In this document: in pieces, positions 1 through 64,000 of the stretch
Numbering within the stretch: the first letter of the stretch is position 1
How the letters are laid out: each line of letters begins with the position of its first letter
Assembly (NCBI RefSeq): GCF_000421465.1
Contig: NZ_ATXB01000001.1
Span: 558,001 to 622,000 of the forward strand
From: Methylohalobius crimeensis 10Ki
Lineage (GTDB): Bacteria; Pseudomonadota; Gammaproteobacteria; Methylococcales; Methylothermaceae
Direction: 5' to 3'
DNA length: 64,000 nucleotides
Notes under the pieces: model-generated
The model's input: only the letters and a program-made list of their open reading frames with translations
Told to the model about the DNA's origin: nothing
Database searches by the model: none
Position numbers and translations under genes: made by a program

Positions 1-718
1 GGGATACCAAATGTTCGCTGCGCACCGCCAGTTCAGGTGCGTACTGGTTGAAGGCCCAATTGACCACCGCCCCGGCGATCACCGCCATCAGGGGTCCGGG
101 GAGCCACTGAAAAAGCTTTTGCCGTTTGAAGAACGGCATCTCCCAGGCGATCAAAATTGCCAAGCAAATGGCGCCGATCAGGGTGGCGCCCAGGTGGAAT
201 GCACCCAGCATGTCCACCAAGGCAGACAAGGTGGTCTCGCCGCCGGGTTCCACGAAAGCAGTATCTCCTTCCCAATCGGTGTCGTAACCCACCAGGTGGG
301 GAATTTGCTTGAGGGCGATGATGATTCCGATGCCCGACAGCATGCCGGTGATGACCGAGGAGGGAAAGTAATAACCGATGATGCCGGCGCGGAGAAAGCC
401 GAGGGCAATTTGCAACATGCCGCCCAGGACCACGGCCGTCAAGAAAGCTTCGAATCCTATCTGTCCGACCGCCTCGAAGACGATCACCGCCAACCCCGCC
501 GCGGGACCCGAGACCCCCAGCGGCGAACGGCTGAGCAAGGGGATGATCAGGCCGCCGATGATACCGGCGATGATGCCGGAAGACAGGGGCGCGCCCGAGG
601 CCAGGGCGATTCCCAGGCAAAGCGGCACCGCCACCAGAAAAACCACCAATCCGGCGGGAAGGTCGTAACGCAAATTACGCCAAATTTTTAAATCGTCGTT
701 GCGTTGCTGTGCTGGCAT
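1..718 (-). CDS. SulP family inorganic anion transporter (3' end outside window)
   Basis: The gene runs off the left edge, so only the first 239 residues are visible. The ATG is preceded by AGGAGGAAAGCG, a strong ribosome binding site. The translation opens with a short cytoplasmic tail (MPAQQRNDDLKIW), then RYDLPAGLVVFLVAVPLCLG and a run of membrane helices with the SulP hallmarks GPAAGLAV and GMLSGIGIIIALKQIPHL. SulP proteins are inner-membrane carriers of sulfate, bicarbonate or other anions, usually coupled to sodium or protons; sequence alone does not settle the substrate. It is transcribed divergently from a LysR-type regulator across about 120 bases, which suggests local control. Whether a C-terminal STAS domain exists cannot be seen. 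The family call is firm, the substrate open. Confidence 0.9.
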   Translation of the reverse strand, partial: MPAQQRNDDLKIWRNLRYDLPAGLVVFLVAVPLCLGIALASGAPLSSGIIAGIIGGLIIPLLSRSPLGVSGPAAGLAVIVFEAVGQIGFEAFLTAVVLGGMLQIALGFLRAGIIGYYFPSSVITGMLSGIGIIIALKQIPHLVGYDTDWEGDTAFVEPGGETTLSALVDMLGAFHLGATLIGAICLAILIAWEMPFFKRQKLFQWLPGPLMAVIAGAVVNWAFNQYAPELAVRSEHLVS

Positions 719-837
719 CGCTTTCCTCCTTACGTTGTGGCCATACCGGCTATCTCCAATTTTGCTTAGAATAACCGCTTCGATGCATTAAAATAATTCG
801 AAATTTCCAGCTAACCTTTCTATTTTTACGAAGTATC
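719..837. promoter_or_regulatory. Divergent intergenic region between SulP and LysR genes
   Basis: This 119-base gap must carry the promoters of both divergent genes. It is AT-rich near its centre and contains a short palindrome-like stretch (AATTCGAAATT, about 795-806), the kind of dyad a LysR-type protein could bind. No clear -35/-10 pair was recognised, so operator identity is inference. Confidence 0.3.
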
Positions 838-1743
838 GTGTCGATACCATTCAATTACAAGCATTTGTACTATTTTTGGGCGACCGCTCACGAGGGAAGC
901 CTGACCGCCGCCGCCCAGCGTCTGCATCTCACCCCGCAGACCATCTGCGGTCAGCTTCAAGCCTTGGAGGAACGCCTCAACGCCGAATTGTTTCGGCGCC
1001 AAGGAAGGAATCTGGTGTTGACCGAAATGGGAAAGACCGTCTGGCGTTACGCCGATGAAATTTTTTCCCTGGGGCGGGAATTGGCCGAGGAAGTCCATCG
1101 GCAAACGGTGGCGCATCAACAGCACTTCGTCGTCGGCTTGACCGAATTCTTGCCCAAACTCATTGCTTATCAATTATTACGGCCGGTTTACACTTTATCG
1201 GAGGAACTGAGAATCCATTGTCATGAGGATCGGCTGGAGAAGCTGTTGGGTGATTTGGCCGCTCATAAATTGGATTTGGTGTTGAGTGACCGGTCTTTGC
1301 CGGAGGATGCGCCGGTGAGGGCCTGTGATCGCTTATTGGGCAAGAGCGGGGTGAGTTTTTTCTCCGCTCCGGAGTTGGCCGATGTGTATGCCCGGGATTT
1401 CCCCCCCGGTTTGGACGGCGCGCCCATGTTGATGATGGCGCCCGATACCCCGCTGCGGGGACATCTCCAGCAATGGTTCGAGGAGCTGGGCGTGCAGCCC
1501 CGGGTGGTGGGGGAGTTCGACGACAGCGCGTTGCTCAAAGTTTTCGGTCAGGCCGGCGTGGGTATTTTCTGTGCTCCCACGATCTTGGAAAAGGAGATCG
1601 TCGCTCAATATCAGGTTAAGGTGATCGGCCGCACTGACCAAGTGAGGGTGCATTTTTATGCCATTTATCACGAACGGCGCTCGGATCATCCGGCGGTGTT
1701 GGCCATTTGCCGAGAGCAGCTGGAAGGCGAGCTGCGTTTTTAG
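838..1743 (+). CDS. LysR-type transcriptional regulator, NhaR-like
   Basis: The product is 301 residues, the normal LysR size. Residues 5-60 form the winged helix-turn-helix; NYKHLYYFWATAHEGS and LTPQTICGQLQALEERL closely recall NhaR, the sodium-responsive activator of E. coli. The rest is a periplasmic-binding-protein-like effector domain. The start is a GTG with no strong Shine-Dalgarno; no better in-frame start precedes the helix-turn-helix. Its divergent position to the SulP transporter suggests that it regulates that gene, perhaps in response to an ion, but this is inferred from position. Resemblance to NhaR is at subfamily level and the inducer is unknown. Confidence 0.88.
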   Translation: MSIPFNYKHLYYFWATAHEGSLTAAAQRLHLTPQTICGQLQALEERLNAELFRRQGRNLVLTEMGKTVWRYADEIFSLGRELAEEVHRQTVAHQQHFVVGLTEFLPKLIAYQLLRPVYTLSEELRIHCHEDRLEKLLGDLAAHKLDLVLSDRSLPEDAPVRACDRLLGKSGVSFFSAPELADVYARDFPPGLDGAPMLMMAPDTPLRGHLQQWFEELGVQPRVVGEFDDSALLKVFGQAGVGIFCAPTILEKEIVAQYQVKVIGRTDQVRVHFYAIYHERRSDHPAVLAICREQLEGELRF

Positions 1744-1824
1744 GAGGCTTGATAGGCGAATAATTCACCGAGCGCCGGATTGATTATTGACCTCCGGATT
1801 GCCGCATGCTGCCGTGAAGATGAT

Positions 1825-2346
1825 TCAGGGGTGTTCTTCGGCCTCTTCGCCGATCTGCCATAATTCTTCAGAAACTTCAATGATCTTGCCCGTGGCCGCG
1901 TCGACTTCGACCTTGGTTTCACGCCCCGATTCGTCGGCGATGTCGATCTCATAGGACGCATCGCCATTGGACTCGATCTCGTATTCGATCTCCCGGACGG
2001 TGCCGGGATAGCGTTTCAATGCGGTTTTTTTGGCCGTTTCCAGATCGACTTTCATTTTGGACCGGAAGCGGGGGTCGTTTTCCGATTCGACTTCACTTTC
2101 GGTTTCGAAGATTTTACCGGTGGCGGCATCGCACATGAACTCCCATTCATTGCCTGCGTCATCCCATAATTCGATTTCATAAGTGGGTTTGCCTTCGAAG
2201 TCGAGGCGTTCCACCTTCACGAACTTGCCTGATTTTTCTTTTTTCACCGCATCGAGACAACGATCCAAGGGGTCTTTTTCTGCCATGACGGCAGATGAAG
2301 CAAGCCCCAATACCCCGGCGATCGATATTGCTACGACCTTGTTCAT
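1825..2346 (-). CDS. Secreted protein with two PepSY-like domains
   Basis: The start was set at the ATG preceded by GGGAGGTGTATGTC, giving 173 residues that open with a clean Sec signal peptide (MNKVVAISIAGVLGLASSAVMA). Two similar modules follow, about residues 25-85 and 95-160. Each has the PepSY pattern: an alpha-helical start (LDRCLDAVKKEK; DLETAKKTALKRYPG), a YEIE or YEID strand, and a final DAATGKI turn. The protein is very acidic. PepSY domains occur in periplasmic protease inhibitors and metal- or heme-handling proteins; no enzymatic role is known. It lies downstream of, and in the same direction as, the response regulator gene, 109 bases away, so it may belong to that transcription unit or regulon. 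Confidence 0.8.
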   Translation of the reverse strand: MNKVVAISIAGVLGLASSAVMAEKDPLDRCLDAVKKEKSGKFVKVERLDFEGKPTYEIELWDDAGNEWEFMCDAATGKIFETESEVESENDPRFRSKMKVDLETAKKTALKRYPGTVREIEYEIESNGDASYEIDIADESGRETKVEVDAATGKIIEVSEELWQIGEEAEEHP

Positions 2347-2455
2347 GACATACACCTCCCAAAACGGTTGAAAATTCAGGCGATCATTTCCGGTCGCACC
2401 GCGCTGCCTACGTAAATAGTCTGTCGACCATGATGCGATAGTGAATAAACATCGA

Positions 2456-3103
2456 CTATTTGTCAAACACATCGTGCAAATAAGCCAAGCGAGTCAGTTC
2501 CGCCAGGGTATCCACCTCCAGTTTGCGTTTTATTTGGGTGATATAGTTAGCCACGGTTTTGTTGCTGATGTGCAGTTTCTCGGCGATCTTATGGGTGGTG
2601 AGCCCGCGCGCGGCCAGGCAAAAAATCTCAAATTCACGATTGGAAAGGCAGCCCAGCAGGGTTTCTCCGGATGCGCCGCTGGCGTATTGCGCCACCAGTT
2701 GCTGAGCAATGGCGTCCACGACGTAACTTTGGCCTCGGGCGATTTTCAAAATCGCCTCGGGCAGGATTTCCGGATCGGCGTTTTTGGGAATATAGCCCTT
2801 GGCGCCTGCTTCCAGTGCGCGTTTGGCGTAAAGCGTTTCCTGGTGCATGGTGAAGATCAATATCTTGGCGTCGGGGTCCCGCGCCAGCAGGCGGCGAATC
2901 ACCGCAAGCCCCCCGGCCCCCGGAATGGATAGATCCAGCACCATGACATCCGGCCGGTGCTTGAAATAGGCGTGATAGGCGTCGTGGCTGTCCCCGGCTT
3001 CGGCCACGATTTGGATTTCCGGGAATTGATCCAGCAGGAAACGGTACCCGGCCCGGACCACCGCGTGATCATCCACGAGCATGACGCGAATGGGCATTGG
3101 CAT
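2456..3103 (-). CDS. NarL/LuxR-family response regulator
   Basis: This two-domain regulator has 215 residues. The receiver domain (1-122) has the acidic pair D11-D12, the phosphorylatable D57 in VLDLSIPG, T85 and K107. The LuxR-type helix-turn-helix occupies about 145-210 (LSNREFEIFCLAARGLTTHKIA). The start was chosen at the first Met of MPMPIRV, behind a GAGGAAG purine tract. The gene overlaps the end of the upstream histidine kinase by 35 bases, so the two are translationally linked and form a cognate pair. The pair sits immediately upstream of mxaF in divergent orientation. Response regulators such as MxaB control methanol dehydrogenase genes in methylotrophs, so it is a candidate mxa regulator; that link is inferred from position. 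Confidence 0.9.
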   Translation of the reverse strand: MPMPIRVMLVDDHAVVRAGYRFLLDQFPEIQIVAEAGDSHDAYHAYFKHRPDVMVLDLSIPGAGGLAVIRRLLARDPDAKILIFTMHQETLYAKRALEAGAKGYIPKNADPEILPEAILKIARGQSYVVDAIAQQLVAQYASGASGETLLGCLSNREFEIFCLAARGLTTHKIAEKLHISNKTVANYITQIKRKLEVDTLAELTRLAYLHDVFDK

Positions 3104-4451
3104 TTTCTTCCTCTTCTTCCTCGAATGGTAACCATACACACATCGTGAATCCCTGACCGGGTTCGGTGCGAATCTCGAATCGGCCCCCCAAGCTTTCCAC
3201 CCGCTCCCGCATTCCCCGCAAGCCGCAACCTTGGGATGAATCGATCTTCGTGCCGCGGCCGTCATCTATGACTTTAATTCTCAGCCAGCGCCTACGGGGA
3301 ACGTCGCTGGTTTGCCGGGTCAGGTTCACCCGAATTTCTTTGGCGTGGGCGTGCTTGAAGGCGTTGGTGAGGGATTCCTGGACAATCCGATAGACATGAA
3401 TCTGGCTGTCCCGCGGAAAACGATCCACGATTTGGTCGCAGTTCAGATGGATCCGAGTGTCGGCCTGCTTTTCCCGCCAACCGGAAACCAAGGTGTCGAT
3501 GGCCGCGGATAGGCCGAGATCGTCCAGCATCAGGGGGCGCAGTTTCTGGATCATCAGGCGAATGATGTCGAATAAATGATCCACGTTCGCGGTGATATTT
3601 TTTGCCGCATGAACGACCGGCTCGCGGTCGCTGCCTTTTTGGATCGATCGCGCCATTACCTTGATGGCGCTGAGGACCTGTCCCAATTCGTCGTGCAGTT
3701 CGCGGGCCAGCAGGCGCCGCTCTTCCTCTTCCACTTTCAGCAATTGGCGGGTTAGATTGCGGTTGTCGCTGCGGGTTTGTTCCAGCACGTCGACATAGTG
3801 GTTGAACGCCGCCGCGATCCGGTTGAAATCGGGGTCGGAAAAGCTGGGTAGGCGGCAATGGTAGTTTCCCTGCTCCAATGCCTGCAGTCCCTGCAGAATG
3901 GCGTCCACCGGCCGGAAGGCACGCCCCAGGACGATGGTCACGGCGATGAAGAATCCCAGCACCAGTAGGGCGAATAACCCTAAAAACACCCGCGTTTCGT
4001 GCCAGGCCTCGAGAAATTCGTCGCGGGGGTCGGCGACCAAAGTCACCCGCAGCCGACCGCCTTCGCGGATGGGGATCAACTGTTCGATCCGCAGAGGAGG
4101 CGGCTGGATCAGTTTGATAAACCAGCGGGGGATTTCGGGGTTGCCGTATTCGGGCGCGGGAGGTTCGGGGGCGAGAACCCGGTCGCGGGTCACATGAAGG
4201 CGGACGTGACGGAGTTGGTTCAGGCTCGCCAGCATCGCGATCCAGGGTTGCACCATGGACTCCGACAGCGGTCCTTGAAGGTAGGTGGCTTCCACGGTTC
4301 GGCGGGCCATTTCCATCGCTGAAACCGTTTCCTCGGCCACCGACTGGCGCACTCGGTGAATCACCAGAAAACTGCCGAGCGCCACGATGCCGATCAAAAT
4401 GGCGGCAATGATCAGGTTGAGACGGGTTTTCAGACTGAAGTGTCGGAGCAT
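3069..4451 (-). CDS. Sensor histidine kinase (HAMP, HisKA_3, HATPase_c)
   Basis: The product has 460 residues. Transmembrane helices at about 11-31 and 155-177 bracket a periplasmic sensor region of roughly 120 residues. A HAMP linker follows (GRAFRPVDAILQGLQALEQG), then the NarX/UhpB-type dimerisation box with the phosphoacceptor H253 in LLARELHDELGQ. The ATPase domain has its N box at IVQESLTNAFKHA and a glycine box at DDGRGTK. It would sense an unknown envelope signal and phosphorylate the response regulator whose start lies within its 3' end. It diverges from mxaF, leaving 214 bases between them. The signal cannot be deduced. Confidence 0.9.
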   Translation of the reverse strand: MLRHFSLKTRLNLIIAAILIGIVALGSFLVIHRVRQSVAEETVSAMEMARRTVEATYLQGPLSESMVQPWIAMLASLNQLRHVRLHVTRDRVLAPEPPAPEYGNPEIPRWFIKLIQPPPLRIEQLIPIREGGRLRVTLVADPRDEFLEAWHETRVFLGLFALLVLGFFIAVTIVLGRAFRPVDAILQGLQALEQGNYHCRLPSFSDPDFNRIAAAFNHYVDVLEQTRSDNRNLTRQLLKVEEEERRLLARELHDELGQVLSAIKVMARSIQKGSDREPVVHAAKNITANVDHLFDIIRLMIQKLRPLMLDDLGLSAAIDTLVSGWREKQADTRIHLNCDQIVDRFPRDSQIHVYRIVQESLTNAFKHAHAKEIRVNLTRQTSDVPRRRWLRIKVIDDGRGTKIDSSQGCGLRGMRERVESLGGRFEIRTEPGQGFTMCVWLPFEEEEEENANAHSRHARG

Positions 4452-4665
4452 CCCCTTATTTTCGGATAAATGGCGCCTCGAAAGCTATAGGAAAGTTTCC
4501 TGCTCCCATGGGGCGGACTCCTTGATCGCATGGGTTGGCGTCCTATCTATCGGCGCGGTTTTGTCCCGTGGATTTGCGGGGGGATATCGGTAACTCTCCT
4601 CCGGGGGCGGGCCCCATAATGGGTGCGGGATTGACGCCTGCCCGTAACCATAAAGGAGGATATGA
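4452..4665 (+). promoter_or_regulatory. Upstream region of mxaF, shared with the divergent kinase gene
   Basis: This region should contain the main methanol dehydrogenase promoter and the promoter of the divergent kinase/regulator pair. A CATAAT hexamer at 4615-4620, inside the small dyad CCCATAATGGG, is a possible -10 element; no convincing -35 lies at the right distance. The mxaF ribosome binding site AAAGGAGGA ends the region. The promoter assignment is tentative. Confidence 0.4.
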
Positions 4666-6474
4666 ATGAAAATAAAGCAAAGTCTGTCATTGAGCGGCGC
4701 CGTTGGCGTGGCGTTGCTCTCGGGCGCTACCGCCCTGCAGGCCAACGAAGGCCTGGTTCGTCTGTCCCAGGACGACAGCAATTGGGTGATGCCGACCAAA
4801 GATTATTCAGCGACCCACTATTCCAAGCTGGACCAAATCAATACCGCGAACGTTAAGAATCTCAAAGTCGCTTGGAGCTTCTCCACCGGCGTACTCCACG
4901 GTCACGAAGGCGGACCGTTGGTGGTGAACGACATCATGTATATCAATACGCCGTTCCCCAACACCGTTTATGCCTTGGATCTGGATGATCCCAACAAGGT
5001 TTTGTGGGAGTACAAACCCAAGCAAAGTCCGGCCGCTCGGGCGGTCGCTTGCTGCGACGTGGTCAACCGCGGGGTTGCCTACGCGCCGGCAGAGGCGGGC
5101 AAGCCCGCCAAGATCTTCCTGGGGCAATTGGACGGCAACCTGGTGGCCCTCGATGCCAAGAGCGGGGAAGAAGTCTGGAAGATGGAGGTGTGCGATATCC
5201 GCGTCGGCGCCACCATTACCCAGGCTCCCTTCGTGGTCAAGGACAAGGTGCTGGTGGGCTGTTCCGGGGCCGAACTCGGGGTGCGGGGTTACGTGTCCGC
5301 CTTCAATATCCACGACGGCAAGATGGAATGGCGCGCCTATGCCACCGGTCCGGACGAGGATATCCTGCTGTCGGAAAAATTCAACGAACAAACCCCGCAA
5401 TACGGTCGCTTCGGTTTGGGCCTCAAAACCTGGGAAGGGGATGCCTGGAAGATCGGCGGCGGCACCAACTGGGGTTGGTATGCCTACGATCCCAAGCTGG
5501 ATCGGATTTATTACGGTTCCGGCAATCCGGCGCCCTGGAACGAAACCATGCGTCCCGGGGACAATAAATGGACCATGACCATCTGGTCGCGCGATCCGGA
5601 TACCGGTGAAGCCTACTTCGGCTATCAGAAAACCCCCCATGACGAATGGGATTACGCCGGGGTCAACTGGATGGCGCTCACCGAACAGCGGGTCAACGGC
5701 AAGAAAGTCCCGCTGCTGACCCATCCGGACCGGAACGGAATCATCTACAGCCTCAACCGCGACACGGGCGAACTGGTTCGGGCGGACAAGCTCGACGATA
5801 CGGTCAACTGGGTCAAATACGTGGATCTCAAAACCGGGCAACCGGTGCGGGACCCGGAATATTCCACCCGGATGGACCATCAGGCCAAGAACATTTGCCC
5901 CTCGGCCATGGGTTATCACAACCAAGGCGTGGATTCCTACGATCCCGAGAAAGGATTGTTCTTCCTGGGGCTCAATCATATCTGCATGGACTGGGAACCG
6001 TTCATGCTGCCTTACCGGGCCGGTCAGTTCTTCGTCGGGGCCACCCTCAACATGTATCCCGGACCGAAAGGGGTGATGGGCTTCGTGCGCGCCTACGACG
6101 CCAAGACCGGCGAATACAAATGGACCGTGCCGGAGAAATTCTCGGTCTGGGGCGGCACCTTGGCGACCAAGGGAGATCTGGTCTTCTACGGCACTCTGGA
6201 CGGCTGGATCAAGGCTTTGGATAGCCGCAGCGGCGATGAGTTGTGGAAGTTCAAGCTGCCTTCCGGGGTGATCGGCCATCCTGTCACCTATGAACATAAC
6301 GGCAAACAGTACCTCGCCATCTACTACGGGGTCGGCGGTTGGCCCGGCGTCGGTCTGGTGTTCGACCTCAAGGACCCGTCCGCGGGTCTGGGCGCGGTGG
6401 GCGCCTTCAAGGAATTGGCCCACTACACCAAGATGGGCGGCGGCGTGATGGTATTCGCCTTGGATGAAACCTGA
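4666..6474 (+). CDS. mxaF: PQQ-dependent methanol dehydrogenase, large (alpha) subunit
   Basis: This enzyme oxidises methanol to formaldehyde in the periplasm with PQQ and Ca2+ and passes electrons to cytochrome cL. The precursor is 602 residues with a 26-residue signal peptide ending ALQA. After processing, the adjacent cysteines 129-130 become 103-104, the vicinal disulfide ring over PQQ, and D329 becomes the catalytic Asp303. The residue two places after that Asp is Ala (WDYAGVNW); the lanthanide enzyme XoxF has Asp there, so this is the calcium type. Repeated W-docking segments of the eight-bladed propeller are present, for example [12 protein letters not shown]. The ATG follows AAGGAGGATATGA. 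It is the first gene of the cluster, and a perfect 17-bp hairpin lies just after its stop codon. Confidence 0.98.
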
Positions 6475-6487
6475 TTAAGGTGTCATA

Positions 6488-6523
6488 AAACCACCCTCTC
6501 CCGCTGGCGGGAGAGGGTGGTTT
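6488..6523. repeat. Perfect 17-bp hairpin directly after mxaF (REP-like palindrome)
   Basis: Two 17-base arms (AAACCACCCTCTCCCGC and its exact complement) are separated by TG. The core CTCCCGC-TG/CA-GCGGGAG recurs at 8513-8536, 10495-10518, 21457-21480 and 21518-21541, so this is a dispersed repeat family. There is no T-tract on either side, so it is more likely an mRNA-stabilising or attenuating hairpin than a strict terminator. Confidence 0.9.
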
Positions 6524-6723
6524 GAATCAAAAAATGCCTTTCATTGCAATTAGATCCACCCTCTTCCTAACCTTCTCCCGCCAACGAGAGAAGGGACTCT
6601 ATTTGAGTCATTCACGGACGGAGAAGGGATTAAGGCGATGACGTGCCTCGCAGGCTGGTACGGGAGATCGAGTTTGGAAACAGACTGTCAGTCAACACGC
6701 CCTGTCAAGAAGGCAAGGAGAAA
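6524..6723. repeat. Copy A of a ~200-bp repeat lying in front of mxaJ
   Basis: This stretch matches the segment before mxaA (10528-10742) along most of its length. Shared blocks in the same order are ATCAAAAAATG-CTTTCATT, ATCCACCCTCTTCCT, CCTTCTCCC with a partial palindrome, GGGATTAAGG, and TCGAG-TTT-GAAACAGACTGT. It has no open reading frame of its own that looks genuine. The mxaJ Shine-Dalgarno lies at its right edge. It could be a short non-autonomous element or a duplicated regulatory leader. Confidence 0.7.
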
Positions 6724-7578
6724 ATGAAACAACGATTATTGAGTACGCTGCTGCTTGTGTTGTTTTCCGGCTGCCAGACCGCCGATAACAGCGGTCTGGC
6801 CTCGCTGGAATCCGCGAAACCCTTGAGGGTTTGCGCCGGGGAAAACGAGCTGCCCTATTCCAACCGCGAGCGGGAGGGATTCGAGAACGCCATCGCCGAG
6901 AAATTGGGCGAAGCGCTCAATCGGCCGGTGGAGTACGTATGGTGGCAGGATGCCCGTTTCGTGGTGCGCAATTATCTGAATGCCGGCAAATGCGACGTCA
7001 TCATCGGGGCCGATCCCGGAGACCCGCGCCTGGCGACCACGGAACCCTACTACCGCTCCGGCTATGTGTTCGTCACCCGGCAGGGGATGGCGGTGCAGGA
7101 CTGGGACGACCCGGTGCTGCAAAAAGCCGAGCGGATCGCCTTCGTTCCCCATAGTCCCGCGGAAGTGATGTTGCGCAAGATCGGACGCTACGAGGATATG
7201 TTCTTTTATATGAACGAGCTGGTTGATTTCGAGTCGCGGCGCAACAAGTACGTCCGCTGGGATCCCGCCCGTCTGGTGGGGGACGTGGCTTCCGGCAAGG
7301 CGCAGGTGGCGGCGATGTGGGGGCCGTCCGCGGCGCGCTACATCAAGCAAAGCAGGCAGCCGCTGGAAATGCATTTGGTACCCGATCGGCAAAGCGATCG
7401 TAAAGGGGAGGCGGTGCCCCATCACTACAGCGTGGCTTTAGGCGTACGCAAGGACGACGAAGCGTTGCGCCGGGCGTTGGATGAGGCACTGGCTCAAAAG
7501 CGAAAGGAAATCGAGGCCATTTTGAAGCGGGAAGGAATGCCTTTGTTGCCTCCCCGGACCCAAACCGCTTCCCATTGA
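6724..7578 (+). CDS. mxaJ: MxaJ, methanol oxidation accessory periplasmic binding protein
   Basis: The product is 284 residues and belongs to the solute-binding-protein (family 3) fold, with PLRVCAGENELPYSN at the start of lobe 1 and CDVIIGADPGDPR as the hinge-region motif. MxaJ is required for active methanol dehydrogenase and is thought to help assemble MxaF with MxaI. The ATG behind AAGGAGAAA was chosen over an upstream start that would add an implausible leader. The signal sequence ends LFSGC, so it may be lipidated at the Cys, although the box is not ideal. mxaG follows after 33 bases. Identification rests on fold plus position between mxaF and mxaG. Confidence 0.95.
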   Translation: MKQRLLSTLLLVLFSGCQTADNSGLASLESAKPLRVCAGENELPYSNREREGFENAIAEKLGEALNRPVEYVWWQDARFVVRNYLNAGKCDVIIGADPGDPRLATTEPYYRSGYVFVTRQGMAVQDWDDPVLQKAERIAFVPHSPAEVMLRKIGRYEDMFFYMNELVDFESRRNKYVRWDPARLVGDVASGKAQVAAMWGPSAARYIKQSRQPLEMHLVPDRQSDRKGEAVPHHYSVALGVRKDDEALRRALDEALAQKRKEIEAILKREGMPLLPPRTQTASH

Positions 7579-7611
7579 ATACAACAATCATTATTGAGTT
7601 CAGGAGAAAAG

Positions 7612-8160
7612 ATGCCTAGGAGAAGAATCTCACTTGCAACGGCCTTGGCCGCCGTGTTGCTTGGAACGGGAACGGCCCACTCGGAAGTCACCTTTCGACA
7701 CGCGATCGAGGGGATGCCCTTGGATTTGTCGGTGGCCCAGGATTGGAAAGATAAAAGCCCGGCGGTGGAGGCGTTCCTCGAGTCCGGAGACAACCCCTAC
7801 AACTGTGACAATCAGGCCGTGGAGGAAGGCCATAGCCTGTTTCTGTCGGCTTGCTCGGGATGCCACGGACATGAGGCCGAAGGCAAATTGGGTCCCGGTT
7901 TGGCGGACGACTATTGGACCTATCCCGCCGGGCTGACCGACAAAGGGCTGTTTGAAATTTTATTCGGCGGCGCCCAGGGCATGATGGGGCCCCAATATGT
8001 CAATTTGGAAATCGACGAGATGCTCAAAATCATGGCTTTCTTGCGCAGCATTTATCAAGGCAAGCCGAGCAAGATCGAATGGAAGACTTGTCCGGAATCC
8101 GGCGCCAGCGGACAGGCATCCGAAGACCAGAAGCTGATTCACGTCAAACCCCAAAATTAA
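7612..8160 (+). CDS. mxaG: Cytochrome cL, electron acceptor of methanol dehydrogenase
   Basis: This is a 182-residue periplasmic c-type cytochrome. The start is the ATG after AGGAGAAAAG, not the TTG 18 bases upstream. A signal peptide ends near TAHS. Heme is attached at C81-S-G-C84-H85. The likely axial Met lies in the GGAQGMMGPQY segment, typical of cytochrome cL. It takes two single electrons from reduced PQQ in MxaF and passes them to a class I cytochrome c. The order F-J-G-I and the 17-base spacing to mxaI support the call. The C-terminal tail beyond the heme core is longer than in standard cytochromes, as usual for this family. Confidence 0.97.
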   Translation: MPRRRISLATALAAVLLGTGTAHSEVTFRHAIEGMPLDLSVAQDWKDKSPAVEAFLESGDNPYNCDNQAVEEGHSLFLSACSGCHGHEAEGKLGPGLADDYWTYPAGLTDKGLFEILFGGAQGMMGPQYVNLEIDEMLKIMAFLRSIYQGKPSKIEWKTCPESGASGQASEDQKLIHVKPQN

Positions 8161-8177
8161 ATAAAGGAGGGTAACCC

Positions 8178-8462
8178 ATGAAAATGACCAGTACTTTACT
8201 TGCCGTCGTCCTGGCAACCGCCGCCGGCTCCGCGATGGCCTATAGCGGCACCAATTGCAAGGAACCCGGCGTCTGTTGGGAACCCAAGCCCGGCTATCCG
8301 GAAAAGGTGGCGGGCACCCGCTACGATCCCAAACACGACCCGGCCGAATTGAGCAAGCAAAGCAAGTCGATCGAGGCGATGAACCAGCGCAATAAGCAAC
8401 GCTGGCAGCATCTCAAGAAAACCGGAAAATTCGTTTACGACGTGGACGAAATCGGCGGCTGA
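8178..8462 (+). CDS. mxaI: Methanol dehydrogenase small (beta) subunit
   Basis: The precursor is 94 residues and the mature chain about 73 after a 21-residue signal ending SAMA. The sequence has the MxaI signature: two Cys close together (NCKEPGVCWEPKPGYPE), which form a disulfide, then RYDPKHDP and a lysine-rich amphipathic C-terminal helix that lies along MxaF. It has no known catalytic role but is part of the alpha2-beta2 enzyme. The ribosome binding site AAGGAGGGTAACCC is strong. A GC-rich palindrome follows 50 bases after the stop codon and separates this gene from mxaR. Confidence 0.98.
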   Translation: MKMTSTLLAVVLATAAGSAMAYSGTNCKEPGVCWEPKPGYPEKVAGTRYDPKHDPAELSKQSKSIEAMNQRNKQRWQHLKKTGKFVYDVDEIGG

Positions 8463-8512
8463 TCCAGTCCCCTTTGAGCCCAGGAGGCATTGCGAACAAG
8501 GACGTTCTTTAA

Positions 8513-8536
8513 CTCTCTCCCGCCAGCGGGAGAGGG
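8513..8536. repeat. REP-like palindrome between mxaI and mxaR
   Basis: The arms TCTCCCGC and GCGGGAGA around CA extend outward by up to three more pairs (one G-T). It is the same core as the hairpin after mxaF and sits at the JGI/RS boundary. A short run of Ts (CGCTTTT) follows on the plus strand, so some termination is possible. Confidence 0.8.
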
Positions 8537-8576
8537 CGCTTTTGCGAAACCTTCACTGGCAGGTTGATCTGGTTCT

Positions 8577-9608
8577 ATGCTCGACCATCAGGACGAATTT
8601 CTGGCCGATTGGCGCCGGCGCGCCGAGGATTTGCAGGCGGTCTTGGCCCGTGTGATTCTGGGCCAGACCGGGGTCATCGAAAACCTGGCGACCGCCATCT
8701 TCGCCCGCGGCCACGTGTTGCTCGAAGGGGATGTGGGGGTCGGCAAAACCACTTTGCTGCGCGCGGCGGCCAAGGGCATGGGCGGGGCCTACGAACGCAT
8801 CGAGGGAACCGTCGATTTGCTTCCCACCGATCTGATCTACCATACCCGTCTGGACGAAAGCGGGCGTCCCCGGGTCGATCCCGGCCCCTTGCTGCGCCAG
8901 GAGGACGACCTGGCCATCTTTTTTTTCAACGAAATTAACCGCGCCCGTTCTCAGGTTCACGCCTTGCTGCTCAGAGTGATGGCCGAGCGCAGCGTGACAG
9001 CATTCGAGCGCGAATTTCACTTTCCCCATCTGCAGGTGTTCGCCGATCGCAACCGGGTGGAACGGGAGGAAACCTTCGAATTGCCGGCGGCGGCCCGGGA
9101 TCGCTTTTTCATGGAGGTCAACGTGACCGCACCCGCCGATACCGAGGTGCGCGAAGCCTTGGCGTTCGAACCGCGCTTCCACGATGTGGACCGGTTGCTG
9201 GAAGTCATTGCCCGGGCAGTCTTGGATCACCGGGAATTGAATCGGATTGCAGCGGCTATCCAGGAGGGTGTAGAGGCCAGTTCGGCGATGCGCCGGTATG
9301 TGCTGGATCTGTGGCGGGCGACGGAAAAACCGGCGGAATTTGGAATCGCCTTGCCCGGTGTGGATATGGACGAGTTGATTTTGTCCGGCGCCAGCCCTCG
9401 TGCGATCAGCGCCCTGGTGCGAGCGAGCCGGGTCCGTGCCTGGCTGTCCGGACGCTCGGCACTGGTGCCGGAAGATGTGCAAGCGGTGTTTGCGCCAGTG
9501 ATGGCGCATCGGATTTTTCTGCAACCGGTGTTCGAGGCCCAGCGCGGTGAGTGGATGCCGGCGCTGATCGAGTCGATTCTAAACCGAGTCGTGACGCCGG
9601 CCGGATGA
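8577..9608 (+). CDS. mxaR: MxaR, MoxR-type AAA+ ATPase
   Basis: This MoxR-family ATPase has 343 residues. Walker A is GDVGVGKTT (51-59). Walker B reads FFFNEINRA (about 115-123), with Asn where most MoxR proteins have Asp before Glu. The sensor region LPAAARDRFF matches the MoxR pattern. MoxR ATPases act as chaperones with von Willebrand factor A partners, here MxaS, MxaC and MxaL, in the maturation or calcium loading of methanol dehydrogenase. The start lacks a strong Shine-Dalgarno. Its stop overlaps the mxaS start as ATGA, so the two genes are translationally coupled. Confidence 0.94.
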   Translation: MLDHQDEFLADWRRRAEDLQAVLARVILGQTGVIENLATAIFARGHVLLEGDVGVGKTTLLRAAAKGMGGAYERIEGTVDLLPTDLIYHTRLDESGRPRVDPGPLLRQEDDLAIFFFNEINRARSQVHALLLRVMAERSVTAFEREFHFPHLQVFADRNRVEREETFELPAAARDRFFMEVNVTAPADTEVREALAFEPRFHDVDRLLEVIARAVLDHRELNRIAAAIQEGVEASSAMRRYVLDLWRATEKPAEFGIALPGVDMDELILSGASPRAISALVRASRVRAWLSGRSALVPEDVQAVFAPVMAHRIFLQPVFEAQRGEWMPALIESILNRVVTPAG

Positions 9609-10447
9609 GAAAGATTCCGGAAGCCCATTACCGGATTCCCGTTCCGATGACGGAGGTGCGTCCCGGGGCCCATCGGGGCATGAGGGCGGGGAGCGGTCAA
9701 TTGTTCATGGGGGTGACCGACTTTCTCCGCCATCCGGATTTGCGCCGTTTGGACGTACGCCGCAGCCTGCTGGATCCCTATCGCAATCTCCACGTGCGGA
9801 TTTTCGAGCAGCGCAGCGCGGCCAAATTGATGGTCGCCGCGGACTTGTCCGCCTCCATGGGCGTCGAGGCGGGGAAGCGCGAAATATTGACCGACTTGAC
9901 CACTGCGCTGGCTTGGGGAGCGAGGCGCTTGGGGGATCGCATCGGATTCGTCGGTTTTGCCGAGAGCACCCGTCGGGAATTGTTTATGCCGCCTTTGATG
10001 GGCGTGGGATGGTTGCCCCGCTGGCGGGCACGAATACATAGCGATCCTTGGGGTGGTCGATGCGCCGACGGCGTATCGATGTTGCCCCGTCATCTGCCGA
10101 CACATCGTTCGCTGGTTTTTCTGGTATCCGATTTCCACTGGCCGGACCGGTTGATCCGATTGGCGTTGATTCGACTGGCCGGGCATTTCGTCGTGCCGGT
10201 CGTCGTTTGGAGCAGGAATGAATACGAAAACTGGCCGAACTGGGGCCTGAAAAGGGTGCGCGACGCCGAAACTGGGCGGGAGACGCTCATCGTGCTGCGC
10301 CCCGGTTGGCGGCGCCGCCTGCGGCAGACGTATGGAGAGAGACGCCACCACCTCACCCGCTTGTTTCGGGCGGCCGGTCGGCGGCCGTTGTGGATGGAAG
10401 ATCGCTATGATCCGGTCGCGTTACAGCGTTACTTCGACACGACCTAA
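9605..10447 (+). CDS. mxaS: MxaS, DUF58/VWA-like maturation protein
   Basis: The 280-residue product begins at the ATG that overlaps the mxaR stop. It has the DUF58-like layout: an N-terminal arm with VRRSLLDPYRN, then a metal-ion-dependent adhesion site D80-L-S82-A-S84 (VAADLSASMG). A second strand with SLVFLVSDFHWP lies near 175-190. No transmembrane helix is evident, so it is probably cytoplasmic and partners MxaR. It is needed in methylotrophs for active, calcium-loaded methanol dehydrogenase. A 295-base gap filled with repeats separates it from mxaA, which is unusual for such a tightly packed cluster. Confidence 0.92.
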   Translation: MRKIPEAHYRIPVPMTEVRPGAHRGMRAGSGQLFMGVTDFLRHPDLRRLDVRRSLLDPYRNLHVRIFEQRSAAKLMVAADLSASMGVEAGKREILTDLTTALAWGARRLGDRIGFVGFAESTRRELFMPPLMGVGWLPRWRARIHSDPWGGRCADGVSMLPRHLPTHRSLVFLVSDFHWPDRLIRLALIRLAGHFVVPVVVWSRNEYENWPNWGLKRVRDAETGRETLIVLRPGWRRRLRQTYGERRHHLTRLFRAAGRRPLWMEDRYDPVALQRYFDTT

Positions 10448-10742
10448 TCACCCGGCGATGAATAGTCTCTGTTGGCGAAGGTGTCGCAAAAGCGCCTTCT
10501 CCCGCTGGCGGGAGAAGGTTGGGGTGAGGGGGGTTTAAATCAAAAAATGTCTTTCATTTCTAAATCCACCCTCTTCCTAGCCTTCTCCCTCCAAGAGGGA
10601 GAAGGGAATCACACTTTTGCGACATCCTCGCCACGCGGGAGAAGGGACCTTAGTCGAGCCATTTCCGAACGGAGATGGGATTAAGGGGCTGTCGTACCTC
10701 GTAGGCTTGCACGCTATGTCGAGTTTTGAAACAGACTGTAAT
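10448..10742. repeat. Repeat-filled gap before mxaA, including copy B of the ~200-bp repeat
   Basis: The gap holds two palindromes of the CTCCCGC family, at 10495-10518 (perfect 11-bp arms, TG loop) and 10581-10605 (arms CCTTCTCCCTC / GAGGGAGAAGG). From about 10528 it follows copy A in front of mxaJ block by block, ending in TCGAGTTTTGAAACAGACTGT only a few bases before the mxaA start. No good ribosome binding site precedes mxaA, so the element may have displaced the original leader. No genuine gene is seen in it. Confidence 0.75.
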
Positions 10743-11666
10743 ATGCGATTTGTTTTTCTTTTGGTCTTCTTATTGTTTGCCGGTATGGCCGGCGCCGAGC
10801 CGGTCGAGGTGACGCCCTTGCCCTACCGGGATTACGGCTATTTCATTGGCGATCTGGTGGAGCGGTGCTGGCGTGCGGCGGTTCCGAAAAGGGAACCCGT
10901 CCAACTCGGTGTTTCTTCTCAAAGGGGAGAGAGCGAACTCGGTCCCTCCAACCGTGGATTGCAAGAAAAAGGCGATGGTTGGCCGGTAAGACTCAACCGT
11001 TGGCTGTTGATCCGAAACGCCCGCTGGATCGAACCGGATCGCCTGTGTTTGACCTATCAGGTCGATTACGCTCCTTTTACCACCGAGTCGGTGGAAATCC
11101 CCGCTTGGACGTTGCCGCTGCGGATCGGCGGGCAAGAAAACAAGATGGAATTGCCGGCATGGCGCTTGACGCTTTCGCCGCTTCGGGAAATTCAAACCGC
11201 CGAGGGCAAGGCCCTCATGCAAGGGGTGCTTCAGCCGTCCTTCGATATGGATTCGGTGCGCTATCGCTGGTGGTTCAGTCTCTTGGTGTTCTCGCTCGGA
11301 TTGGCCGGATTGGCCTGGCACTTGGGCATTTGGCAAGTGACCCAACCTAGGCCTTTTTGTCGCGCTTGGTGGGAGTTGCACAAGCTTCGCGGCGAAGAAG
11401 AAGGGTTGCAACGTGCCTACTTGATTCTTCATCGGGCATTCGACGCTTATTGGGACGGTCGCTGGTGGGGAAGATTGGATGAATTTTTGCAACGCTACCC
11501 CCAGTTTCGGGGAATGGCACCGGAAATCGAAGCCTTTGCCCACGCCTCGGAGGCCTTGTTCTTCACCGGCGGCGAACAAGCCGAACGATTTTCCCCGAGG
11601 CGTTTGAATCATCTGGTGCGGCGATTGGTTTGGCAAGAGTTGAGGTATGGTGGATTGGGTGGTTAA
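10743..11666 (+). CDS. mxaA: MxaA, methanol dehydrogenase calcium-insertion accessory protein
   Basis: The 307-residue product starts at the ATG of MRFVFLLVFLLFAGMAGA, a signal peptide cleaved before EPVEV. A mainly beta periplasmic region follows, and one transmembrane helix near 180-205 (WWFSLLVFSLGLAGLAWHL) leads to a cytoplasmic helical tail of about 100 residues. MxaA is one of the proteins (A, K, L) required for calcium incorporation into methanol dehydrogenase. Its 3' end overlaps mxaC by 20 bases. The start is preceded by repeat DNA and lacks a clear Shine-Dalgarno; an upstream in-frame start exists inside the repeat but would bury the signal peptide. Confidence 0.92.
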   Translation: MRFVFLLVFLLFAGMAGAEPVEVTPLPYRDYGYFIGDLVERCWRAAVPKREPVQLGVSSQRGESELGPSNRGLQEKGDGWPVRLNRWLLIRNARWIEPDRLCLTYQVDYAPFTTESVEIPAWTLPLRIGGQENKMELPAWRLTLSPLREIQTAEGKALMQGVLQPSFDMDSVRYRWWFSLLVFSLGLAGLAWHLGIWQVTQPRPFCRAWWELHKLRGEEEGLQRAYLILHRAFDAYWDGRWWGRLDEFLQRYPQFRGMAPEIEAFAHASEALFFTGGEQAERFSPRRLNHLVRRLVWQELRYGGLGG

Positions 11667-12633
11667 TCTCGAGTCGCCGCGGTGGCTGGTGCTGCTTCCG
11701 TTGGCTCTCTTGCCCTGGTGGGGCTCTCCGCTGCGGCCCGCACCTTCCGCCTGGTTGGCGCTTCTGCCCGTGGACGCGTGGTCGCGGAGTATCCGTATCG
11801 CTTTGCCGTTATTGGGCAGCCTGAGCATTTTATCCGGCGTGATTGCCCTCGCCGGTCCGTTTATTCCGCAGCAGACCATCGAACGGATCGGACGCGGCGC
11901 GCATCTGGTGCTGTTATTGGATCGCAGCCGCAGCATGGACGATACCTTCGCCGGGCGTGCTCCCAGCGGAGACGAGGAGTCCAAGGGACAGGCGGCGGCG
12001 CGGCTGCTACGCGATTTTCTCGAGGAGCGTCCCCACGATTGGGTCGGGGTCGCCGGTTTCAGCACCGGCTCCCTGTACATGGGACCGTTGACCGCCGAGC
12101 GCGAGCCCAACTATGCCGCGATCGCCACCGCGGCACTGCCGGGCTTGGGCTATACCCATGTGGCCGAAGGCTTGGCGCGCGCATTGAGTTATTTCGAGAA
12201 CCAGCCGCTGAGCGGTTCCCGAGCGATCGTCTTCGTCTTCGACGGCGCCGCGGTGATCGAGCCCAAAATTCAAAACGAATTGCGGGTCGCTTTCAAGCGC
12301 CATCGCATCCGGCTTTACTGGATTTTTCTGCGCAGCGCCGACAGTCCCGGGATTCACGACAAACCCGAGGATTCCACCCAGGACAATCCCCATGCCCGGC
12401 CGGAATATTATTTGCACCGATATTTTCAGAGCTTGGGCGTTCCCTACCGCGCCTTCGAGGCGGAAAGCGCCGGCGGTTTGCGCCGTGCCATCGACACCAT
12501 CGAACGCTTGGAAAAGTACCCTTTCCATTACCTGGAAAAGCGGCCCCGGCGGAAGCTGGCCACGCCTTTTTACTGGCTTGCCTTGATAGGGGTGGCATTG
12601 CTGTTGATTGCCAAAGGGAGTGAAGCTCGATGA
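11647..12633 (+). CDS. mxaC: MxaC, membrane-anchored VWA-domain protein
   Basis: The 328-residue protein has N-terminal hydrophobic helices (about 12-27 and 52-72), a von Willebrand factor A domain with the metal site D92-R-S94-R-S96, and a C-terminal anchor near 305-325. The topology is typical of BatA-like proteins that work with MoxR ATPases. In methylotrophs mxaC belongs to the maturation set for methanol dehydrogenase. The gene overlaps mxaA by 20 bases and mxaK by four (ATGA), showing tight translational coupling from A through L. Confidence 0.93.
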   Translation: MVDWVVNLESPRWLVLLPLALLPWWGSPLRPAPSAWLALLPVDAWSRSIRIALPLLGSLSILSGVIALAGPFIPQQTIERIGRGAHLVLLLDRSRSMDDTFAGRAPSGDEESKGQAAARLLRDFLEERPHDWVGVAGFSTGSLYMGPLTAEREPNYAAIATAALPGLGYTHVAEGLARALSYFENQPLSGSRAIVFVFDGAAVIEPKIQNELRVAFKRHRIRLYWIFLRSADSPGIHDKPEDSTQDNPHARPEYYLHRYFQSLGVPYRAFEAESAGGLRRAIDTIERLEKYPFHYLEKRPRRKLATPFYWLALIGVALLLIAKGSEAR

Positions 12634-13181
12634 AGCGATGGCGATTTGAGTTGTTTGCGGCGACGGCGCTGATCGGGCTGGTCGCCAGCGGGTTTTTCGG
12701 TTGGCAGTATTGGCGTCAATCGGAGGCAGCGCAGCAGGCGGAAAATATACGCCAGGGGCAAGGAAAAACTCCCTCATCCTCGGCGCGGCCGGCGCTGCAG
12801 CTGACCTGGGCCAATCATTTGACGGCCAAGAACCGATACGAGGAGGCATTGGAAATCTTCAGCCGTCTGCTGGAAATCTCTCCCGCCCGTCTTATGCCGG
12901 CGGTCCATTACAATCTGGGCAACCTCTATCTTCGCCGCGCGCTCGGCTTCTTGGAAGATGTCAACTTCGACGAAGCCGCCCCCTTGGTGGAATTGGCCAA
13001 ACGATCCTATCGGGAGGCGCTTCGACTACAACCCGCCTTATGGGCGGCCAAGTACAACTTGGAGGTGGCGATCCGTTTGATGCCGCAGATCGAAAGTCCG
13101 GAAGCGGCGCAGAAGGAAAGCAAGAAGCCGCCCGAGGCGCTCTGGACCCGGGTGCCCGGATTTCCCAGGGGGCTTCCCTGA
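12630..13181 (+). CDS. mxaK: MxaK, TPR-like membrane protein
   Basis: The product has 183 residues. One N-terminal transmembrane helix (about 8-26) is followed by tetratricopeptide-like helices: NRYEEALEIFSRLLEISP, then a helix pair around YNLGNLYLRRALG and a third around SYREALRLQPALWAAKYN. The tail is proline- and lysine-rich. MxaK is required with MxaA and MxaL for calcium insertion into methanol dehydrogenase; the repeats suggest a scaffold between the membrane VWA proteins. It overlaps mxaC (ATGA) and mxaL (TGATG). Identification is strongly supported by gene order. Confidence 0.9.
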   Translation: MKRWRFELFAATALIGLVASGFFGWQYWRQSEAAQQAENIRQGQGKTPSSSARPALQLTWANHLTAKNRYEEALEIFSRLLEISPARLMPAVHYNLGNLYLRRALGFLEDVNFDEAAPLVELAKRSYREALRLQPALWAAKYNLEVAIRLMPQIESPEAAQKESKKPPEALWTRVPGFPRGLP

Positions 13182-14149
13182 TGCGGCGGTTTGGAGATTG
13201 GCGTTTGCTGATGCTGGTCTCGGCGGTGTTGGTGCTGGGTGTGGCGCTGTCGCGCCCCCATTGGCCAACCGAGCGTTCGGTCTACGATCTGGTCGCGATC
13301 GTGGACATCACTCGAAGCATGAATACCCGGGACCGGCAGATCGGAAACACGACGGTCAGCCGTTTGGACTATGTCCGGCATGGCCTCGGCGAATGGCTGC
13401 GGCGCCTGCCGTGCGGTTCGCGCCTCGGGATCGGGGTATTCACCGAGCGGCGCAGCACTCTGCTGATGATGCCGGTGGAGGTCTGCCGTTACTACCACGA
13501 GCTTCACGAAGTCATCGCCCATCTCGACTGGCGGATGGCCTGGGCCGCCGACAGCCGGATCGCCCAAGGGTTGGAAGACACGATGAAGTTGTGGCGTAAG
13601 AATGCCGAATTGCAAGACAGCGCCTTGTTGTTCGTCACCGACGGACACGAAGCGCCGCCGATCAATTCGCGTTATAAGCCGGATTTCAGTCGATTGCGGG
13701 GCGAGGTTGGCGGAATGATTGTGGGCGCGGGCGGAAGCCGGCTCACTCCCATTCCCAAATTCGACGAAACCGGCAAGCAAATCGGTTTCTATCAACCCGA
13801 AGACGTCCCGCACCGTTCCACCTTCGGGATACCCAGCCGGGATTATAGCGATCTTCCCGGCTACCACCCCCGCAACGCCCCGTTCGGAGGAGAGCGAATA
13901 GAGGGCAGCGAACATCTGTCCTCGCGCAAGGACGCTTATTTGCGCGAATTGGCCGGGCAAGCCGGTCTGACCTATCGACCCTTGAGCGAGATCGAAAATC
14001 CACTGGCAGTCTTCGATCGGGCCGGTTTCGCCTTGCGTACGCCAGGGAAGGTGGATCTCGGGCCGGCGTTGATCTTGCTCGCGCTGTTTTTCCTGCTGTC
14101 TCTGTATGCCTTGACGGGATGGCTCGATCGCTTTAATCGCAAACCTTAA
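13181..14149 (+). CDS. mxaL: MxaL, membrane-anchored VWA-domain protein
   Basis: The 322-residue product starts at the ATG overlapping the mxaK stop. A signal anchor occupies about 8-24, and the VWA metal site is D42-I-T44-R-S46, a DxTxS variant of the usual DxSxS. A C-terminal helix near 295-315 gives a second anchor. MxaL acts with MxaA and MxaK in calcium loading of MxaF. Between the VWA core and the anchor is a polar insertion (about 200-250) rich in Pro, Gly and Ser. mxaD follows after 18 bases. Confidence 0.92.
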   Translation: MRRFGDWRLLMLVSAVLVLGVALSRPHWPTERSVYDLVAIVDITRSMNTRDRQIGNTTVSRLDYVRHGLGEWLRRLPCGSRLGIGVFTERRSTLLMMPVEVCRYYHELHEVIAHLDWRMAWAADSRIAQGLEDTMKLWRKNAELQDSALLFVTDGHEAPPINSRYKPDFSRLRGEVGGMIVGAGGSRLTPIPKFDETGKQIGFYQPEDVPHRSTFGIPSRDYSDLPGYHPRNAPFGGERIEGSEHLSSRKDAYLRELAGQAGLTYRPLSEIENPLAVFDRAGFALRTPGKVDLGPALILLALFFLLSLYALTGWLDRFNRKP

Positions 14150-14167
14150 AACAAGGAGAACCCGAAA

Positions 14168-14707
14168 ATGCAAAAATCGACAACCTTACCCCTGACGCTG
14201 ATTTTCCTGGGTGCCCTGCAAGCCCTGTTTTTGTCCAGCGCGTGGGCGCACGGTCCCACGCCCCAGAAATCCGATCACGAAGTGGTGATCAAGGCGTCAT
14301 TCGACGAGGTTTGGGAAAAGGTCAAGGCGCCGGCCGCTCTGTGCGATTGGCACCCCTTGGCGAAACGTTGTGAAGTGAACGACGCGGGGGATGAGCGGGT
14401 GATCGAGCTGGAAAACGGGGAGCGGTTCAGCGAGGCGATTCTGGAGGTCAACGAGCAGAATCACATCGTCTATCTGCGCCAGGGAGACCCCAACGTCAAG
14501 GCGCTGCCGGTCAGTTCCTACTCCACCCGCATGGAGACCGAGGACAACGGCGACGGCACCGTGACGGTGCGTTGGAAGGCGCGCTACTACCGCGGCGACA
14601 CCGGCAATTTCCCGCCCGAGCATCTCAGCGACGAAGCGGCGGTCGAGGCCATGAACCGCTGGATGAAAACGGGGTTGGAAGGGCTTCAAGAAGCATTCGC
14701 CCATTGA
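14168..14707 (+). CDS. mxaD: MxaD, periplasmic SRPBCC-fold protein
   Basis: The precursor is 179 residues with a signal peptide ending SSAWA, cleaved before HGPTPQ. The mature part has the SRPBCC/polyketide-cyclase fold: VIKASFDEVWEKVKAPAALC at the start and a long C-terminal helix AVEAMNRWMKTGLEGLQ. MxaD is known to speed electron transfer between methanol dehydrogenase and cytochrome cL. It closes the cluster. A near-copy of the DNA coding its C-terminal helix is found alone at 21354-21400, 42 of 47 bases identical, pointing to a lost second copy. Confidence 0.93.
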   Translation: MQKSTTLPLTLIFLGALQALFLSSAWAHGPTPQKSDHEVVIKASFDEVWEKVKAPAALCDWHPLAKRCEVNDAGDERVIELENGERFSEAILEVNEQNHIVYLRQGDPNVKALPVSSYSTRMETEDNGDGTVTVRWKARYYRGDTGNFPPEHLSDEAAVEAMNRWMKTGLEGLQEAFAH

Positions 14708-14736
14708 GGGTTTCTCCCCAGATTCGGTACGGATGA

Positions 14737-15808
14737 TAAGTGCTTATCAGAAAGTCAGCATGTATTCCGAGCCAAAACCGGCCCCGATTTCACCGATTGC
14801 CTGTTCGAGTTCTTCCGGCGTGAACGTCTTGAACGGGAGCCATTCGTATTTCATCTTACGCCATAACATTTCGATGCGGTTCAACTCCGGGCTATAAGGG
14901 GGCAGGAAGTAGAAACGCAACCCTTTTTCTTCCAGCAGTTCCCAATATGGCTGCAAGGACTTGGCGGTATGGATCGAGGCGTTATCCAAAATCACCACCA
15001 ACGGCTTCTTGACACGCTCCACGAGCGCCATCAGGAAGGCAAAAAAGTACAGTCCGCTGACGTTCCACCACAGTTTGGTCATAAACAGTCTGCCCGACGA
15101 CAGTAACGCGCCGATCACGTTCAGACGCTTTGCCCGCTTGGGTGCAACGGCGTGCGTCTCGCCTTTCGCCGTCCACGCCGAGCGGTTCGGCGGTTGCGGC
15201 GCAAAACCCGCCTCGTCCACGTAAGCCAGTTCGATTGCACCCGCCTGGGCCTGGGTCATCAGTTCGGCGATATCCCGCTGGGCTTGCTCAAAACGTCCTT
15301 CATCACGCTTTTTTTTAAACAGTAGCGCGTGCGCTTCCAGACATAGCCCAGGCGCTTCAATTCGTTGCGCAGCGTCGTCGCGCCGATCTTCACGCCAAAT
15401 TCCCGCTCCAGCCGCGTCAGTAGGACGCGCGCCGTCAACGGCTCCGCCTCGACCCAGCACCTCAACTGCACGCGGTGTTCGTCCGTCAGTTTGCTGGGCG
15501 CCCCGCTGCGTTGCCGGTCCGGCAAGCTCGCAAAACCTCTTTTCAGCCATTTCCGCCGCCGCACCCGCACCGTTTCCGGCTTCACCCCTTGCGTTTCCGC
15601 AACCTCCGCCACCGTCCGCCCCTCCGACAAGGCCAAGATCGTTTCCGCTCGGTCACGCTCCCGCCAATCCACGCCTTTTTTGATAATCGCCCGCAGCGTT
15701 TCCCGCTCGCCTTCGCTCAATTCTATCGCTTTCACGCCCATTGTCCGCTTGTCCCTCAGTTCAAAAAAACGTCATTTTAATGCATGTCAATTTGTTGCGA
15801 AGGACTTA
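14737..15808 (-). mobile_element. IS630-family insertion sequence
   Basis: The element is about 1.07 kb. Its ends are imperfect inverted repeats of about 31 bases (outer ATAAGT-CTT and inner CATG-ATT blocks conserved; about 21 of 31 match), and a TA dinucleotide at each end (14737-14738 and 15807-15808) fits the IS630 target. It carries one transposase split between two frames. It inserted between the end of the mxa cluster and the coiled-coil gene, only about ten bases before that gene's start codon, and so may have replaced its promoter region. Confidence 0.85.
14747..15741 (-). CDS. IS630 transposase, probably made by -1 frameshifting
   Basis: The first frame (15741 to about 15309) encodes the N-terminal helix-turn-helix part: GRTVAEVAETQGVKPETVR and a second HTH around LTRLEREFGVKIGATTL. 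At a run of eight A (minus strand, 15309-15316) preceded by TTT, a -1 slip joins TTA-AAA-AAA to the frame that continues as KKKRDEGRFEQAQ. The second frame carries the DDE catalytic core: AYVDEAGF, VVILDNASIHT and NRIEMLWRKMK. Such slippery A-tracts are known in IS630 elements, so the element may be active and not broken. A simple indel mutation is the alternative. Confidence 0.85.
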
Positions 15809-15818
15809 TACTTCAGTC

Positions 15819-16376
15819 ATGACCGTGCTGCTCGACACTCACGCTCTCGTCAAAAAACTCAAGGCTTCCGGGATACCGGAAGCCCAGGCCGAGGCCATTA
15901 CCGAAGGTTTGTCCGAAGCCCTGGACACGCGTGATCTGGTCACCAAGCAGGACCTGCGGGACGCGGTCCAGGGATTGAATACGAAAATCGACACCCCTCG
16001 GCGCGATTTGGAAACGACGGAAACCAATTTATGCAAAGACCTGGAATCCGTAGCGACCAATCTGCAAACCGTTGAGAGCAGTCTGCGCAAAGGCTTGCAA
16101 GCAGTTGAGGCCAATCTGCGCAAAGATATCGCAACCGTTGAGAGTCACCTGCGAACGGTTGAGACCAATCTATGCCAGGAAATTGCAACGGTTGAAGTCA
16201 ATCTGAGGAAGGGTCTGGAAACCTTGGAGACCACTCTGAGGCAAGAGCAGCAAACCATCAAGGCCGAATTGCGTCAGGAACTCGCCGAAACCAAATCGGA
16301 ACTGATCAAATGGATGGTGGGGCTGGCCATCGCGCAACTGGCCATGCTGACCGGCATCCTCTTCAAGCTTGTTTAA
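15819..16376 (+). CDS. CCDC90/DUF1640-type coiled-coil membrane protein
   Basis: The 185-residue product starts at MTVLLDTHALVKKLKASGIPE; this N-terminus, with AEAITEGLSEAL and DLVTKQDL, is typical of DUF1640 proteins. A long coiled coil (about 65-150) is built from 11-residue units of the form VEANLRKDIAT. One transmembrane helix ends the protein (MVGLAIAQLAMLTGILFKL). Its relatives include mitochondrial MCU-regulator-like proteins; the bacterial function is unknown. The coding DNA for the coil is a run of diverged 33-base repeats. The IS630 right end lies about ten bases before the ATG and no ribosome binding site is clear, so expression is uncertain. Confidence 0.8.
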   Translation: MTVLLDTHALVKKLKASGIPEAQAEAITEGLSEALDTRDLVTKQDLRDAVQGLNTKIDTPRRDLETTETNLCKDLESVATNLQTVESSLRKGLQAVEANLRKDIATVESHLRTVETNLCQEIATVEVNLRKGLETLETTLRQEQQTIKAELRQELAETKSELIKWMVGLAIAQLAMLTGILFKLV

Positions 16377-16403
16377 GCTTTTCCCGACAATGGTTAGCGT
16401 CGA

Positions 16404-18227
16404 TTAACTCGACCGGCCCCAGCGTTCCTTGTGGGCGCGCAGGACCTCAAGGAATATCCGTCCGTACGCTTCCAGCTTGCGCTCGCCGATGCCGGGCAAA
16501 CAGCCCAATTCTGCCAGACTCCGGGGGCGGTTGACGACTAACTCCCGGAGCGTCGCATCGTGAAAGATGACGTAGGGCGGAACGCCTTGCTCCCGGGCCA
16601 ATTTCAACCGCTGCGCGCGCAAGCTTTCCCACAATGTCTGGGTGTCCGGATCCTCGAATCCCGATGGAAGGCTTGACGGCTGTGCCCGCGTTTTTTTCGG
16701 AGCCGAGTCCCGGCGAAAATGAATGGTGGTTTCGCCGCGCAGCAAAGGGCGGCATTCCGAAGTGAGGCGCAATCCGCCCCGGCGCTCCAGGTCCACCGTG
16801 AGCAGACCGGCGGCAACCAATTGGCGAAACGCGGAGCGCCATTGACCCTCGTCGAGCTCGGTGCCGATCCCGAAGGTGCTCAGCTTGTGGTGACCGAAGC
16901 TTTGAATCCGGTCGGTCATCCGCCCCAAGAGGACATCCGTCAGGTGTTGGACGCCGAAACGCTGGCCGGTGCGGTAGACGCAGGAAAGCGCCTTGCGAGC
17001 CGCCTCGGTACCGTCCCAAGTGGGCATGGGCTCCAGGCAGACATCGCAGTTGCCGCATGGCTGCGGGAGACGTTCGCCGAAATACCCCAGCAGCACTTGG
17101 CGGCGGCAGCTTGTGGACTCGCAATAGCCCAGCATGGCCTCGAGCTTGATCCGCTCGACGTGCCGGTGCCGTTCTTCGGCCTGGGATGCCGCGAGCAGCT
17201 GGCGCAATGTGATCACATCCGCCAAGCCATAGGTCATCCAGGCATCGGCGGGAAGCCCGTCGCGCCCGGCCCGGCCGGTCTCCTGGTAATATCCCTCCAG
17301 GCTTTTGGGAAGTTCCAGGTGCGCGACGAAGCGCACGTCGGGTTTGTCGATTCCCATGCCGAAGGCGACGGTGGCCACCATGATCACGCCGTCCTCCTGC
17401 AGGAAGCGAGCCTGGTGTTCCTGGCGCCGGTCGGCGGGCAGGCCCGCGTGGTAGGGCAGGGCGGTGAAGCCCTGCTCGGAAAGAAAACGCGCGATCTCCT
17501 CGACGCGCTTGCGGGACAGGCAGTAGACAATGCCCGCGTCGGTGGGATGCTCTCTTTTCAAAAAACCCAGCAGTTGGCGTCGGCCGTTCTGTTTGGGCAC
17601 CACTTGGTAACGGATATTGGGCCGGTCGAAGCTGGAGGTGAACGCCTTGGCCTGTTCGAGTCCCAGGCGCTCGACGATTTCTCGTCGGGTCGGTTCGTCG
17701 GCGGTGGCGGTCAGGGCGCACCGGGGCACCTCGGGGAAACGCTCGTGCAATACGGTGAGCTGACGGTATTCCGGGCGGAAGTCGTGGCCCCATTGGGAGA
17801 CGCAATGGGCCTCGTCGATGGCGAACAGCGCCAGCCGGGTGCGCGCGAGCAGAGACAGGAAGCCTTCGGTCAGCAGGCGTTCCGGGGCCACATAGATCAG
17901 ATCCAGCTCTTCTCGCAGCAGCTGATTTTCGATCCGGCGCGCGGCCTCCCACTCCAGGGTGGAGTTGAGATAGGCGGCGCGCACCCCGAGCTGGCGCAGC
18001 GCCTCCACCTGATCGCGCATGAGGGCGATGAGCGGCGAGACTACCACTGCGACGCCGGGGCGGATGAGCGCGGGAATCTGATAGCAAAGCGACTTGCCGC
18101 CTCCGGTGGGCATCAGCACCAGGGCGTCTCCGCCGTTTAGGAGGTGCTGGATGATCGCTTCCTGGTGACCGCGGAAGCTGTCGTAACCGAAGACCGAGCT
18201 TAGGATTTGATCAGGGGAGGGAGGCAT
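16404..18227 (-). CDS. recQ: ATP-dependent DNA helicase RecQ
   Basis: At 607 residues this is close to E. coli RecQ. Motif I is [12 protein letters not shown] (GGGKS 42-46) and motif II is DEAH at 138-141. The helicase C domain contains GTGIV-type relatives such as [18 protein letters not shown] and the [10 protein letters not shown] motif VI. A zinc site of four cysteines follows (CESTSC...CGNCDVC), then the RQC winged helix and a C-terminal HRDC domain with [16 protein letters not shown]. RecQ is a 3'-5' helicase in recombination and replication-fork repair. It is intact and stands alone, with mobile DNA on both sides. Confidence 0.97.
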
Positions 18228-18545
18228 GAACGAAGACGCGCATTTTTCTTGTGATAATTATAGCAAACGCAGTGTTTTCCCAGTCGTATAGGGTGAGCGG
18301 GCGAGTTCACCTTGTTCGGTTTCTATAGGCGTTGGCTTTAAGCCGGCCATGCCCAGAAAACAGGGACAGAAAAAATGGGTCAGGTCTCACATTCCAATAT
18401 TAAAATGCGAGACTAGCTCCCTGTGAACACTTGGGCCCACGTAGGGTACTTGTAAATTCCAATCTTAAAGGTCTAGCCATTGTATAGCGCAGAATATTGG
18501 GTTGTGAGAACTGACCCTATTTGACTTCTTTACCGGCACCGAAGC
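18228..18545. other. Non-coding gap with a small inverted-repeat element
   Basis: No gene is seen in these 318 bases. The main content is the inverted-repeat element at 18377-18517; the remainder is unremarkable spacer next to recQ. Confidence 0.6.
18377..18517. mobile_element. 141-bp MITE-like element with 25-bp inverted ends
   Basis: The left end (18377-18401, beginning GGGTCAGGTCTCACA) and the right end (18493-18517) are inverted copies matching at 22 of 25 positions. The interior has no reading frame of note. The size and structure suit a non-autonomous miniature element, mobilised in trans. No target duplication was identified, and the parent element is not in this window. Confidence 0.6.
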
Positions 18546-19281
18546 GTGTATTGGTTGTGGTCCTTATCGACCGATCAGGCGGCCTACTTCCTGACTCATT
18601 ATTCCCGAGGCAAGGGCGCCGCCAATGTGCTGCTGGGGGATATCAACGGGATTCTCGTCACCGACCGGCATGGCGGCTACAACGACTACGATCTGGCCAA
18701 CAAACGCTTAGGCGTCAGTGTCTATCAAGCGCTGCGGACCATCTGTACCCAGGGCATGACCGAAGGAAAGGTCACCTTCCGGTTACCTATCCCCAAACCA
18801 CAACCGTTGCCTTTGCCCCCTCGTGAACGCTTACCGGGGAAGGTCTGGTTGAAGCCCAAGGGTCGTATTCGGGCGCTACAGGCCGATCAAGACGCGGCGT
18901 TGCAGCAACGGATCTGCGATGCGATCGACACCGCGACCGCCAATGGCGAAAGCGACGGGGGGCAAGTGCCACTGGGAGATCTTGAAACACAGTTGCTGGC
19001 CGAGGTGATCCCCCTGCGCGACGACGGTCTTCCGGACCGCGACGATCTGCAGGGTGTGGCTGTGTTTCTGATGGAACTCGGCTTGTCGCAGGTCGTGAAC
19101 CTCGAAGGGATCGCCAAGATTTTCGAACTGACCCCCTCGGAATCCGCCGAAGACCGGCGCCGGCTCCCGGATTCAATTGCTCCGTTTGGCCATAAAGGCC
19201 TCACCGCCGATCGGGGGGAAACCAACGTGACCGTCGCGGAGGGAAGGGGGGTGGGAGAGTTCAGTCATGGCGGACGGTTCC
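18546..19281 (+). pseudogene. IS66-like transposase remnant fused to an unrecognised segment
   Basis: The reading frame begins with a piece resembling the catalytic region of IS66 transposases: YWLWSLSTDQAAYFLTHYSRG, followed by NGILVTDRHGGYNDYDL. After about residue 60 the similarity changes to a Pro-rich linker and then a helical segment (LETQLLAEVIPLRDDGLPD, VVNLEGIAKIFELTP) that I do not recognise. The frame runs on into the end of the TonB receptor gene on the other strand, so its natural C-terminus is gone. It lacks the IS66 N-terminal domains and terminal repeats. It is best read as a decayed, chimeric remnant. Confidence 0.6.
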
Positions 19282-21222
19282 TCATAATATTTTCCATACC
19301 AAGCCGCCATAGACCGCCGTACCGCTACGGTCGTAATTGTAAAGATCGGGCGTTCTATCGTCGTTGACGTTCTCTCCGCGCACATAAAGGTTAAATTTTT
19401 CGGATAACCGGTAGTCGGCGTGAAGGTTGAGCCGGAAAGCGTCCTCCTCGTCGAGCGTATTGTCCAGGTCGCTATAGATGAGACTCCGGTACACGCCTTC
19501 GGCCCATAAAGTCAACGGGATGCCGGGGACCCGCCATTCGCCCCACATTCGGACCCTGCTTTTCGCCTGGAGCGGCAACCGGCGGTGATTGTCGAGATTG
19601 CGGCCGTCGGTATACGTGTAGGAGACGCCGCCGCGCCATTGATCGTCGAAGGCGATTTCGCCGCCGGCTTCCAGGCCGGCAATGGTGGCGTTGGCGACAT
19701 TGGAGATGCATTCGCCGGCACAGGGAATCGCGGCGCTGGGCTGCGGCACCCAGCTGACGACGATCAAGTCGTCGTAACGGCCGTAGAAGCCGGTAAGACT
19801 TAGTTCGAGCATCGACGATGCCTGCCATTTCAAGCCGAGGTCGCCGCCCGCGCCGCGTTCCGGTTTAAGCGCAAGATTGCCTAGCAGCGGATACAGCCTT
19901 TCCGCATAGCTGGGAATGCGGAAGCCGTTGCCCCCGTTGGCGCGCAACTTCAGCGTGTCCGAAATTTGCCAAGCCGCGCCGGCGTGGAACAACACTTGCG
20001 CGTCGAAGCGGCTGTAGCTTTCGTAGCGAACGCCAACATCACCGTTGAAATCGCCGTAGGCAAAACGGGTTTCCAGAAAACCGGCTTGCTGGTTGCGGTT
20101 TTCGTCGAACGGCGCACCCGGTTCAAAGTCGGGCGGCGGACCGAAAGTCGGCGCCTCCGCCCACTCGTAGCGCCCTTCCGCGCCCCAGACCAAATGGACG
20201 GCATCCTCGTTTTGCCCCCGCCAGACGCGTTGTTCGTTAAGCCAGCGGGCCAAATAAAGTTCGGTGGTATAGCCCACATTCAACCCGGAGATCCGGCCAT
20301 GGTTGTCGGAACGCGTATAAGCCAGTTGCAGGCTGCTATGCCAATCGTCGCTCAATTGTGCCCGGAGACGGTTTTGCGCCATCCAGTTTTGCTCGTCGAG
20401 AAACGAGTCATCTTGATCGACTATGGCCAGCCTCCCGTCGCGGATGCCGTAGCCGTCCAATGCAGTCCACGAATTGCGGTACAGCAACGACCCTTCCCAA
20501 GTAACGCTGTCGCTGAGATCCACGCCGGTTTTCATCAACGCCTGGGTGGAGTGGAACGGATCGCGTTCCGGGTTGCCGTTGGACTGTTGGGCGAGATAAG
20601 CGCCGTCGAACGCATCCGAGCGGTTTGCGGACACCGCAAGGCGCGCGCTTTCCGTTGCCAGGTTGGCGCGCAGCGTTTCGCCAAGAAAGCCGAAGCTACC
20701 GCCTTCCACGCGCAGATCGAGGCTATTGTCGCGGGCGGTGCGCGAAGTTAAATCGATTGCGCCGCCCAAGGCGGAAAACGGCCGCGAGGCCGGAGCGAAA
20801 CCGCGCCGGATGTCCACGCGTTCCATGCCGTCCGGCAGAACGGCGTTGATATTGACCACGCCGGGTAGCGAATCTGGCACCGGCACGCCGTCCAGGGTCA
20901 GCATGCCTTGCCCGCTAACCCCCCGGGCTTGGATTAATCCGAAGCCGAAGCTGCCGCCCTGGGTGATCCCGATACCCGCTTGTCCGCGCAGTACCTCGTC
21001 GATACTGCGTTCATGGGCAATCTGTATATCTTTTTGCGTCAAGCGTGTGGTGGCGCGTGTTTCGTCCAGGATAGGGGGTTCGGCACCATTTGTTTCGGAA
21101 TCAGACGGGGTAACGATCATGGGAGGTAAGGTGTGTTCCGGCGAAGGATCGGCTAGCGCGATCGTGGGATTTGCTATCAACAGATACGTCAAGTATTGCA
21201 GATGCAATTTTTCAATCGCCAT
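19282..21222 (-). CDS. TonB-dependent outer-membrane receptor
   Basis: The product is about 646 residues from MAIEKLHLQYLTYLLIANP, whose hydrophobic stretch ends at ALADPSPEH as a signal peptide; an ATG 60 bases upstream is possible but has no better ribosome site. The plug domain (about 60-170) has the usual pattern: SIDEVLRGQAGIGITQGG, ARGVSGQGMLTLDGVPVPD and ERVDIRRGFAPASRPFSALGG. The rest is the 22-strand barrel, ending in the aromatic strand TAVYGGLVWKIL. TonB receptors import scarce ligands such as iron complexes, cobalamin or copper chelates; no ligand can be assigned. It is flanked by an IS66 remnant and palindromic repeats, which hints at an accessory, possibly acquired gene. Confidence 0.9.
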   Translation of the reverse strand: MAIEKLHLQYLTYLLIANPTIALADPSPEHTLPPMIVTPSDSETNGAEPPILDETRATTRLTQKDIQIAHERSIDEVLRGQAGIGITQGGSFGFGLIQARGVSGQGMLTLDGVPVPDSLPGVVNINAVLPDGMERVDIRRGFAPASRPFSALGGAIDLTSRTARDNSLDLRVEGGSFGFLGETLRANLATESARLAVSANRSDAFDGAYLAQQSNGNPERDPFHSTQALMKTGVDLSDSVTWEGSLLYRNSWTALDGYGIRDGRLAIVDQDDSFLDEQNWMAQNRLRAQLSDDWHSSLQLAYTRSDNHGRISGLNVGYTTELYLARWLNEQRVWRGQNEDAVHLVWGAEGRYEWAEAPTFGPPPDFEPGAPFDENRNQQAGFLETRFAYGDFNGDVGVRYESYSRFDAQVLFHAGAAWQISDTLKLRANGGNGFRIPSYAERLYPLLGNLALKPERGAGGDLGLKWQASSMLELSLTGFYGRYDDLIVVSWVPQPSAAIPCAGECISNVANATIAGLEAGGEIAFDDQWRGGVSYTYTDGRNLDNHRRLPLQAKSRVRMWGEWRVPGIPLTLWAEGVYRSLIYSDLDNTLDEEDAFRLNLHADYRLSEKFNLYVRGENVNDDRTPDLYNYDRSGTAVYGGLVWKIL

Positions 21223-21353
21223 TTCAAAATGGAGGCCGTTGATTTGTCTAAAGTTTAGTTTTTTTATTAAGCACGGCGGCATCGTTTGTTATCTGGCTTT
21301 TTCTTTTCGCAACCGAGCCGGATGCCAGCCCCTTGAGGTTCCGATCCCACAAA

Positions 21354-21418
21354 GTCGAGGCCATGGACCGATGGATGAAAGCGGGGTTGGAAGGACTCCA
21401 ATCCGTTTGGGCGGAGAA
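21354..21418 (+). pseudogene. Remnant of the 3' end of an mxaD-like gene
   Basis: Bases 21354-21400 match the mxaD segment 14642-14688 at 42 of 47 positions. In the mxaD frame this reads VEAMDRWMKAGLEGLQSVWAEK, against VEAMNRWMKTGLEGLQEAFAH. Of the five differences three are synonymous and two are replacements (D/N, A/T), so the fragment diverged while still under selection as protein. Upstream of 21354 similarity ends abruptly and no signal peptide or SRPBCC core is present. It is a relic of a paralogue, or of a transposed tail of mxaD. Confidence 0.65.
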
Positions 21419-21562
21419 GTTAAGATTTTTTTCTGATTCATTCCACCCTCACCCAACCCTCTCCCGCCAGCGGGAGAGGGGGCGGTTAGTTCGGAGTATA
21501 TCGCGAGAGTTTTAGTCCCTTCTCCCGCTGGCGGGAAAAGGCAAGGATGAGGGGGGATCAAA

Positions 21563-21590
21563 AAGCTGTCCCCCGGCAGCGGGACAGCTT
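21563..21590 (-). terminator. Rho-independent terminator after the pyruvate carboxylase genes
   Basis: Ten-base arms AAGCTGTCCC and GGGACAGCTT enclose an eight-base loop. On the minus strand the stem is followed by TTTTT. It lies 27 bases after the stop codon of the B subunit gene and fits as its terminator. Confidence 0.85.
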
Positions 21591-21617
21591 GTTCATAGCG
21601 ATTACTGGGGGGATCGG

Positions 21618-23438
21618 TCAGGGTTCAATATGCAGCAAAGCTTCCTTCGGTGTCGCCGAATCCCCTTTGACCACATAAATTTCCGTCACCTTGCCGGAAA
21701 TCGGCGCCTGGACCTCGGTTTCCATCTTCATGGTTTCGACGATCAAAACCGGATCGCCGGCTTTGACCGTATCCTCTTCCTTGACCAGGACTTCGACGAT
21801 ATTGCCCGGCATGGACAGGGTCACGTCCCCTTCGCTTTCCGCTTTGGGGCGCTTGCTGCTGAGGCGGCGCGGGACGGCCCCTTCGGTGCCGCCGCTGAGG
21901 ACCACTTCATCCAGCGTCTCGATGACGGCCTCTTCCGGCACGCCGTCCACCACCATGTAGAAGTGTCTTTCCGGCTGCTGTTTGGGACCGGCGCCGGTGA
22001 CCCGGACGTGATAGGTTTCCCCGTGGAGATGGATGTTGAATTCGGTGGGGGCCGCCTGGGTGGCGGCGGCTTCGGTGACCGGTTCGATGGGTTCCGGCTG
22101 CAGGGTGCCGGCGGCACGCTGTTCCAGGAAGTGGCGACCCACGTCCGGAAAGAGGGCGTAAGTGAGGACGTCTTCTTCGGATTGGGCCAATTCCCCGATC
22201 TGTTCGCGGAGGGTTTCCATTTCCGGCTTCAGCAGATCGGCAGGGCGACATTCGATGATCTCTTCCTTGCCCACCGCTTTTTGCCGGAGCGCTTCGTTGA
22301 CCGGCGCGGGCGGCTTGCCGTAGCCGCCCTGCAGGTAACGTTTCACCTCGTTGGTGATGGTTTGATAGCGGCCTCCGCTCAATATGTTGATGACCGCCTG
22401 GGTGCCCACGATCTGGGAGGTGGGGGTCACCAAAGGCGGATAGCCCAAGTCCTCGCGCACCTTGGGAATTTCCGCCAAGACTTCGTCCAAGCGGTCCAGG
22501 GCGCCCTGTTCCCGCAGTTGATTGTGAAGGTTGGAAATCATGCCGCCGGGGACCTGGTGAATATGGACCCGGGGATCGGGACCGATGTATTCCGGCTGGA
22601 AGCGTTGGTATTTGCAGCGGATTTCCCAGAAATAGGCGGCGATTTCCTCCAAGGCGGGCAAATCCAGGCCGGGATCAAAGCCCAAATCGTCCAAGGCGAC
22701 CACCAAGCTCTCGGTGGGCGGATGGCTGGGGCCGCCGGCGAAGGAGGAGAGGGCGGTATCGATATGATCGCAGCCGTTTTCCACCGCTTTGATGTGACAG
22801 ATTTCCGCCAGACCCGAGGTGGCGTGGCAGTGGAGATGGAGGGGAAGGCTCACCGCTTGTTTGATCGACCGCACCAGGTCGGCGGTTACCTTGGGAGTGA
22901 GCAGGCCGGCCATGTCCTTGATCGCGATGCTGTCGCAATCCATTTTGGCCAGTTCCTTGGCTTGCTCCACGAATCCTTCGACGCTGTGGACCGGGCTGAC
23001 GGTGTAGGAAAGGGTTCCCTGGGCGTGTTTGCCGGCGCGCTTGACCGCGGCGATGGCGGTTTCCAGATTTCTCAGGTCGTTGAGGGCGTCAAAGATGCGG
23101 AACACGTCCATGCCGCCTGCCGCCGCCTGGGCCACGAACGCTTCCACCACGTCGTCGGCGTAATGGCGATAGCCGAGCAGATTTTGCCCGCGCAGCAGCA
23201 TCTGCAGGCGGGTGTTGGGGAGCGCCTGGCGCAATTGCCTGAGACGTTCCCAGGGGTCTTCCTTGAGGAACCGGATGCAGGCGTCGTAGGTGGCTCCTCC
23301 CCAGCATTCCAGGGACCAGTAGCCGATTTGGTCCAATTGGGGGCAAATCGGCAGCATGTCTTCGGTGCGCATGCGGGTGGCGATTAGGCACTGATGGGCA
23401 TCGCGCAAGATCAGGTCGGTGATGTGTACTTTGCTCAT
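21618..23438 (-). CDS. pycB: Pyruvate carboxylase subunit B (carboxyltransferase plus biotin carrier)
   Basis: The 606-residue product is OadA-like. Residues 1-300 form the HMGL-type carboxyltransferase barrel (VHITDLILRDAHQCLIATRM; metal-binding LHLHCHATSGLAE). The middle conserved carboxylase domain follows, and a biotinyl domain ends the chain with K571 in VETMKMETEV as the biotin attachment site. Together with the adjacent biotin carboxylase it makes oxaloacetate from pyruvate and bicarbonate, feeding the TCA cycle. An oxaloacetate decarboxylase would have membrane beta and gamma subunits nearby; none is seen, which favours the anaplerotic pyruvate carboxylase. Confidence 0.92.
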   Translation of the reverse strand: MSKVHITDLILRDAHQCLIATRMRTEDMLPICPQLDQIGYWSLECWGGATYDACIRFLKEDPWERLRQLRQALPNTRLQMLLRGQNLLGYRHYADDVVEAFVAQAAAGGMDVFRIFDALNDLRNLETAIAAVKRAGKHAQGTLSYTVSPVHSVEGFVEQAKELAKMDCDSIAIKDMAGLLTPKVTADLVRSIKQAVSLPLHLHCHATSGLAEICHIKAVENGCDHIDTALSSFAGGPSHPPTESLVVALDDLGFDPGLDLPALEEIAAYFWEIRCKYQRFQPEYIGPDPRVHIHQVPGGMISNLHNQLREQGALDRLDEVLAEIPKVREDLGYPPLVTPTSQIVGTQAVINILSGGRYQTITNEVKRYLQGGYGKPPAPVNEALRQKAVGKEEIIECRPADLLKPEMETLREQIGELAQSEEDVLTYALFPDVGRHFLEQRAAGTLQPEPIEPVTEAAATQAAPTEFNIHLHGETYHVRVTGAGPKQQPERHFYMVVDGVPEEAVIETLDEVVLSGGTEGAVPRRLSSKRPKAESEGDVTLSMPGNIVEVLVKEEDTVKAGDPVLIVETMKMETEVQAPISGKVTEIYVVKGDSATPKEALLHIEP

Positions 23439-23447
23439 GGCTGCTCC

Positions 23448-24866
23448 TTACAGTCCGGCGTGGGCGGCGATGGCGGCCGCCAAGGCGGTAGCGATGTGGC
23501 TTTTGCTACGTTTCTCCGAGTAGCGGCTCAGTTCCGGGTGGGCCTCGACGAAGCTGGTGTCGAAGCGGGCCGCGTGGAAATCCGGATGGTTGAGGATTTG
23601 CCGGTAATAGGGACGGGTGGTTTTGATGCCGCTGATGTCCATGTCGTCCAGGGCGCGCAGGCTTCGGGCGATGGCGTCTTCGAAGGTCAATCCCCAGACG
23701 ATGAGCTTGGCGATCATCGAGTCGTAATAGGGCGGGATGTCGTAGCCGGTGTAGATGGCGGTGTCGGTGCGCACCCCCGGCCCCCCCGGCGCGTAGTAAC
23801 GGGTAATGCGGCCGAAACTGGGCAGGAATTCGTTGCGCGGGTCCTCGGCGTTGATCCGGAATTGGACCGCAAAACCGCGTTTCTGCACCTGGTCTTGGCT
23901 GTAACGCAGCGGCAACCCGGAAGCGATGCGGATTTGTTCCTCGACGATATCCACCCCGGTGATGGACTCGGTGATGGTGTGTTCCACCTGGATGCGGGTA
24001 TTCATCTCCATGAAGTAGAAATGGCCTTCCGCGTCGAGAAGAAATTCCACCGTCCCGGCGTTTTCGTAACCCGCCGCGCGGGTCGCTTTGACCGCCAGCT
24101 CGCATACCGTCCGGCGTTGCTCTTCGCTGAGCTGGGGGGAAGGGGCGATCTCGATCAATTTCTGGTTGCGGCGTTGGATCGAGCAGTCCCGTTCGAACAG
24201 GTGGATCGCGTTGCCGTGGCGGTCGGCCAGAATCTGGACTTCGATGTGACGCGGATTGACAATACATTTTTCCAGAAAGACCTTGGCCGAGCCGAACGCC
24301 TTGGTGGCTTCGGAAACCACGCGTTCGTAGTTGCGTTTCAGTTCGGCTTCGTCGTTGCAGCGGCGAATGCCTCGGCCGCCGCCGCCGGAGGTGGCCTTGA
24401 GCATGACCGGATAGCCGATCTTGCCCGCCAACGCCAAGGCTTCGTCCACGTCCTTCAGGTTGCCTTCGCTGCCCGGTACCACCGGCACCCGAGCCGATTG
24501 CATCAGCGCTCTGGCTTCGGTTTTGTCGCCCATGCGGCGGATGGTGTCCGCATCCGGACCGATGAATTGAATGCCTCGGCGGGCGCAGATCTCGGCGAAC
24601 TGGGCGTTTTCCGACAGGAAGCCGTAGCCCGGATGGATGGCGTCGCAGCCGGTCTCCAAGGCCAGGTTGACCAGTTTATGGGGGTTGAGGTAGCCGGCCA
24701 GGGGATCGTCGCCCAGGCTGTGGGCCTCGTCGGCCTTTTTGACATGGAGCGCATGGCGGTCCGCCTCGCTGTAGACCGCCACCGATATAATCCCCATTTC
24801 GGCACAGGCGCGAATGATCCGGACGGCTATTTCGCCGCGGTTGGCGATGAGGATTTTTTGCAGCAT
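23448..24866 (-). CDS. pycA: Pyruvate carboxylase subunit A (biotin carboxylase)
   Basis: At 472 residues this is an AccC-like ATP-grasp biotin carboxylase. It begins MLQKILIANRGEIAVRIIRA and carries GYGFLSENAQFAE, the glycine-rich ATP loop SGGGGRGIRR and the catalytic MEMNTRIQVEHTITE region. It carboxylates the biotin carried by subunit B using ATP and bicarbonate. The gene lies nine bases upstream of the B-subunit gene on the same strand, so they form a two-gene operon. The length is slightly above AccC, and its pairing with an OadA-like partner, with no accB beside it, supports the pyruvate carboxylase role. Confidence 0.92.
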   Translation of the reverse strand: MLQKILIANRGEIAVRIIRACAEMGIISVAVYSEADRHALHVKKADEAHSLGDDPLAGYLNPHKLVNLALETGCDAIHPGYGFLSENAQFAEICARRGIQFIGPDADTIRRMGDKTEARALMQSARVPVVPGSEGNLKDVDEALALAGKIGYPVMLKATSGGGGRGIRRCNDEAELKRNYERVVSEATKAFGSAKVFLEKCIVNPRHIEVQILADRHGNAIHLFERDCSIQRRNQKLIEIAPSPQLSEEQRRTVCELAVKATRAAGYENAGTVEFLLDAEGHFYFMEMNTRIQVEHTITESITGVDIVEEQIRIASGLPLRYSQDQVQKRGFAVQFRINAEDPRNEFLPSFGRITRYYAPGGPGVRTDTAIYTGYDIPPYYDSMIAKLIVWGLTFEDAIARSLRALDDMDISGIKTTRPYYRQILNHPDFHAARFDTSFVEAHPELSRYSEKRSKSHIATALAAAIAAHAGL

Positions 24867-25032
24867 AAATCTTCGATGTGATGATGCGCGGCATCATTTC
24901 GGGAGGATGCAGGATACCAATTTCCGCAGTTCAAGGAAATTCAATTTTGCAGCCTCGCGTGAGATCATAGCGGAAATATCGGCCCATTTTCGCATATACT
25001 CGTAGGATTTTTGAGGCTCAGGGGATAGCAGC

Positions 25033-25845
25033 ATGCGGCTGATGTGGATATTAAGCTTGTGTTTGGCCTTGGTCGGGTGTGGGACCTTGGAGGGACTGTT
25101 CGAACACAAGCCGGAGCCGGTGGAGGTGCTTCCGGAAGAGGAGTTGTACCGCCAGGCCAAGGAAAAACTGGATGCGAGCGCTTATACCCGGGCGATCGAA
25201 TTGTATCAAGCGCTGGAGTCGCGCTTTCCGTTCGGTCGTTACGGCCCCCAGGTATTGCTGGATTTGGCCTACGCCCATTACAAGCAGGGGGAGACCGAAT
25301 CGGGTTTGGCCACCCTGGACCGTTTCATGAAAATGTATCCCACCCACGAACGGCTCGATTACGCCTACTACCTGCGCGGTTTGATCAATACCAATCGCAG
25401 CATGGGTTTCGTCGAGCGCTATTTGCCCATTGATCTGACCAAGCGCGATGTCAACCCGCTCAAGGACGCCCATCAGGATTTCGTCACCTTGCTGGAGAAG
25501 TTTCCCGATAGCGAATACGCCCAGGAAGCCGAGCAGCGCAAAAACGCCTTATTCAATCTGATGGCGATGCACGAGTTGCGCGTGGCGCAATTCTACATGG
25601 AACGGGAGGCTTATCAGGCGGCGGCCAACCGAGCCGCTCGAATTGTGGGGGATTACCCTCGCACCACCGCGATACCGCACGCTTTGAAGATCATGGAGCA
25701 GGCGTACCGTAAACTGACGATGGACGATCTGGCCGATCAGGCGGCCCGTATCTACGCTCTCAATTACGGCGACACCGAACCGACATTGGAAAAGGAGCCC
25801 AAGACGCTGTTGGGCTGGGTCTTTTGGTTGTTTCGTTGGGATTAA
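25033..25845 (+). CDS. bamD: Outer-membrane assembly lipoprotein BamD
   Basis: The 270-residue lipoprotein has a lipobox LALVGC with C16 as the lipidation site. Five tetratricopeptide-like helix pairs follow, including YTRAIELYQALESRFPFGRYG and a second around VTLLEKFPDSEYAQEAEQRKN. BamD is the essential regulatory lipoprotein of the beta-barrel assembly machine on the inner face of the outer membrane. Length and motifs match E. coli BamD (ComL). It diverges from pycA across 166 bases containing an AT-rich promoter-like stretch (CATATACTCG) before the start. The kinase gene follows three bases after its stop. Confidence 0.96.
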   Translation: MRLMWILSLCLALVGCGTLEGLFEHKPEPVEVLPEEELYRQAKEKLDASAYTRAIELYQALESRFPFGRYGPQVLLDLAYAHYKQGETESGLATLDRFMKMYPTHERLDYAYYLRGLINTNRSMGFVERYLPIDLTKRDVNPLKDAHQDFVTLLEKFPDSEYAQEAEQRKNALFNLMAMHELRVAQFYMEREAYQAAANRAARIVGDYPRTTAIPHALKIMEQAYRKLTMDDLADQAARIYALNYGDTEPTLEKEPKTLLGWVFWLFRWD

Positions 25846-25848
25846 GCG

Positions 25849-26778
25849 ATGCGAGCAGTGGATGTAATTTGTATCGGGCATGCCGCCTACGATCTGGTGT
25901 TTTCCGTCCCCCATCATCCCGGTCCGGACGAAAAATGTACCGCTACCGGATTGATCGCCTGCGGCGGCGGACCGGCCGCCAACGCCTCGGTTACGGTGTC
26001 ACGGCTTGGATGCCGGGCGGCGTTTGCGGGTTATTTGGGACGCGATCTGTACGGCGAAGCCCATCGGCGCGAGTTGATTCAAGACGGGGTGGATGATAAC
26101 TGGATCTGCCGCGGCGATTCGCCCACCCCCTTGTCGACGATCCTGGTGAAGCCTGACGGACGACGGGCCCTGGTCAATTACCGCGGCGCCACCCGCCCGC
26201 TTGCGGCAGACGCGGTGGATCTGTCCGGGCTCGACGCCAAAGTCGTTCTGTTCGACGGTCATGAACCCCATGTTTCTTGTCATTGGTTGCCCCATTTTCG
26301 AGATCGAGGTGCGGCCACGGTACTCGACGCCGGTTCGCTGCACGAGGGTACCCGCCGGCTCATGTTCGAGGTGGATTATCTGATCGCCTCGCGGAAATTC
26401 GCCGCCCAGTGGTTGGGGTGCGATGAACCTCGCCGTGCGCTGGAGGAGCTGGCGGCCAAATCGCCGGCGGCGGTCATCACTTTAGGCGAGGAAGGTTTGA
26501 TTTGGCAGCGCGGAAATGAGTATGGTGAAATGTCGGTGTTCCCGGTCGATGCAGTGGATACGACCGGCGCGGGGGATACCTTTCACGGCGCATTTGCCGT
26601 TGCTGTCACCGAGGGGGTTCCGTGGGCGGATGCGTTGCGTTTCGCCAGCGCTGCGGCGGCTTTGTGCTGCACCCAAATGGGAGCCCGACCCGGGATTCCT
26701 GGACGAGAAGCAGTGAAGGCGTTTTGCCGGGAAATCCAAATAGAAGAAAATAGGGGCGGGTCGGCTGAAAGTTTGTAA
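25849..26778 (+). CDS. PfkB-family sugar kinase
   Basis: The 309-residue ribokinase-fold enzyme has the N-terminal signature DVICIGHAAYDLVF, the glycine stretch GGGPAANASVTVSRLG (PfkB signature 1 region) and the C-terminal PfkB signature 2, DTTGAGDTFHGAF, with D243 as the catalytic base. It phosphorylates a sugar or nucleoside with ATP. The substrate cannot be read from the sequence: ribokinase-, fructokinase- and sulfofructokinase-like proteins share these motifs. It starts three bases after bamD and is probably co-transcribed with it, although no functional link is known. The 177 bases after it hold nothing recognisable. Confidence 0.9.
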   Translation: MRAVDVICIGHAAYDLVFSVPHHPGPDEKCTATGLIACGGGPAANASVTVSRLGCRAAFAGYLGRDLYGEAHRRELIQDGVDDNWICRGDSPTPLSTILVKPDGRRALVNYRGATRPLAADAVDLSGLDAKVVLFDGHEPHVSCHWLPHFRDRGAATVLDAGSLHEGTRRLMFEVDYLIASRKFAAQWLGCDEPRRALEELAAKSPAAVITLGEEGLIWQRGNEYGEMSVFPVDAVDTTGAGDTFHGAFAVAVTEGVPWADALRFASAAAALCCTQMGARPGIPGREAVKAFCREIQIEENRGGSAESL

Positions 26779-26955
26779 GCTACATTAGGTATGGAAGCAA
26801 ACAAAGCCCGCTTTAGAAACCTACTGTCCAAAAAGAAGGCAATGGGGGCGCAAAGACGCATTCTGACAGAGCGTCAGGCTACGACCGGACTGGCCAGCTG
26901 CGCTCAATGACTGCCCGGAAAATAACAAAATTTGATACCACTTGTGGGGGAGAGC

Positions 26956-27969
26956 ATGACGTCCCAACTTATCTATGTACCCGAGTTTTATTGTCCTTTT
27001 CCCGAGCGGGTTAATCCATACGCCGATATCGCCCATCAGCATACCCTGGACTGGGTTCGGCGGTTCGAATTGGTGGTCGATGACGACGCTTTCCGCCGGT
27101 TGGCGGCGTCTCGCTTCGGCTGGCTGGCGGCCCGAGCCTATCCCACTGCTGCGGAAGAAGAACTCAAGTTGGTCTCCGATTGGAATACCTGGTTGTTTAT
27201 TCGCGACGATCAGTGCGACGAGACGGGAGTCGGCAAAGATCCCGCCAAGTTGACCTTTCTGCACGAACGCTTCCTCAATATCCTCATGGGGTGCCCCTGT
27301 TCCACGGAAGACGGGGGGCTGGACAAAGCGTTGCAAGATCTCTGGTCGCGTATGCGGGCGAGGGGTTCATTGTCTTGGCAAGCCCGATTTATTCACAGTG
27401 TCGAAGAGTATTTCGAGTCTTCCGTCTGGGAAGCGAAAAATCGTTCCCGGGAGGTTTATCCCGATGTAGCAACGTATACAAAGATGCGTCCCTATACCGG
27501 TGGCTTGTATACGGATATTGAGCTGATCGAGATTATCGAGCGCATTTCTTTGCCGCTCGAGATTCGAAAACACACTGCGATCGAACAGTTGGCATTGATG
27601 GCCAACAATGTCGTGTGCTGGTCCAATGATGTCCTTTCCTTGCAAAAGGAATTGGAACAAGAAGATATTCACAATTTAGTTATTGCACTGAGCTACGAAC
27701 ACGAGTTGGATCTGCAGGAGGCGGTGGTCCGGGCAACGGAAATGTGTAACGAGGAAGTCCGAAAGTTCATTGCTTTGGAAGAACGTCTTCCCTTATTCCC
27801 GACTCGTCACGCCCAAGGTGTTCGCCGCTACGTCGAAATTTTGCGCTCTTGGATGCGCGGTAACCTCGATTGGGGCTATGAATCCGCTCGCTATCGAACC
27901 GATGGTATTCAAACCAACCACCTTCCTCATTCACGCAGCAGGGGCCAAGTTACTAAAGCGGGTATCTGA
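26956..27969 (+). CDS. Class I terpene synthase (bacterial sesquiterpene-cyclase type)
   Basis: The 337-residue protein has all the class I terpene cyclase landmarks at canonical spacing. The aspartate-rich motif is D84-D-Q-C-D88-E. The pyrophosphate-sensor arginine is R178 in MRPYTGG, 46 residues before the NSE triad. The triad is N224-D-V-L-S228-L-Q-K231-E, and an R312-Y313 pair lies about 80 residues further on. Such enzymes cyclise farnesyl, or less often geranyl or geranylgeranyl, diphosphate. The ATG follows GGGGGAGAGC; the TTG 24 bases upstream is unlikely. No methyltransferase, P450 or prenyltransferase is adjacent. The product is unknown. Confidence 0.93.
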   Translation: MTSQLIYVPEFYCPFPERVNPYADIAHQHTLDWVRRFELVVDDDAFRRLAASRFGWLAARAYPTAAEEELKLVSDWNTWLFIRDDQCDETGVGKDPAKLTFLHERFLNILMGCPCSTEDGGLDKALQDLWSRMRARGSLSWQARFIHSVEEYFESSVWEAKNRSREVYPDVATYTKMRPYTGGLYTDIELIEIIERISLPLEIRKHTAIEQLALMANNVVCWSNDVLSLQKELEQEDIHNLVIALSYEHELDLQEAVVRATEMCNEEVRKFIALEERLPLFPTRHAQGVRRYVEILRSWMRGNLDWGYESARYRTDGIQTNHLPHSRSRGQVTKAGI

Positions 27970-28029
27970 GTAGGGCCCGGCTAACGATGTCCCGAAAAAA
28001 TAATTTTTCATCCAATTGCCGGTGGGGGC

Positions 28030-28647
28030 ATGTGCCAGCAAACCCCGCGTAGACCGGCTGCGCGTTTATTGCCTTTCCGGATTTCGAACCACCGGATAGA
28101 GGTTGAGCTTCGCCATTCTCCCGCTAATCCTGCCTCAAAACTTCCCGCCAGGCGCATTGGACGGATCCCGGAAATCCTGAAGTTTGCCTGGAAAAAGGAT
28201 GTCATAGTTAAGCTTGCTTGGCTTCTGCTGAACACGTCGATTGTGATGTATGGCGGCTGGCCCGCTTTTGTTTTTGCGGAACCCGAGGTTCAGGTTTGTG
28301 ATTCGGAGGGGCGGGCTACGAATCTGTCTAGCGAGAGTATTCGTGAAATTTTCTTTATGCGGCAGCGCTCTTGGTCGGATGGCACTCCTATCAAGGTGTT
28401 CGTCCTGCCGGACGACAATCCGGTACACCGACGTTTCGCTAAAGAGGTTTTGGGTGTCTATCCCTATCAGCTGCGCGCTGCCTGGGATCGACTCGTCTAC
28501 TCGGGAACGGGGCAAACACCGATTCAAGTAGAAAGCATCCAGGAGATGGCTACTCGACTCGATGCGACCTCGGGTGCCATCGGGTACGTGATTCAACAGA
28601 GGGCTCTTCGTGAAAAGAATAATAAATGCACGAACGTTTATGAGTAA
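28030..28647 (+). CDS. Phosphate-binding-protein-like periplasmic protein
   Basis: From about residue 85 the protein resembles PBP-like domains of phosphate ABC-type binding proteins: ATNLSSESIREIFFMRQRSWSDGTPI, then VLPDDNPVHRRFAKEVLG and ATSGAIGYVIQQ. Only about 120 residues of that domain exist, so it is a short single-domain version. The hydrophobic stretch VIVKLAWLLLNTSIVMYGG before WPAFVFAEPEV looks like a signal peptide that begins internally, so the true start may lie nearer 28190 with a non-ATG codon; the ATG given has a G-rich upstream site. The stop overlaps the next gene by eight bases. No ABC permease is present, so it is probably a sensor or ligand protein of the downstream cassette. 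Confidence 0.75.
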   Translation: MCQQTPRRPAARLLPFRISNHRIEVELRHSPANPASKLPARRIGRIPEILKFAWKKDVIVKLAWLLLNTSIVMYGGWPAFVFAEPEVQVCDSEGRATNLSSESIREIFFMRQRSWSDGTPIKVFVLPDDNPVHRRFAKEVLGVYPYQLRAAWDRLVYSGTGQTPIQVESIQEMATRLDATSGAIGYVIQQRALREKNNKCTNVYE

Positions 28648-29839
28648 AGAGATTCGTTTCATCGCGTTGATTTGCCTGTGGGGACCTTGGATGCAGGCCC
28701 TGGCGGATAAGGAACTCATCGATTGGCAAGTGCACGGGTTTCTAAGTCAAGGCTATATCTTGACCGAAGGCAATGACTTCTTTGGTAGCAGCCGGGATGG
28801 CGGCAGTTTTGATTTTACCGAGGTGGGTCTCAATGTCTCCCTGCGCCCTTGGAACCGATTGCTGGTTTCGGCCCAGGGCCTGTTCCGTCAGGCGGGAGCT
28901 TCCGACGAGGAAGGGGTGCGGCTCGATTTCGCTCAGCTCGACTACTATGTCCCCTTGGGAGAAACCAGTACCTTGGGGATACGGCTGGGGCGGGTCAAAA
29001 ACCCTTTCGGTCTCTACAACGACACCCGGGACGTGGTTTGGACGCGCCCCGGGGTCCTCCTCCCGCAGTCGGTGTATTTTGACAGCCTTGCACTGAGGCA
29101 AGCGATGATCTCCTCGGATGGCGGACTGCTTTATGGGCGGTACGCTCACGGTGACCACGCCATCAGTACGGAGTTTCTGGTGGCCGATCCCCTCGACGAG
29201 ACGGGAGGAGCAGCGGAATTTCTGACCGGCATACCCGATGTTCAAGGTGACCTCAACGGGCGACCCATGTTGATCGGTCGCGCCACTTATGAGTGGTTGG
29301 CGGGTCGGTTTCGTCTGATGTTCTCGATTGTGGATTTGGACCGGGATTTTCATTCATCGACCTTAGGGGTATCCTCCGGCACCTTAACAACTCAATATCC
29401 CTTGGCCTCAATGCAATACAACGCGGAAAATTGGACCCTAACCGCCGAATACGGCCGCGTTATTACTGAGCGCAGTGGGTTTACGCCGGGGGGGGACACC
29501 TTAAAAAACACGTCGGAAAGTTTCTACGTGCAGGGACAGTATCGCCTCAATCCCAAATGGTCGCTGTTGGCACGCTACGATGTTTTTTTCGCCAACGTGG
29601 ATGATCGCGACGGCCGCGAAACCTCCAAATTGACCGGCCTACCGCGACACCGGTTTTTTGCTCGGGATCTCACCGTTGGCGCTCGTTGGGAGTTGGCGCG
29701 TCACTGGCTGTTGGTAGGGGAATATCATTACATCGACGGGACAGCGTGGGCGTCGGAGAAGGATAACCCGGAACTCAGAAGCGGGGGGGGGGATCGTTAT
29801 TGGCATTTATTTACCTTGATGGCGTCATTCCGTTTTTGA
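28640..29839 (+). CDS. Outer-membrane beta-barrel (porin-like) protein
   Basis: The start at MSKEIRFIALICLWGPWMQALA gives a signal peptide cut before DKELIDW; a GTG 30 bases upstream is the alternative. The mature protein of about 377 residues alternates polar and aromatic residues in short strands (WQVHGFLSQGYILTEGN; LRPWNRLLVSAQGLFRQAG) and ends with the typical outer-membrane signature LFTLMASFRF. No TonB box or plug is seen, so it is a porin-type barrel. It is tightly coupled to the binding-protein-like gene before it and is followed 19 bases later by a c-di-GMP enzyme gene, forming one operon. Confidence 0.85.
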   Translation: MSKEIRFIALICLWGPWMQALADKELIDWQVHGFLSQGYILTEGNDFFGSSRDGGSFDFTEVGLNVSLRPWNRLLVSAQGLFRQAGASDEEGVRLDFAQLDYYVPLGETSTLGIRLGRVKNPFGLYNDTRDVVWTRPGVLLPQSVYFDSLALRQAMISSDGGLLYGRYAHGDHAISTEFLVADPLDETGGAAEFLTGIPDVQGDLNGRPMLIGRATYEWLAGRFRLMFSIVDLDRDFHSSTLGVSSGTLTTQYPLASMQYNAENWTLTAEYGRVITERSGFTPGGDTLKNTSESFYVQGQYRLNPKWSLLARYDVFFANVDDRDGRETSKLTGLPRHRFFARDLTVGARWELARHWLLVGEYHYIDGTAWASEKDNPELRSGGGDRYWHLFTLMASFRF

Positions 29840-29858
29840 GTAGTTCTGATTCCGTCTT

Positions 29859-32693
29859 ATGCATCAACCACCGAAAAGGAAAAAGCGAGCTCCTAAAAGA
29901 ATCCATCGATTCGTCAGTCTGCACTGGAAAGGATTCTTCCATCTCAGCCTGCTCATCGTGGCGTTGACGGCAACTTTTGGTTTTTTGAATTACTTCTATC
30001 TCCGCGAGCAATTTAACGAGCAGTTGCAAGTACGCTTTGTCACCATGGAGCAAGAAATGCGTGGACTGTTGAAGCGGTCTGCGGATCGATTGCAGCGCTT
30101 AGGGTCGGTGGTGGCGATGTCGATGGATTACTCGCGAATTTCTCCGGCCAGCGATGCAGAATTGTTACCCAAGGAGAGCCTTTCCCGTTTAACCACGATC
30201 CGATACGAACTCGATTTGCAAAGTATTCAGCTGTTCGATGACGGAGGGCGGTTCGTCTGGCAATGGCCGCAATCCGAGTCACCCCGTCTTTCGGTATCTG
30301 AAATCGCCCCTTTTGTCATCCGGGTACGGGAACGGGAAGCTCCAAGCGCTCTGTTAACTTGTTATAAAGAATGTGTGTTGCGTGCCTTGGTGCCGGTGCT
30401 TTCCAAGGGGCAAAATGCCGGCGTGGTAGGGCTTACTCAATCGATCGCCGATCTCGTTCTCGATTTCCGCGCCGTGACCGGCACCGATATTGGGATCTTC
30501 GTCCTCGAAGAGGGGCAAAAAAACTCGCCACAAACGTGGCCGGGACGCAATGTGGCGCTTACCAACCGGGAAACCCTCCGTCCTTTCCTGACCTATTTGG
30601 CGACCCAGTACACCAATCCGGACAAATTGGGCAAGGGCGTATTCGTTCAGTGGCATAAGTCGATTTATGCGCTCCACCAAATACCGCTTAGGGAGCTTAT
30701 CGAAGCGCCTAACGGACGCGTCATTCTGGTTTCCGACGTGACCGATGCTTTTTCCAGGATCCACCGCTCGACCATGAGCGTTTTGCTCCAGGCCGGCGCC
30801 ATCGCAGTCATCGGGGAGCTGATGCTTCTGTTACTAATTCGCGCTCCCACCCGGCGTCTAAAACGTTTGGCGAATACGCTTCCTTTACTGGCTCGAGGAC
30901 GCTATATCGATGCGCGCGCGTCTTTGCTTGCCCGGCATCGAAGAATCAACCTTTACGATGAAATCGACGTTCTGGATGAGACGGCAACCACCCTGTCGCA
31001 CCAACTGGAAAGTCAGGCCGAAGCACTGGCCATAAAAAACCGGGAACTATCGGATGAACGTGACTTCGTCCGCGGTCTGCTCAATGCTGCCCATGTGATT
31101 ATCGTGACTCAGACTCAGAACGGCATCATCAAAACGATCAACGAACAAGGGGTAAAACTGACCGGATCTTCTCCAGCAGAAATTTGTGGTAAATCATTTT
31201 CATCGCTACTCCATTACGAAGATTCTGCGGATGATGTGCTGGCATGGATGCAACAGCGCCCCGGGGAGGGAGATGTACGCTTTCAGCATGAAACCGAACT
31301 CCGTTGCCGCGATGGTACGTTGCGCAACATCGTTTGGGTCCACACGCGCCTTCGGGAAACTCATGCCAGCCAAATCGCCGTTCTATCGGTGGGTCTGGAT
31401 GTGACCGACCGCGTGCGCGCCGAAGAACGATTGTCCTGGTTGGCCAATCACGATCCCCTTACTGGTTTGTTTAATCGGCACCGCTTTCAGGAAGAATTGG
31501 AGCGAACTTTGGCCGAACTGGCGCGAACGCCACGGATCGGCGCGTTGATCTTTTTCGATCTGGATCACTTCAAGGATGTCAATGATAGCAGTGGTCACGC
31601 GGCAGGGGATGCGCTGTTAAAGATGCTGGCGAAGCTGTTGAAGGAGCGGGCGAGACGTTCCGACGTGGTTGCCCGCCTGGGGGGGGATGAATTTGCGGTT
31701 TTGCTGCCCGATACCCGGGCCGAGGGAGCGGTGAAGTTCGCTCAGGAATTGAACGAAGGCCTTATGGCAGCGCCGTTTCACTATGCCGGCAAGACTTATC
31801 GGATCTCTGCGAGCATCGGGATCATCATGATTCCGGAACACGGCGACCAGGTTCAGGATTTAATGGCCAGCGCGGACTTGGCCATGTACGCCGCCAAGCA
31901 GTCGGGCAGGGGGCGGTTCCACGTTTTCTCCTTCGAGGATCAGGCTCGCGAAGGGGTAGGGAAGCGGGTCTATTGGAAGGACGTCATTACGCGAGCGTTG
32001 AACGACAAGCGCCTCCTTTTCCATTTTCAGCCCGTCGCGGACACGGTGAGTGGAGCGGTTTTCTATCACGAAGCCTTGCTGCGCCTCAAGCAAGAAGACG
32101 ATACTTTGGTCCTGCCCGGTGCGTTTATCGATGCAGCCCAGCGCTCCGGCCTCATCCAATCGATCGATCGATTCGTCGTCGAAGAAGCGCTTCGGGTGCT
32201 GACCAAGACCAAGGCACACCGGGAAGGGCCCATCTTGTCGATTAATTTGTCGGCCAACGCCCTCACCGACGTCCAGTGGACCGAGCCATTGAAAGCGGCG
32301 GTTAAAGAGGGATTATTGAATCCGCGGCAACTACTGTTCGAGGTGACTGAATCGGCGGCCATCACGGATATCACGGCGGCGCGCAAGGTGATGGATGAGA
32401 TGACCGAATTGGGTTTTCACTTTGCAATCGACGACTTCGGTGCCGGTTTCGCATCCTTTCATTATTTGAAGCATCTACCCATCGCCTACGTGAAGATCGA
32501 TCGTTCGTTCATCAGCAAATTGGCCAGTGATCCGCGAGATCGGGCGTTCGTCCAGGCAATTACGACCTTGGCCCACGGCTATGGTCAAAAAGTGATCGCG
32601 GAAGGGGTTGAAGATGCGTCCACCTTGCGGCTACTGCGCGAGCTTCAGGTGGATTATGTGCAGGGGTATTATATTGGTCGGCCGGGTCCCTGA
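29859..32693 (+). CDS. Membrane GGDEF-EAL protein with PAS domain
   Basis: The 944-residue protein has a cytoplasmic basic start, a transmembrane helix at about 25-47, a periplasmic domain of roughly 240 residues, and a second helix near 305-328. A HAMP-like linker and a PAS domain (about 405-520) precede the catalytic domains. The cyclase domain has an intact GGDEF (608-612) with an RxxD inhibitory site (RRSD) five residues before it. The phosphodiesterase domain has EAL at 738-740 plus INLSANAL, FEVTESAAI, DDFGAGFASF, VKIDRSFI and AEGVED, so both activities look intact. It probably turns c-di-GMP up or down according to the two envelope proteins encoded just upstream. Confidence 0.92.
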   Translation: MHQPPKRKKRAPKRIHRFVSLHWKGFFHLSLLIVALTATFGFLNYFYLREQFNEQLQVRFVTMEQEMRGLLKRSADRLQRLGSVVAMSMDYSRISPASDAELLPKESLSRLTTIRYELDLQSIQLFDDGGRFVWQWPQSESPRLSVSEIAPFVIRVREREAPSALLTCYKECVLRALVPVLSKGQNAGVVGLTQSIADLVLDFRAVTGTDIGIFVLEEGQKNSPQTWPGRNVALTNRETLRPFLTYLATQYTNPDKLGKGVFVQWHKSIYALHQIPLRELIEAPNGRVILVSDVTDAFSRIHRSTMSVLLQAGAIAVIGELMLLLLIRAPTRRLKRLANTLPLLARGRYIDARASLLARHRRINLYDEIDVLDETATTLSHQLESQAEALAIKNRELSDERDFVRGLLNAAHVIIVTQTQNGIIKTINEQGVKLTGSSPAEICGKSFSSLLHYEDSADDVLAWMQQRPGEGDVRFQHETELRCRDGTLRNIVWVHTRLRETHASQIAVLSVGLDVTDRVRAEERLSWLANHDPLTGLFNRHRFQEELERTLAELARTPRIGALIFFDLDHFKDVNDSSGHAAGDALLKMLAKLLKERARRSDVVARLGGDEFAVLLPDTRAEGAVKFAQELNEGLMAAPFHYAGKTYRISASIGIIMIPEHGDQVQDLMASADLAMYAAKQSGRGRFHVFSFEDQAREGVGKRVYWKDVITRALNDKRLLFHFQPVADTVSGAVFYHEALLRLKQEDDTLVLPGAFIDAAQRSGLIQSIDRFVVEEALRVLTKTKAHREGPILSINLSANALTDVQWTEPLKAAVKEGLLNPRQLLFEVTESAAITDITAARKVMDEMTELGFHFAIDDFGAGFASFHYLKHLPIAYVKIDRSFISKLASDPRDRAFVQAITTLAHGYGQKVIAEGVEDASTLRLLRELQVDYVQGYYIGRPGP

Positions 32694-32729
32694 ATGGAAG
32701 TCGTGCCTATGGGGATCGATTCCAAGCGA

Positions 32730-34355
32730 TCACCGATCCGCTGATTTTTCAGGTATTTTTTGGCGCCGAATGAGGTGATCGGCAAGCCGATGGGCGAGAG
32801 CGACGATCGTGAGGGTCGGATTCGCCCAACCGCCGGTTGGAAATACCGAGCTTCCCGCCACGAAAAGATTGGCGTAACCGTGGATGCGGCAATCGGCGTC
32901 TACCACGCCGTGCGCGGGATCGCTGCTCATTCGGGTGGTGCCCATATGATGGTAGCCGGCGATCGGGTGGTTGCTCACGGTGGGATCGACCGGCCACGCT
33001 GAGCCCGGCTCCCGGAGCCAGTCCGCCATATCCAGCCTGCCGATGCCGACGCGGCGGAAATCGGCGTCCAGCTGAGCGGTCAGCTCGGCCACCGAGCGTT
33101 TGTCGATTTCCGATAACCGCCAATCCAGTTTAGCAAGCGGCATGCCGAGCGCATCGCGCGCTTGATCGAGGGTGACGCGGCTATCCGCATTGGGGGCTTG
33201 CTCGGCGCGCACCATGACGTGAACGCGTTTGCGTCCCAGCGCATAATGAATCCGTTCGACCGGTTTTCGCAACCGGCGCTGAATCCATTTGCGCGTGGCC
33301 CGGTAGCGATGCCACAGGTTGCGGTTGGTGGCGGTCGGGTGGAACTCGTGCTTGATATGTTGATAGAGGCGTTTGCGCAGCGGCAGTCCTCGACTGGGAT
33401 CGCGCTGCAGCTTGAAAGTCAAGGCGCTGTTCAGGATTCCCCGTTCGCGTTGCAGCGCCGGGCTCGGCAGTAATACCGGCGCGGTCGCGCATCGGTCGGC
33501 ATGAAAGCGGCGCTGAAAAGCCGCCCATACAGCGAATCCCCGACGCGGCTCGAGGATGCCGGCGCGCCCGTGGGGGTGTTCCATGAAGTAGCGGCCGACT
33601 TGGTCGAAGCGGTTCCCGATGCCGTTGGCTTCCACGTCGTTGGAAGCGAGCAAAAGACGTGCGTTCTCGATCCCACCGGTCGCCAGGACGTAGTCGCGGG
33701 CGACCACCTCGGCTCGCAGCCCGCCGATGGTCTTGACTTCGAGCCGCTCGACGGCGCTGGCATGGGCGTTGGCTTGGATATGGGTCACCGTGGCGTTGAG
33801 CAGGATGCGCACGGAAGGCGATTCGATGATGTCCTTGCATTTCGCCGCGTTGAAGCGCTCGGCGACGTCGTCGAACCGCCACAGCCGAGTCTTGAACGAC
33901 TGGGCATCGAGACCGAAGCCTCGGAGGGTCGTGTCCTCCCAGCGCTCTTCCTCGCCGAGGCCGTCGCCGAGTTCCAGGTCGCGACACGCCCGGTCGTAAT
34001 ACGGCGATAGTTGTTCGCGGGTCAGCGGCCAGCCGCTTTCCGCCACCCAGGGTCTGGTTTGCAAATCGATGTCCTGAAGCGGGGTGCAGCGGCCGCCCCA
34101 GATGCTGGTGGTCCCGCCGAATAAACGCAGCCGTGAATCGACCAGGTCGTAGTACTCCGAGCCGACATTTTTTCCTTGCGCGAGGGCTTGGGTGGCGGCA
34201 TCGAAGTCGAGTCCCCCGCTTTCCAGTAGACAGACGCCCAATCCGGCGTTGGCGAGCGCGCGGGCAAGGGTGATGCCCGCGGCGCCCGCACCGACAATGG
34301 CGATATCGCACTCGATGCGGTCGCCGTCATTATGGGCTTGCAAGTTTTCAATCAT
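32730..34355 (-). CDS. GMC-family FAD-dependent oxidoreductase
   Basis: The 541-residue protein begins with the dinucleotide-binding motif DIAIVGAGAAGITLARALANAG and has the GMC patterns LFGGTTSIWGGRC near 78-90 and ATGGIENARLLLAS in the FAD domain. The C-terminal domain has GYHHMGTTRMSSDPAHGVVD and GSSVFPTGGWANPTLTIVA, with His residues in the positions used as catalytic base. GMC enzymes oxidise alcohols or sugars. The substrate is not evident; as a methylotroph it might use an alcohol, but position next to a Wzx-like flippase suggests a role in surface-glycan metabolism. It ends 36 bases from the convergent GGDEF-EAL gene. Confidence 0.9.
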   Translation of the reverse strand: MIENLQAHNDGDRIECDIAIVGAGAAGITLARALANAGLGVCLLESGGLDFDAATQALAQGKNVGSEYYDLVDSRLRLFGGTTSIWGGRCTPLQDIDLQTRPWVAESGWPLTREQLSPYYDRACRDLELGDGLGEEERWEDTTLRGFGLDAQSFKTRLWRFDDVAERFNAAKCKDIIESPSVRILLNATVTHIQANAHASAVERLEVKTIGGLRAEVVARDYVLATGGIENARLLLASNDVEANGIGNRFDQVGRYFMEHPHGRAGILEPRRGFAVWAAFQRRFHADRCATAPVLLPSPALQRERGILNSALTFKLQRDPSRGLPLRKRLYQHIKHEFHPTATNRNLWHRYRATRKWIQRRLRKPVERIHYALGRKRVHVMVRAEQAPNADSRVTLDQARDALGMPLAKLDWRLSEIDKRSVAELTAQLDADFRRVGIGRLDMADWLREPGSAWPVDPTVSNHPIAGYHHMGTTRMSSDPAHGVVDADCRIHGYANLFVAGSSVFPTGGWANPTLTIVALAHRLADHLIRRQKIPEKSADR

Positions 34356-34387
34356 TTACGCTTCCGTACTTGGTTGCTGGATTATTG

Positions 34388-35713
34388 TTAAGCCTTTTCC
34401 AAACGCGTTGTGGGGCGCCGGACGATGATCGTCATCCCGGCTAAGGATAAACTCTGCATGGCCAAGGTCGCCACGCCCGGGCCAATCAAGCCGAGGACTT
34501 GGGAGAGAGTCACGAACAAGGCAATATAAGCGATTGAAGCGGCACATTGCAGCCGGAAGACCGCGCCGGCGCGGTTGAGGGTATAAGCGGCCGGTCTCAG
34601 CGGGGCGCCGACGAGATCCAGTACCGCCGCTGCGATAAGCCAACTCATCAACACGCCGGCGGCGGCGTAGCTTTGTCCGACCGTGAGGCCCAGCAATCGA
34701 TCTCCCTGCCAAATGGACAATCCCGTCAAAATAATTGCAGGACCGGCCATGATGGCAATGAGATGGTAGAGAACCCGATTAAACTCGCCGTCGTTTCGAT
34801 GCCGCAGGCGCGCCAAGTGGGGATAAACGGCCTGGCGCACGAATAGCGCCGGCTTGGAAACCATTTTGGCGAATTCGCGCGCGATGCGGTAGAGCGCGGC
34901 CCCTTCCGTTCCCAGGAGCCAGCCCGCGAATAAGGTACCGACTTGTTTGGGCACCAGGTCGAGCGAGCTTTGCCAGTAGACGATGTTGAGAAAGCGCCAG
35001 ATGCCGGGGTGCTCGGCGCTGACGCGTTGGAATTCGAAGGGGCCGAACAGCGCCTCTCGCGGTAATTGGGTTCTGATCACCCGCCACCCCAGCCACTGCA
35101 TGGTCAGATATTGGGTTCCGAGCGCCGCGGCCCACACGCCTGCAATCATTGGAATCGTGGCACCGAAGACGGCGGTGACGCCGAGGATTCCGCCGAGCCG
35201 GACAATGCTGGCCGCGATGTGGACCCGGCCAATGACATCGAAGCGATCGAAGATTCGGAGAATCCCGTTGGCGGTGGCCGTCCCCGAAGCGAGCAGCACC
35301 AGGCAATACCAGACCGCGATGCGGGCGGTTCCCTCGGGCCAGGAAAAGAGATCGGCGGCGAAGTAGGCCGCTGCCATGCCCAACCCCGTTCCCGCAATCG
35401 CGCTGGTGAAGTCGATCAGCAGCATGATCCGGAGAAGACGTCCCAGGCCGTGGCGATCTTTTTCTTCCAGTAAGGGAACGCCGTAGCGCACGATGGCTTC
35501 GAACGGCTTGATATTGACCAAACCACGCCAGAGGGACGCATAGGCATGAACCAGAACCACGGTGCCGAATTCGGCCGAGCCGAGCACCCGCGCGCTGTAA
35601 AGCGTGGCGACAAAGGCGAGTATGCCCGCGGCGCTGCGTCCTCCGAGCAGATGCAGGAAGTTGCGCAAGACCCGGCCCAGGGCGCTCGTTTCGGGAGCAG
35701 TGGCTTTGCTCAT
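34388..35713 (-). CDS. Wzx-like polysaccharide flippase (oligosaccharide/lipid exporter)
   Basis: The 441-residue protein is almost wholly hydrophobic, with about 12 predicted membrane helices. It has the MATE/Wzx-like start LRNFLHLLGGRSAAGILAFVA followed by RVLGSAEFGTVVLVHAYAS, a conserved pattern in this family. Such proteins flip undecaprenyl-linked oligosaccharides across the inner membrane. The gene is upstream of the GMC oxidoreductase on the same strand, 32 bases away, and the two are probably co-transcribed. No glycosyltransferase or polymerase is nearby, so this is an orphan pair, not a full polysaccharide locus. Confidence 0.85.
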   Translation of the reverse strand: MSKATAPETSALGRVLRNFLHLLGGRSAAGILAFVATLYSARVLGSAEFGTVVLVHAYASLWRGLVNIKPFEAIVRYGVPLLEEKDRHGLGRLLRIMLLIDFTSAIAGTGLGMAAAYFAADLFSWPEGTARIAVWYCLVLLASGTATANGILRIFDRFDVIGRVHIAASIVRLGGILGVTAVFGATIPMIAGVWAAALGTQYLTMQWLGWRVIRTQLPREALFGPFEFQRVSAEHPGIWRFLNIVYWQSSLDLVPKQVGTLFAGWLLGTEGAALYRIAREFAKMVSKPALFVRQAVYPHLARLRHRNDGEFNRVLYHLIAIMAGPAIILTGLSIWQGDRLLGLTVGQSYAAAGVLMSWLIAAAVLDLVGAPLRPAAYTLNRAGAVFRLQCAASIAYIALFVTLSQVLGLIGPGVATLAMQSLSLAGMTIIVRRPTTRLEKA

Positions 35714-36009
35714 CGAGGTTGGCGGCCGTCAGTGCCGAGGGTTACGGAGAACCGGTGGTGGCTTGCGTCGATCGACAGCGGAGATCGATGATTCCACGAA
35801 TCCGATCTCTTCCATATCCGCTGCATTAGGAAATTTGGTTGTCCGTTCAAATTCGGGTTAATGGGTTGCCGATGGATGGATCTTGCGAGGAGGGCTCGCT
35901 AAGGTGTTGAGTTCAGAAATATTTTAATATAAGTACAAAGTGGCTACATCAGGCAATGCGTGGAATTCTCGGGCGAGCTCGATGTGTCTTGCATCACGGC
36001 CCGACAATT
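35714..36009. other. Non-coding gap upstream of the flippase
   Basis: This is 296 bases of moderately AT-rich DNA between the flippase start and the end of priA. It presumably holds the promoter of the flippase/GMC pair. I see no gene, clear hairpin or repeat. Confidence 0.4.
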
Positions 36010-38199
36010 TCAATATAAATCCAAAGGATCCACGTCCAGGGACCAACGGACTTTGCGCGCATTGGGGAGGTCTCCCAGCTGGGGTAGGAGACCATCCAGC
36101 AAACGATGCAAGGGCGCGCGCGCGGTGGCTTGGAGGAGCAGCTGGGCGCGGTGGCGGCCGGCGCGTTTGGGCATGGGGGCGGGAGCCGGCCCCAAAATCA
36201 GCATGTCGGGTCCGCTCAGCGAGTGGGCGCAGTTCGCCGCTTGTTCCAGGAACTGGAGAGGAATAGCCGGGTCGTTGGCTTCCGCCCGTAGCAATGCCTG
36301 CTGCGTGTAGGGAGGGAGATTCGCCTGGCGGCGTTCTTCCAAGGCTTGATTGGCGAATGTCGAATACCCGCCCTGAAGCAGGGCGGTCAGGAGAGGGTGA
36401 TCCGGATGGCGGGTCTGGATCAGTACCTGTCCCGGCTTGTCGGCTCGTCCGGCCCTGCCCGCCACTTGCACGATCAATTGCGCCATCCGTTCGGGAGCGC
36501 GGAAATCGGTGCTGTAAAGCCCCGCGTCGGCGTCCACGATGACCGCCAAGGTGACGTTGGGAAAGTGATGGCCTTTGGCCAGCATTTGCGTGCCCAAAAG
36601 CAGATCTATTTCTCCGGCGTGGACGGCTTCGATGAGCTTATCCAGACTGCCTTTGCGGCGGGTGGCGTCGCGATCGATGCGGGCGATGCGGTTATCGGGA
36701 AACAATTCGCTCAGTTCGGTTTCCAGGCGCTCGGTGCCTTGGCCGAGGGCGCGTAAATCCTCGGAGCGGCAATCTGGACAACGGGTCGGCAGGGGCCCTT
36801 CGTTGCCGCAATGATGGCAGCGCAGATGGCGGTCGCGGCGATGGATGACTTGGCGGGCGTCGCAGCGCGGACAAACGGCGATCCAGCCGCAGTTGTGACA
36901 GGTCAGGACGGGGGCGAAGCCGCGCCGGTTTAAAAACAGAAGCACCTGTTCTCCGCGCGCCAAGGTGGCTTGAACTGTCTTTTGCGTCGCCGGGGCCAGT
37001 CCCGCCCGGAGTTTCCTATTGCGGATGTCCACTTGTTGGAGGGTGGGCGCTTGGGCACTGCCGGCGCGCCGGGCAAGATGCAACCGGAGGTAGCGTTCTT
37101 GCCGGACGTTGTACAGGCTTTCCAGGGACGGAGTGGCCGAACCCAGCACGATCGGAATGTTTAATCGCCGCGCCCGCATCACCGCCGCGTCCCGCGCCGA
37201 AAAGCGGAATCCTTCTTGTTGTTTGAGTGAAGGGTCGTGTTCCTCGTCGATCAGAATCAAGCCCGGTTGGGCCATGGGCGTGAATACCGCCGATCGGGTG
37301 CCCAGAAGGATGGGTAATTCGCCCCGCTGAAAGCGAAGCCAGGCGTTGAGACGCTGAGTGTCGCTCAAGGCCGAATGAAACACGCCGATGGGACAGGTCA
37401 GGCGACGGCGGAAGCGGGTTTCCAATTGCGGGGTCAAGGCGATTTCCGGAAACAGGACCAATACTTGGCGACCCAGTTCGATCGTTTGTTCGATGATTCC
37501 CAGATAGACTTCGGTCTTGCCGCTTCCGGTCACACCTTCCAGCAGATACGCCCGGAAACGATCCAAGTCTTGGGTGACCGCATCAATGGCCTGCTGTTGG
37601 GCGGGATTGGGTTGGAAGGACGGAGGAAGGTTTGCTCCAGCTTCAAGGGTTTCCGCTTCTATGGACAGCCAGCCTTTGTCTGCAAGCGCCTTTGCCGGGG
37701 CACGCCAATCCCAGGTCAAATCGGACAAGTGGGTGGCGGTCAACATTCCGTCATATTGTCGCAGTAAGCTCAGCAAGGCGGCTTGCTTGGTGGCTTGGGC
37801 CGAGGGGCTGGCGGTTTGTCCGACGGAGGTTAGCCGCAATTGAATGCCGGTGTGGAGACGGGCCGGTTTTCCCTGGCGCAAGAGGTTCGGCAATGCGCTT
37901 AGGGTCACTTCCCCAATGGGGTGATGGTAATAACGCGCCGCCCAGCGCAGCAATGCCAGATCGTCGGCTCCCAGAAGCGGCGCCCGGTCCAAAAATTCCA
38001 CCGCCGGCCGAAGACGCTTCGGATCGATGTCAGTGGTGGTGTCCACGCCGAGCAAGATGCCGATTCGGTGCTTGCGTCCAAATGGGATTATGAGCCGCGT
38101 GCCCGGAAGAGGAGGCTCTGGGTAGGCCGCTTGGGGAGGGAGGTAATCGAAGACCGTGGGGATGGGGGCGGGAACGGCGACTTTGAGAATGGTGACCAT
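36010..38199 (-). CDS. priA: Primosomal protein N' (replication restart helicase)
   Basis: At 729 residues it matches E. coli PriA closely. The N-terminal DNA-binding domain starts VAVPAPIPTVFDYLPP. The helicase core has EGVTGSGKTEVYLGII (Walker A) and LILIDEEHDPSLKQQ (Walker B). The zinc region carries the eight-cysteine pattern CHNCGWIAVCPRCDA then CHHCGNEGPLPTRCPDC. Motif V/VI residues lie in LLLGTQMLAKGHHFPNVTL and QVAGRAGR. PriA recognises stalled or recombined forks and reloads the replisome. The gene is monocistronic. Confidence 0.98.
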   Translation of the reverse strand: MVTILKVAVPAPIPTVFDYLPPQAAYPEPPLPGTRLIIPFGRKHRIGILLGVDTTTDIDPKRLRPAVEFLDRAPLLGADDLALLRWAARYYHHPIGEVTLSALPNLLRQGKPARLHTGIQLRLTSVGQTASPSAQATKQAALLSLLRQYDGMLTATHLSDLTWDWRAPAKALADKGWLSIEAETLEAGANLPPSFQPNPAQQQAIDAVTQDLDRFRAYLLEGVTGSGKTEVYLGIIEQTIELGRQVLVLFPEIALTPQLETRFRRRLTCPIGVFHSALSDTQRLNAWLRFQRGELPILLGTRSAVFTPMAQPGLILIDEEHDPSLKQQEGFRFSARDAAVMRARRLNIPIVLGSATPSLESLYNVRQERYLRLHLARRAGSAQAPTLQQVDIRNRKLRAGLAPATQKTVQATLARGEQVLLFLNRRGFAPVLTCHNCGWIAVCPRCDARQVIHRRDRHLRCHHCGNEGPLPTRCPDCRSEDLRALGQGTERLETELSELFPDNRIARIDRDATRRKGSLDKLIEAVHAGEIDLLLGTQMLAKGHHFPNVTLAVIVDADAGLYSTDFRAPERMAQLIVQVAGRAGRADKPGQVLIQTRHPDHPLLTALLQGGYSTFANQALEERRQANLPPYTQQALLRAEANDPAIPLQFLEQAANCAHSLSGPDMLILGPAPAPMPKRAGRHRAQLLLQATARAPLHRLLDGLLPQLGDLPNARKVRWSLDVDPLDLY

Positions 38200-38568
38200 A
38201 GACTAACGATTTCTTCGCGCTGCGAATTCAGGGCTTTCAGAAAGGTCGAATTTTGAAGTATTATCGCGCTGGTAAAACGGTTTTTATCGTCATAGGAAAC
38301 AATTTTTGGCGCAAGTTTTATTCACAGATCATGTGGATAAGTTTGTGGAAAAGATGCTGAAATCGATCTGTGAGGCGCATAGGCGCTTGCCTTTTATCAA
38401 ATTGTAAAATTTCTAGACAGGTCGTAAATATGAATAAAAACAAATGCTTGTCATGTGGTTGCGATGATGTTCCCGGAATTGTTACAAGACGGCGGCGCAG
38501 GTTCGAGACATGTGCATAACTCTTGACTTGGCAGGACTTTTGTCGAATACCATCGGGATGGAGGCAAT
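38200..38568. promoter_or_regulatory. AT-rich gap with two DnaA boxes
   Basis: The 369-base gap between the divergent priA and HNH genes contains TTATTCACA at 38318-38326 and TGTGGATAA (inverted TTATCCACA) at 38332-38340, two strong DnaA-box matches in opposite orientation six bases apart. A weaker TTTGTGGAAAA follows, then AT-rich DNA up to about 38450. It could be a DnaA-controlled promoter, a DnaA titration site or part of a replication origin. A TTGACT at 38523-38528 with a weak -10 about 16 bases later may serve the HNH gene. Confidence 0.55.
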
Positions 38569-39165
38569 ATGAGCTTTTTGTCTTTGCAGGTGCTGCGCGC
38601 CGACACTTCCGGGATGCCGCTGGAGTGGATCGGTTATCAGGAAGCGGTCAAATTGTATTATCTTGAGCAGGTGGCATACAGTTGCGGTACTTCCCTCTAC
38701 CGGATACACGGGGGGGTGAATGCCCGCAGTGGAGAACAAAGCGTCATCGAGGTCAATTCGATCATCGCCACTTACGGCCAGGGTCCCCAGGCCAAGCATC
38801 ACAATCCGGCCTATACGCCTCCTTTGACCAACCGAACCTTGTTTCGACGCGACAATCATATCTGCCTCTATTGCGGTCAGCGCCTTTTGCACCGGGATTT
38901 GTCCCGCGATCACGTCACTCCCCTAACCCAGGGCGGGGCGGATATCTGGACCAACGTGGTGACTGCCTGCAAGCGCTGCAATAATCACAAGGCCGGCCGA
39001 ACCCCCGAGCAGGCGGGCATGGAATTGTTGGCGATTCCCTTCACGCCCACCCACGCCGAATACATATACCTTCAAGGGCGCAGGATTCTCAGCGATCAGA
39101 TGGCATTCCTGCGCGCCCATTTCCCCCGGCGGAGCCCGCTGCATCAACGCTTGGGGATGGGCTAA
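38569..39165 (+). CDS. HNH endonuclease family protein
   Basis: The 198-residue protein has an N-terminal half around LEWIGYQEAVKLYYLEQVAY and a C-terminal HNH nuclease domain. That domain has a zinc-type pair CLYCGQ, the HNH motif RDHVTPLTQGG (the first His), WTNVVTACKRCNNHKAGRTP with the central Asn and second Cys pair, and a terminal His. This type is common as a stand-alone gene in gammaproteobacteria; its substrate is unknown. The ATG follows GGAGGCAAT. Its stop overlaps the convergent dsbB stop by four bases. Confidence 0.88.
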   Translation: MSFLSLQVLRADTSGMPLEWIGYQEAVKLYYLEQVAYSCGTSLYRIHGGVNARSGEQSVIEVNSIIATYGQGPQAKHHNPAYTPPLTNRTLFRRDNHICLYCGQRLLHRDLSRDHVTPLTQGGADIWTNVVTACKRCNNHKAGRTPEQAGMELLAIPFTPTHAEYIYLQGRRILSDQMAFLRAHFPRRSPLHQRLGMG

Positions 39166-39653
39166 TCTTCGTTACACCAGCCGTTCCATACCGACCAGCC
39201 GGTCAGCAACAAGAACGCCGCCAGCGTCCAGGCGGGAATGCTGAGTCCCAGGAAGGTCCATAAAACCTCGCTGCATTCGCCGGTTCCGCTGACCAAGAGG
39301 CGAAGGGTCTCGGTCAAGGGAAAGTGTTCGAACACGTAAGCGAGACCGGGGCCGCAAGCCGGCACTTCCTCCTCGGGCAGATTTTGCAGCCACACGTGGC
39401 GGGCCGAGACCGCCGCACCGCCCAACGCGATTGCACCCGCGCCGGCGGCGTAAAATTTTCGTCCTCGTGAGGCCGGGTTATGGATCGCCCCCGCCAACAA
39501 TACCAGGGTGGTGACCAGTACGAATGCCCGCTGGGAAATGCATAAGGGGCACGGTTGCAAATCTTCCACGAATTGGAACCAGGCCGCTACCGCCAGCAAA
39601 GTGGCGCCGAATAAGAAACCGACTAGAAAACCGAGGCGCGGAGTGAGAGTCAT
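39162..39653 (-). CDS. dsbB: Disulfide bond formation protein DsbB
   Basis: The 163-residue protein has four membrane helices. It carries the first redox pair C35-P-L-C38 in the first periplasmic loop and the second pair at C100 and C127. DsbB reoxidises DsbA and passes electrons to quinone. In this organism disulfides matter directly for methanol oxidation, as both MxaF (vicinal Cys) and MxaI have them. Length and motif spacing are normal. Confidence 0.95.
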   Translation of the reverse strand: MTLTPRLGFLVGFLFGATLLAVAAWFQFVEDLQPCPLCISQRAFVLVTTLVLLAGAIHNPASRGRKFYAAGAGAIALGGAAVSARHVWLQNLPEEEVPACGPGLAYVFEHFPLTETLRLLVSGTGECSEVLWTFLGLSIPAWTLAAFLLLTGWSVWNGWCNED

Positions 39654-39945
39654 TTTTTAATAGTAATCCAAACTGTGTGATTAGCGGTGGGCATCAATTT
39701 AGCAGAGTTGTCCGGGCATGCAATAGGGATCGGGGGCAATGTCGGGTAATGGTTACAAGGGAAATCGTGATCATTCAAGCGCTTATTTTAAAGGAAAGGA
39801 AACGTGTCGTGGGTCGACGACGGTCTTATGCTCGTCTGGCCAAAAGATTTTGTTTTAACCTATTGATATTAAAATAAATAATTTGCTTGGCATTGATTGT
39901 GCTTTTTTAAGGAGGCAACGGTTGAACTGCTAATAGGAGATCGTG
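39654..39945. other. AT-rich gap upstream of the EF-hand gene
   Basis: These 292 bases become AT-rich towards 39900 (TTAACCTATTGATATTAAAA) and carry two purine-rich ribosome-site-like stretches, AAGGAGG near 39910 and AGGAG just before the EF-hand start. No gene is convincing here; it probably includes promoters for both divergent genes. Confidence 0.4.
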
Positions 39946-40218
39946 ATGAGCGTTTTAAAAATTGGATTGGCAATGGTTTTGTTTTCCTCTGCCACCTGGG
40001 CCGGCTCCACCTTCCAGAACCTGGATGCCGATGGGGACGGGCAGATCAGTATGGATGAAGCCATGAAACAGCCGGAACTGACACGGGACTTCAGTGCCAT
40101 CGATAAAAACCAGGACGGCATGTTGGATGCGGCGGAATTTGCCCGATTTGAAGCGGCTACGACGCCTGAGCAGGAGCAGGAGAAGCGAATGTATGAAGAG
40201 AAAGGTGATATGGAGTGA
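39946..40218 (+). CDS. Small secreted EF-hand calcium-binding protein
   Basis: The 90-residue product begins MSVLKIGLAMVLFSSATWA, a signal peptide cleaved before GSTF. The mature part has two canonical EF-hand loops, DADGDGQISMDE and DKNQDGMLDAAE, with all the calcium-coordinating acidic positions present. A charged, helical tail follows. The start was set at the ATG after AGGAGATCGTG. It is periplasmic or secreted and would bind calcium; a link to calcium-dependent methanol dehydrogenase is possible but unsupported by position. Confidence 0.88.
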   Translation: MSVLKIGLAMVLFSSATWAGSTFQNLDADGDGQISMDEAMKQPELTRDFSAIDKNQDGMLDAAEFARFEAATTPEQEQEKRMYEEKGDME

Positions 40219-40239
40219 ATTGAGCGCCTCAATAATGAT

Positions 40240-40740
40240 TTAGGGAGAACTTGCCAGGGAAGGCCTAGGCTTTTCGTTCGATGTCTGAATGGGATGGCAC
40301 CCCTGGATGGTTAGACGGGGCGGATGGACGGAAATGACAAAAGGACTCAGTTTGCTCAAGACGTTTAATCCCAGAATAGGTCGTTGGCTTTGCGGAAAGA
40401 CGGCAACTTCGATATTTTTCAGCCGACAGGAGGTTCCGATCGCTAAGCGCTGAATCCGGTAGAGGGGGACGTTAACCCGGTTTCCGTTAGCGAGAAATCC
40501 GGTTTGGGAGCGGACGTATTCGGCTTCTCCTTGTTGCTGTAATAAGCCCAGTGTTGCTTGGTCAATGCTCGAATAGCTGGAGCCGGTATCGAGCAGGAAT
40601 TGGGTGGGTGCCAAATTGGCCAACTTTCCGGTCACGTAGAAGGTGCCGCTACCGGGATCATGCAAAGGTACTGTCAGTTCGCTGCTATAAGGGGAGGTAA
40701 TGCTACTAAAAAATAACATCCAACCCAGCCAATGCTTCAT
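40240..40740 (-). CDS. Retropepsin-like aspartic protease, periplasmic
   Basis: The 166-residue precursor has a signal peptide (MKHWLGWMLFFSSITSP) and a single-lobed pepsin-like fold: the catalytic D51 in FLLDTGSSYSSID, then a flap region and the C-terminal ILGLNVLSKLSPFVI, which matches the conserved ILG strand. It belongs to clan AA bacterial aspartyl proteases, which act as homodimers. The substrate is unknown. It converges on the EF-hand gene, 21 bases away. Confidence 0.85.
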   Translation of the reverse strand: MKHWLGWMLFFSSITSPYSSELTVPLHDPGSGTFYVTGKLANLAPTQFLLDTGSSYSSIDQATLGLLQQQGEAEYVRSQTGFLANGNRVNVPLYRIQRLAIGTSCRLKNIEVAVFPQSQRPILGLNVLSKLSPFVISVHPPRLTIQGCHPIQTSNEKPRPSLASSP

Positions 40741-40800
40741 TTTTGCCTCTCAGATTCGGGGGTGGGTGTTGTTTCCGGCAATCTCAATTACCAAAAATCC

Positions 40801-40822
40801 AGCCTCGTCGCGTGACGAGGCT
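40801..40822 (-). terminator. Hairpin terminator after hemJ
   Basis: Nine-base perfect arms AGCCTCGTC / GACGAGGCT enclose a four-base loop (GCGT). On the minus strand the stem is followed by GGATTTTTGG, a T-rich tail. It lies 31 bases beyond the stop of the hemJ-like gene and closes that operon. Confidence 0.7.
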
Positions 40823-40853
40823 CTTTGTTTAATCATAGTCGATTCGTGGGATG

Positions 40854-41276
40854 TCAGAATGGCTTGACCGTCGCCAGAATCACGATGACGAACAGGAACA
40901 AAACGGGAATTTCGTTGATCCAGCGATAATACAGGTGGCTATGGCGATTGCGGTCGTGCTTGAAATCCAATAGCCACTTGCCGCAGGCCAAATGATAAAC
41001 CACCAGCCCGGCGAGGAGGGCGAATTTGGCGTGTAGCCAGCCTCGGCTTGCGTATACGGCCCAGGCGTAATCGTACAGCATCCAGAAGCCGAAGAGGAAA
41101 GTCAGCACCATCCCCGGGGTCATGATGCCGAAATAAAGTTTGCGCTCCATGATCTTGAAGCGTTCGCGGCCGGTATCATCTTCGGCCATGGCGTGATAGA
41201 CGTACAAGCGGGGGAGATAAAACAGTCCGGCGAACCAGGTCACCATAAAAATCAGATGGAAAGCCTTGAGCCACAT
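40854..41276 (-). CDS. hemJ: HemJ-type protoporphyrinogen IX oxidase
   Basis: The 140-residue protein has four membrane helices. Conserved HemJ features are the N-terminal LKAFHLIFMVTWFAGLFYLPRL with its invariant His, RLYVYHA, and a second conserved region GWLHAKFALLAGLVVYH. HemJ oxidises protoporphyrinogen IX to protoporphyrin IX in heme synthesis in bacteria lacking HemG and HemY. The start overlaps the stop of the TlpA-like gene (TAATG), so the two are coupled. Confidence 0.92.
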   Translation of the reverse strand: MWLKAFHLIFMVTWFAGLFYLPRLYVYHAMAEDDTGRERFKIMERKLYFGIMTPGMVLTFLFGFWMLYDYAWAVYASRGWLHAKFALLAGLVVYHLACGKWLLDFKHDRNRHSHLYYRWINEIPVLFLFVIVILATVKPF

Positions 41277-41794
41277 TATGCTTCTCCTCGTTCAAGCTGT
41301 TCTTCGATGAGGTTGCGGAGGCCGACCGTATCCGGCAGGCCGGTGTGCTGCATGATGAGGGTGCCGTCCGGAGCGATCAAAATCAAGCTGGGAATCAGTG
41401 CAATGTCGAAGGTATCGGCGATTGTTCCGACAGGATCCAGCACGATCGGATAGCCGAGGGCGTGGGTTTGGGTATAGGCGACCACCCGGCTGGGTGGGTC
41501 GTAGGGCATGGCCACCGCAAATATTTTCAAACCGCGCGGACCGTAATCTTGCTGAATGGCCTGCAGGATGGGGATTTCTCGCAGGCAGGCGGGACAATCC
41601 GTGGCCCAAAACGCCAACAAGACTGGCTGGCCCCGTAGTTCGTGCAGGTGAAATTTTTCCCCCTGGATCGTGGTAAGAGTGAGGTCGGGCGGTCTTTTCG
41701 GAGACAAGAGCCCCCATCCCATAGCGACGGTTAGGGCGACAGCGAGGCCCAACACGACGAGTCGTTTAAGTCCGCGGCGGGGGTTGAAGTACAT
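41276..41794 (-). CDS. TlpA/ResA-like thioredoxin-family protein
   Basis: The 172-residue protein has an N-terminal signal anchor (about 10-30) and a thioredoxin-fold domain with redox pair C67-P-A-C70 in AFWATDCPACLREIP. The cis-Pro region is IALIPSLILIAPDG. Such proteins are periplasmic thiol reductases, often involved in cytochrome c maturation. It overlaps the end of the ClC gene by 29 bases and the start of hemJ by one base, giving a tight ClC-TlpA-HemJ operon. Confidence 0.88.
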   Translation of the reverse strand: MYFNPRRGLKRLVVLGLAVALTVAMGWGLLSPKRPPDLTLTTIQGEKFHLHELRGQPVLLAFWATDCPACLREIPILQAIQQDYGPRGLKIFAVAMPYDPPSRVVAYTQTHALGYPIVLDPVGTIADTFDIALIPSLILIAPDGTLIMQHTGLPDTVGLRNLIEEQLERGEA

Positions 41795-43013
41795 AGCCTT
41801 CGGTCAGGGTTTGGTAGAGCGGCGCGGGATTCAATAAGCGCGATGTGCCTGCGGCGATGAAAGCCGTGGCCATCATCGGAAGCAGCAGGTTGTGGGTGTC
41901 GGTGATCTCCATCACCAGCACGAACGCGGTCATGGGGCTCTGGAGTATGCCGGAAAAATAGGCGGTCATGGTGAGGAGGATCATGACCAAAGGGTCGGTT
42001 AAAGGCAACCAATGGGACAGGTCGGCGCCCAGTCCCGCCCCCACCGTCAGGGAAGGGACGAACAGGCCGGCCGGTACGCCGCTTAGGGCGGTGGCGAATA
42101 CGGCGGCTCCCTTTTGCAGGGGATATAAAGGCGGCATGTTTTCAGGATGGGTCAGGATCTGCTTGAGCATGGGATAGCCGGTGCCGAAGGTGAGGTCTTG
42201 GGAGGCGTATCCCAGGCCAGCAACCACCAGACCGCAAGCCAGGGCCAATCCGATCTGACGCCAGCGGCCGAGCCGCGCTATGCGGCGGTAGGATTGAACC
42301 AGCAGCCAACTGAACACGCCTCCGCAAAAACCGCCTAGCACGCCGCAGACCGGGATAGCCCACCAATTTCGAAGATCCATCAGTTGAACTTCGGCGGTGT
42401 CGAGGAAGACATATTGATTGAGAATCACATAGGCGGTAATGCCGGCAAAGATGATCGCCGTGAGCACCAGACTCTCGATGCGTTCCTCCAGGGATCGCCC
42501 CAGCTCTTCGATGGCGAACATGATGCCGGCCAGGGGCGCGCTGAACAAGGCCGCAAATCCCGCGGCGCTGCCGGCCAAGATAAAACCGCGTTCCAGATAG
42601 TGCGGAGGAAAGCGGGCCAGTCGGCCCAGGGAGGTCATGATGGATGCGCCGATCTGTATCGCCGGCCCGCCCAGCCCGGCGGAGGCTCCCGCCAACAGGC
42701 TTAGATTGGTCAAGATGACTTTGCCTGCGGCGATGCGGAGGGAAACCAGACGGCTACGCAGGGTCAAATCGTCTTGGATGGTAAGGGCTGCTCTCACTTG
42801 CGGAACGCCGCTGCGCTCGGAGCCGGGAAACCAATATTCCATCACCCCGACAATCGCGGCCATGCCCAAGGGGCAAACCAGGAAGACGGTCCAAGGCCAA
42901 TGGTGTACGAATTGCCGAAATTCGGCCGCGGTTTGCTCGCTCAACAGGGAGAGGGCGCTGATGCACAACCCTACCAAGATCGTACCGCTCCAGAAGACGA
43001 TGCGCTGTTTCAT
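41766..43013 (-). CDS. ClC-family chloride channel/transporter
   Basis: From the ATG of MKQRIVFWSGTILVG the protein has 415 residues and about ten membrane segments; a TTG 48 bases upstream would add 16 residues. ClC signature regions are seen: RSGVPQVRAAL (the GSGIP-type ion motif), LAGASAGLGGPAIQIGAS (equivalent to GREGPxVQ, with the Arg-Glu replaced by Leu-Gly), and GVPAGLFVPSLTVGAGLG (GxFxP). ClC proteins conduct or exchange chloride. The lack of Glu in the second motif, the gating residue of exchangers, may make this a channel. No CBS domains are present. Its 3' end overlaps the TlpA-like gene. Confidence 0.9.
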   Translation of the reverse strand: MKQRIVFWSGTILVGLCISALSLLSEQTAAEFRQFVHHWPWTVFLVCPLGMAAIVGVMEYWFPGSERSGVPQVRAALTIQDDLTLRSRLVSLRIAAGKVILTNLSLLAGASAGLGGPAIQIGASIMTSLGRLARFPPHYLERGFILAGSAAGFAALFSAPLAGIMFAIEELGRSLEERIESLVLTAIIFAGITAYVILNQYVFLDTAEVQLMDLRNWWAIPVCGVLGGFCGGVFSWLLVQSYRRIARLGRWRQIGLALACGLVVAGLGYASQDLTFGTGYPMLKQILTHPENMPPLYPLQKGAAVFATALSGVPAGLFVPSLTVGAGLGADLSHWLPLTDPLVMILLTMTAYFSGILQSPMTAFVLVMEITDTHNLLLPMMATAFIAAGTSRLLNPAPLYQTLTEGYVLQPPPRT

Positions 43014-43104
43014 CGCGCCGGCGGAAAACGGACGCAGTTCCAAATCGCTTTGTCGCTCCAAAATGCGGTGTCGGAATTTGGTGGATGGTGTGAGATTTTA
43101 TGAG

Positions 43105-43110
43105 TATAAT
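43105..43110 (+). promoter_or_regulatory. Probable -10 element (TATAAT) upstream of rpsU
   Basis: A perfect TATAAT lies 63 bases before the rpsU ATG in an AT-rich stretch between the divergent ClC and rpsU genes. No good -35 hexamer is at 16-18 bases, so only the -10 is called. It would drive the rpsU-yqeY-dnaG-rpoD unit. Confidence 0.5.
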
Positions 43111-43173
43111 TTAATGTTTAAATGTCTTTCAAATAGTAACTGAATTTAACCTTATCGAATCGAAGGAGATTAG

Positions 43174-43407
43174 ATGCCCAGTGTTAGAGTGAAAGAAAAC
43201 GAACCTTTCGATATCGCCCTGCGTCGTTTTAAACGGGCTTGCGAAAAAGCCGGTGTGTTGTCGGAAGTTCGCCGGCGGGAACATTACGAAAAACCCACCG
43301 AAGCGCGCAAACGCAAAGCCGCCGCCGCGGTCAAACGCCATCTGAAACGCTTGTCGCGCGAGCGCTACGCCTTGGAAAACCTGCGTCGGGGGCGTTCGGT
43401 TGCCTGA
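43174..43407 (+). CDS. rpsU: 30S ribosomal protein S21
   Basis: The 77-residue, strongly basic protein starts [21 protein letters not shown] and has the S21 core ([18 protein letters not shown]) with an Arg/Lys-rich tail. It binds the 3' end of 16S rRNA near the anti-Shine-Dalgarno. The ribosome site AAGGAGATTAG is strong. It heads the macromolecular-synthesis operon that continues with dnaG and rpoD, the classical gammaproteobacterial order with yqeY inserted. Confidence 0.98.
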
Positions 43408-43408
43408 G

Positions 43409-43858
43409 ATGGACGTCAAGGCGCATCTCCAACAGGATATGAAAAACGCCCTCAAGGGCGGAGACAAGGTGCGTCTCGGCACCATCCGCCTGATTATGGC
43501 CGCCATCAAGCAGCGCGAGGTGGATGAGCGCATCGAATTGGACGACTCCCAGATTTTAGCGGTGTTGGACAAAATGGCCAAGCAGCGGCGCGAATCCATC
43601 GCCCAGTACCAGGAGGCGGGACGCGACGATCTGGTGGAGAAAGAGCAAGCGGAGCTGGAGGTGATTCGGTCCTACTTGCCTGCGCCTTTGAGCGAGGCCG
43701 AAATCGACGCCCTGATCGAGCACGCCAAGGCCGAAGTCGGCGCTCAGGGGGTTCGGGATATGGGGAAAATCATGGCCAAGCTCAAACCTCAGTTGCAGGG
43801 GCGAGCCGATTTGGGCCAGGTGAGTGCCAAAGTGAAAGCGGCGCTCACCCGGGGATGA
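43409..43858 (+). CDS. yqeY: GatB/YqeY family protein
   Basis: The 149-residue protein starts at MDVKAHLQQDMKNALKGG, one base after the rpsU stop. It has the YqeY pattern RLGTIRLIMAAIKQREVD at the N-terminus and a helical C-terminal domain (VRDMGKIMAKLKPQLQGRADL) like the tail of GatB. It may assist tRNA-dependent amidation but its role is not settled. Its place between rpsU and dnaG is common in gammaproteobacteria. Confidence 0.92.
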   Translation: MDVKAHLQQDMKNALKGGDKVRLGTIRLIMAAIKQREVDERIELDDSQILAVLDKMAKQRRESIAQYQEAGRDDLVEKEQAELEVIRSYLPAPLSEAEIDALIEHAKAEVGAQGVRDMGKIMAKLKPQLQGRADLGQVSAKVKAALTRG

Positions 43859-43885
43859 CCCCGCTTGTCCCATGTGCCCATAGCG

Positions 43886-45625
43886 ATGGCGGGGCGTATT
43901 CCACAAAGCTTTATCGACGAACTTTTGGCCCGGGCGGATATCGTCGAAATCATCAACGCCCGGGTCCCGCTCAAGAAAACGGGTCGCAATTTTGTGGCCC
44001 GTTGTCCTTTCCACGACGAAAAAACGCCTAGTTTCAGCGTCAGTCCCAACAAGCAGTTTTACTATTGTTTCGGTTGCGGCGTTTCCGGATCGGCCATCGG
44101 TTTTTTGATGGAGTACGATCACTTGACCTTTCCGGAGGCGATCGAAACCTTGGCGGCGCACTATGGATTGACGGTGCCGCGCGAAAACGGCGCGGGCCGG
44201 GAAAAGGACGAAGCCGAACGCCAACGATTACAGGCGCTCTACCGCGTCAATCAGGAGGCGGCGGTTTTTTACGCCCGCCAGTTGCGGGAGACAGGCTGTT
44301 CGGCGGTCGAATATCTGCGCCGGCGGGGGGTGGATGGCAAAATCGCCCGCCGCTACGGGGTCGGTTATGCGCCGCCGGAGTGGGAAGCCTTGTGTCGCCG
44401 CTACGACGCCCAGTTATTGGGGGAGGCGGGCTTGGCGATTGCCAAGGAGGGGCGCGGCCATTACGACCGTTTTCGCGATCGAATCATGTTTCCGATCCGC
44501 AACCGCCGAGGTCAAGTACTCGGTTTCGGCGGTCGTGCCTTGGGGGAGCAAGGACCGAAATACCTGAACACGCCGGAAACCCCGGTGTTTCATAAAGGCC
44601 GGGAAGTCTACGGTTTGTACGAGATGTTGCAGGTCGGTGGACGCCCGTCTCGAATCCTGGTCGTGGAAGGGTACATGGATGTGATCGCCCTGGCGCAGCA
44701 AGGGATTCCTTATGCGGTGGCTACCTTGGGCACCGCCGCCACCTCCGATCATGTGCGGCTGCTGTTTCATCACGCCGGAGAATTGGTGTTTTGCTTCGAC
44801 GGCGATGCGGCCGGTCGGAAAGCGGCTCGGCGCGCCTTGGAGGCGGTTTTGCCGCAGCTTCAGGCGGGACGCAAGGTGACTTTTTTATGGTTGCCGGAAG
44901 GGGAAGATCCGGATTCCCTGGTTCGTAAAGAAGGCGCGCGAGCATTTGAGGAGCGCGTGCGTCAGGCGGAGCCGCTGTCGAGCTATTTCTTTCGCGGCCT
45001 GAGTGAGGATTTGGATTTGTCTCAAATGGAAGATCGGGCCGCTTTGCTGAAGCAGGCTCGACCCTTGTTGCAACGCTTGCCGGAAGGTGCTTTCCGGCAA
45101 ATGATGCAAGCCCGCTTGAAGGAACTTGCGGGAAGCCGGGAGGTCGAAACGCGTACTGAAAGAAACGAGTCCATTCAGCGTCTTCCGCGTCTGCGGCAGC
45201 CACGCGTGGAGGAACGGGTCGCGGCCTTGTTGGTGCATCACCCCCGCGCCTTCGCTTGTTTGCCAGACGGATTTCGCGAAGCGGCCAAAATTGGCCGTCA
45301 CGGCGAGCTATTGGCTCAATTGGTGCTAACCTTAGAGATGACTCCAGAAATTAATTCCACGGTTTTACTGGAAAAATTTCAAGCCAACCCCCATTTATCT
45401 CATTTGCAGGAACTATTGAGCCAGGAAGCGTTTCAATCCATAGAAGATCCCCAGAGGGAATTGCTGGATGCGGTGACCGCTCTCAACAGAAAGATCGACA
45501 AGTTGCGTCTGAAAGCGCTGCTGGGCAAAGCGGATCGAGAAGGTTTAACCCAGGAAGAGAAGGCCGAGTTGCTTACTTTGATGGGAGGGTCCCAAGGATC
45601 ACCGTTGTTAGTTGACATTCAATAG
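43886..45625 (+). CDS. dnaG: DNA primase
   Basis: Starting at MAGRIPQSFIDELLARADIV the protein has 579 residues, like E. coli primase. The zinc-binding domain has C40, H43, C61 and C64 (CPFHDEK; YYCFGCG). The TOPRIM catalytic domain contains LVVEGYMDVIALAQ with the key Glu and the acidic patch FCFDGDAAGRKAA. The C-terminal DnaB-interaction domain (about 430-579) is present. An upstream TTG start would add seven residues without a ribosome site. It is co-transcribed with rpsU and rpoD. Confidence 0.97.
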   Translation: MAGRIPQSFIDELLARADIVEIINARVPLKKTGRNFVARCPFHDEKTPSFSVSPNKQFYYCFGCGVSGSAIGFLMEYDHLTFPEAIETLAAHYGLTVPRENGAGREKDEAERQRLQALYRVNQEAAVFYARQLRETGCSAVEYLRRRGVDGKIARRYGVGYAPPEWEALCRRYDAQLLGEAGLAIAKEGRGHYDRFRDRIMFPIRNRRGQVLGFGGRALGEQGPKYLNTPETPVFHKGREVYGLYEMLQVGGRPSRILVVEGYMDVIALAQQGIPYAVATLGTAATSDHVRLLFHHAGELVFCFDGDAAGRKAARRALEAVLPQLQAGRKVTFLWLPEGEDPDSLVRKEGARAFEERVRQAEPLSSYFFRGLSEDLDLSQMEDRAALLKQARPLLQRLPEGAFRQMMQARLKELAGSREVETRTERNESIQRLPRLRQPRVEERVAALLVHHPRAFACLPDGFREAAKIGRHGELLAQLVLTLEMTPEINSTVLLEKFQANPHLSHLQELLSQEAFQSIEDPQRELLDAVTALNRKIDKLRLKALLGKADREGLTQEEKAELLTLMGGSQGSPLLVDIQ

Positions 45626-45634
45626 CGTTATAAT
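45605..45634 (+). promoter_or_regulatory. Candidate internal promoter for rpoD within the end of dnaG
   Basis: TTGTTA (45605-45610) and a perfect TATAAT (45629-45634) are separated by 18 bases. It lies at the dnaG stop, 50 bases before the rpoD ATG. An internal promoter before rpoD is also known in E. coli, where one is heat-inducible; here the elements look sigma-70-like. Confidence 0.55.
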
Positions 45635-45683
45635 TGAAGGTTTCCCTCTGCCGACCCGATTAATATATCGATAGGTTGAATTT

Positions 45684-47492
<1,809 letters not shown>

Positions 47493-47505
47493 TCGCCGAT
47501 TTTGT

Positions 47506-47582
<77 letters not shown>

Positions 47583-47591
47583 ATGACATCG

Positions 47592-47626
47592 AAGCCTTAC
47601 TGGGTCAATCCGGTAAGGCTTTTTTC
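47592..47626 (+). terminator. Rho-independent terminator after tRNA-Ile2
   Basis: The arms AAGCCTTAC and GTAAGGCTT are separated by about 12 bases and followed by TTTTT on the plus strand. It is ten bases after the tRNA and should end both the tRNA and rpoD transcripts. Confidence 0.85.
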
Positions 47627-48395
47627 TTGGTTCTATGGCGTTGCTTGAAGCCAAGCATACGATTGCAACTCCCCTTGCTCAAGGTTTCGGCTTGCTCGAA
47701 TAGTTTTGACCGATTTGTGCAATCGGCGGTGGTTGGCCGGTTCCTTTTGCAGATAGGCGGTTTCATCCTCTTTCCGGTGGCGTAAATCCTCCAGATATTC
47801 CAATACCGCTTCCCGCGGCAAAAGCCGGTCAGACGCTTTCCTGCAGCGATTCCAGGTTAAGTGTCGAGTCGTTCGGGATTCTGGGTAATCTCTAATCTCC
47901 CACAGGTCCCCCGACGTCTGCATCGCCAGCCAAGATTCCTCAGTGATAATCCTTCTAGTTCACGTCGATGGCGTTCTGGTTGACGAATCGGAGGACCAAG
48001 CGCAGTTTTCCGGAAACGAAAACGGTAATGTAGCCGGTGATCTTCTGCATTGGATTCCGCAACCAATATACGTTTTCGCCACGATGTACAACGAACTTTT
48101 GTGGATAGTGTCGCGTTTTCGAATTCCCAGGGACCGCGAATTGGCAAAGTGAGATATAGCTCAAGGTTCCGATTTGTAAAATTTTTTTAAACTCGGATTA
48201 AGCAAAAAATTGAGTGGCCAGTTGCCGGTTTGATAGGGCTAACCTGATCCTTCTCCTGGCTTGTTCGCTTGTCCGCCTAATCGGGGACAAAAATCGCGAT
48301 TGGCGCTTTGACTGGGAAAACTGAAAAAAAATGACGAAGAAATGGGATTTATCGCCAATCACTATAACTTCTATGCATATTGCATACTTAGGCAA
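47627..48395. other. Gene-poor gap before the giant secreted protein
   Basis: These about 770 bases carry only short, mutually overlapping frames on both strands, none recognised. Composition is mixed and becomes AT-rich towards 48200-48390. It may be decayed coding DNA or a long promoter region for the giant gene. A TTGACT at 48308-48313 lacks a good -10 at the right distance. Confidence 0.4.
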
Positions 48396-51300
48396 ATGAA
48401 GTCGACTCATAAGCGACGGAACTTAGTTACTAGCCATGTAATTCTGTTGACTTTATTGCTGGTGTGGGGAGGCAAAGCGGTGTCTGCCGATGGTGGCATC
48501 AACTGGCTAGCGACACAGGCTCAGGTCAACGGAAGCTATACGGGACCTTCTAGTCTTGCTACCCCATTCCAGGCAACTGCGGAAACCCTACGAACTTTTT
48601 TCCACCTGGATAAGCCGTCACAGCCGGGGATTCCCGGAGCGCGCCAATTTCTGGAAAGCGATAGCTATCCAAGCACCGAGCATCTCAGCCGTCTGATTCT
48701 CATGCAAGCCGATGCCGGTTTCGGCGTTGCCGAAGCGGTTGAGTCGTTGATCGACAACGCCAATCCGGGCGGCGGATTCGGCGAGTTAGAAGGTTACTCT
48801 AGTACGGCGCTGGATACTGCTTTCGCGCTCGAGGCATTGAATGCTGCAGGTTATAACAGTCATGAAATCGCATGGCGTGCTCTAGATTTTTTACTGAATG
48901 CGCAAAGGCCCAACGGCGGCTGGCGCGAAGGAGACAATGCTTCCAGCGTCTACGTCACCGGATTGGTTCTTCACGCGCTGGCACCATACAGGACAAGCGT
49001 TCAGGACGTAGCAGAAGCCATCTCCGCAGCGCGCAGCTTTTTGTTCTCCAAACGGGGCGCCGACGGTTTGTGGAGTGAGGACTTTGCAAGCGCAACCGCT
49101 CTGATGGCGTTGATTGTCAGCGCTACCGATATTACCCCGCTTCAATCCACCGCAGACGCCCTTGCGGCACGGCAAAGAACCAACGGCAGCTGGTCCGATG
49201 ATGTCTTTTCCACTGCACTGGCTTTGCGGGCTTTGTGGCTTTACCAGCTCAGTTCAGCGGAGGTGAAATCTAACCTAGACGGAAGCGTCGGCGGTCGTGT
49301 GGTGACATCGGGAAGCGAGGCGCCGGTCGCCAATGCGGAAGTCTTTTTGGCTTCGCGTCCGGAATTTCGTGTTGTGACCGGAGAGGATGGCTATTTCCAT
49401 TTAACGGGTGTGCCTGCGGGAACGGAAACCGTGGTCGCGGAAAAAGAGGGTTATTTGTCCGTCACCAATGTGGTGACCGTTTTCGCCGATCAGGAGTCGA
49501 ATGCGGGGCAGTTGCTTCTGGCTTATAGTCCCCAAAGCGGCATCGTCACCGGTTCTATTACAGATAGCCATGATCAAAGTGCCTTATCCGGTGCGACGGT
49601 GAGCTTGATCGGTGCACAAGTTTATACCACAACCACGGGGGCCCGCGGTGCCTTTGAATTGGTTGGCATCGCCCCCGGCGATTATCAAGTGACTGTCGAA
49701 AAGACGGGTTATGTCACGGCTTCCGGCCAGGTGCATGCGGTTGCCGGCGAAGTCTTGGCACTGCGGCAGACGCTCGTGAGGACGGGTGCGTTTTTGGATG
49801 AGGCACCGGGCAACGTGACAGGGAGAGTGGTCGACGGCGCGACAGGCTCGCCAATCGCCGATGCCCGAATCGCGCTTAATGGAGAGATATCGGCAAGTAC
49901 GGATGGCAACGGTAACTTCCAGCTTCCCTCGTTGGCACGCGGATCGTACCAAGCCACCCTAACGGCCGATGGCTACCGTGGTCAAATTATTTTCTTCGTA
50001 TTCAATCCCGGCGCTTCAGGGGAACTTGGCACCTTGCGCCTTTACCACCTCAGTGACGCTATCGCGCCGTTCTCGCTGACACTCCATGGTCGGGTGATTG
50101 ATGGGGTGACGGGACAGCCGATCAGCGGTGCGTCGATCAAACGATTGGGGACGGAGCTTGCCGTACAGTCCGATTTTAACGGTGTCTTCACTTTATCGGA
50201 GTTGGAGGTGCTGAATTTTGAGCTCGTCTTTTCCGCCCCCGGCTATGTTGAGCGGACATTTACGCTTTCGGCCAGTGGTTATGGTGAATTTCAGCAGGAC
50301 TTTTTATTGCCTCCTGAAGAGGGTGATCCGAATGCCCCAACCACTACATTGACCGGCGTGGTCAAAAATCAATCGACGGGGGAACCGATCGCGGGAGCCA
50401 ACGTCTGGTTGTCGGGCGATCAAGGGTTTTTGGCACAGACCGACAGGGAAGGGCGGTTTGAAATCGTGGGCATTGATGCGCTCGAGTTCTCCCTTCGGGC
50501 GAGTGCGGTGGGGTACGTGGAAACCGCCCGGCAGCTGACCTTGTCCGCCCACGGGGTCTATATGCTTGATATTGACCTTGAGCCGCTTGCCGACGATCCA
50601 GCGAAGGAGCGTTTCCAGGTGGTTTCGCTGATGGCTCTGAGTGAATCGGTCGGTGCTGACGAAACCGTGATATTCGAAGCGGAGATCGGCAATTTGAGAG
50701 ACCAGGCGCAGGATGTTTTGGTCATCGGTGAAATGGTCAATGGGGCTGAAGAACCGATGGCAACGGTTATGCCTTATATCCCCGGCACCACTCAAACGGA
50801 GAGTCAATTCAGTTTTGCACCCGGGGAGGTCAAAACGCTCGACATCCCATGGCCTGTCGCACAAGCTGCGCCGGGCGACTACCAACTCATCCTGCGAGTG
50901 GTCGAACCCGGTACCGTCAGCCGCTCGCTGCCTACCGGTGTGGTGCTGGCCAAAGATAGAGCTTACGGTACGGTTCATCCGAGTGCCGCTTTCGACGGGA
51001 CCCTCGGGCTGCAGCCGCCGCTGACCCAAGCGGGAACCCAAGTGCCGGTGAAGCTCGATGCCCTGGTTGTCAATAGCGGCAACGTGCCTCTTGAGAATCT
51101 CGCGCTGACATTGGTCATTGAGAATCCCGCGAGCGGCAATGTGGTGCACGAGGCAAGTGCCTCTTTCGGCCGGTTGGCGGTCAGCAATCATAAGCTGGTG
51201 AGCTTCGGCGAATGGATTCCAACAGCTGAAGGTAATCTGGATATCCGCATCGAATCTGCAGAGCCAAGTATCGCCGGTGAAATCCGCGGCAATTTTTACG

Positions 51301-54300
51301 TGGGCGATAAGGCGACGGGTACCTTTGCCGTGGATAAGGCCGTCGTCCCGGAAGGTACCCGGACGGTGCGGGGTACCGTGACCCTGGACGGCGTCGATAC
51401 CGCTCTCGGAAGTACCACCGACCCATTGTTTTTTGCCGTGCGCAAAGCGGTACAAACCGGCGGAGAATACACAGCCCGCGAAGCCATGGCCTGGCAGCGG
51501 CGCAACCGCTGCATGGGCTGCCATATCCAGACGCAGAGTTTGGTGGGGGTAGCCGCGGCTTTCCAAAAGAATTTGGGCGATGAGGCTTCCGCCGTCAGTC
51601 TCTATAACACGATTGCCAGCAGCCGACAGGACGACGGCGGGTTGCGCTCCAGTCGCCCTCACAAGACGCGTACCCAGACCGCTTTGGGGGCATGGTCGCT
51701 TTCAGGTTGGGACGACATCGAAACCAGTTTTAGAACTCTATATAAAGCTGCCGAACATCTCTACGAGCGCAAGTCGCGGTCAGGCAATCGAACCTGGTGG
51801 AGTCCGGATCAAAAAGGCGGCTGGTGGTATTCCAGCGATGCCCATACCGCTATGACAGTCAAGGCGTATACCCGGTTGCTCAATGCTGCCGCTGAGATCG
51901 ATGTCGTGCAGATCGACGATTATCGTCTCGATGAGGTAGCAGGGCTTGGGCCAGGTGTCAAACCTCGGGATTTGGAAGTCGGACCGGACGGCTATCTCTA
52001 TGCCATCAAGCAGACGGGCGACCTGGTTCGGATCGATCCCGATACGGGCGTCGCTGAGACGGTCGGCGATCGCTTGCCTATCGACGGCTTCGGCCTTGCC
52101 ATCGACGCCGACGGAATAATTTACGTCTCCGGCAGGGGCGGCAAGCTGATTCGCCGGCATCCGGACGGTACCGTCGACACCCTGCTGTCGGGAAGCGGGG
52201 TGCTCACCGATGTGGAGATCGGCTTCGACGGGCTTCTTTATGTAGCGGACTATAGCCATCGTCGTATTTTGAAGGTGACCGCTACCGGCCAGTCGACGGT
52301 GTGGGCCGGGGGAGGCGTCCTCAATCGTCCTTATGGGCTGACACTCGATGAAGAAGGCAATGCATTCGTTGCCAACTACGGCGGTTTCAATATCGTCAAG
52401 GTAGATTCCGGCGGCACAGCGTCGATTTTTACCAACGGTCTCCAATACCGGCCGATCTGGATTGATCGAAATAGTTTGGGAGAATTCTATTTCTCGACCG
52501 CTTCCTATTCGAGCGAGGGACAATTTACCCCGGATGCCCTCAATCATCTCAGCGATCGCGGCGTGGTGGAGCGTTTGGCATCCGGCAATACCCTGCGCGG
52601 GGTAGCAGTGATGGGCGGGCGGACGTTTGCCGTGAGCACCAATGGCAACACTTTGCTGAAACTTCAGACCATACCTCTTGAGACCACATTGTTGCCAAAT
52701 TTTGCCGAGGAAGTCGCCCGTGCGGCGAATTACTTCCTGGCCCGTTATGGGGACAATACTTCGGACAACATCGTTCAGGCCATGAGGCTGACCGGACTGG
52801 CCGAAGCCCGCCGCGTGGTTGCGGACGAAGCGCTGAAGACGGAAATCGACGCGGCCATCGACACCATCGAACAGGTGCTACGTAAACGTCAGCGAGCGGA
52901 CGGCGGCTGGGGCCGCTATGTCGGCTGGGGAAGCGATTCCATGGTGACGGCCTTGGTCGGCATCGCCCTCGATTACACCGACCCCTCGAAGAACGATCCC
53001 CTGGTGCGCAATACCATCCAATATCTCCTGTCGAGTCAGCTCAGCGATCACTCCTGGCGCAGTGCCAATAGAATCCTGACGACGCGCCTGGCGGCGACCA
53101 GTTTGGTCGTGACTTATTTACCCGTCGCCTTGGAGCGTTTGGGCGGCATCGATGTGGATCTGCATCTGGCATTTCCCGAAAATTCGACATTGTCGGCGCC
53201 TTCCATTGCACCCTCGGAGCAATCCACCGACACCAGCGGCCACACCGAGTACCGTTGGCAGCTTCTCGGAGTGACTTCGAGCAGCCGGCAGCTCGATTTC
53301 GACCTGACCCTCGTCGATTTGGCCTTGGGCGAGGAACGGCCGGTGGCGCTGGAAGCCTACATCGAATTTCAGAACTCCTTCAACGAAGAAAAGATTCGTG
53401 TCGATCTGCCCATACCAACGGTTCGGGCGGAGAGCGAGATGAAGTTGACCCTCGGCACCGACCGCACCAACTACCAAGCTAACGATACCGTCGCTATCGA
53501 TGTCGCCGTCGACAATACGGGGACGACCGTGGCGGACGGTCGCGTCGAATTGGCGATTCGGGCCGCGGGATCGAGCGATTCCCTCGCGGTTCTCGATCCC
53601 CATTCATTCACCGGATTGGTTTCCGGCGAACAGTTGCCGATGACCGACGACTGGGGAACCGGAACTACCTTGGTGGGTGAATATGCGGTCCACGCGCGTC
53701 TTTTGGACGCCCAAGATCGCTTGCTCGATTATAAAACCGCGCCGTTCACCATCGATCATGGCGAGGCGCCGGTGATCGACGCACGGGTGTTGACCGACAA
53801 ACCGGTCTACGAAGCCTGGGATCAAGTATTGATCGAGGGACGGGTGGCCAATGTCAGCGAAAATGTCATTCAGCCACCGACGCGAGGCGTACTGACCGTT
53901 GCCGATCCCTCCGGCACGGTGATTTATACCAATCACGGCGATGTCGGCGAATTGGTTCCAGAGGGACTGCGGGATCTCGGCTTCACCTTGACCTTGGCCG
54001 ACGCCCCGGCCGGTATCTATTCGATCACTTGGGAGGTGCTGGACGACTTCAGCCATGCGCTCTTGGCGACGCGAACGACCGATTTCACCGTAGAGCGGCA
54101 GGCGGTCCAAGGCTTGACCGGAAGCGTCGAAGCTGCACCGACCCGGGTTTATCAAGGCGATCCGGTGCAGTGTTCGGAGCAGGTGACCAATCTCGCTGCA
54201 TCCGACTTGGCCGGTGTCAAACTGGTGAGTCAATTGGTCCGTCTCACCGATGAGCATGTCGTCGAAGGAGGTTCTCGGTTGGTGGATCTGAAAGGTGAGG

Positions 54301-55685
54301 GCACCCTCGTCGATCTCCGCGAGATTTCCACGGACGACCTGGCAGTAGGCGAGTACGCCTGCGTGCTGACTGCGGAAATCGAAGAGACCAGCCGCCAAAT
54401 CGGCGTGGCATTTTTTGCGGTCTTGGAGCCGCCGATCCGAATCGAAGGGCAGCTGACGAGTGGCGACCGCGGTCGCGTGCTGGTGCTCCTTGACGAGGTG
54501 CCCCAAAAAGGTCGTGGCCCTTCCAAGGGCGGCAATGACCCCTTGGGACCCAACCATCGTCCCGACCTGCCTATCCAGCGCACGGTTCTGGAAACCCTGC
54601 TGACGGAGGCGGGTTGGTCCTATACCGTCGTGACCCGGTCCGACGACTTCGCCCGGGAACTCCGAAGCGGCGGCTATGTGGCCTACCTGCTGCTGTCCGA
54701 ACAGGTCAAGCTGGCAGAAAGTGTACAGAAAGAATTGCGCGAAGCGGTTTATCGCGGCGAGGGGTTGGTGGAGGCCGGTGGCCACGATCAGCGTCAGGGA
54801 AGGATCGACGAGGCGCTGGGGGTGACGTTCCACGGCAAGTACGCCGGGATGACCGGCGTCGGTTTGCTCGACAGCCCGGTTGCATCGTCTGGAGACGCCG
54901 AATTTCAACTGGTCGACCGAAGCCTCCGAGCCAGCCTGGAAGGAGCCACGGCGATCGGTTACTTCAGCGCCGACGGAATGGCGACCGGCGAACCCGCCGT
55001 GACGGCTTACGAATACGGCCTGGGCAGAACGGTCTACGCCGGCATCGATCTATTGGCCGAGGCCTCGTTGACCGGCGCGGATGGTCTTTACGGCGAGCTT
55101 ATGCTCGACGCTCTGGCCTATGTCCATCCGGACGATTTGACGCACTTAACCCAAGTCGTATATCCGGTGCGCGTGGCGCTCGACAATCAGGGGATCGCGA
55201 CCCCGGGACAAGTGATCCTCTCCTTGCCGGAAGGCGTCACCGTGGTGGATGCCCGCGGCGCCGAAATCGACGCCGATGCACTTATCTGGCCTTTCGATCT
55301 GGCGGAAGGCGGCCATGTCACTTTCCACGCCTGGCTCAAACTGCCGGACGTGCCGGTGCCAATTGACGCGCTGATCCAAAGCGGCGCCGCTCCGGACTGG
55401 GAGGACCAAGAGGCGTTGACCCTGGATCTGGCGCCGGCGCCTTTGATCACGGTAGAGGAAGCGTATGCCTTGGCCGCACCGATCAAGGGCCAAGCCTACA
55501 AACAGGTGCGGAAATATCTGCAATGGGCGCAAAACGACAGCGCTGCGGGCGACTGGCCGGCGGCGCTGTCGTCGCTCCTTCGCGCCGCCGATGCCCTGAT
55601 TCCCATCGCCACGCCAGAGAGCGAGTCGCTGCGGGAAGCCGTGGCCCGCGCGATCCGCACCGTATCCATTCACATTGAACTATAA
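48396..55685 (+). CDS. Giant secreted multidomain protein (toroid repeats, CnaB-like repeats, CxxCH, NHL-like propeller)
   Basis: From the ATG of MKSTHKRRNLVTSHVILLTLL, a signal peptide ending near AVSA, the product has about 2,429 residues. In order: a prenyltransferase/terpenoid-cyclase-like helical toroid (about 35-290; GGWREGDNASSVYVTGLVLHA); five carboxypeptidase-regulatory/CnaB-like beta repeats (about 295-730; GRVVDGATGSPIADARI); Ig-like segments (to about 1005); a second toroid-like part with c-type heme motif C1039-M-G-C-H1043; an NHL-like propeller (about 1170-1430; PRDLEVGPDGYLYAI); a third toroid segment (about 1440-1580); more Ig-like segments (to about 2020); a glutamine-amidotransferase-like domain (about 2025-2245); and a helical tail. 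No wall anchor or autotransporter barrel is seen. Its function is unknown; it is probably an extracytoplasmic scaffold encoded with the next gene. Confidence 0.85.
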   Translation: MKSTHKRRNLVTSHVILLTLLLVWGGKAVSADGGINWLATQAQVNGSYTGPSSLATPFQATAETLRTFFHLDKPSQPGIPGARQFLESDSYPSTEHLSRLILMQADAGFGVAEAVESLIDNANPGGGFGELEGYSSTALDTAFALEALNAAGYNSHEIAWRALDFLLNAQRPNGGWREGDNASSVYVTGLVLHALAPYRTSVQDVAEAISAARSFLFSKRGADGLWSEDFASATALMALIVSATDITPLQSTADALAARQRTNGSWSDDVFSTALALRALWLYQLSSAEVKSNLDGSVGGRVVTSGSEAPVANAEVFLASRPEFRVVTGEDGYFHLTGVPAGTETVVAEKEGYLSVTNVVTVFADQESNAGQLLLAYSPQSGIVTGSITDSHDQSALSGATVSLIGAQVYTTTTGARGAFELVGIAPGDYQVTVEKTGYVTASGQVHAVAGEVLALRQTLVRTGAFLDEAPGNVTGRVVDGATGSPIADARIALNGEISASTDGNGNFQLPSLARGSYQATLTADGYRGQIIFFVFNPGASGELGTLRLYHLSDAIAPFSLTLHGRVIDGVTGQPISGASIKRLGTELAVQSDFNGVFTLSELEVLNFELVFSAPGYVERTFTLSASGYGEFQQDFLLPPEEGDPNAPTTTLTGVVKNQSTGEPIAGANVWLSGDQGFLAQTDREGRFEIVGIDALEFSLRASAVGYVETARQLTLSAHGVYMLDIDLEPLADDPAKERFQVVSLMALSESVGADETVIFEAEIGNLRDQAQDVLVIGEMVNGAEEPMATVMPYIPGTTQTESQFSFAPGEVKTLDIPWPVAQAAPGDYQLILRVVEPGTVSRSLPTGVVLAKDRAYGTVHPSAAFDGTLGLQPPLTQAGTQVPVKLDALVVNSGNVPLENLALTLVIENPASGNVVHEASASFGRLAVSNHKLVSFGEWIPTAEGNLDIRIESAEPSIAGEIRGNFYVGDKATGTFAVDKAVVPEGTRTVRGTVTLDGVDTALGSTTDPLFFAVRKAVQTGGEYTAREAMAWQRRNRCMGCHIQTQSLVGVAAAFQKNLGDEASAVSLYNTIASSRQDDGGLRSSRPHKTRTQTALGAWSLSGWDDIETSFRTLYKAAEHLYERKSRSGNRTWWSPDQKGGWWYSSDAHTAMTVKAYTRLLNAAAEIDVVQIDDYRLDEVAGLGPGVKPRDLEVGPDGYLYAIKQTGDLVRIDPDTGVAETVGDRLPIDGFGLAIDADGIIYVSGRGGKLIRRHPDGTVDTLLSGSGVLTDVEIGFDGLLYVADYSHRRILKVTATGQSTVWAGGGVLNRPYGLTLDEEGNAFVANYGGFNIVKVDSGGTASIFTNGLQYRPIWIDRNSLGEFYFSTASYSSEGQFTPDALNHLSDRGVVERLASGNTLRGVAVMGGRTFAVSTNGNTLLKLQTIPLETTLLPNFAEEVARAANYFLARYGDNTSDNIVQAMRLTGLAEARRVVADEALKTEIDAAIDTIEQVLRKRQRADGGWGRYVGWGSDSMVTALVGIALDYTDPSKNDPLVRNTIQYLLSSQLSDHSWRSANRILTTRLAATSLVVTYLPVALERLGGIDVDLHLAFPENSTLSAPSIAPSEQSTDTSGHTEYRWQLLGVTSSSRQLDFDLTLVDLALGEERPVALEAYIEFQNSFNEEKIRVDLPIPTVRAESEMKLTLGTDRTNYQANDTVAIDVAVDNTGTTVADGRVELAIRAAGSSDSLAVLDPHSFTGLVSGEQLPMTDDWGTGTTLVGEYAVHARLLDAQDRLLDYKTAPFTIDHGEAPVIDARVLTDKPVYEAWDQVLIEGRVANVSENVIQPPTRGVLTVADPSGTVIYTNHGDVGELVPEGLRDLGFTLTLADAPAGIYSITWEVLDDFSHALLATRTTDFTVERQAVQGLTGSVEAAPTRVYQGDPVQCSEQVTNLAASDLAGVKLVSQLVRLTDEHVVEGGSRLVDLKGEGTLVDLREISTDDLAVGEYACVLTAEIEETSRQIGVAFFAVLEPPIRIEGQLTSGDRGRVLVLLDEVPQKGRGPSKGGNDPLGPNHRPDLPIQRTVLETLLTEAGWSYTVVTRSDDFARELRSGGYVAYLLLSEQVKLAESVQKELREAVYRGEGLVEAGGHDQRQGRIDEALGVTFHGKYAGMTGVGLLDSPVASSGDAEFQLVDRSLRASLEGATAIGYFSADGMATGEPAVTAYEYGLGRTVYAGIDLLAEASLTGADGLYGELMLDALAYVHPDDLTHLTQVVYPVRVALDNQGIATPGQVILSLPEGVTVVDARGAEIDADALIWPFDLAEGGHVTFHAWLKLPDVPVPIDALIQSGAAPDWEDQEALTLDLAPAPLITVEEAYALAAPIKGQAYKQVRKYLQWAQNDSAAGDWPAALSSLLRAADALIPIATPESESLREAVARAIRTVSIHIEL

Positions 55686-55711
55686 GAACCCAACAAGGAA
55701 ACCAATCGATT

Positions 55712-58669
55712 ATGCAGATTCCCCTCCTTGCCAGCATGCGACACACCTCCCGCTTCATGCGCGGCACCGCCGCGTCGGCGCTCATTGCTTTCGTCATGCT
55801 CATTCTGCAGCCCACGATCGCGGCGGCGCGATCCGATAATACGCCCGCCCCTCCGCGCACGCCGGGTCACAGTGACGGCGTGGAATCCAAGCTGTCCAGG
55901 ACGTTGCAGCTGATTGAGCGCAAATTGGCAAGCGCGGAAGATAAATTGCTAAGACACCAGGGTGTCAGTGCGGAGCGCCGTGATATTAAGCAACTACGAA
56001 ATACGCTCAAGCAACTCGATTCCGCAGCCAGAAAGGACTTTGCGCGAATCGAACGGCACATCCTCGACCACCAACTGGCGCCGGTCGTCTTGGAGCGCCA
56101 TCGGGCCATGATCGACAACTACCGCCGGGAACTGCAAAGCCTAATCGATGAGTTGGAAGGCATCGAAGCCAGCAGCGACGACCACAATCGGTTGATCCAT
56201 ATCCAAAACGCCAAACGCCGGCTGAAAGCCAAACGGAACCAACGCAGTCAGCAGCCATTCGACCCCAATCAGCTGCCCAACACCCGTCTGCAGCCGCAGC
56301 CCAACCGCAAGCCTCGGGAAAAAAAAGCCGACTTTATTCAGGCCGGCCTGATCGATACCCCGCTTATCAATCTGGCCGCGCTGGGCGACTTCAGCTTTGA
56401 CAAGCTAGTCGGAGCCGACAACCCGGCCTATTTAGCAGAAAGCCCCGAAATCGTCCTGACCCGGGCCATCAAGGACAAAGCGGCCGAGCTCAATCACGAT
56501 CCGGTCAAGATCTACCACTGGGTCAGAAACAACGTCCAATGGCAGCCCACCTGGGGCGGCATCCAAAATGCCGAACTGACCCTTTCCGCCCTGCGCGGCA
56601 ACGCCATGGACATCGCCGGGCTCACCATCGCCCTGCTGCGTGCCTCGGGCATTCCTGCCCGCTACGTGCACGGCACCATCGATGTCCCGGCTGACGAATT
56701 CAAGAACTGGGCCGGAGGCTTTACTGACGTCACCGCCGCCGCCACATTCGCCTCTTCCGGCGGCATTCCCGTCACTTCCATCATCAGCGGCGGCCAGATC
56801 AGCAAGGTGCGTCTGGAACACGTCTGGGTGGAAGCCGCCATCGACTACATGCCCTCGCGCGGCGCCAAAAACCGGGATGCCGACGCCTGGGTGGCGCTGG
56901 ACCCCAGCTACAAGCAGTATGAATTCAAGAAGGGCCTGGATGCCGTCGCCATCAGCGGCATCGACCCCGAGCAGCTGGCGCAAAGCTTCATCGACAGCGG
57001 CACCGTCAACGAAACGGAAGGCTGGGTCACGGGTTTCGACCCGACCATTCTGCAGAACGCGCAGACTCAGGCGCAGCAGCAGCTCGAAGCCTACATCCAG
57101 GAGAACCTCACCGACCCCACGGTGGGCGACGTCATCGGCGGACGCCAAACCATCATCCAGGAATACCCGATGCTGCCCTCCGGCCTGCCCAACCGGATCG
57201 TCGTCGCCGGCAGCCGTTACGACAAGTTGCCGGCGAAGCTTCAGCAGACGATCACCTGGGCCTTCGGCAAGGACATCCTCGGCGACCTGATCGACCCGGT
57301 GAGCCTCCCCTTCGCCCGGGTCAACAACGAAAAGATCACCCTTTCGTTCAAGCCCGCCACGGAAGCCGACGAACAGGCCCTGCTGTCGCTCTTGCCGGAA
57401 GGCGAGATCACCGACATCAGCCAGCTGCCGACCAGCATCCCGGCCTACCTGGTCAACGTGGTGCCGGAACTGGCCGTCAATGGCCAAGTGGTGAAAACCG
57501 GCAGCGCCATGAGGCTCGGCGAAGAACTCGACTTCGTCACCGCCACGCGCTTTGCAGGGCGCGGGCAACTGCAAAGCCCCCGTACCTACAAAGTCATCGT
57601 AGGTTCCTACTTGGCCGTCAACGCCTACGCCGGCAGCGTCTCCCCGGCCCAGCTGCAAGCGGTGAAAACCAAGCTGGAGCAGACCAAAGCGGTGCTGGAA
57701 AGCGCCGACCAGGCCCAAATCGGCGCCCTGACCCGGGAGGCGCTCCTGGGCGACCTGTTCCACGCCGGGGGACTGGGCTACTACGCCCAACTCACCGCCC
57801 TGAGCCATATCCTGGGCTTGCGAACGGGAGGCCACCAGACCCTCGCGGCCGGCACCGGCACCTTCGGCTACGAGCCCAATGTCGACTACTTCTTCGGCTC
57901 GCCGAGAAACCTCAAGCCCGGCGGCGTGGTATTCGACATCCCCCTGGTCAAGATCAGCGCCACCGACGACGGCGATGCCGAGCGGCAAAGACAGTTCACT
58001 CTGCAAACCGGCATTCTCAGCTCGGCGCTGGAACATGCCGTGCCGGAACAGATGTTCGTCAACGACCAGAACCCGGGTGAAGCCATTTCCGCCGTCAAAG
58101 CCCTGCAAAAGGCCAACGCCCAAGGCCAGCGCATCTACCACATCACCCAGGCCAATCAATCGGCCATACTGCCTAATATCCATCATCATTTAGACACCAT
58201 GGACGAAATCCGAAACGCTTTGAATAACGGGAAGGAGGTAATTACCCATACGGATGCGGTGAGCGTGCCGGGTTGGTCGGGTGCGGGCTATGTCATCGTC
58301 GATCCGGTGACTGGAGATGGGGCTTATAAAATTGCAGGTGGAGGAAATGGAGGGTATTTGTTTCTGCAAGGCTCCTTCATGGGTATTTTATTGCCATCAG
58401 CTATGTTGTTGGTATTTGGTGGAGGGTTGCTCGGAATTCTCAGTGCCGTATTATCTGTAGTTATAATGACATACATTTTAATAGAGGTATCAGCGCAACA
58501 GAAGGCTGGGTGCTTTTGGGCTGGTTTTTCTGCTGGGTTGGGTATTTTGACATCGATTGGAGTAGAAGTTGGTAAAAGAGCAAGCTTTATATTTTGGATG
58601 CTTACACTGGCATTGTCATATAATTCTACAACTGGCACGGAGCCAATTGAAAGATGTCTGGAGTTTTAA
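55712..58669 (+). CDS. Transglutaminase-fold secreted protein with hydrophobic variable-looking tail
   Basis: The 985-residue protein has a signal peptide (about 15-42), an alpha-helical region (about 55-175), and a transglutaminase-like core near 245-400. The core keeps H370 (LEHVWVEA) and D397 (VALDPSYK) but has GNAMD at 296-300 where active enzymes have a Cys, so it is probably not a cysteine enzyme; this GNA-type variant is known from RHS-associated proteins. A central region (about 410-880) follows, ending GAGYVIVDPVTGDGAYKI. After a glycine linker the last about 100 residues are hydrophobic, with several membrane helices, and the DNA turns sharply AT-rich. The tail looks exchanged, as in polymorphic toxins. 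The gene follows the giant gene by 26 bases. Confidence 0.8.
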   Translation: MQIPLLASMRHTSRFMRGTAASALIAFVMLILQPTIAAARSDNTPAPPRTPGHSDGVESKLSRTLQLIERKLASAEDKLLRHQGVSAERRDIKQLRNTLKQLDSAARKDFARIERHILDHQLAPVVLERHRAMIDNYRRELQSLIDELEGIEASSDDHNRLIHIQNAKRRLKAKRNQRSQQPFDPNQLPNTRLQPQPNRKPREKKADFIQAGLIDTPLINLAALGDFSFDKLVGADNPAYLAESPEIVLTRAIKDKAAELNHDPVKIYHWVRNNVQWQPTWGGIQNAELTLSALRGNAMDIAGLTIALLRASGIPARYVHGTIDVPADEFKNWAGGFTDVTAAATFASSGGIPVTSIISGGQISKVRLEHVWVEAAIDYMPSRGAKNRDADAWVALDPSYKQYEFKKGLDAVAISGIDPEQLAQSFIDSGTVNETEGWVTGFDPTILQNAQTQAQQQLEAYIQENLTDPTVGDVIGGRQTIIQEYPMLPSGLPNRIVVAGSRYDKLPAKLQQTITWAFGKDILGDLIDPVSLPFARVNNEKITLSFKPATEADEQALLSLLPEGEITDISQLPTSIPAYLVNVVPELAVNGQVVKTGSAMRLGEELDFVTATRFAGRGQLQSPRTYKVIVGSYLAVNAYAGSVSPAQLQAVKTKLEQTKAVLESADQAQIGALTREALLGDLFHAGGLGYYAQLTALSHILGLRTGGHQTLAAGTGTFGYEPNVDYFFGSPRNLKPGGVVFDIPLVKISATDDGDAERQRQFTLQTGILSSALEHAVPEQMFVNDQNPGEAISAVKALQKANAQGQRIYHITQANQSAILPNIHHHLDTMDEIRNALNNGKEVITHTDAVSVPGWSGAGYVIVDPVTGDGAYKIAGGGNGGYLFLQGSFMGILLPSAMLLVFGGGLLGILSAVLSVVIMTYILIEVSAQQKAGCFWAGFSAGLGILTSIGVEVGKRASFIFWMLTLALSYNSTTGTEPIERCLEF

Positions 58670-59150
58670 ATGATATATTATGTTATGTCTTGCCTAATAA
58701 TAATTATTTTTTCAAAATACATTTATCGTTTATATGTGATGATGGATGGAAAGAATAAGCAAATATTTGGATTTGAAGACATCGATCCTGTAGCTATAGT
58801 TGTTGTGGTTTGTGTGGGGTTTGTCCCAATGATTGTATATTTTACAGAATACGAATTATGGTTTATTTTGTTGGCCTTTGTATTGATTTCAATATGTTTA
58901 TGTGAAAAACCGAGTGTCGTTATGAAGCTATTCTGTTTGTCGGTTGTATTTCTAAGTATTTCTTTGCGGCTCGGTGTTTCTGGTTATTATCTCATAGCTA
59001 TTAGCGCTATCTTTCCTCTTTTTAGCTTTATAGTTTTTATTTTATCTAAAATTTTTATGAAGTGGGATGGGGTTTTGTTTAAAATCTGAATCCGTATTAG
59101 ATAACTAACTTTTGCGGGATTATTTGCTCATTTCTGTGACAGCTTTTCCT
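58340..59150. other. AT-rich island over the tail of the transglutaminase-fold gene and the next gene
   Basis: Base composition drops abruptly from GC-rich to strongly AT-rich near 58340, inside a reading frame, and returns near 59155 at the ABC permease gene. Codon use follows: TTA, AAT, ATA and TTT dominate. The change inside one gene is a sign of recombination that replaced the 3' module together with its downstream neighbour. Confidence 0.7.
58670..59089 (+). CDS. Small AT-rich membrane protein, candidate immunity or partner protein
   Basis: The 139-residue protein starts directly at the stop of the preceding gene (TAA then ATG). It has about four or five hydrophobic segments: CLIIIIFSKYIYRLYVM, AIVVVVCVGFVPMIVYF, LWFILLAFVLISICLC and two towards the C-terminus. 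No family was recognised. It shares the AT-rich composition of the tail before it. In polymorphic toxin loci, a small gene abutting a toxin tail commonly encodes the immunity protein, and membrane toxins have membrane immunity proteins; that role here is inference. Confidence 0.7.
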   Translation: MIYYVMSCLIIIIFSKYIYRLYVMMDGKNKQIFGFEDIDPVAIVVVVCVGFVPMIVYFTEYELWFILLAFVLISICLCEKPSVVMKLFCLSVVFLSISLRLGVSGYYLIAISAIFPLFSFIVFILSKIFMKWDGVLFKI

Positions 59151-59155
59151 CTTCC

Positions 59156-59917
59156 TCAAGCTTTCAACCGATACCCTGTTTTGAAAATTAACCAAATCGC
59201 GAAGAGACAAACCAGCAGAAACGATAGAATCACGCCCAAGCTAATGAGGATATCCACATCGGCGACTTCATAGAAGCTCCAGCGAAAACCGCTGATCAGA
59301 TAGACCACCGGATTGAACATGGATAGGGTTCGCCAAGGTGAGGGTAGCATGTGAATCGAATAGAAGGTCCCGCCCAGAAAAGTCAGCGGGGTGAGAATCA
59401 TCAGCGGAATGATCTGCAGCTTTTCGAAACTGTCCGCCCAGATGCCGATGATGAAGCCGAACAGGCTGAATGACAACGCGGTAAGCAACAGAAAGCCGAA
59501 CATCAAAAACGGATGGGCGATGTGGTAATCCACGAACAAGCGTGCCGTCCCCAGGGTTAACAAGCCGACGATCACCGACTTGGTCGCCGCGGCCCCGACG
59601 TATCCGGCGACGATTTCCACTGCGGAAATGGGCGCGGACAGGATTTCGTAGATCGTGCCGATGAACCTCGGCATATAGATGCCGAACGACGCGTTGGAAA
59701 TGCTTTCGTTCAGCAGCATCAGCATGATCAGTCCGGGAATGATATAGGTCCCGTAGCTGATGCCGTCGATCTCGATCATGCGCGAGCCGATGGCCGAGCC
59801 GAATACGACGAAGTAGAGCGAAGTCGAGATGACCGGCGAAAGGATGCTTTGCATCAGGGTGCGGCCGGTACGCGCCATCTCGAATCGATAAATCGCTTTG
59901 ATGCCGTACCAATTCAT
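59156..59917 (-). CDS. ABC-2 type transporter permease, YadH-like
   Basis: The 253-residue protein has six membrane helices and the ABC-2 permease pattern, with [20 protein letters not shown] near the N-terminus and the conserved [15 protein letters not shown] plus [17 protein letters not shown]. It resembles E. coli YadH. The start overlaps the ATPase stop (ATGA), so the two subunits are coupled. The transported substrate is unknown. Confidence 0.92.
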
Positions 59918-60840
59918 GGCCGCGACCTCACCAGATTGACGAAAATTTCCTCGAGCGAACTTTGACGGGACCGGAGATCCTTGAAGTCGACGCCGTGCTC
60001 GTTCAGGCGCCGCAAGAGATCCGCGATGCCGGTGTGTTCATGGCGAGAATCGTAGGTAAATATCAGCTCGGTCCCGTCGTGAGAGAGCTCCAGCGGGAAC
60101 CTTGCCAGTTCCTCCGGCAGGTGATCGAGCGGGTGCTGCAGATAAATGGCGAGCTGTTTCTTGCCGAGTTTTTCCATCAGCCTCGCTTTCTCTTCCACCA
60201 CGATCAGTTCGCCGTTGTGGATGACGCCGATGCGATCGGCCATCTCCTCGGCCTCTTCGATGTAGTGGGTGGTGAGAAAAATGGTGACGCCGCTGGCGCG
60301 CAGATCGCGCACCATGTCCCACATTTCACGCCGAAGCTCCACGTCGACCCCGGCGGTGGGTTCGTCGAGAAACAGAATGCTCGGTTCGTGGGACAACGCC
60401 TTGGCGATCATCACCCGGCGCTTCATGCCTCCGGACAGGGTTTGAATCTGGGCGTCTTTCTTGTGCCACAGGGACAGCGCGCGCAGGACTTTTTCTATGT
60501 GGCGCCGATTGGCGGGCTTGCCGAACAAACCGCGGCTGAAGCTCACCGTGGCCCATACCGTTTCGAACATGTCGGTGGACAGTTCCTGAGGTACCAGGCC
60601 GATTTTCGACCGCGTTGCGCGGAAGTCGGCAACGATGTCATGCCCGTCGACCGTGACGGCGCCTCCGCTCGGTCTGACGATTCCGCAAACGATGCTGATC
60701 AGTGTGGTTTTGCCGGCGCCGTTGGGACCGAGCAGGGCGAAGATTTCGCCGCGCCGGATTTCGAGATGGATGTCTTTCAGCGCCTGAAAGCCCGAGGCAT
60801 AAGTTTTGCTGAGACCTCTTACTGAGATGATGGGAGGCAC
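59914..60840 (-). CDS. ABC transporter ATPase, YadG-like
   Basis: The GTG at [17 protein letters not shown], preceded by CTAGGACTT, gives 308 residues, the length of E. coli YadG; an upstream TTG would start inside a hairpin. Walker A is [13 protein letters not shown], the signature is [15 protein letters not shown], and Walker B is [12 protein letters not shown]. The C-terminal part matches the DRA-type ATPase tail. It powers the YadH-like permease encoded immediately downstream. Confidence 0.93.
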
Positions 60841-60866
60841 GCGAAGTCCTAGTGGTTCGGTTGCAA

Positions 60867-60893
60867 CCTTGCCGGCTCGTCGGGCCGGCAAGG
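60867..60893. terminator. GC-rich hairpin between the GlcG-like and ABC ATPase genes
   Basis: The ten-base arms CCTTGCCGGC / GCCGGCAAGG flank a seven-base loop. No T-tract follows on the minus strand, so it may be a weak or Rho-assisted terminator of the GlcG-like gene or an mRNA hairpin. Confidence 0.4.
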
Positions 60894-60961
60894 CGAGGTT
60901 AGGGTTTTATATCCCTTGGCAAGGAGCGGAAAGGGGTTTGGCAATGGCAGTTCGAGAAAGA

Positions 60962-61396
60962 TCAGGTGCGCCACGGATGTTCGGGAAGATCGCAGACGCC
61001 GATGGTTTTGGCGCCGGCGCGGGCCACGATGTCGTCATTTTCCACCGAACTGCCGCTCACGCCCACCGCTCCCAGCATGAAGCCGTTGTCATCGACGATC
61101 GGCACGCCTCCGGGAAAGGTGATCAGCCCGTCATTGGAATGCTCGATGCCGTAGAGCGGTTTGCCGGGCTGAGACAGCTGACCGATTTCGCCGCTCGGCA
61201 TGCCGAAATAGACCGACGTGCGGGCTTTTTTAATGGCGATATCGATGCTGCCGACCCAGGCGTCGTCCATTCGGTAGAAAGCCTTGAGCGTGCCGCCGGA
61301 ATCCACCACGGCGATACACATCCGGGTTTGGGTTTCTTCCGCCTTTTTCAGGGCGCCTTGAATGATCTTTTGGGCATCTTCAGAGGTGACATGCAT
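60962..61396 (-). CDS. GlcG/HbpS-like heme-binding-family protein
   Basis: The 144-residue product starts at the ATG after GGAGAAAATTC. It has the GlcG/HbpS fold: an N-terminal helix ([19 protein letters not shown]), [21 protein letters not shown], and the conserved [24 protein letters not shown]. Members bind heme or a small ligand or are of unknown function; no signal peptide is seen, so it is likely cytoplasmic. It is separated from a cytochrome b561 gene by 236 divergent bases. Confidence 0.88.
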
Positions 61397-61632
61397 GAAT
61401 TTTCTCCGGTTGTCAGGGGGTTCAGTGATTATAGGCGTTCTAGAGAAATTTCGAAATTGGGTAACATCATCTCTCAAATTCCATTGAACTTGTCTGGTTT
61501 TGTTGCGGATCAGGAGGGTGCTTTGTAGAGTAGGGATATATCCTGAAGTGGTGCTCGATCCGGCAGGCATAAAACGGTGCGTGCCATCTCCGGATAGATG
61601 TGATCTGCTTAGAACTTAAATGGAGTCAGAAT

Positions 61633-62247
61633 ATGGCAGGCCAAACCGACCGGATGGTGTATGTTTGGGACCCGTTGGTGCGCATCCTGCACTGGGTTTT
61701 GGTGGTCGCGTTCTTTGTCGCGTATTTTACCGAAGAGGATTTTCTGACGACCCATACCTGGGCCGGATACACCGTGGGCGCGGTGGTGATTGTGCGCGTC
61801 CTCTGGGGGTTGATCGGGCCGCGGCACGCGCGTTTCAGCGACTTCATCTACTCGCCGGTTGCCGTCGTTCGTTACACGTGGGACTTGCTCACTTTGCGGA
61901 GCGGTCGGCACTATCTCGGCCACACCCCGGCCGGAGGCGCGATGGTGGTCGTGTTGTTGGTCATGCTTGCCGCAACGGTTTGGAGCGGTATGGAGGTTCT
62001 GGCGCTGGAAGAAGGCACCGGTCCCTTGGCGCGCTTCACGGGAGAAGTTTCTCCGTCCTCGCCATTCGCCAATGAACAAGCGCTGGAAGAAGCCGAAGAT
62101 TTTTGGGAGGAGTTGCACGAGTTTCTCGCCAACTTTACTTTGGCCCTGGTGATCGTGCATATCGGTGGGGTGTTGCTGGCGAGCTTCGTCCACCGTGAAA
62201 ATCTGGTGAAAGCCATGTTCACCGGTCGCAAGCGCCAAGACGAGTAA
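61633..62247 (+). CDS. Cytochrome b561-type membrane protein
   Basis: The 204-residue protein has four membrane helices. His residues suitable as heme ligands lie in RILHWVLVVAFFVAYF, THTWAGYTVGAVVIVRVLWG and ALVIVHIGGVLLASFVHRENL. It has the nickel-hydrogenase-type cytochrome b/b561 pattern (VRILHW; VLWGLIGPRHARFSDF) and a short acidic insertion near 145-160. It would pass electrons between quinone and a periplasmic partner. The ATG follows GGAGTCAGAAT. No soluble cytochrome gene is next to it. Confidence 0.88.
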   Translation: MAGQTDRMVYVWDPLVRILHWVLVVAFFVAYFTEEDFLTTHTWAGYTVGAVVIVRVLWGLIGPRHARFSDFIYSPVAVVRYTWDLLTLRSGRHYLGHTPAGGAMVVVLLVMLAATVWSGMEVLALEEGTGPLARFTGEVSPSSPFANEQALEEAEDFWEELHEFLANFTLALVIVHIGGVLLASFVHRENLVKAMFTGRKRQDE

Positions 62248-62455
62248 AGGTCGCACAGCCACGTCGGCAAGCGGCGTGAACAAGCCTGCCTGTCCCTTGC
62301 AACAAAACCAAAATGTGACAAGATCCCGACACATCATGTATTCTATGGTCGCTTCGGGCCGAGCAGGCGCGATATTGAATGCGATAATTTCTTGAAAACG
62401 CTGATTTTTTAAGAAACACAAGGAGTCATAATTCCTGAATCCGCCGCATTTATTT

Positions 62456-62547
<92 letters not shown>

Positions 62548-62573
62548 ACCCATCCCGATCCCGGGGGTTCCAT

Positions 62574-62993
62574 ATGTGGATTCAAAAGAAAATCGTCTTG
62601 TCGCCTAAATCCCGGGGGTTTCATCTTATTACCCGGGAACTGTTGGAGCATCTGCCGGAATTGCGTGACTTCCGGGTGGGTCAGGCGCAATTTTTCATCT
62701 GCCATACCTCCGCCTCCCTGACCATCAACGAAAACGCCGACCCCAGCGTGCGCGCCGATATGGAGGCGCATTTTACCCATTTCGTTCCCGAGAACGCCCC
62801 CTATTACGAGCACACCTTGGAAGGGCCGGACGATATGCCGGCGCATATCAAGGCTTCTTTATTGGGGCCGTCGGTGACCATTCCCATCGGCGAGGGACGC
62901 CTGCGTTTGGGTACCTGGCAGGGAATCTATCTGGGCGAGCATCGTAACCGCGGTGGGCGCCGCACCGTGATCGCGACGTTGCAGGGAGAATGA
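62574..62993 (+). CDS. yjbQ: YjbQ family protein (UPF0047)
   Basis: The 139-residue protein has the UPF0047 signature: an N-terminal strand with [20 protein letters not shown], then [22 protein letters not shown] and [15 protein letters not shown], ending [21 protein letters not shown]. coli YjbQ can give weak thiamine-phosphate-synthase activity, but its physiological role is not clear. The gene follows tRNA-Ser and overlaps the glucokinase start (ATGA). Confidence 0.93.
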
Positions 62994-63994
62994 GCGAAGC
63001 GGTCGTGCTGGCCGCCGATGTGGGCGGCACTAAGACCCTGCTGCGGCTGGCATGCTTTTCCGAGGAAGGATTGCGCGTGCTGGGGGAAGCGCGGTTCGCC
63101 AGCGCCGATTACGACCGCTTCGAGGATCTTCTGTCCGAGTTCGTGCAGGGCGACGACCGGCCGGTTGCCGCCGCCTGTTTCGGGGTGGCCGGACCCGTCG
63201 AGGACGGGGTGTGTCGGACCACCAATCTGCCCTGGCGGTTGGATGCGAAGAGGCTGTCCGATTTGCTGGAGGGGACGCCGGTACAGCTTCTCAACGATCT
63301 GGAAGCGGCGGCCTTCGGCATTCTTCATCTTCCGGAAACCCAATTGGTCGAATTGAATCCGGCCGCCCGGCGGCGTGACCAGGCCAACCGGGCGGTGATC
63401 GCCGCCGGTACCGGCTTGGGGGAAGCGCTGATTTTGCACCCCGAAAAGGATCCGCTGGTGGTTGCCACCGAGGGCGGTCATTGCGATTTCGCGCCCTTGG
63501 ATGTGTCCGAGGACCGCTTACTGGAGTGGTTGCGCGACTGCTACCCCGAACACGTCAGCTACGAGCGGATTCTATCCGGTTCCGGTTTGGTGGCCATTTA
63601 TCATTTTCTGCGCGCTCAGGACCCCGCCAGCGAAAATCTCCAAGTGGCCGCTGCCATGCTGGAAGAGGATCCGGCGGCGGTCATCGGTCGCTGGGGCGTC
63701 GAAAGGCGCGATGTGCTGTGTTATCGGGCGCTTGCTTGGTTTGCCCGGATTTATGGGGCCGAAGCCGGCAATTTGGCTTTGAAAAGCCTGGCTTTGGGTG
63801 GTGTCTATGTGACCGGCGGGATCGCGCCGAAAAGTTTGCCGATCCTGCAGGAGGGCGGATTCATGGCTCGATTTGCCGCCAAGGGACGATTCAAGGAGAT
63901 GCTGCGAAAGGTTTCGGTGAAAGTGGTGTTGAATTCGGATACCGTATTGATCGGGGCTCAGGAATGGGCGCGAAGCCACATGCTTCGGGCCTGA
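62990..63994 (+). CDS. glk: Glucokinase (bacterial Glk type)
   Basis: The 334-residue protein has the Glk ATP-binding start [16 protein letters not shown], the glucose-binding [22 protein letters not shown] and the active-site segment [11 protein letters not shown]. It phosphorylates glucose to glucose 6-phosphate with ATP. In a methylotroph it would serve glycogen or sugar recycling and not growth on external glucose. It overlaps yjbQ by four bases and may be co-transcribed with it. The gene is complete at the right edge of the window. Confidence 0.94.
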
Positions 63995-64000
63995 ACAGGG

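What the first reader, a model, noticed from the sequence alone, without database searches (positions are those of the whole stretch)
48396..59089. Three-gene locus of giant scaffold, transglutaminase-fold protein and small membrane protein
Seen: a ~2,430-residue secreted protein mixing helical toroids, CnaB-like repeats, a heme motif, an NHL-like propeller and Ig-like segments, then a 985-residue secreted protein, then a 139-residue membrane protein, with gaps of 26 and 0 bases. Known: transglutaminase-fold proteins without the Cys occur next to RHS and other surface modules, and polymorphic toxin loci carry exchangeable tails with immunity genes. Inference: the trio is a cell-surface or contact-dependent system in which the giant protein displays or processes the second. 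I know of no described system with this composition.
Basis: partly seen in the sequence, partly recalled or inferred. Interest (0 to 1): 0.8.

Follow-up and report, generated by a model that had tools for sequence, protein, structure and literature searches.

The report
Polymorphic toxin with giant toroid partner
This three-gene cluster looks like a bacterial weapon: a secreted protein with a swappable toxic tail, the small membrane protein that protects the owner from that tail, and a giant surface-type partner protein that travels with this toxin family across many bacteria and that I found described nowhere.

Summary
The three genes exist as described. The 985-aa protein (TG2) is a polymorphic toxin. 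Its constant part (residues about 1-881, with a transglutaminase fold whose catalytic Cys is missing in all 71 homologues) is followed by a tail exchanged wholesale between relatives: 82% identical constant part and unrelated tails against Methylobacter marinus; 96-97% in two other pairs. Tails elsewhere match NlpC/P60, Amidase_2, Ntox16, HINT-Ntox30 and HNH. In the window the tail is hydrophobic, and tail plus 139-aa gene are AT-rich (41% and 30% GC against 61%). Hydrophobic tails go with membrane neighbours (Fisher P = 1e-6), so the 139-aa protein is most likely the immunity protein of a membrane-active toxin. The giant is a true partner: its C-terminal part occurs in 7 of 201 Methylococcales genomes, all with TG2, adjacent at 7 of 8 loci (the eighth lies at a contig end). 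Its core, a squalene-cyclase-like toroid, also precedes the RHS-fused inactive-transglutaminase toxins described in 2012 (21 of 23). Some partners carry SLH or IPTL-CTERM surface-anchoring domains. I infer surface display or delivery; the route is unknown. Inactive-transglutaminase polymorphic toxins are known; the toroid partner and RHS-free form I found undescribed.

The parts
48342..55685 (+). Giant partner protein G1 (2447 aa; start at 48396 also possible, with a Sec-type signal peptide)
   Evidence: ORF; Pfam SQHop_cyclase, CarboxypepD_reg x5, MG2, Vgb_lyase; adjacent to TG2 in relatives
48459..49277 (+). N-terminal alpha/alpha toroid (squalene-cyclase-like), the core shared with the small partners of RHS-fused toxins
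   Evidence: Pfam SQHop_cyclase_C; profile matches to 450-560 aa toroid genes
49275..50666 (+). Five CnaB/CarboxypepD_reg-like domains
   Evidence: Pfam E 6e-61
51432..53138 (+). Second helical toroid interrupted by a six-bladed NHL-like propeller (about 51915-52676)
   Evidence: AlphaFold model mdb062daeaa5b, Foldseek to Pizza6/PknD/virginiamycin B lyase
51510..51524 (+). CxxCH motif (CMGCH, followed by IQTQ); optional module, found in 8 giants
53148..55682 (+). Conserved C-terminal unit of the giant: Ig/macroglobulin-like domains, GATase-like alpha/beta domain, helical C-terminus; a separate gene in several relatives
55712..58669 (+). TG2, polymorphic toxin carrier (985 aa)
   Evidence: Pfam Transglut_core; AlphaFold mean pLDDT 84, pTM 0.82
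55877..56236 (+). N-terminal helical domain of TG2 (about residues 56-175); its presence correlates with having a toroid partner
   Evidence: helices; 55/66 vs 3/12, P 1e-4
56495..56905 (+). Transglutaminase-fold domain without catalytic Cys (Ala298 at 56603-56605)
58301..58354 (+). Junction motif DPVTGDGAYKIAGGGNGG, the last conserved residues before the variable tail
   Evidence: structure confidence collapses from residue 888
58355..58669 (+). Variable C-terminal tail, hydrophobic, predicted membrane-active toxin
58670..59089 (+). Predicted immunity protein, 139 aa, about 5 transmembrane segments, 30% GC

Best explanation
A three-gene antibacterial polymorphic toxin locus. TG2 is secreted (Sec signal); its constant part (helical domain, inactive transglutaminase fold, further domains up to the GAYKIAGGGNGG motif) carries a recombination-swapped C-terminal tail. 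In this genome the tail is a hydrophobic, membrane-active (pore-forming-like) toxin, and the following 139-aa polytopic membrane protein is its cognate immunity protein, acquired with it as one AT-rich cassette. The giant toroid/CnaB/macroglobulin-like protein is a tail-independent partner that holds TG2 at the cell surface or takes part in its delivery, probably through the N-terminal helical domain of TG2. Shown by comparison: constant/variable boundary, tail exchange, toxin domains in sister tails, coupling of tail type to neighbour type, conserved toroid neighbour. Inferred: toxicity and immunity of this particular pair, membrane target, docking, surface display. Unknown: route across the outer membrane and into the target.
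For: Tail exchange: only 21 of 2080 tail pairs resemble each other; among pairs with constant parts 45-99% identical nearly all tails are unrelated; window vs Methylobacter marinus 82%, Alloalcanivorax vs Alcanivorax 97%, tandem Zoogloeaceae copies 96%, all with unrelated tails. Toxin domains at the same position in relatives: NlpC/P60, Amidase_2, PT-HINT+Ntox30, Ntox16, and in RHS-fused forms HNH behind PT-TG, NucA/NucB, AHH. Displaced tail cassettes without N-terminus. GC 0.612 constant, 0.410 tail, 0.302 immunity gene; tail lower in 49 of 60 loci, P 9e-9. Hydrophobic tail with membrane neighbour 26/32, other tails 3/22, P 1e-6; six of seven signal-peptide neighbours follow other tails, including peptidoglycan-hydrolase-like ones. 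Partner. Several TG2 copies with different tails share one giant (Methylovulum). Surface anchors on partners: three SLH, IPTL-CTERM.
Against: No experiment. The window's tail and small protein match no family. No anchor is seen on this giant itself. No secretion apparatus was recognised next to the locus. 8 of 49 loci show no partner within 3.5 kb, and TG-RHS proteins lacking the N-terminal helical domain mostly have none.
Confidence: 0.72

Rival explanations
1. The giant is not a display scaffold but a periplasmic or extracellular chaperone/casing that keeps the tail inactive or folds TG2, taking the role that the RHS cage has in the fused forms.
For: The elaborated C-terminal unit of the giant accompanies RHS-free TG2; RHS-fused relatives in the same order have just a 450-560 aa toroid.
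Against: Partners with SLH or IPTL-CTERM surface anchors argue for a surface position; but these anchors are on small or Gram-positive versions, not on this giant.
Confidence: 0.25
2. The hydrophobic tail is only a membrane anchor for TG2 and the small protein a structural membrane partner; no toxin is involved.
For: Tail and small protein of the window are hydrophobic and match no toxin or immunity family.
Against: At the same position relatives carry nucleases and peptidoglycan hydrolases, tails are exchanged between near-identical proteins, and orphan tail cassettes lie near some loci.
Confidence: 0.1
3. TG2 is an active transglutaminase that cross-links or modifies the giant (the giant as substrate).
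For: His and Asp of the triad are kept in 70 of 71 homologues each.
Against: The Cys position is Ala, Asp, Ser or Pro in all 71 homologues, never Cys.
Confidence: 0.03
4. Giant and toxin are chance neighbours.
For: None found beyond the locus being accessory (absent from nine same-genus genomes).
Against: All 7 genomes with the giant's C-part are among the 9 of 201 with strong TG2 (hypergeometric P 1.5e-11), adjacent at 7 of 8 loci.
Confidence: 0.01

Closest known systems
Inactive-transglutaminase, RHS-type polymorphic toxins (Zhang et al. 2012, PMC3482391)
   Same: Signal peptide, transglutaminase fold lacking a catalytic residue, variable C-terminal toxins, downstream immunity gene
   Different: No RHS repeats here; the variable tail follows the constant part directly; a toroid partner gene, not mentioned in that paper, precedes it
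Contact-dependent inhibition (CdiA/CdiB/CdiI) and Rhs systems
   Same: Exchangeable C-terminal toxin, immunity gene directly behind, orphan cassettes (general knowledge; abstracts, e.g. PMC3150448)
   Different: No haemagglutinin repeats or CdiB; the partner is a toroid/macroglobulin-like protein, not a beta-barrel
Alpha-2-macroglobulin / complement C3-C5 family
   Same: Combination of alpha/alpha toroid (TED-like) and MG domains
   Different: Order of domains differs, CnaB and propeller added, no CGEQ thioester; only a GCHIQ sequence in a subset

Membership tests
Polymorphic toxin system | Constant N-terminal part with unrelated C-terminal tails among close relatives | tested here: met
Polymorphic toxin system | Known toxin domains among the tails | tested here: met
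   (in relatives, not in the window's own tail)
Polymorphic toxin system | Cognate immunity gene directly downstream, changing with the tail | tested here: met
   by position and class only; protection not tested
Polymorphic toxin system | Displaced toxin cassettes | tested here: met
   in relatives; none in the window's own genome
Polymorphic toxin system | Toxicity and neutralisation | not testable with these tools
   needs an expression assay
Inactive-transglutaminase polymorphic toxins (Zhang 2012) | Transglutaminase domain behind a signal peptide, catalytic residue lost | tested here: met
   a helical domain of about 120 residues lies between
Inactive-transglutaminase polymorphic toxins (Zhang 2012) | Followed by an array of RHS repeats | tested here: not met
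   no RHS in the window protein; RHS present in some homologues
CDI (two-partner secretion) | CdiA haemagglutinin repeats and CdiB barrel | tested here: not met
   no such domain in the three proteins
Alpha-2-macroglobulin family | TED domain with CxEQ/CGEQ thioester | tested here: not met
   TED_complement only E 0.08 in the window giant; only GCHIQ in the second toroid

The most novel reading that the evidence does not exclude
The toroid proteins define an undescribed delivery or display class for polymorphic toxins: a surface-anchored alpha/alpha toroid (from 450-aa IPTL-CTERM or SLH forms to 2400-3000-aa macroglobulin-like giants) that docks the helical/inactive-transglutaminase head of the toxin and is needed for contact-dependent killing, in Proteobacteria, Myxococcota, Nitrospirota, Geobacter-type and clostridial genomes.
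Probability: 0.4. Interest if true: 0.8.

Novelty: new variant of a known kind. Interest (0 to 1): 0.62.

Why it matters
The role of the inactive transglutaminase domain in polymorphic toxins and their way to the surface have been guesses since 2012. A conserved neighbour gene gives a concrete, testable partner, one that is widespread and, in an annotated record, named only 'prenyltransferase/squalene oxidase repeat-containing protein'. It also supplies a set of small hydrophobic toxin and membrane immunity candidates; those scanned match no family model.

Tried and rejected
PADLOC and PHROGs gave nothing meaningful. A profile search of PDB sequences for TG2 gave only the transglutaminase core and ATP synthase b at the helical N-terminus, probably coiled-coil chance. 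Flank comparison with same-genus genomes to find an empty site was inconclusive: rpoD is present in all nine, but the ABC transporter hits were relatives of about 40% identity. Paper searches for a toroid or squalene-cyclase partner of polymorphic toxins found none. A heme or thioester role of CxxCHIQ could not be decided: the Q is missing in one of eight giants. Transmembrane segments were counted with a simple hydropathy rule, as no dedicated predictor was at hand.

Full report
Observation. The three ORFs and their spacing are as stated. Pfam and an AlphaFold model of giant residues 1030-2229 confirm two squalene-cyclase-like toroids, five CnaB-like domains, a six-bladed NHL-type propeller inserted within the second toroid, and macroglobulin/Ig-like domains; a GATase-like alpha/beta domain follows. 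TG2 has a transglutaminase fold (E 1.4e-14). In an alignment of 71 homologues the Cys position is Ala 56, Asp 11, Ser 3, Pro 1; His is kept in 70 and Asp in 70.

Constant and variable part. Relatives were collected from whole genomes and from a collection of 84,980 species genomes. Homology ends sharply at the motif DPxTGxGAYxIxGGxNGG (residues 864-881). The AlphaFold model of TG2 is confident over most of residues 53-887 and falls below pLDDT 50 from residue 888, although this partly reflects that the alignment has no homologues for the tail. Among 65 tails, 21 of 2080 pairs are similar at E 1e-3. The window and Methylobacter marinus share 82% of the constant part (residues 230-876) and nothing in the tail; other pairs share 96-97% and nothing in the tail.

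What the tails are. In relatives the tail is NlpC/P60, Amidase_2, PT-HINT with Ntox30, Ntox16, DUF6310, or, in RHS-fused forms, HNH behind PT-TG, NucA/NucB or AHH nuclease; SLT and phospholipase A2 matches are weak. Well over half of the classified tails are hydrophobic, mostly 100-150 residues long, like that of the window. These are followed by membrane proteins in 26 of 32 cases, other tails in 3 of 22 (Fisher P 1e-6); six of the seven neighbours classed as signal-peptide proteins follow other tails, among them two NlpC/P60 tails and an SLT-like tail. The classification uses a simple hydropathy rule and the longest nearby ORF, and related loci are not fully independent. GC content drops from 61% (constant) to 41% (tail) and 30% (139-aa gene) in the window, and the tail is lower in 49 of 60 relatives. 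Tail cassettes detached from the N-terminal part occur in several relatives.

The partner. The C-terminal unit of the giant was found in 7 of 201 Methylococcales genomes; all 7 are among the 9 genomes with TG2 at E below 1e-100 (P 1.5e-11). At 7 of 8 loci it lies immediately upstream of TG2 on the same strand; the eighth, and its TG2, lie at contig ends. The order is named from G032, whose main contig has the length of Methylovulum miyakonense NZ_KB913025.1. In the wider set 41 of 49 loci with at least 3 kb upstream have a toroid or giant gene within 3.5 kb, always on the same strand, upstream in 29 of them. In some relatives the giant is split into two genes of about 900 and 1200-1600 residues. 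Several TG2 copies with different tails can share one giant (Methylovulum miyakonense), so the giant serves the constant part, not one tail.

Link to a known family. RHS-fused inactive-transglutaminase toxins, described by Zhang et al. 2012 (PMC3482391 section 19), turned up as weaker hits in the same order. A toroid gene, mostly 450-560 residues, precedes most of them directly: 21 of 23 toroid hits at E below 1e-9 are neighbours of such a gene; a Spartinivicinus plasmid shows the same, annotated as prenyltransferase/squalene oxidase repeat-containing protein. The 2012 paper contains no mention of squalene, prenyltransferase or toroid in the text held. Having the N-terminal helical domain of TG2 goes with having a toroid partner (55 of 66 against 3 of 12, P 1e-4); several of the 11 exceptions are second copies at loci with one giant.

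Mechanism. Toroid partners carry three SLH domains in a clostridial genome and IPTL-CTERM sorting signals in three methanotroph loci, so at least these probably sit on the cell surface. I infer that the toroid protein holds the toxin at the surface through the helical/transglutaminase head, that the tail enters a neighbouring cell and, in the window's case, damages its membrane, and that the 139-aa membrane protein protects kin. Delivery across the outer membrane is unexplained. Zhang et al. already proposed that the inactive transglutaminase anchors the toxin by binding peptides; the toroid protein is a natural candidate for what it binds.

Verdict. A real and coherent system: a new variant (RHS-free, with a giant toroid partner) of a known kind (inactive-transglutaminase polymorphic toxins). 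The unexpected part is the conserved toroid partner.

Noticed in passing
window 51510-51536: CMGCHIQTQ in the second toroid: readable as heme c motif CxxCH or, by position at the start of a toroid helix, as a thioester-like GCxxQ; CxxCHI..Q is conserved in eight giants, the first Q in seven of them.
   Followed up: partly
L142 13547-14113 (Methylomonas sp. DH-1 plasmid): An exosortase gene (xrtM) lies behind an inactive-transglutaminase RHS toxin, while other toroid partners carry IPTL-CTERM sorting signals.
   Followed up: no
L079 12452-13099, L080, L083 (Geobacter-type genomes): A tail family of about 220 residues with YYSGHG and NSC motifs, resembling caspase-like peptidases by eye; the one scanned has no Pfam match; followed by a signal-peptide neighbour in L079 and L080.
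   Followed up: partly
L025 4837-5571, L076 3819-4568: DUF6310 occurs as a tail in two different loci; an E-x-K motif suggests by eye a restriction-endonuclease-fold nuclease, so DUF6310 may be a toxin family.
   Followed up: partly
window 58343-59089: Sharp local drop of GC to about 30% between the constant part of TG2 and the converging ABC transporter genes.
   Followed up: yes
L024/L034 (Methylovulum miyakonense): One giant followed by several TG2 copies, fragments and detached tails, with apparent transposase remnants: an array that looks like active cassette turnover.
   Followed up: partly

What the first reader, a model, noticed from the sequence alone, without database searches (positions are those of the whole stretch)
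58340..59150. Abrupt AT-rich switch inside a reading frame: likely exchanged tail plus immunity-like gene
The DNA goes from GC-rich to strongly AT-rich within the reading frame, just after GAGYVIVDPVTGDGAYKI and a glycine linker, and stays so through the abutting 139-residue membrane gene. Both encoded parts are hydrophobic. This is the footprint expected when a variable C-terminal module and its partner gene are swapped together.
Basis: partly seen in the sequence, partly recalled or inferred. Interest (0 to 1): 0.72.

Follow-up and report, generated by a model that had tools for sequence, protein, structure and literature searches.

The report
Swappable membrane-toxin tail with immunity gene
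A bacterium related to methane-eating species carries a large secreted-type protein whose greasy tail end, and the small membrane-protein gene right behind it, look like an interchangeable toxin-and-antidote cassette for poisoning rival cells' membranes, a known strategy on an unusual carrier.

Summary
GC3 falls from 0.78 (body) to 0.36 (tail) and 0.30 (139-aa gene), far below what host codon usage predicts (0.72, 0.71). Homologues keep the body up to about residue 881 and then differ: 25 of 301 order genomes match, the best matches ending at residues ~885-945. The 139-aa gene has no relative in the 300 other genomes.

It is best read as a polymorphic-toxin locus of three genes: a 2447-aa toroid/repeat partner, a Cys-free scaffold with an inactive transglutaminase domain, and a membrane immunity gene. 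Of 34 usable tails, 24 are short and 10 long. Of 23 short tails with a next gene, 20 are followed by a hydrophobic one; of 9 such long tails, all 9 by a soluble one. Truncated scaffold copies with other tails stand in arrays in relatives.

The scaffold kind is known (Zhang 2012), but there always with RHS repeats. Here RHS is absent and a giant partner gene sits upstream. Of 23 short tails, 10 carry exactly two cysteines and 13 none, suggesting a disulphide staple. Pore or ionophore action is inferred by analogy with CDI ionophores; structure prediction could not test it.

The parts
47506..47582 (+). tRNA-Met directly upstream of the locus (between rpoD and the operon); possible insertion point, not shown
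   Evidence: ARAGORN; rpoD-like ORF 45684-47492
48342..55685 (+). 2447-aa exported-type partner: two alpha/alpha-toroid regions, CarboxypepD_reg repeats, one CXXCH motif
   Evidence: Pfam/NCBIfam hits; its C-terminal 381 residues lie directly upstream of the scaffold in 9 of 9 matches among 301 order genomes
55712..58669 (+). 985-aa scaffold-toxin gene (delivery scaffold plus variable tail)
   Evidence: ORF; relatives in 25 of 301 order genomes incl. own
56495..56905 (+). transglutaminase-like domain, predicted inactive: Ala298 at the catalytic Cys position, His370 and Asp397 kept
   Evidence: Pfam Transglut_core 1.4e-14; Ala in all 12 of 12 rows that cover the position
58280..58354 (+). junction motif GAGYVIVDPVTGDGAYKIAGGGNGG (residues 857-881), conserved end of the scaffold; GC3 change point inside it at 58310
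   Evidence: alignments A1/A2; change point
58355..58666 (+). variable hydrophobic tail (residues 882-985), predicted membrane-active toxin; Cys codons at 58511 and 58655 are the only Cys of the protein
58670..59089 (+). 139-aa membrane protein, predicted cognate immunity protein; ATG abuts the toxin stop codon
   Evidence: no relative in 300 other order genomes or in plasmids

Best explanation
This is a polymorphic toxin locus with a swapped C-terminal cassette. The 985-aa protein is exported (inferred from its N-terminal signal-like helix and the Cys-free scaffold), displays or delivers its C-terminal ~104-residue hydrophobic tail to neighbouring cells, and the tail inserts into the target inner membrane and depolarises it (inferred). 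The abutting 139-aa multi-spanning membrane protein sits in the producer's own membrane and blocks the tail (inferred). New tail+immunity cassettes arrive from lower-GC donors and recombine onto the scaffold within the conserved GAGY..TGDGAYKI..GG.NGG junction, which free-standing cassettes also carry (cassettes shown, recombination inferred). The transglutaminase-like domain has lost its catalytic Cys and probably only binds or anchors. The 2447-aa partner encoded upstream probably helps export, display or shielding (inferred). Shown: module boundary, tail diversity, foreign composition, cassette arrays in relatives, matched downstream gene type, Cys loss, partner linkage. Not shown: toxicity, immunity, route of delivery.
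For: Module boundary at residue ~881. Codon-controlled composition break. Tails: 24 short and hydrophobic, 10 long, in 34 usable of 42 junctions. Downstream gene hydrophobic behind 20 of 23 short tails that have one and soluble behind 9 of 9 long ones, Fisher p 8e-6; of the three short exceptions one also has an overlapping hydrophobic 87-aa ORF and another is a Hint-type split frame, L053. Long tails of relatives match DNase_NucA_NucB (L041) and DUF6310 (L034, L037, L044; L044 below Pfam's cut-off). Arrays of N-truncated scaffold copies with different tails: G319/L099, four copies, 300-nt repeats 63-99% alike; G653/L107. Inactive transglutaminase as in the polymorphic toxins of PMC3482391 section 19. 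0 of 9 other same-genus genomes have the scaffold, so the locus is sporadic.
Against: No activity data. Structure prediction was poor (tail pTM 0.43, full length pTM 0.25) and the tail model gave no fold match below E 0.001. No Pfam or PDB family for the tail. Related tails do not have detectably related downstream proteins. GxxxG motifs in the tails are not clearly above shuffles (30 against 23.0, p 0.067; three-glycine zippers 3 against 2.1), so the glycine-zipper signature of CDI ionophores is not established.
Confidence: 0.82

Rival explanations
1. The tail is not a toxin but a variable membrane anchor of a surface protein, and the next gene is an accessory membrane protein (chaperone or sorting factor).
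For: All short tails are hydrophobic; the protein is exported-like; the upstream gene encodes a large repeat protein.
Against: An anchor need not be different in each genome, and nuclease-type tails (DNase_NucA_NucB, DUF6310) occupy the same position with soluble downstream genes in relatives. Free-standing linker+tail+small-gene cassettes occur in arrays.
Confidence: 0.08
2. A low-GC DNA fragment was inserted by chance (mobile-element debris), replacing the original C-terminus; tail and small ORF have no function.
For: Composition break; in one relative (L033) a transposase-type gene does cut the tail right after the junction (the transposase label is from recall).
Against: The frame is kept through junction and tail, the stop and next start abut, and many relatives show the same architecture with different sequences and intact frames.
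Confidence: 0.04
3. It is a toxin, but not membrane-active: the hydrophobic tail is a translocation helper or an incomplete toxin, and the real effect lies elsewhere.
For: In long-tail relatives a hydrophobic stretch precedes the soluble toxin part, so the hydrophobic part can serve entry.
Against: In short-tail members nothing follows the hydrophobic part, and the downstream protein is then itself a membrane protein.
Confidence: 0.06

Closest known systems
Polymorphic toxins with inactive N-terminal transglutaminase domain (Zhang et al. 2012, PMC3482391, section 19)
   Same: Signal-like N-terminus, transglutaminase-like domain lacking catalytic Cys, variable C-terminal toxin; body residues ~189-900 are collinear (27-28% identity) with transglutaminase+DUF6531+RHS giants L020 and L021.
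   Different: That paper says such domains are always followed by RHS repeats; here no RHS is found, the tail begins where DUF6531/RHS begin in the giants, and a 2447-aa partner gene lies upstream.
CDI ionophore toxins / CdiI (Halvorsen et al. 2024, PMC11630599)
   Same: Highly diverse hydrophobic helical C-terminal domains, with small, very hydrophobic, fast-diverging membrane immunity proteins.
   Different: No CdiA scaffold, no entry domain recognised, glycine zipper not established, paired Cys in many tails; no sequence or fold match shown.
Tse5, Rhs pore-forming toxin (PMC10684867, abstract and outline seen; also discussed in PMC11630599)
   Same: Scaffold-delivered pore-forming C-terminus acting on the inner membrane.
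   Different: Tse5 encapsulates its toxin in an Rhs shell and uses a type VI secretion system; no Rhs shell here, secretion route not tested.
Rhs orphan cassettes (PMC3967940, PMC7043789; search listing only)
   Same: Displaced truncated copies with alternative toxin tails and immunity genes beside the full gene, as in L099 and L107.
   Different: On an RHS-free scaffold; none displaced in the window itself.

Membership tests
Polymorphic toxin system (general) | Conserved N-terminal scaffold with diverse, non-homologous C-terminal domains after a fixed junction | tested here: met
Polymorphic toxin system (general) | Small gene directly downstream, different for each tail | tested here: met
   function of that gene not testable here
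Polymorphic toxin system (general) | Stand-alone cassettes carrying junction plus alternative tails | tested here: met
   L099, L107, L040, L055; none in the window
Polymorphic toxin system (general) | At least some C-terminal domains belong to known toxin families | tested here: met
   DNase_NucA_NucB in L041; in a relative, not in the window
Polymorphic toxin system (general) | Toxicity and specific immunity | not testable with these tools
   needs bench work
Inactive-transglutaminase RHS toxins | Transglutaminase-like domain with one or more of C, H, D lost | tested here: met
   Cys to Ala in 12 of 12 rows covering it
Inactive-transglutaminase RHS toxins | RHS repeats after the transglutaminase domain | tested here: not met
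   No RHS hit in the window protein at E<=0.1, whereas 4 of 5 giants scanned have them
CDI (CdiA) ionophore | CdiA scaffold (two-partner secretion), entry domain and five-helix ionophore | tested here: not met
   No CdiA-type domain in Pfam/NCBIfam scans; helix count unresolved because the model is poor
CDI (CdiA) ionophore | Glycine zipper in the ionophore domain | tested here: inconclusive
   GxxxG 30 against 23.0 expected, p 0.067; zippers 3 against 2.1

The most novel reading that the evidence does not exclude
An RHS-free branch of transglutaminase-scaffold toxins has replaced the RHS shell by a separate giant toroid/repeat protein encoded upstream, and specialises in short membrane-active tails, many of them stapled by one disulphide between a mid-tail Cys and a C-terminal Cys. 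This would be a distinct toxin-delivery system, mainly of Gammaproteobacteria.
Probability: 0.35. Interest if true: 0.7.

Novelty: new variant of a known kind. Interest (0 to 1): 0.5.

Why it matters
If right, it adds a delivery scaffold without RHS, with a linked giant partner, to the known carriers of swappable bacterial toxins, and a large set of unannotated membrane toxin/immunity pairs in methane-oxidising and other Gammaproteobacteria. It poses a testable question: how a very hydrophobic tail stays export-competent without an RHS shell. The paired-Cys pattern gives a simple handle on topology and mechanism.

Tried and rejected
Composition as a by-product of hydrophobic residues: rejected by the codon re-sampling control. 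A known family for the tail or the 139-aa ORF: none in Pfam, NCBIfam or PADLOC, none in plasmids, nothing meaningful among PDB sequences. Phage origin: no match of the scaffold in 50,697 phage records, none for residues of the linker in viral contigs. Structure: both AlphaFold2 jobs are low confidence and the tail fold search gave no E<=0.001, so nothing is built on them. Glycine zipper as a shared signature: not supported. Parallel similarity of tails and downstream proteins: not detected. Empty-site test in siblings: only partly done. rpoD is found in 10 of 10 same-genus genomes (own included), and the ABC permease downstream of the locus has only 36-40% relatives in 8 of the 9 siblings, so the borders of any island are not defined. 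Literature: no paper found with the junction peptides, with Methylococcales plus polymorphic toxin, or, in the listings, describing RHS-free forms; this covers open-licence papers only.

Full report
What is in the sequence. A 985-aa ORF (55712-58669) is followed without a gap by a 139-aa ORF (58670-59089), and upstream lies a 2447-aa ORF (48342-55685). tRNA-Met (47506-47582) and an rpoD-like gene (label from recall) stand before them. The window's genome is 3.5 Mb. Its order appears to be Methylococcales: the same-order genome G249 has a contig of the same length (4,984,690), and holds the same kind of locus, as Methylobacter marinus A45 NZ_KB912877.1.

Composition. GC3 is 0.78 in residues 1-877, 0.36 in the rest and 0.30 in the 139-aa ORF. 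Re-coding the same peptides with the codon usage of the scaffold body and the 2447-aa gene predicts 0.72 and 0.71, and none of 2000 draws reached the observed values. The best single change point is residue 867, inside the conserved motif. The boundary is a little ragged, with a low-GC dip at 58151-58250 before a return to 0.68.

The module boundary. Using residues 647-985 as query, 25 of 301 order genomes (own included) match, and the strongest matches stop between residues ~885 and ~945. None of the 9 other same-genus genomes matches. The 139-aa protein matches only itself in the same 301 genomes. Further relatives came from one scan of genome contigs (14 loci), and from 20 of 369 class genomes and 8 of 398 phylum genomes, own included in each. 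A script found 42 distinct junction instances in the loci held; it missed junctions with other wording, some of which were read later with other patterns. Of the 42, 34 have tails of at least 80 residues not cut by a contig end: 24 short (80-130 aa) and 10 long. Of 276 pairs of short tails, 3 match by blastp at E<=0.01, while the junction region itself stays alike (median 53% over the last 55 residues). The tail's GC3 is below the linker's in 31 of 36 tails (the 36 include 2 tails cut by a contig end; this count has no codon control).

Downstream genes. Taking the longest ORF starting within -60 to +170 bases of the stop, 20 of 23 short tails with such an ORF are followed by a hydrophobic protein (GRAVY>0.4) and 3 are not; 9 of 9 long tails are followed by a soluble one; one tail of each class has no such ORF (Fisher p 8e-6; related loci are not independent). 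Of the 3 exceptions, L099 (row 33) also has an overlapping hydrophobic 87-aa ORF, L053 is a Hint-like split frame (motif recognised from recall), and L006 has a 154-aa protein with a hydrophobic N-terminal part. Long tails of relatives match DNase_NucA_NucB (L041) and DUF6310 (L034 second cassette, L037, and L044 below Pfam's cut-off). So the same junction carries both membrane-type and nuclease-type tails.

Cassettes. In G319 (L099) a full gene is followed by three copies lacking the N-terminal third or more, with 300-nt repeats 63-99% alike and different tails. G653 (L107) has one long copy and four further junctions within about 6 kb. L040 and L055 hold further free cassettes. These are the usual stock for tail exchange in Rhs and CDI loci (recalled; PMC3967940 and PMC7043789 seen in a search listing only). 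The window has a single copy.

The scaffold. Pfam finds a transglutaminase-like core at residues 262-398. The catalytic Cys is Ala in 12 of 12 rows covering it, while His and Asp are kept (the positions of the triad were assigned by motif from recall). Zhang et al. 2012 (PMC3482391, sections 19 and 36 read whole) describe such inactive domains in polymorphic toxins, always followed by RHS repeats. Here there is no RHS hit. Five giants from the loci were compared: L020 and L021 align with residues ~189-900 of the window protein and carry DUF6531 and RHS where its tail begins; L026 and L079 also carry RHS; L076 does not. The RHS-free form is thus a shortened relative of that family, or resembles its ancestor.

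The partner. The C-terminal 381 residues of the 2447-aa protein match in 8 of 301 order genomes, all 8 of which are among the 25 with the scaffold, and all 9 matches lie directly upstream of a scaffold copy (one search compared). The genomes of the RHS giants of that order compared here (G063, G169, G065) have no match. The other 17 scaffold genomes without a partner match include several whose scaffold lies at a contig end. Outside the order the partner is found upstream in L049, L050, L099, L105 and L109, but in L052 and L102 it was only found downstream of the scaffold. The protein has two alpha/alpha-toroid regions and CarboxypepD_reg repeats and a CXXCH motif at residue 1057. Its role is unknown; replacement of the RHS shell is my inference.

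Cysteines. The only cysteines of the 985-aa protein are 934 and 982, both in the tail. In A1 the part before the junction is Cys-free in 14 of 16 rows; the two others are fragments. Of 23 complete short tails (the Hint frame L053 dropped, tails at contig ends dropped), 13 have no Cys and 10 exactly two; an odd number is expected in 9.6 by chance and seen in 0. Nine of the 10 have one Cys mid-tail and one in the last 15 residues. Of 14 further tails read afterwards (L103, L113, L105, L112, L117, the second L100 copy and L101 left out as broken, other in kind or unread; L102, L107 and L108 included although some are longer), 11 have a further-in and a near-end Cys, some with extra ones, 2 have none and 1 (L111) has three without a near-end one. 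A disulphide between the segment after the first hydrophobic hairpin and the C-terminus is the simplest reading, and it would put both on the periplasmic side. This is a sequence pattern, not a demonstrated bond.

Mechanism. The closest working analogue is the CDI ionophore family (PMC11630599: abstract, section 6 and part 1 of the Discussion read): diverse hydrophobic helical C-termini that depolarise target cells, blocked by small, very hydrophobic, fast-diverging membrane immunity proteins. The pattern here fits that. The lack of detectable similarity between downstream proteins of related tails may reflect the same fast divergence, but otherwise counts against a simple paired swap. The glycine zipper was not established and the structure models are too poor to compare. 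Membership in CDI is not claimed.

Verdict. The kind of system is known; the RHS-free scaffold with a linked giant partner and the paired-Cys membrane tails look like a new variant. No description of it was found in the open-licence papers searched.

Noticed in passing
48342-55685 (CXXCH at base 51510): The 2447-aa partner carries one CXXCH (CMGCH) haem-type motif between its two toroid regions.
   Followed up: no
L053:2114-2431 and next ORF: A Mariprofundaceae relative has a Hint-like start (GCFVGDT) after the junction and a following ORF that looks like its continuation plus a toxin; the frame is split.
   Followed up: no
L033, about 2640-3300: In a Methylobacter MAG the tail is cut right after the junction by a transposase-like gene.
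   Followed up: partly
L034, L037, L044: Pfam DUF6310 occurs as a C-terminal domain at the same junction, suggesting that DUF6310 is a toxin domain (L044 below cut-off).
   Followed up: partly
window 59156-59917: The ABC permease downstream has only 36-40% relatives in 8 of the 9 sibling genomes, so the accessory region may extend beyond the toxin locus.
   Followed up: partly
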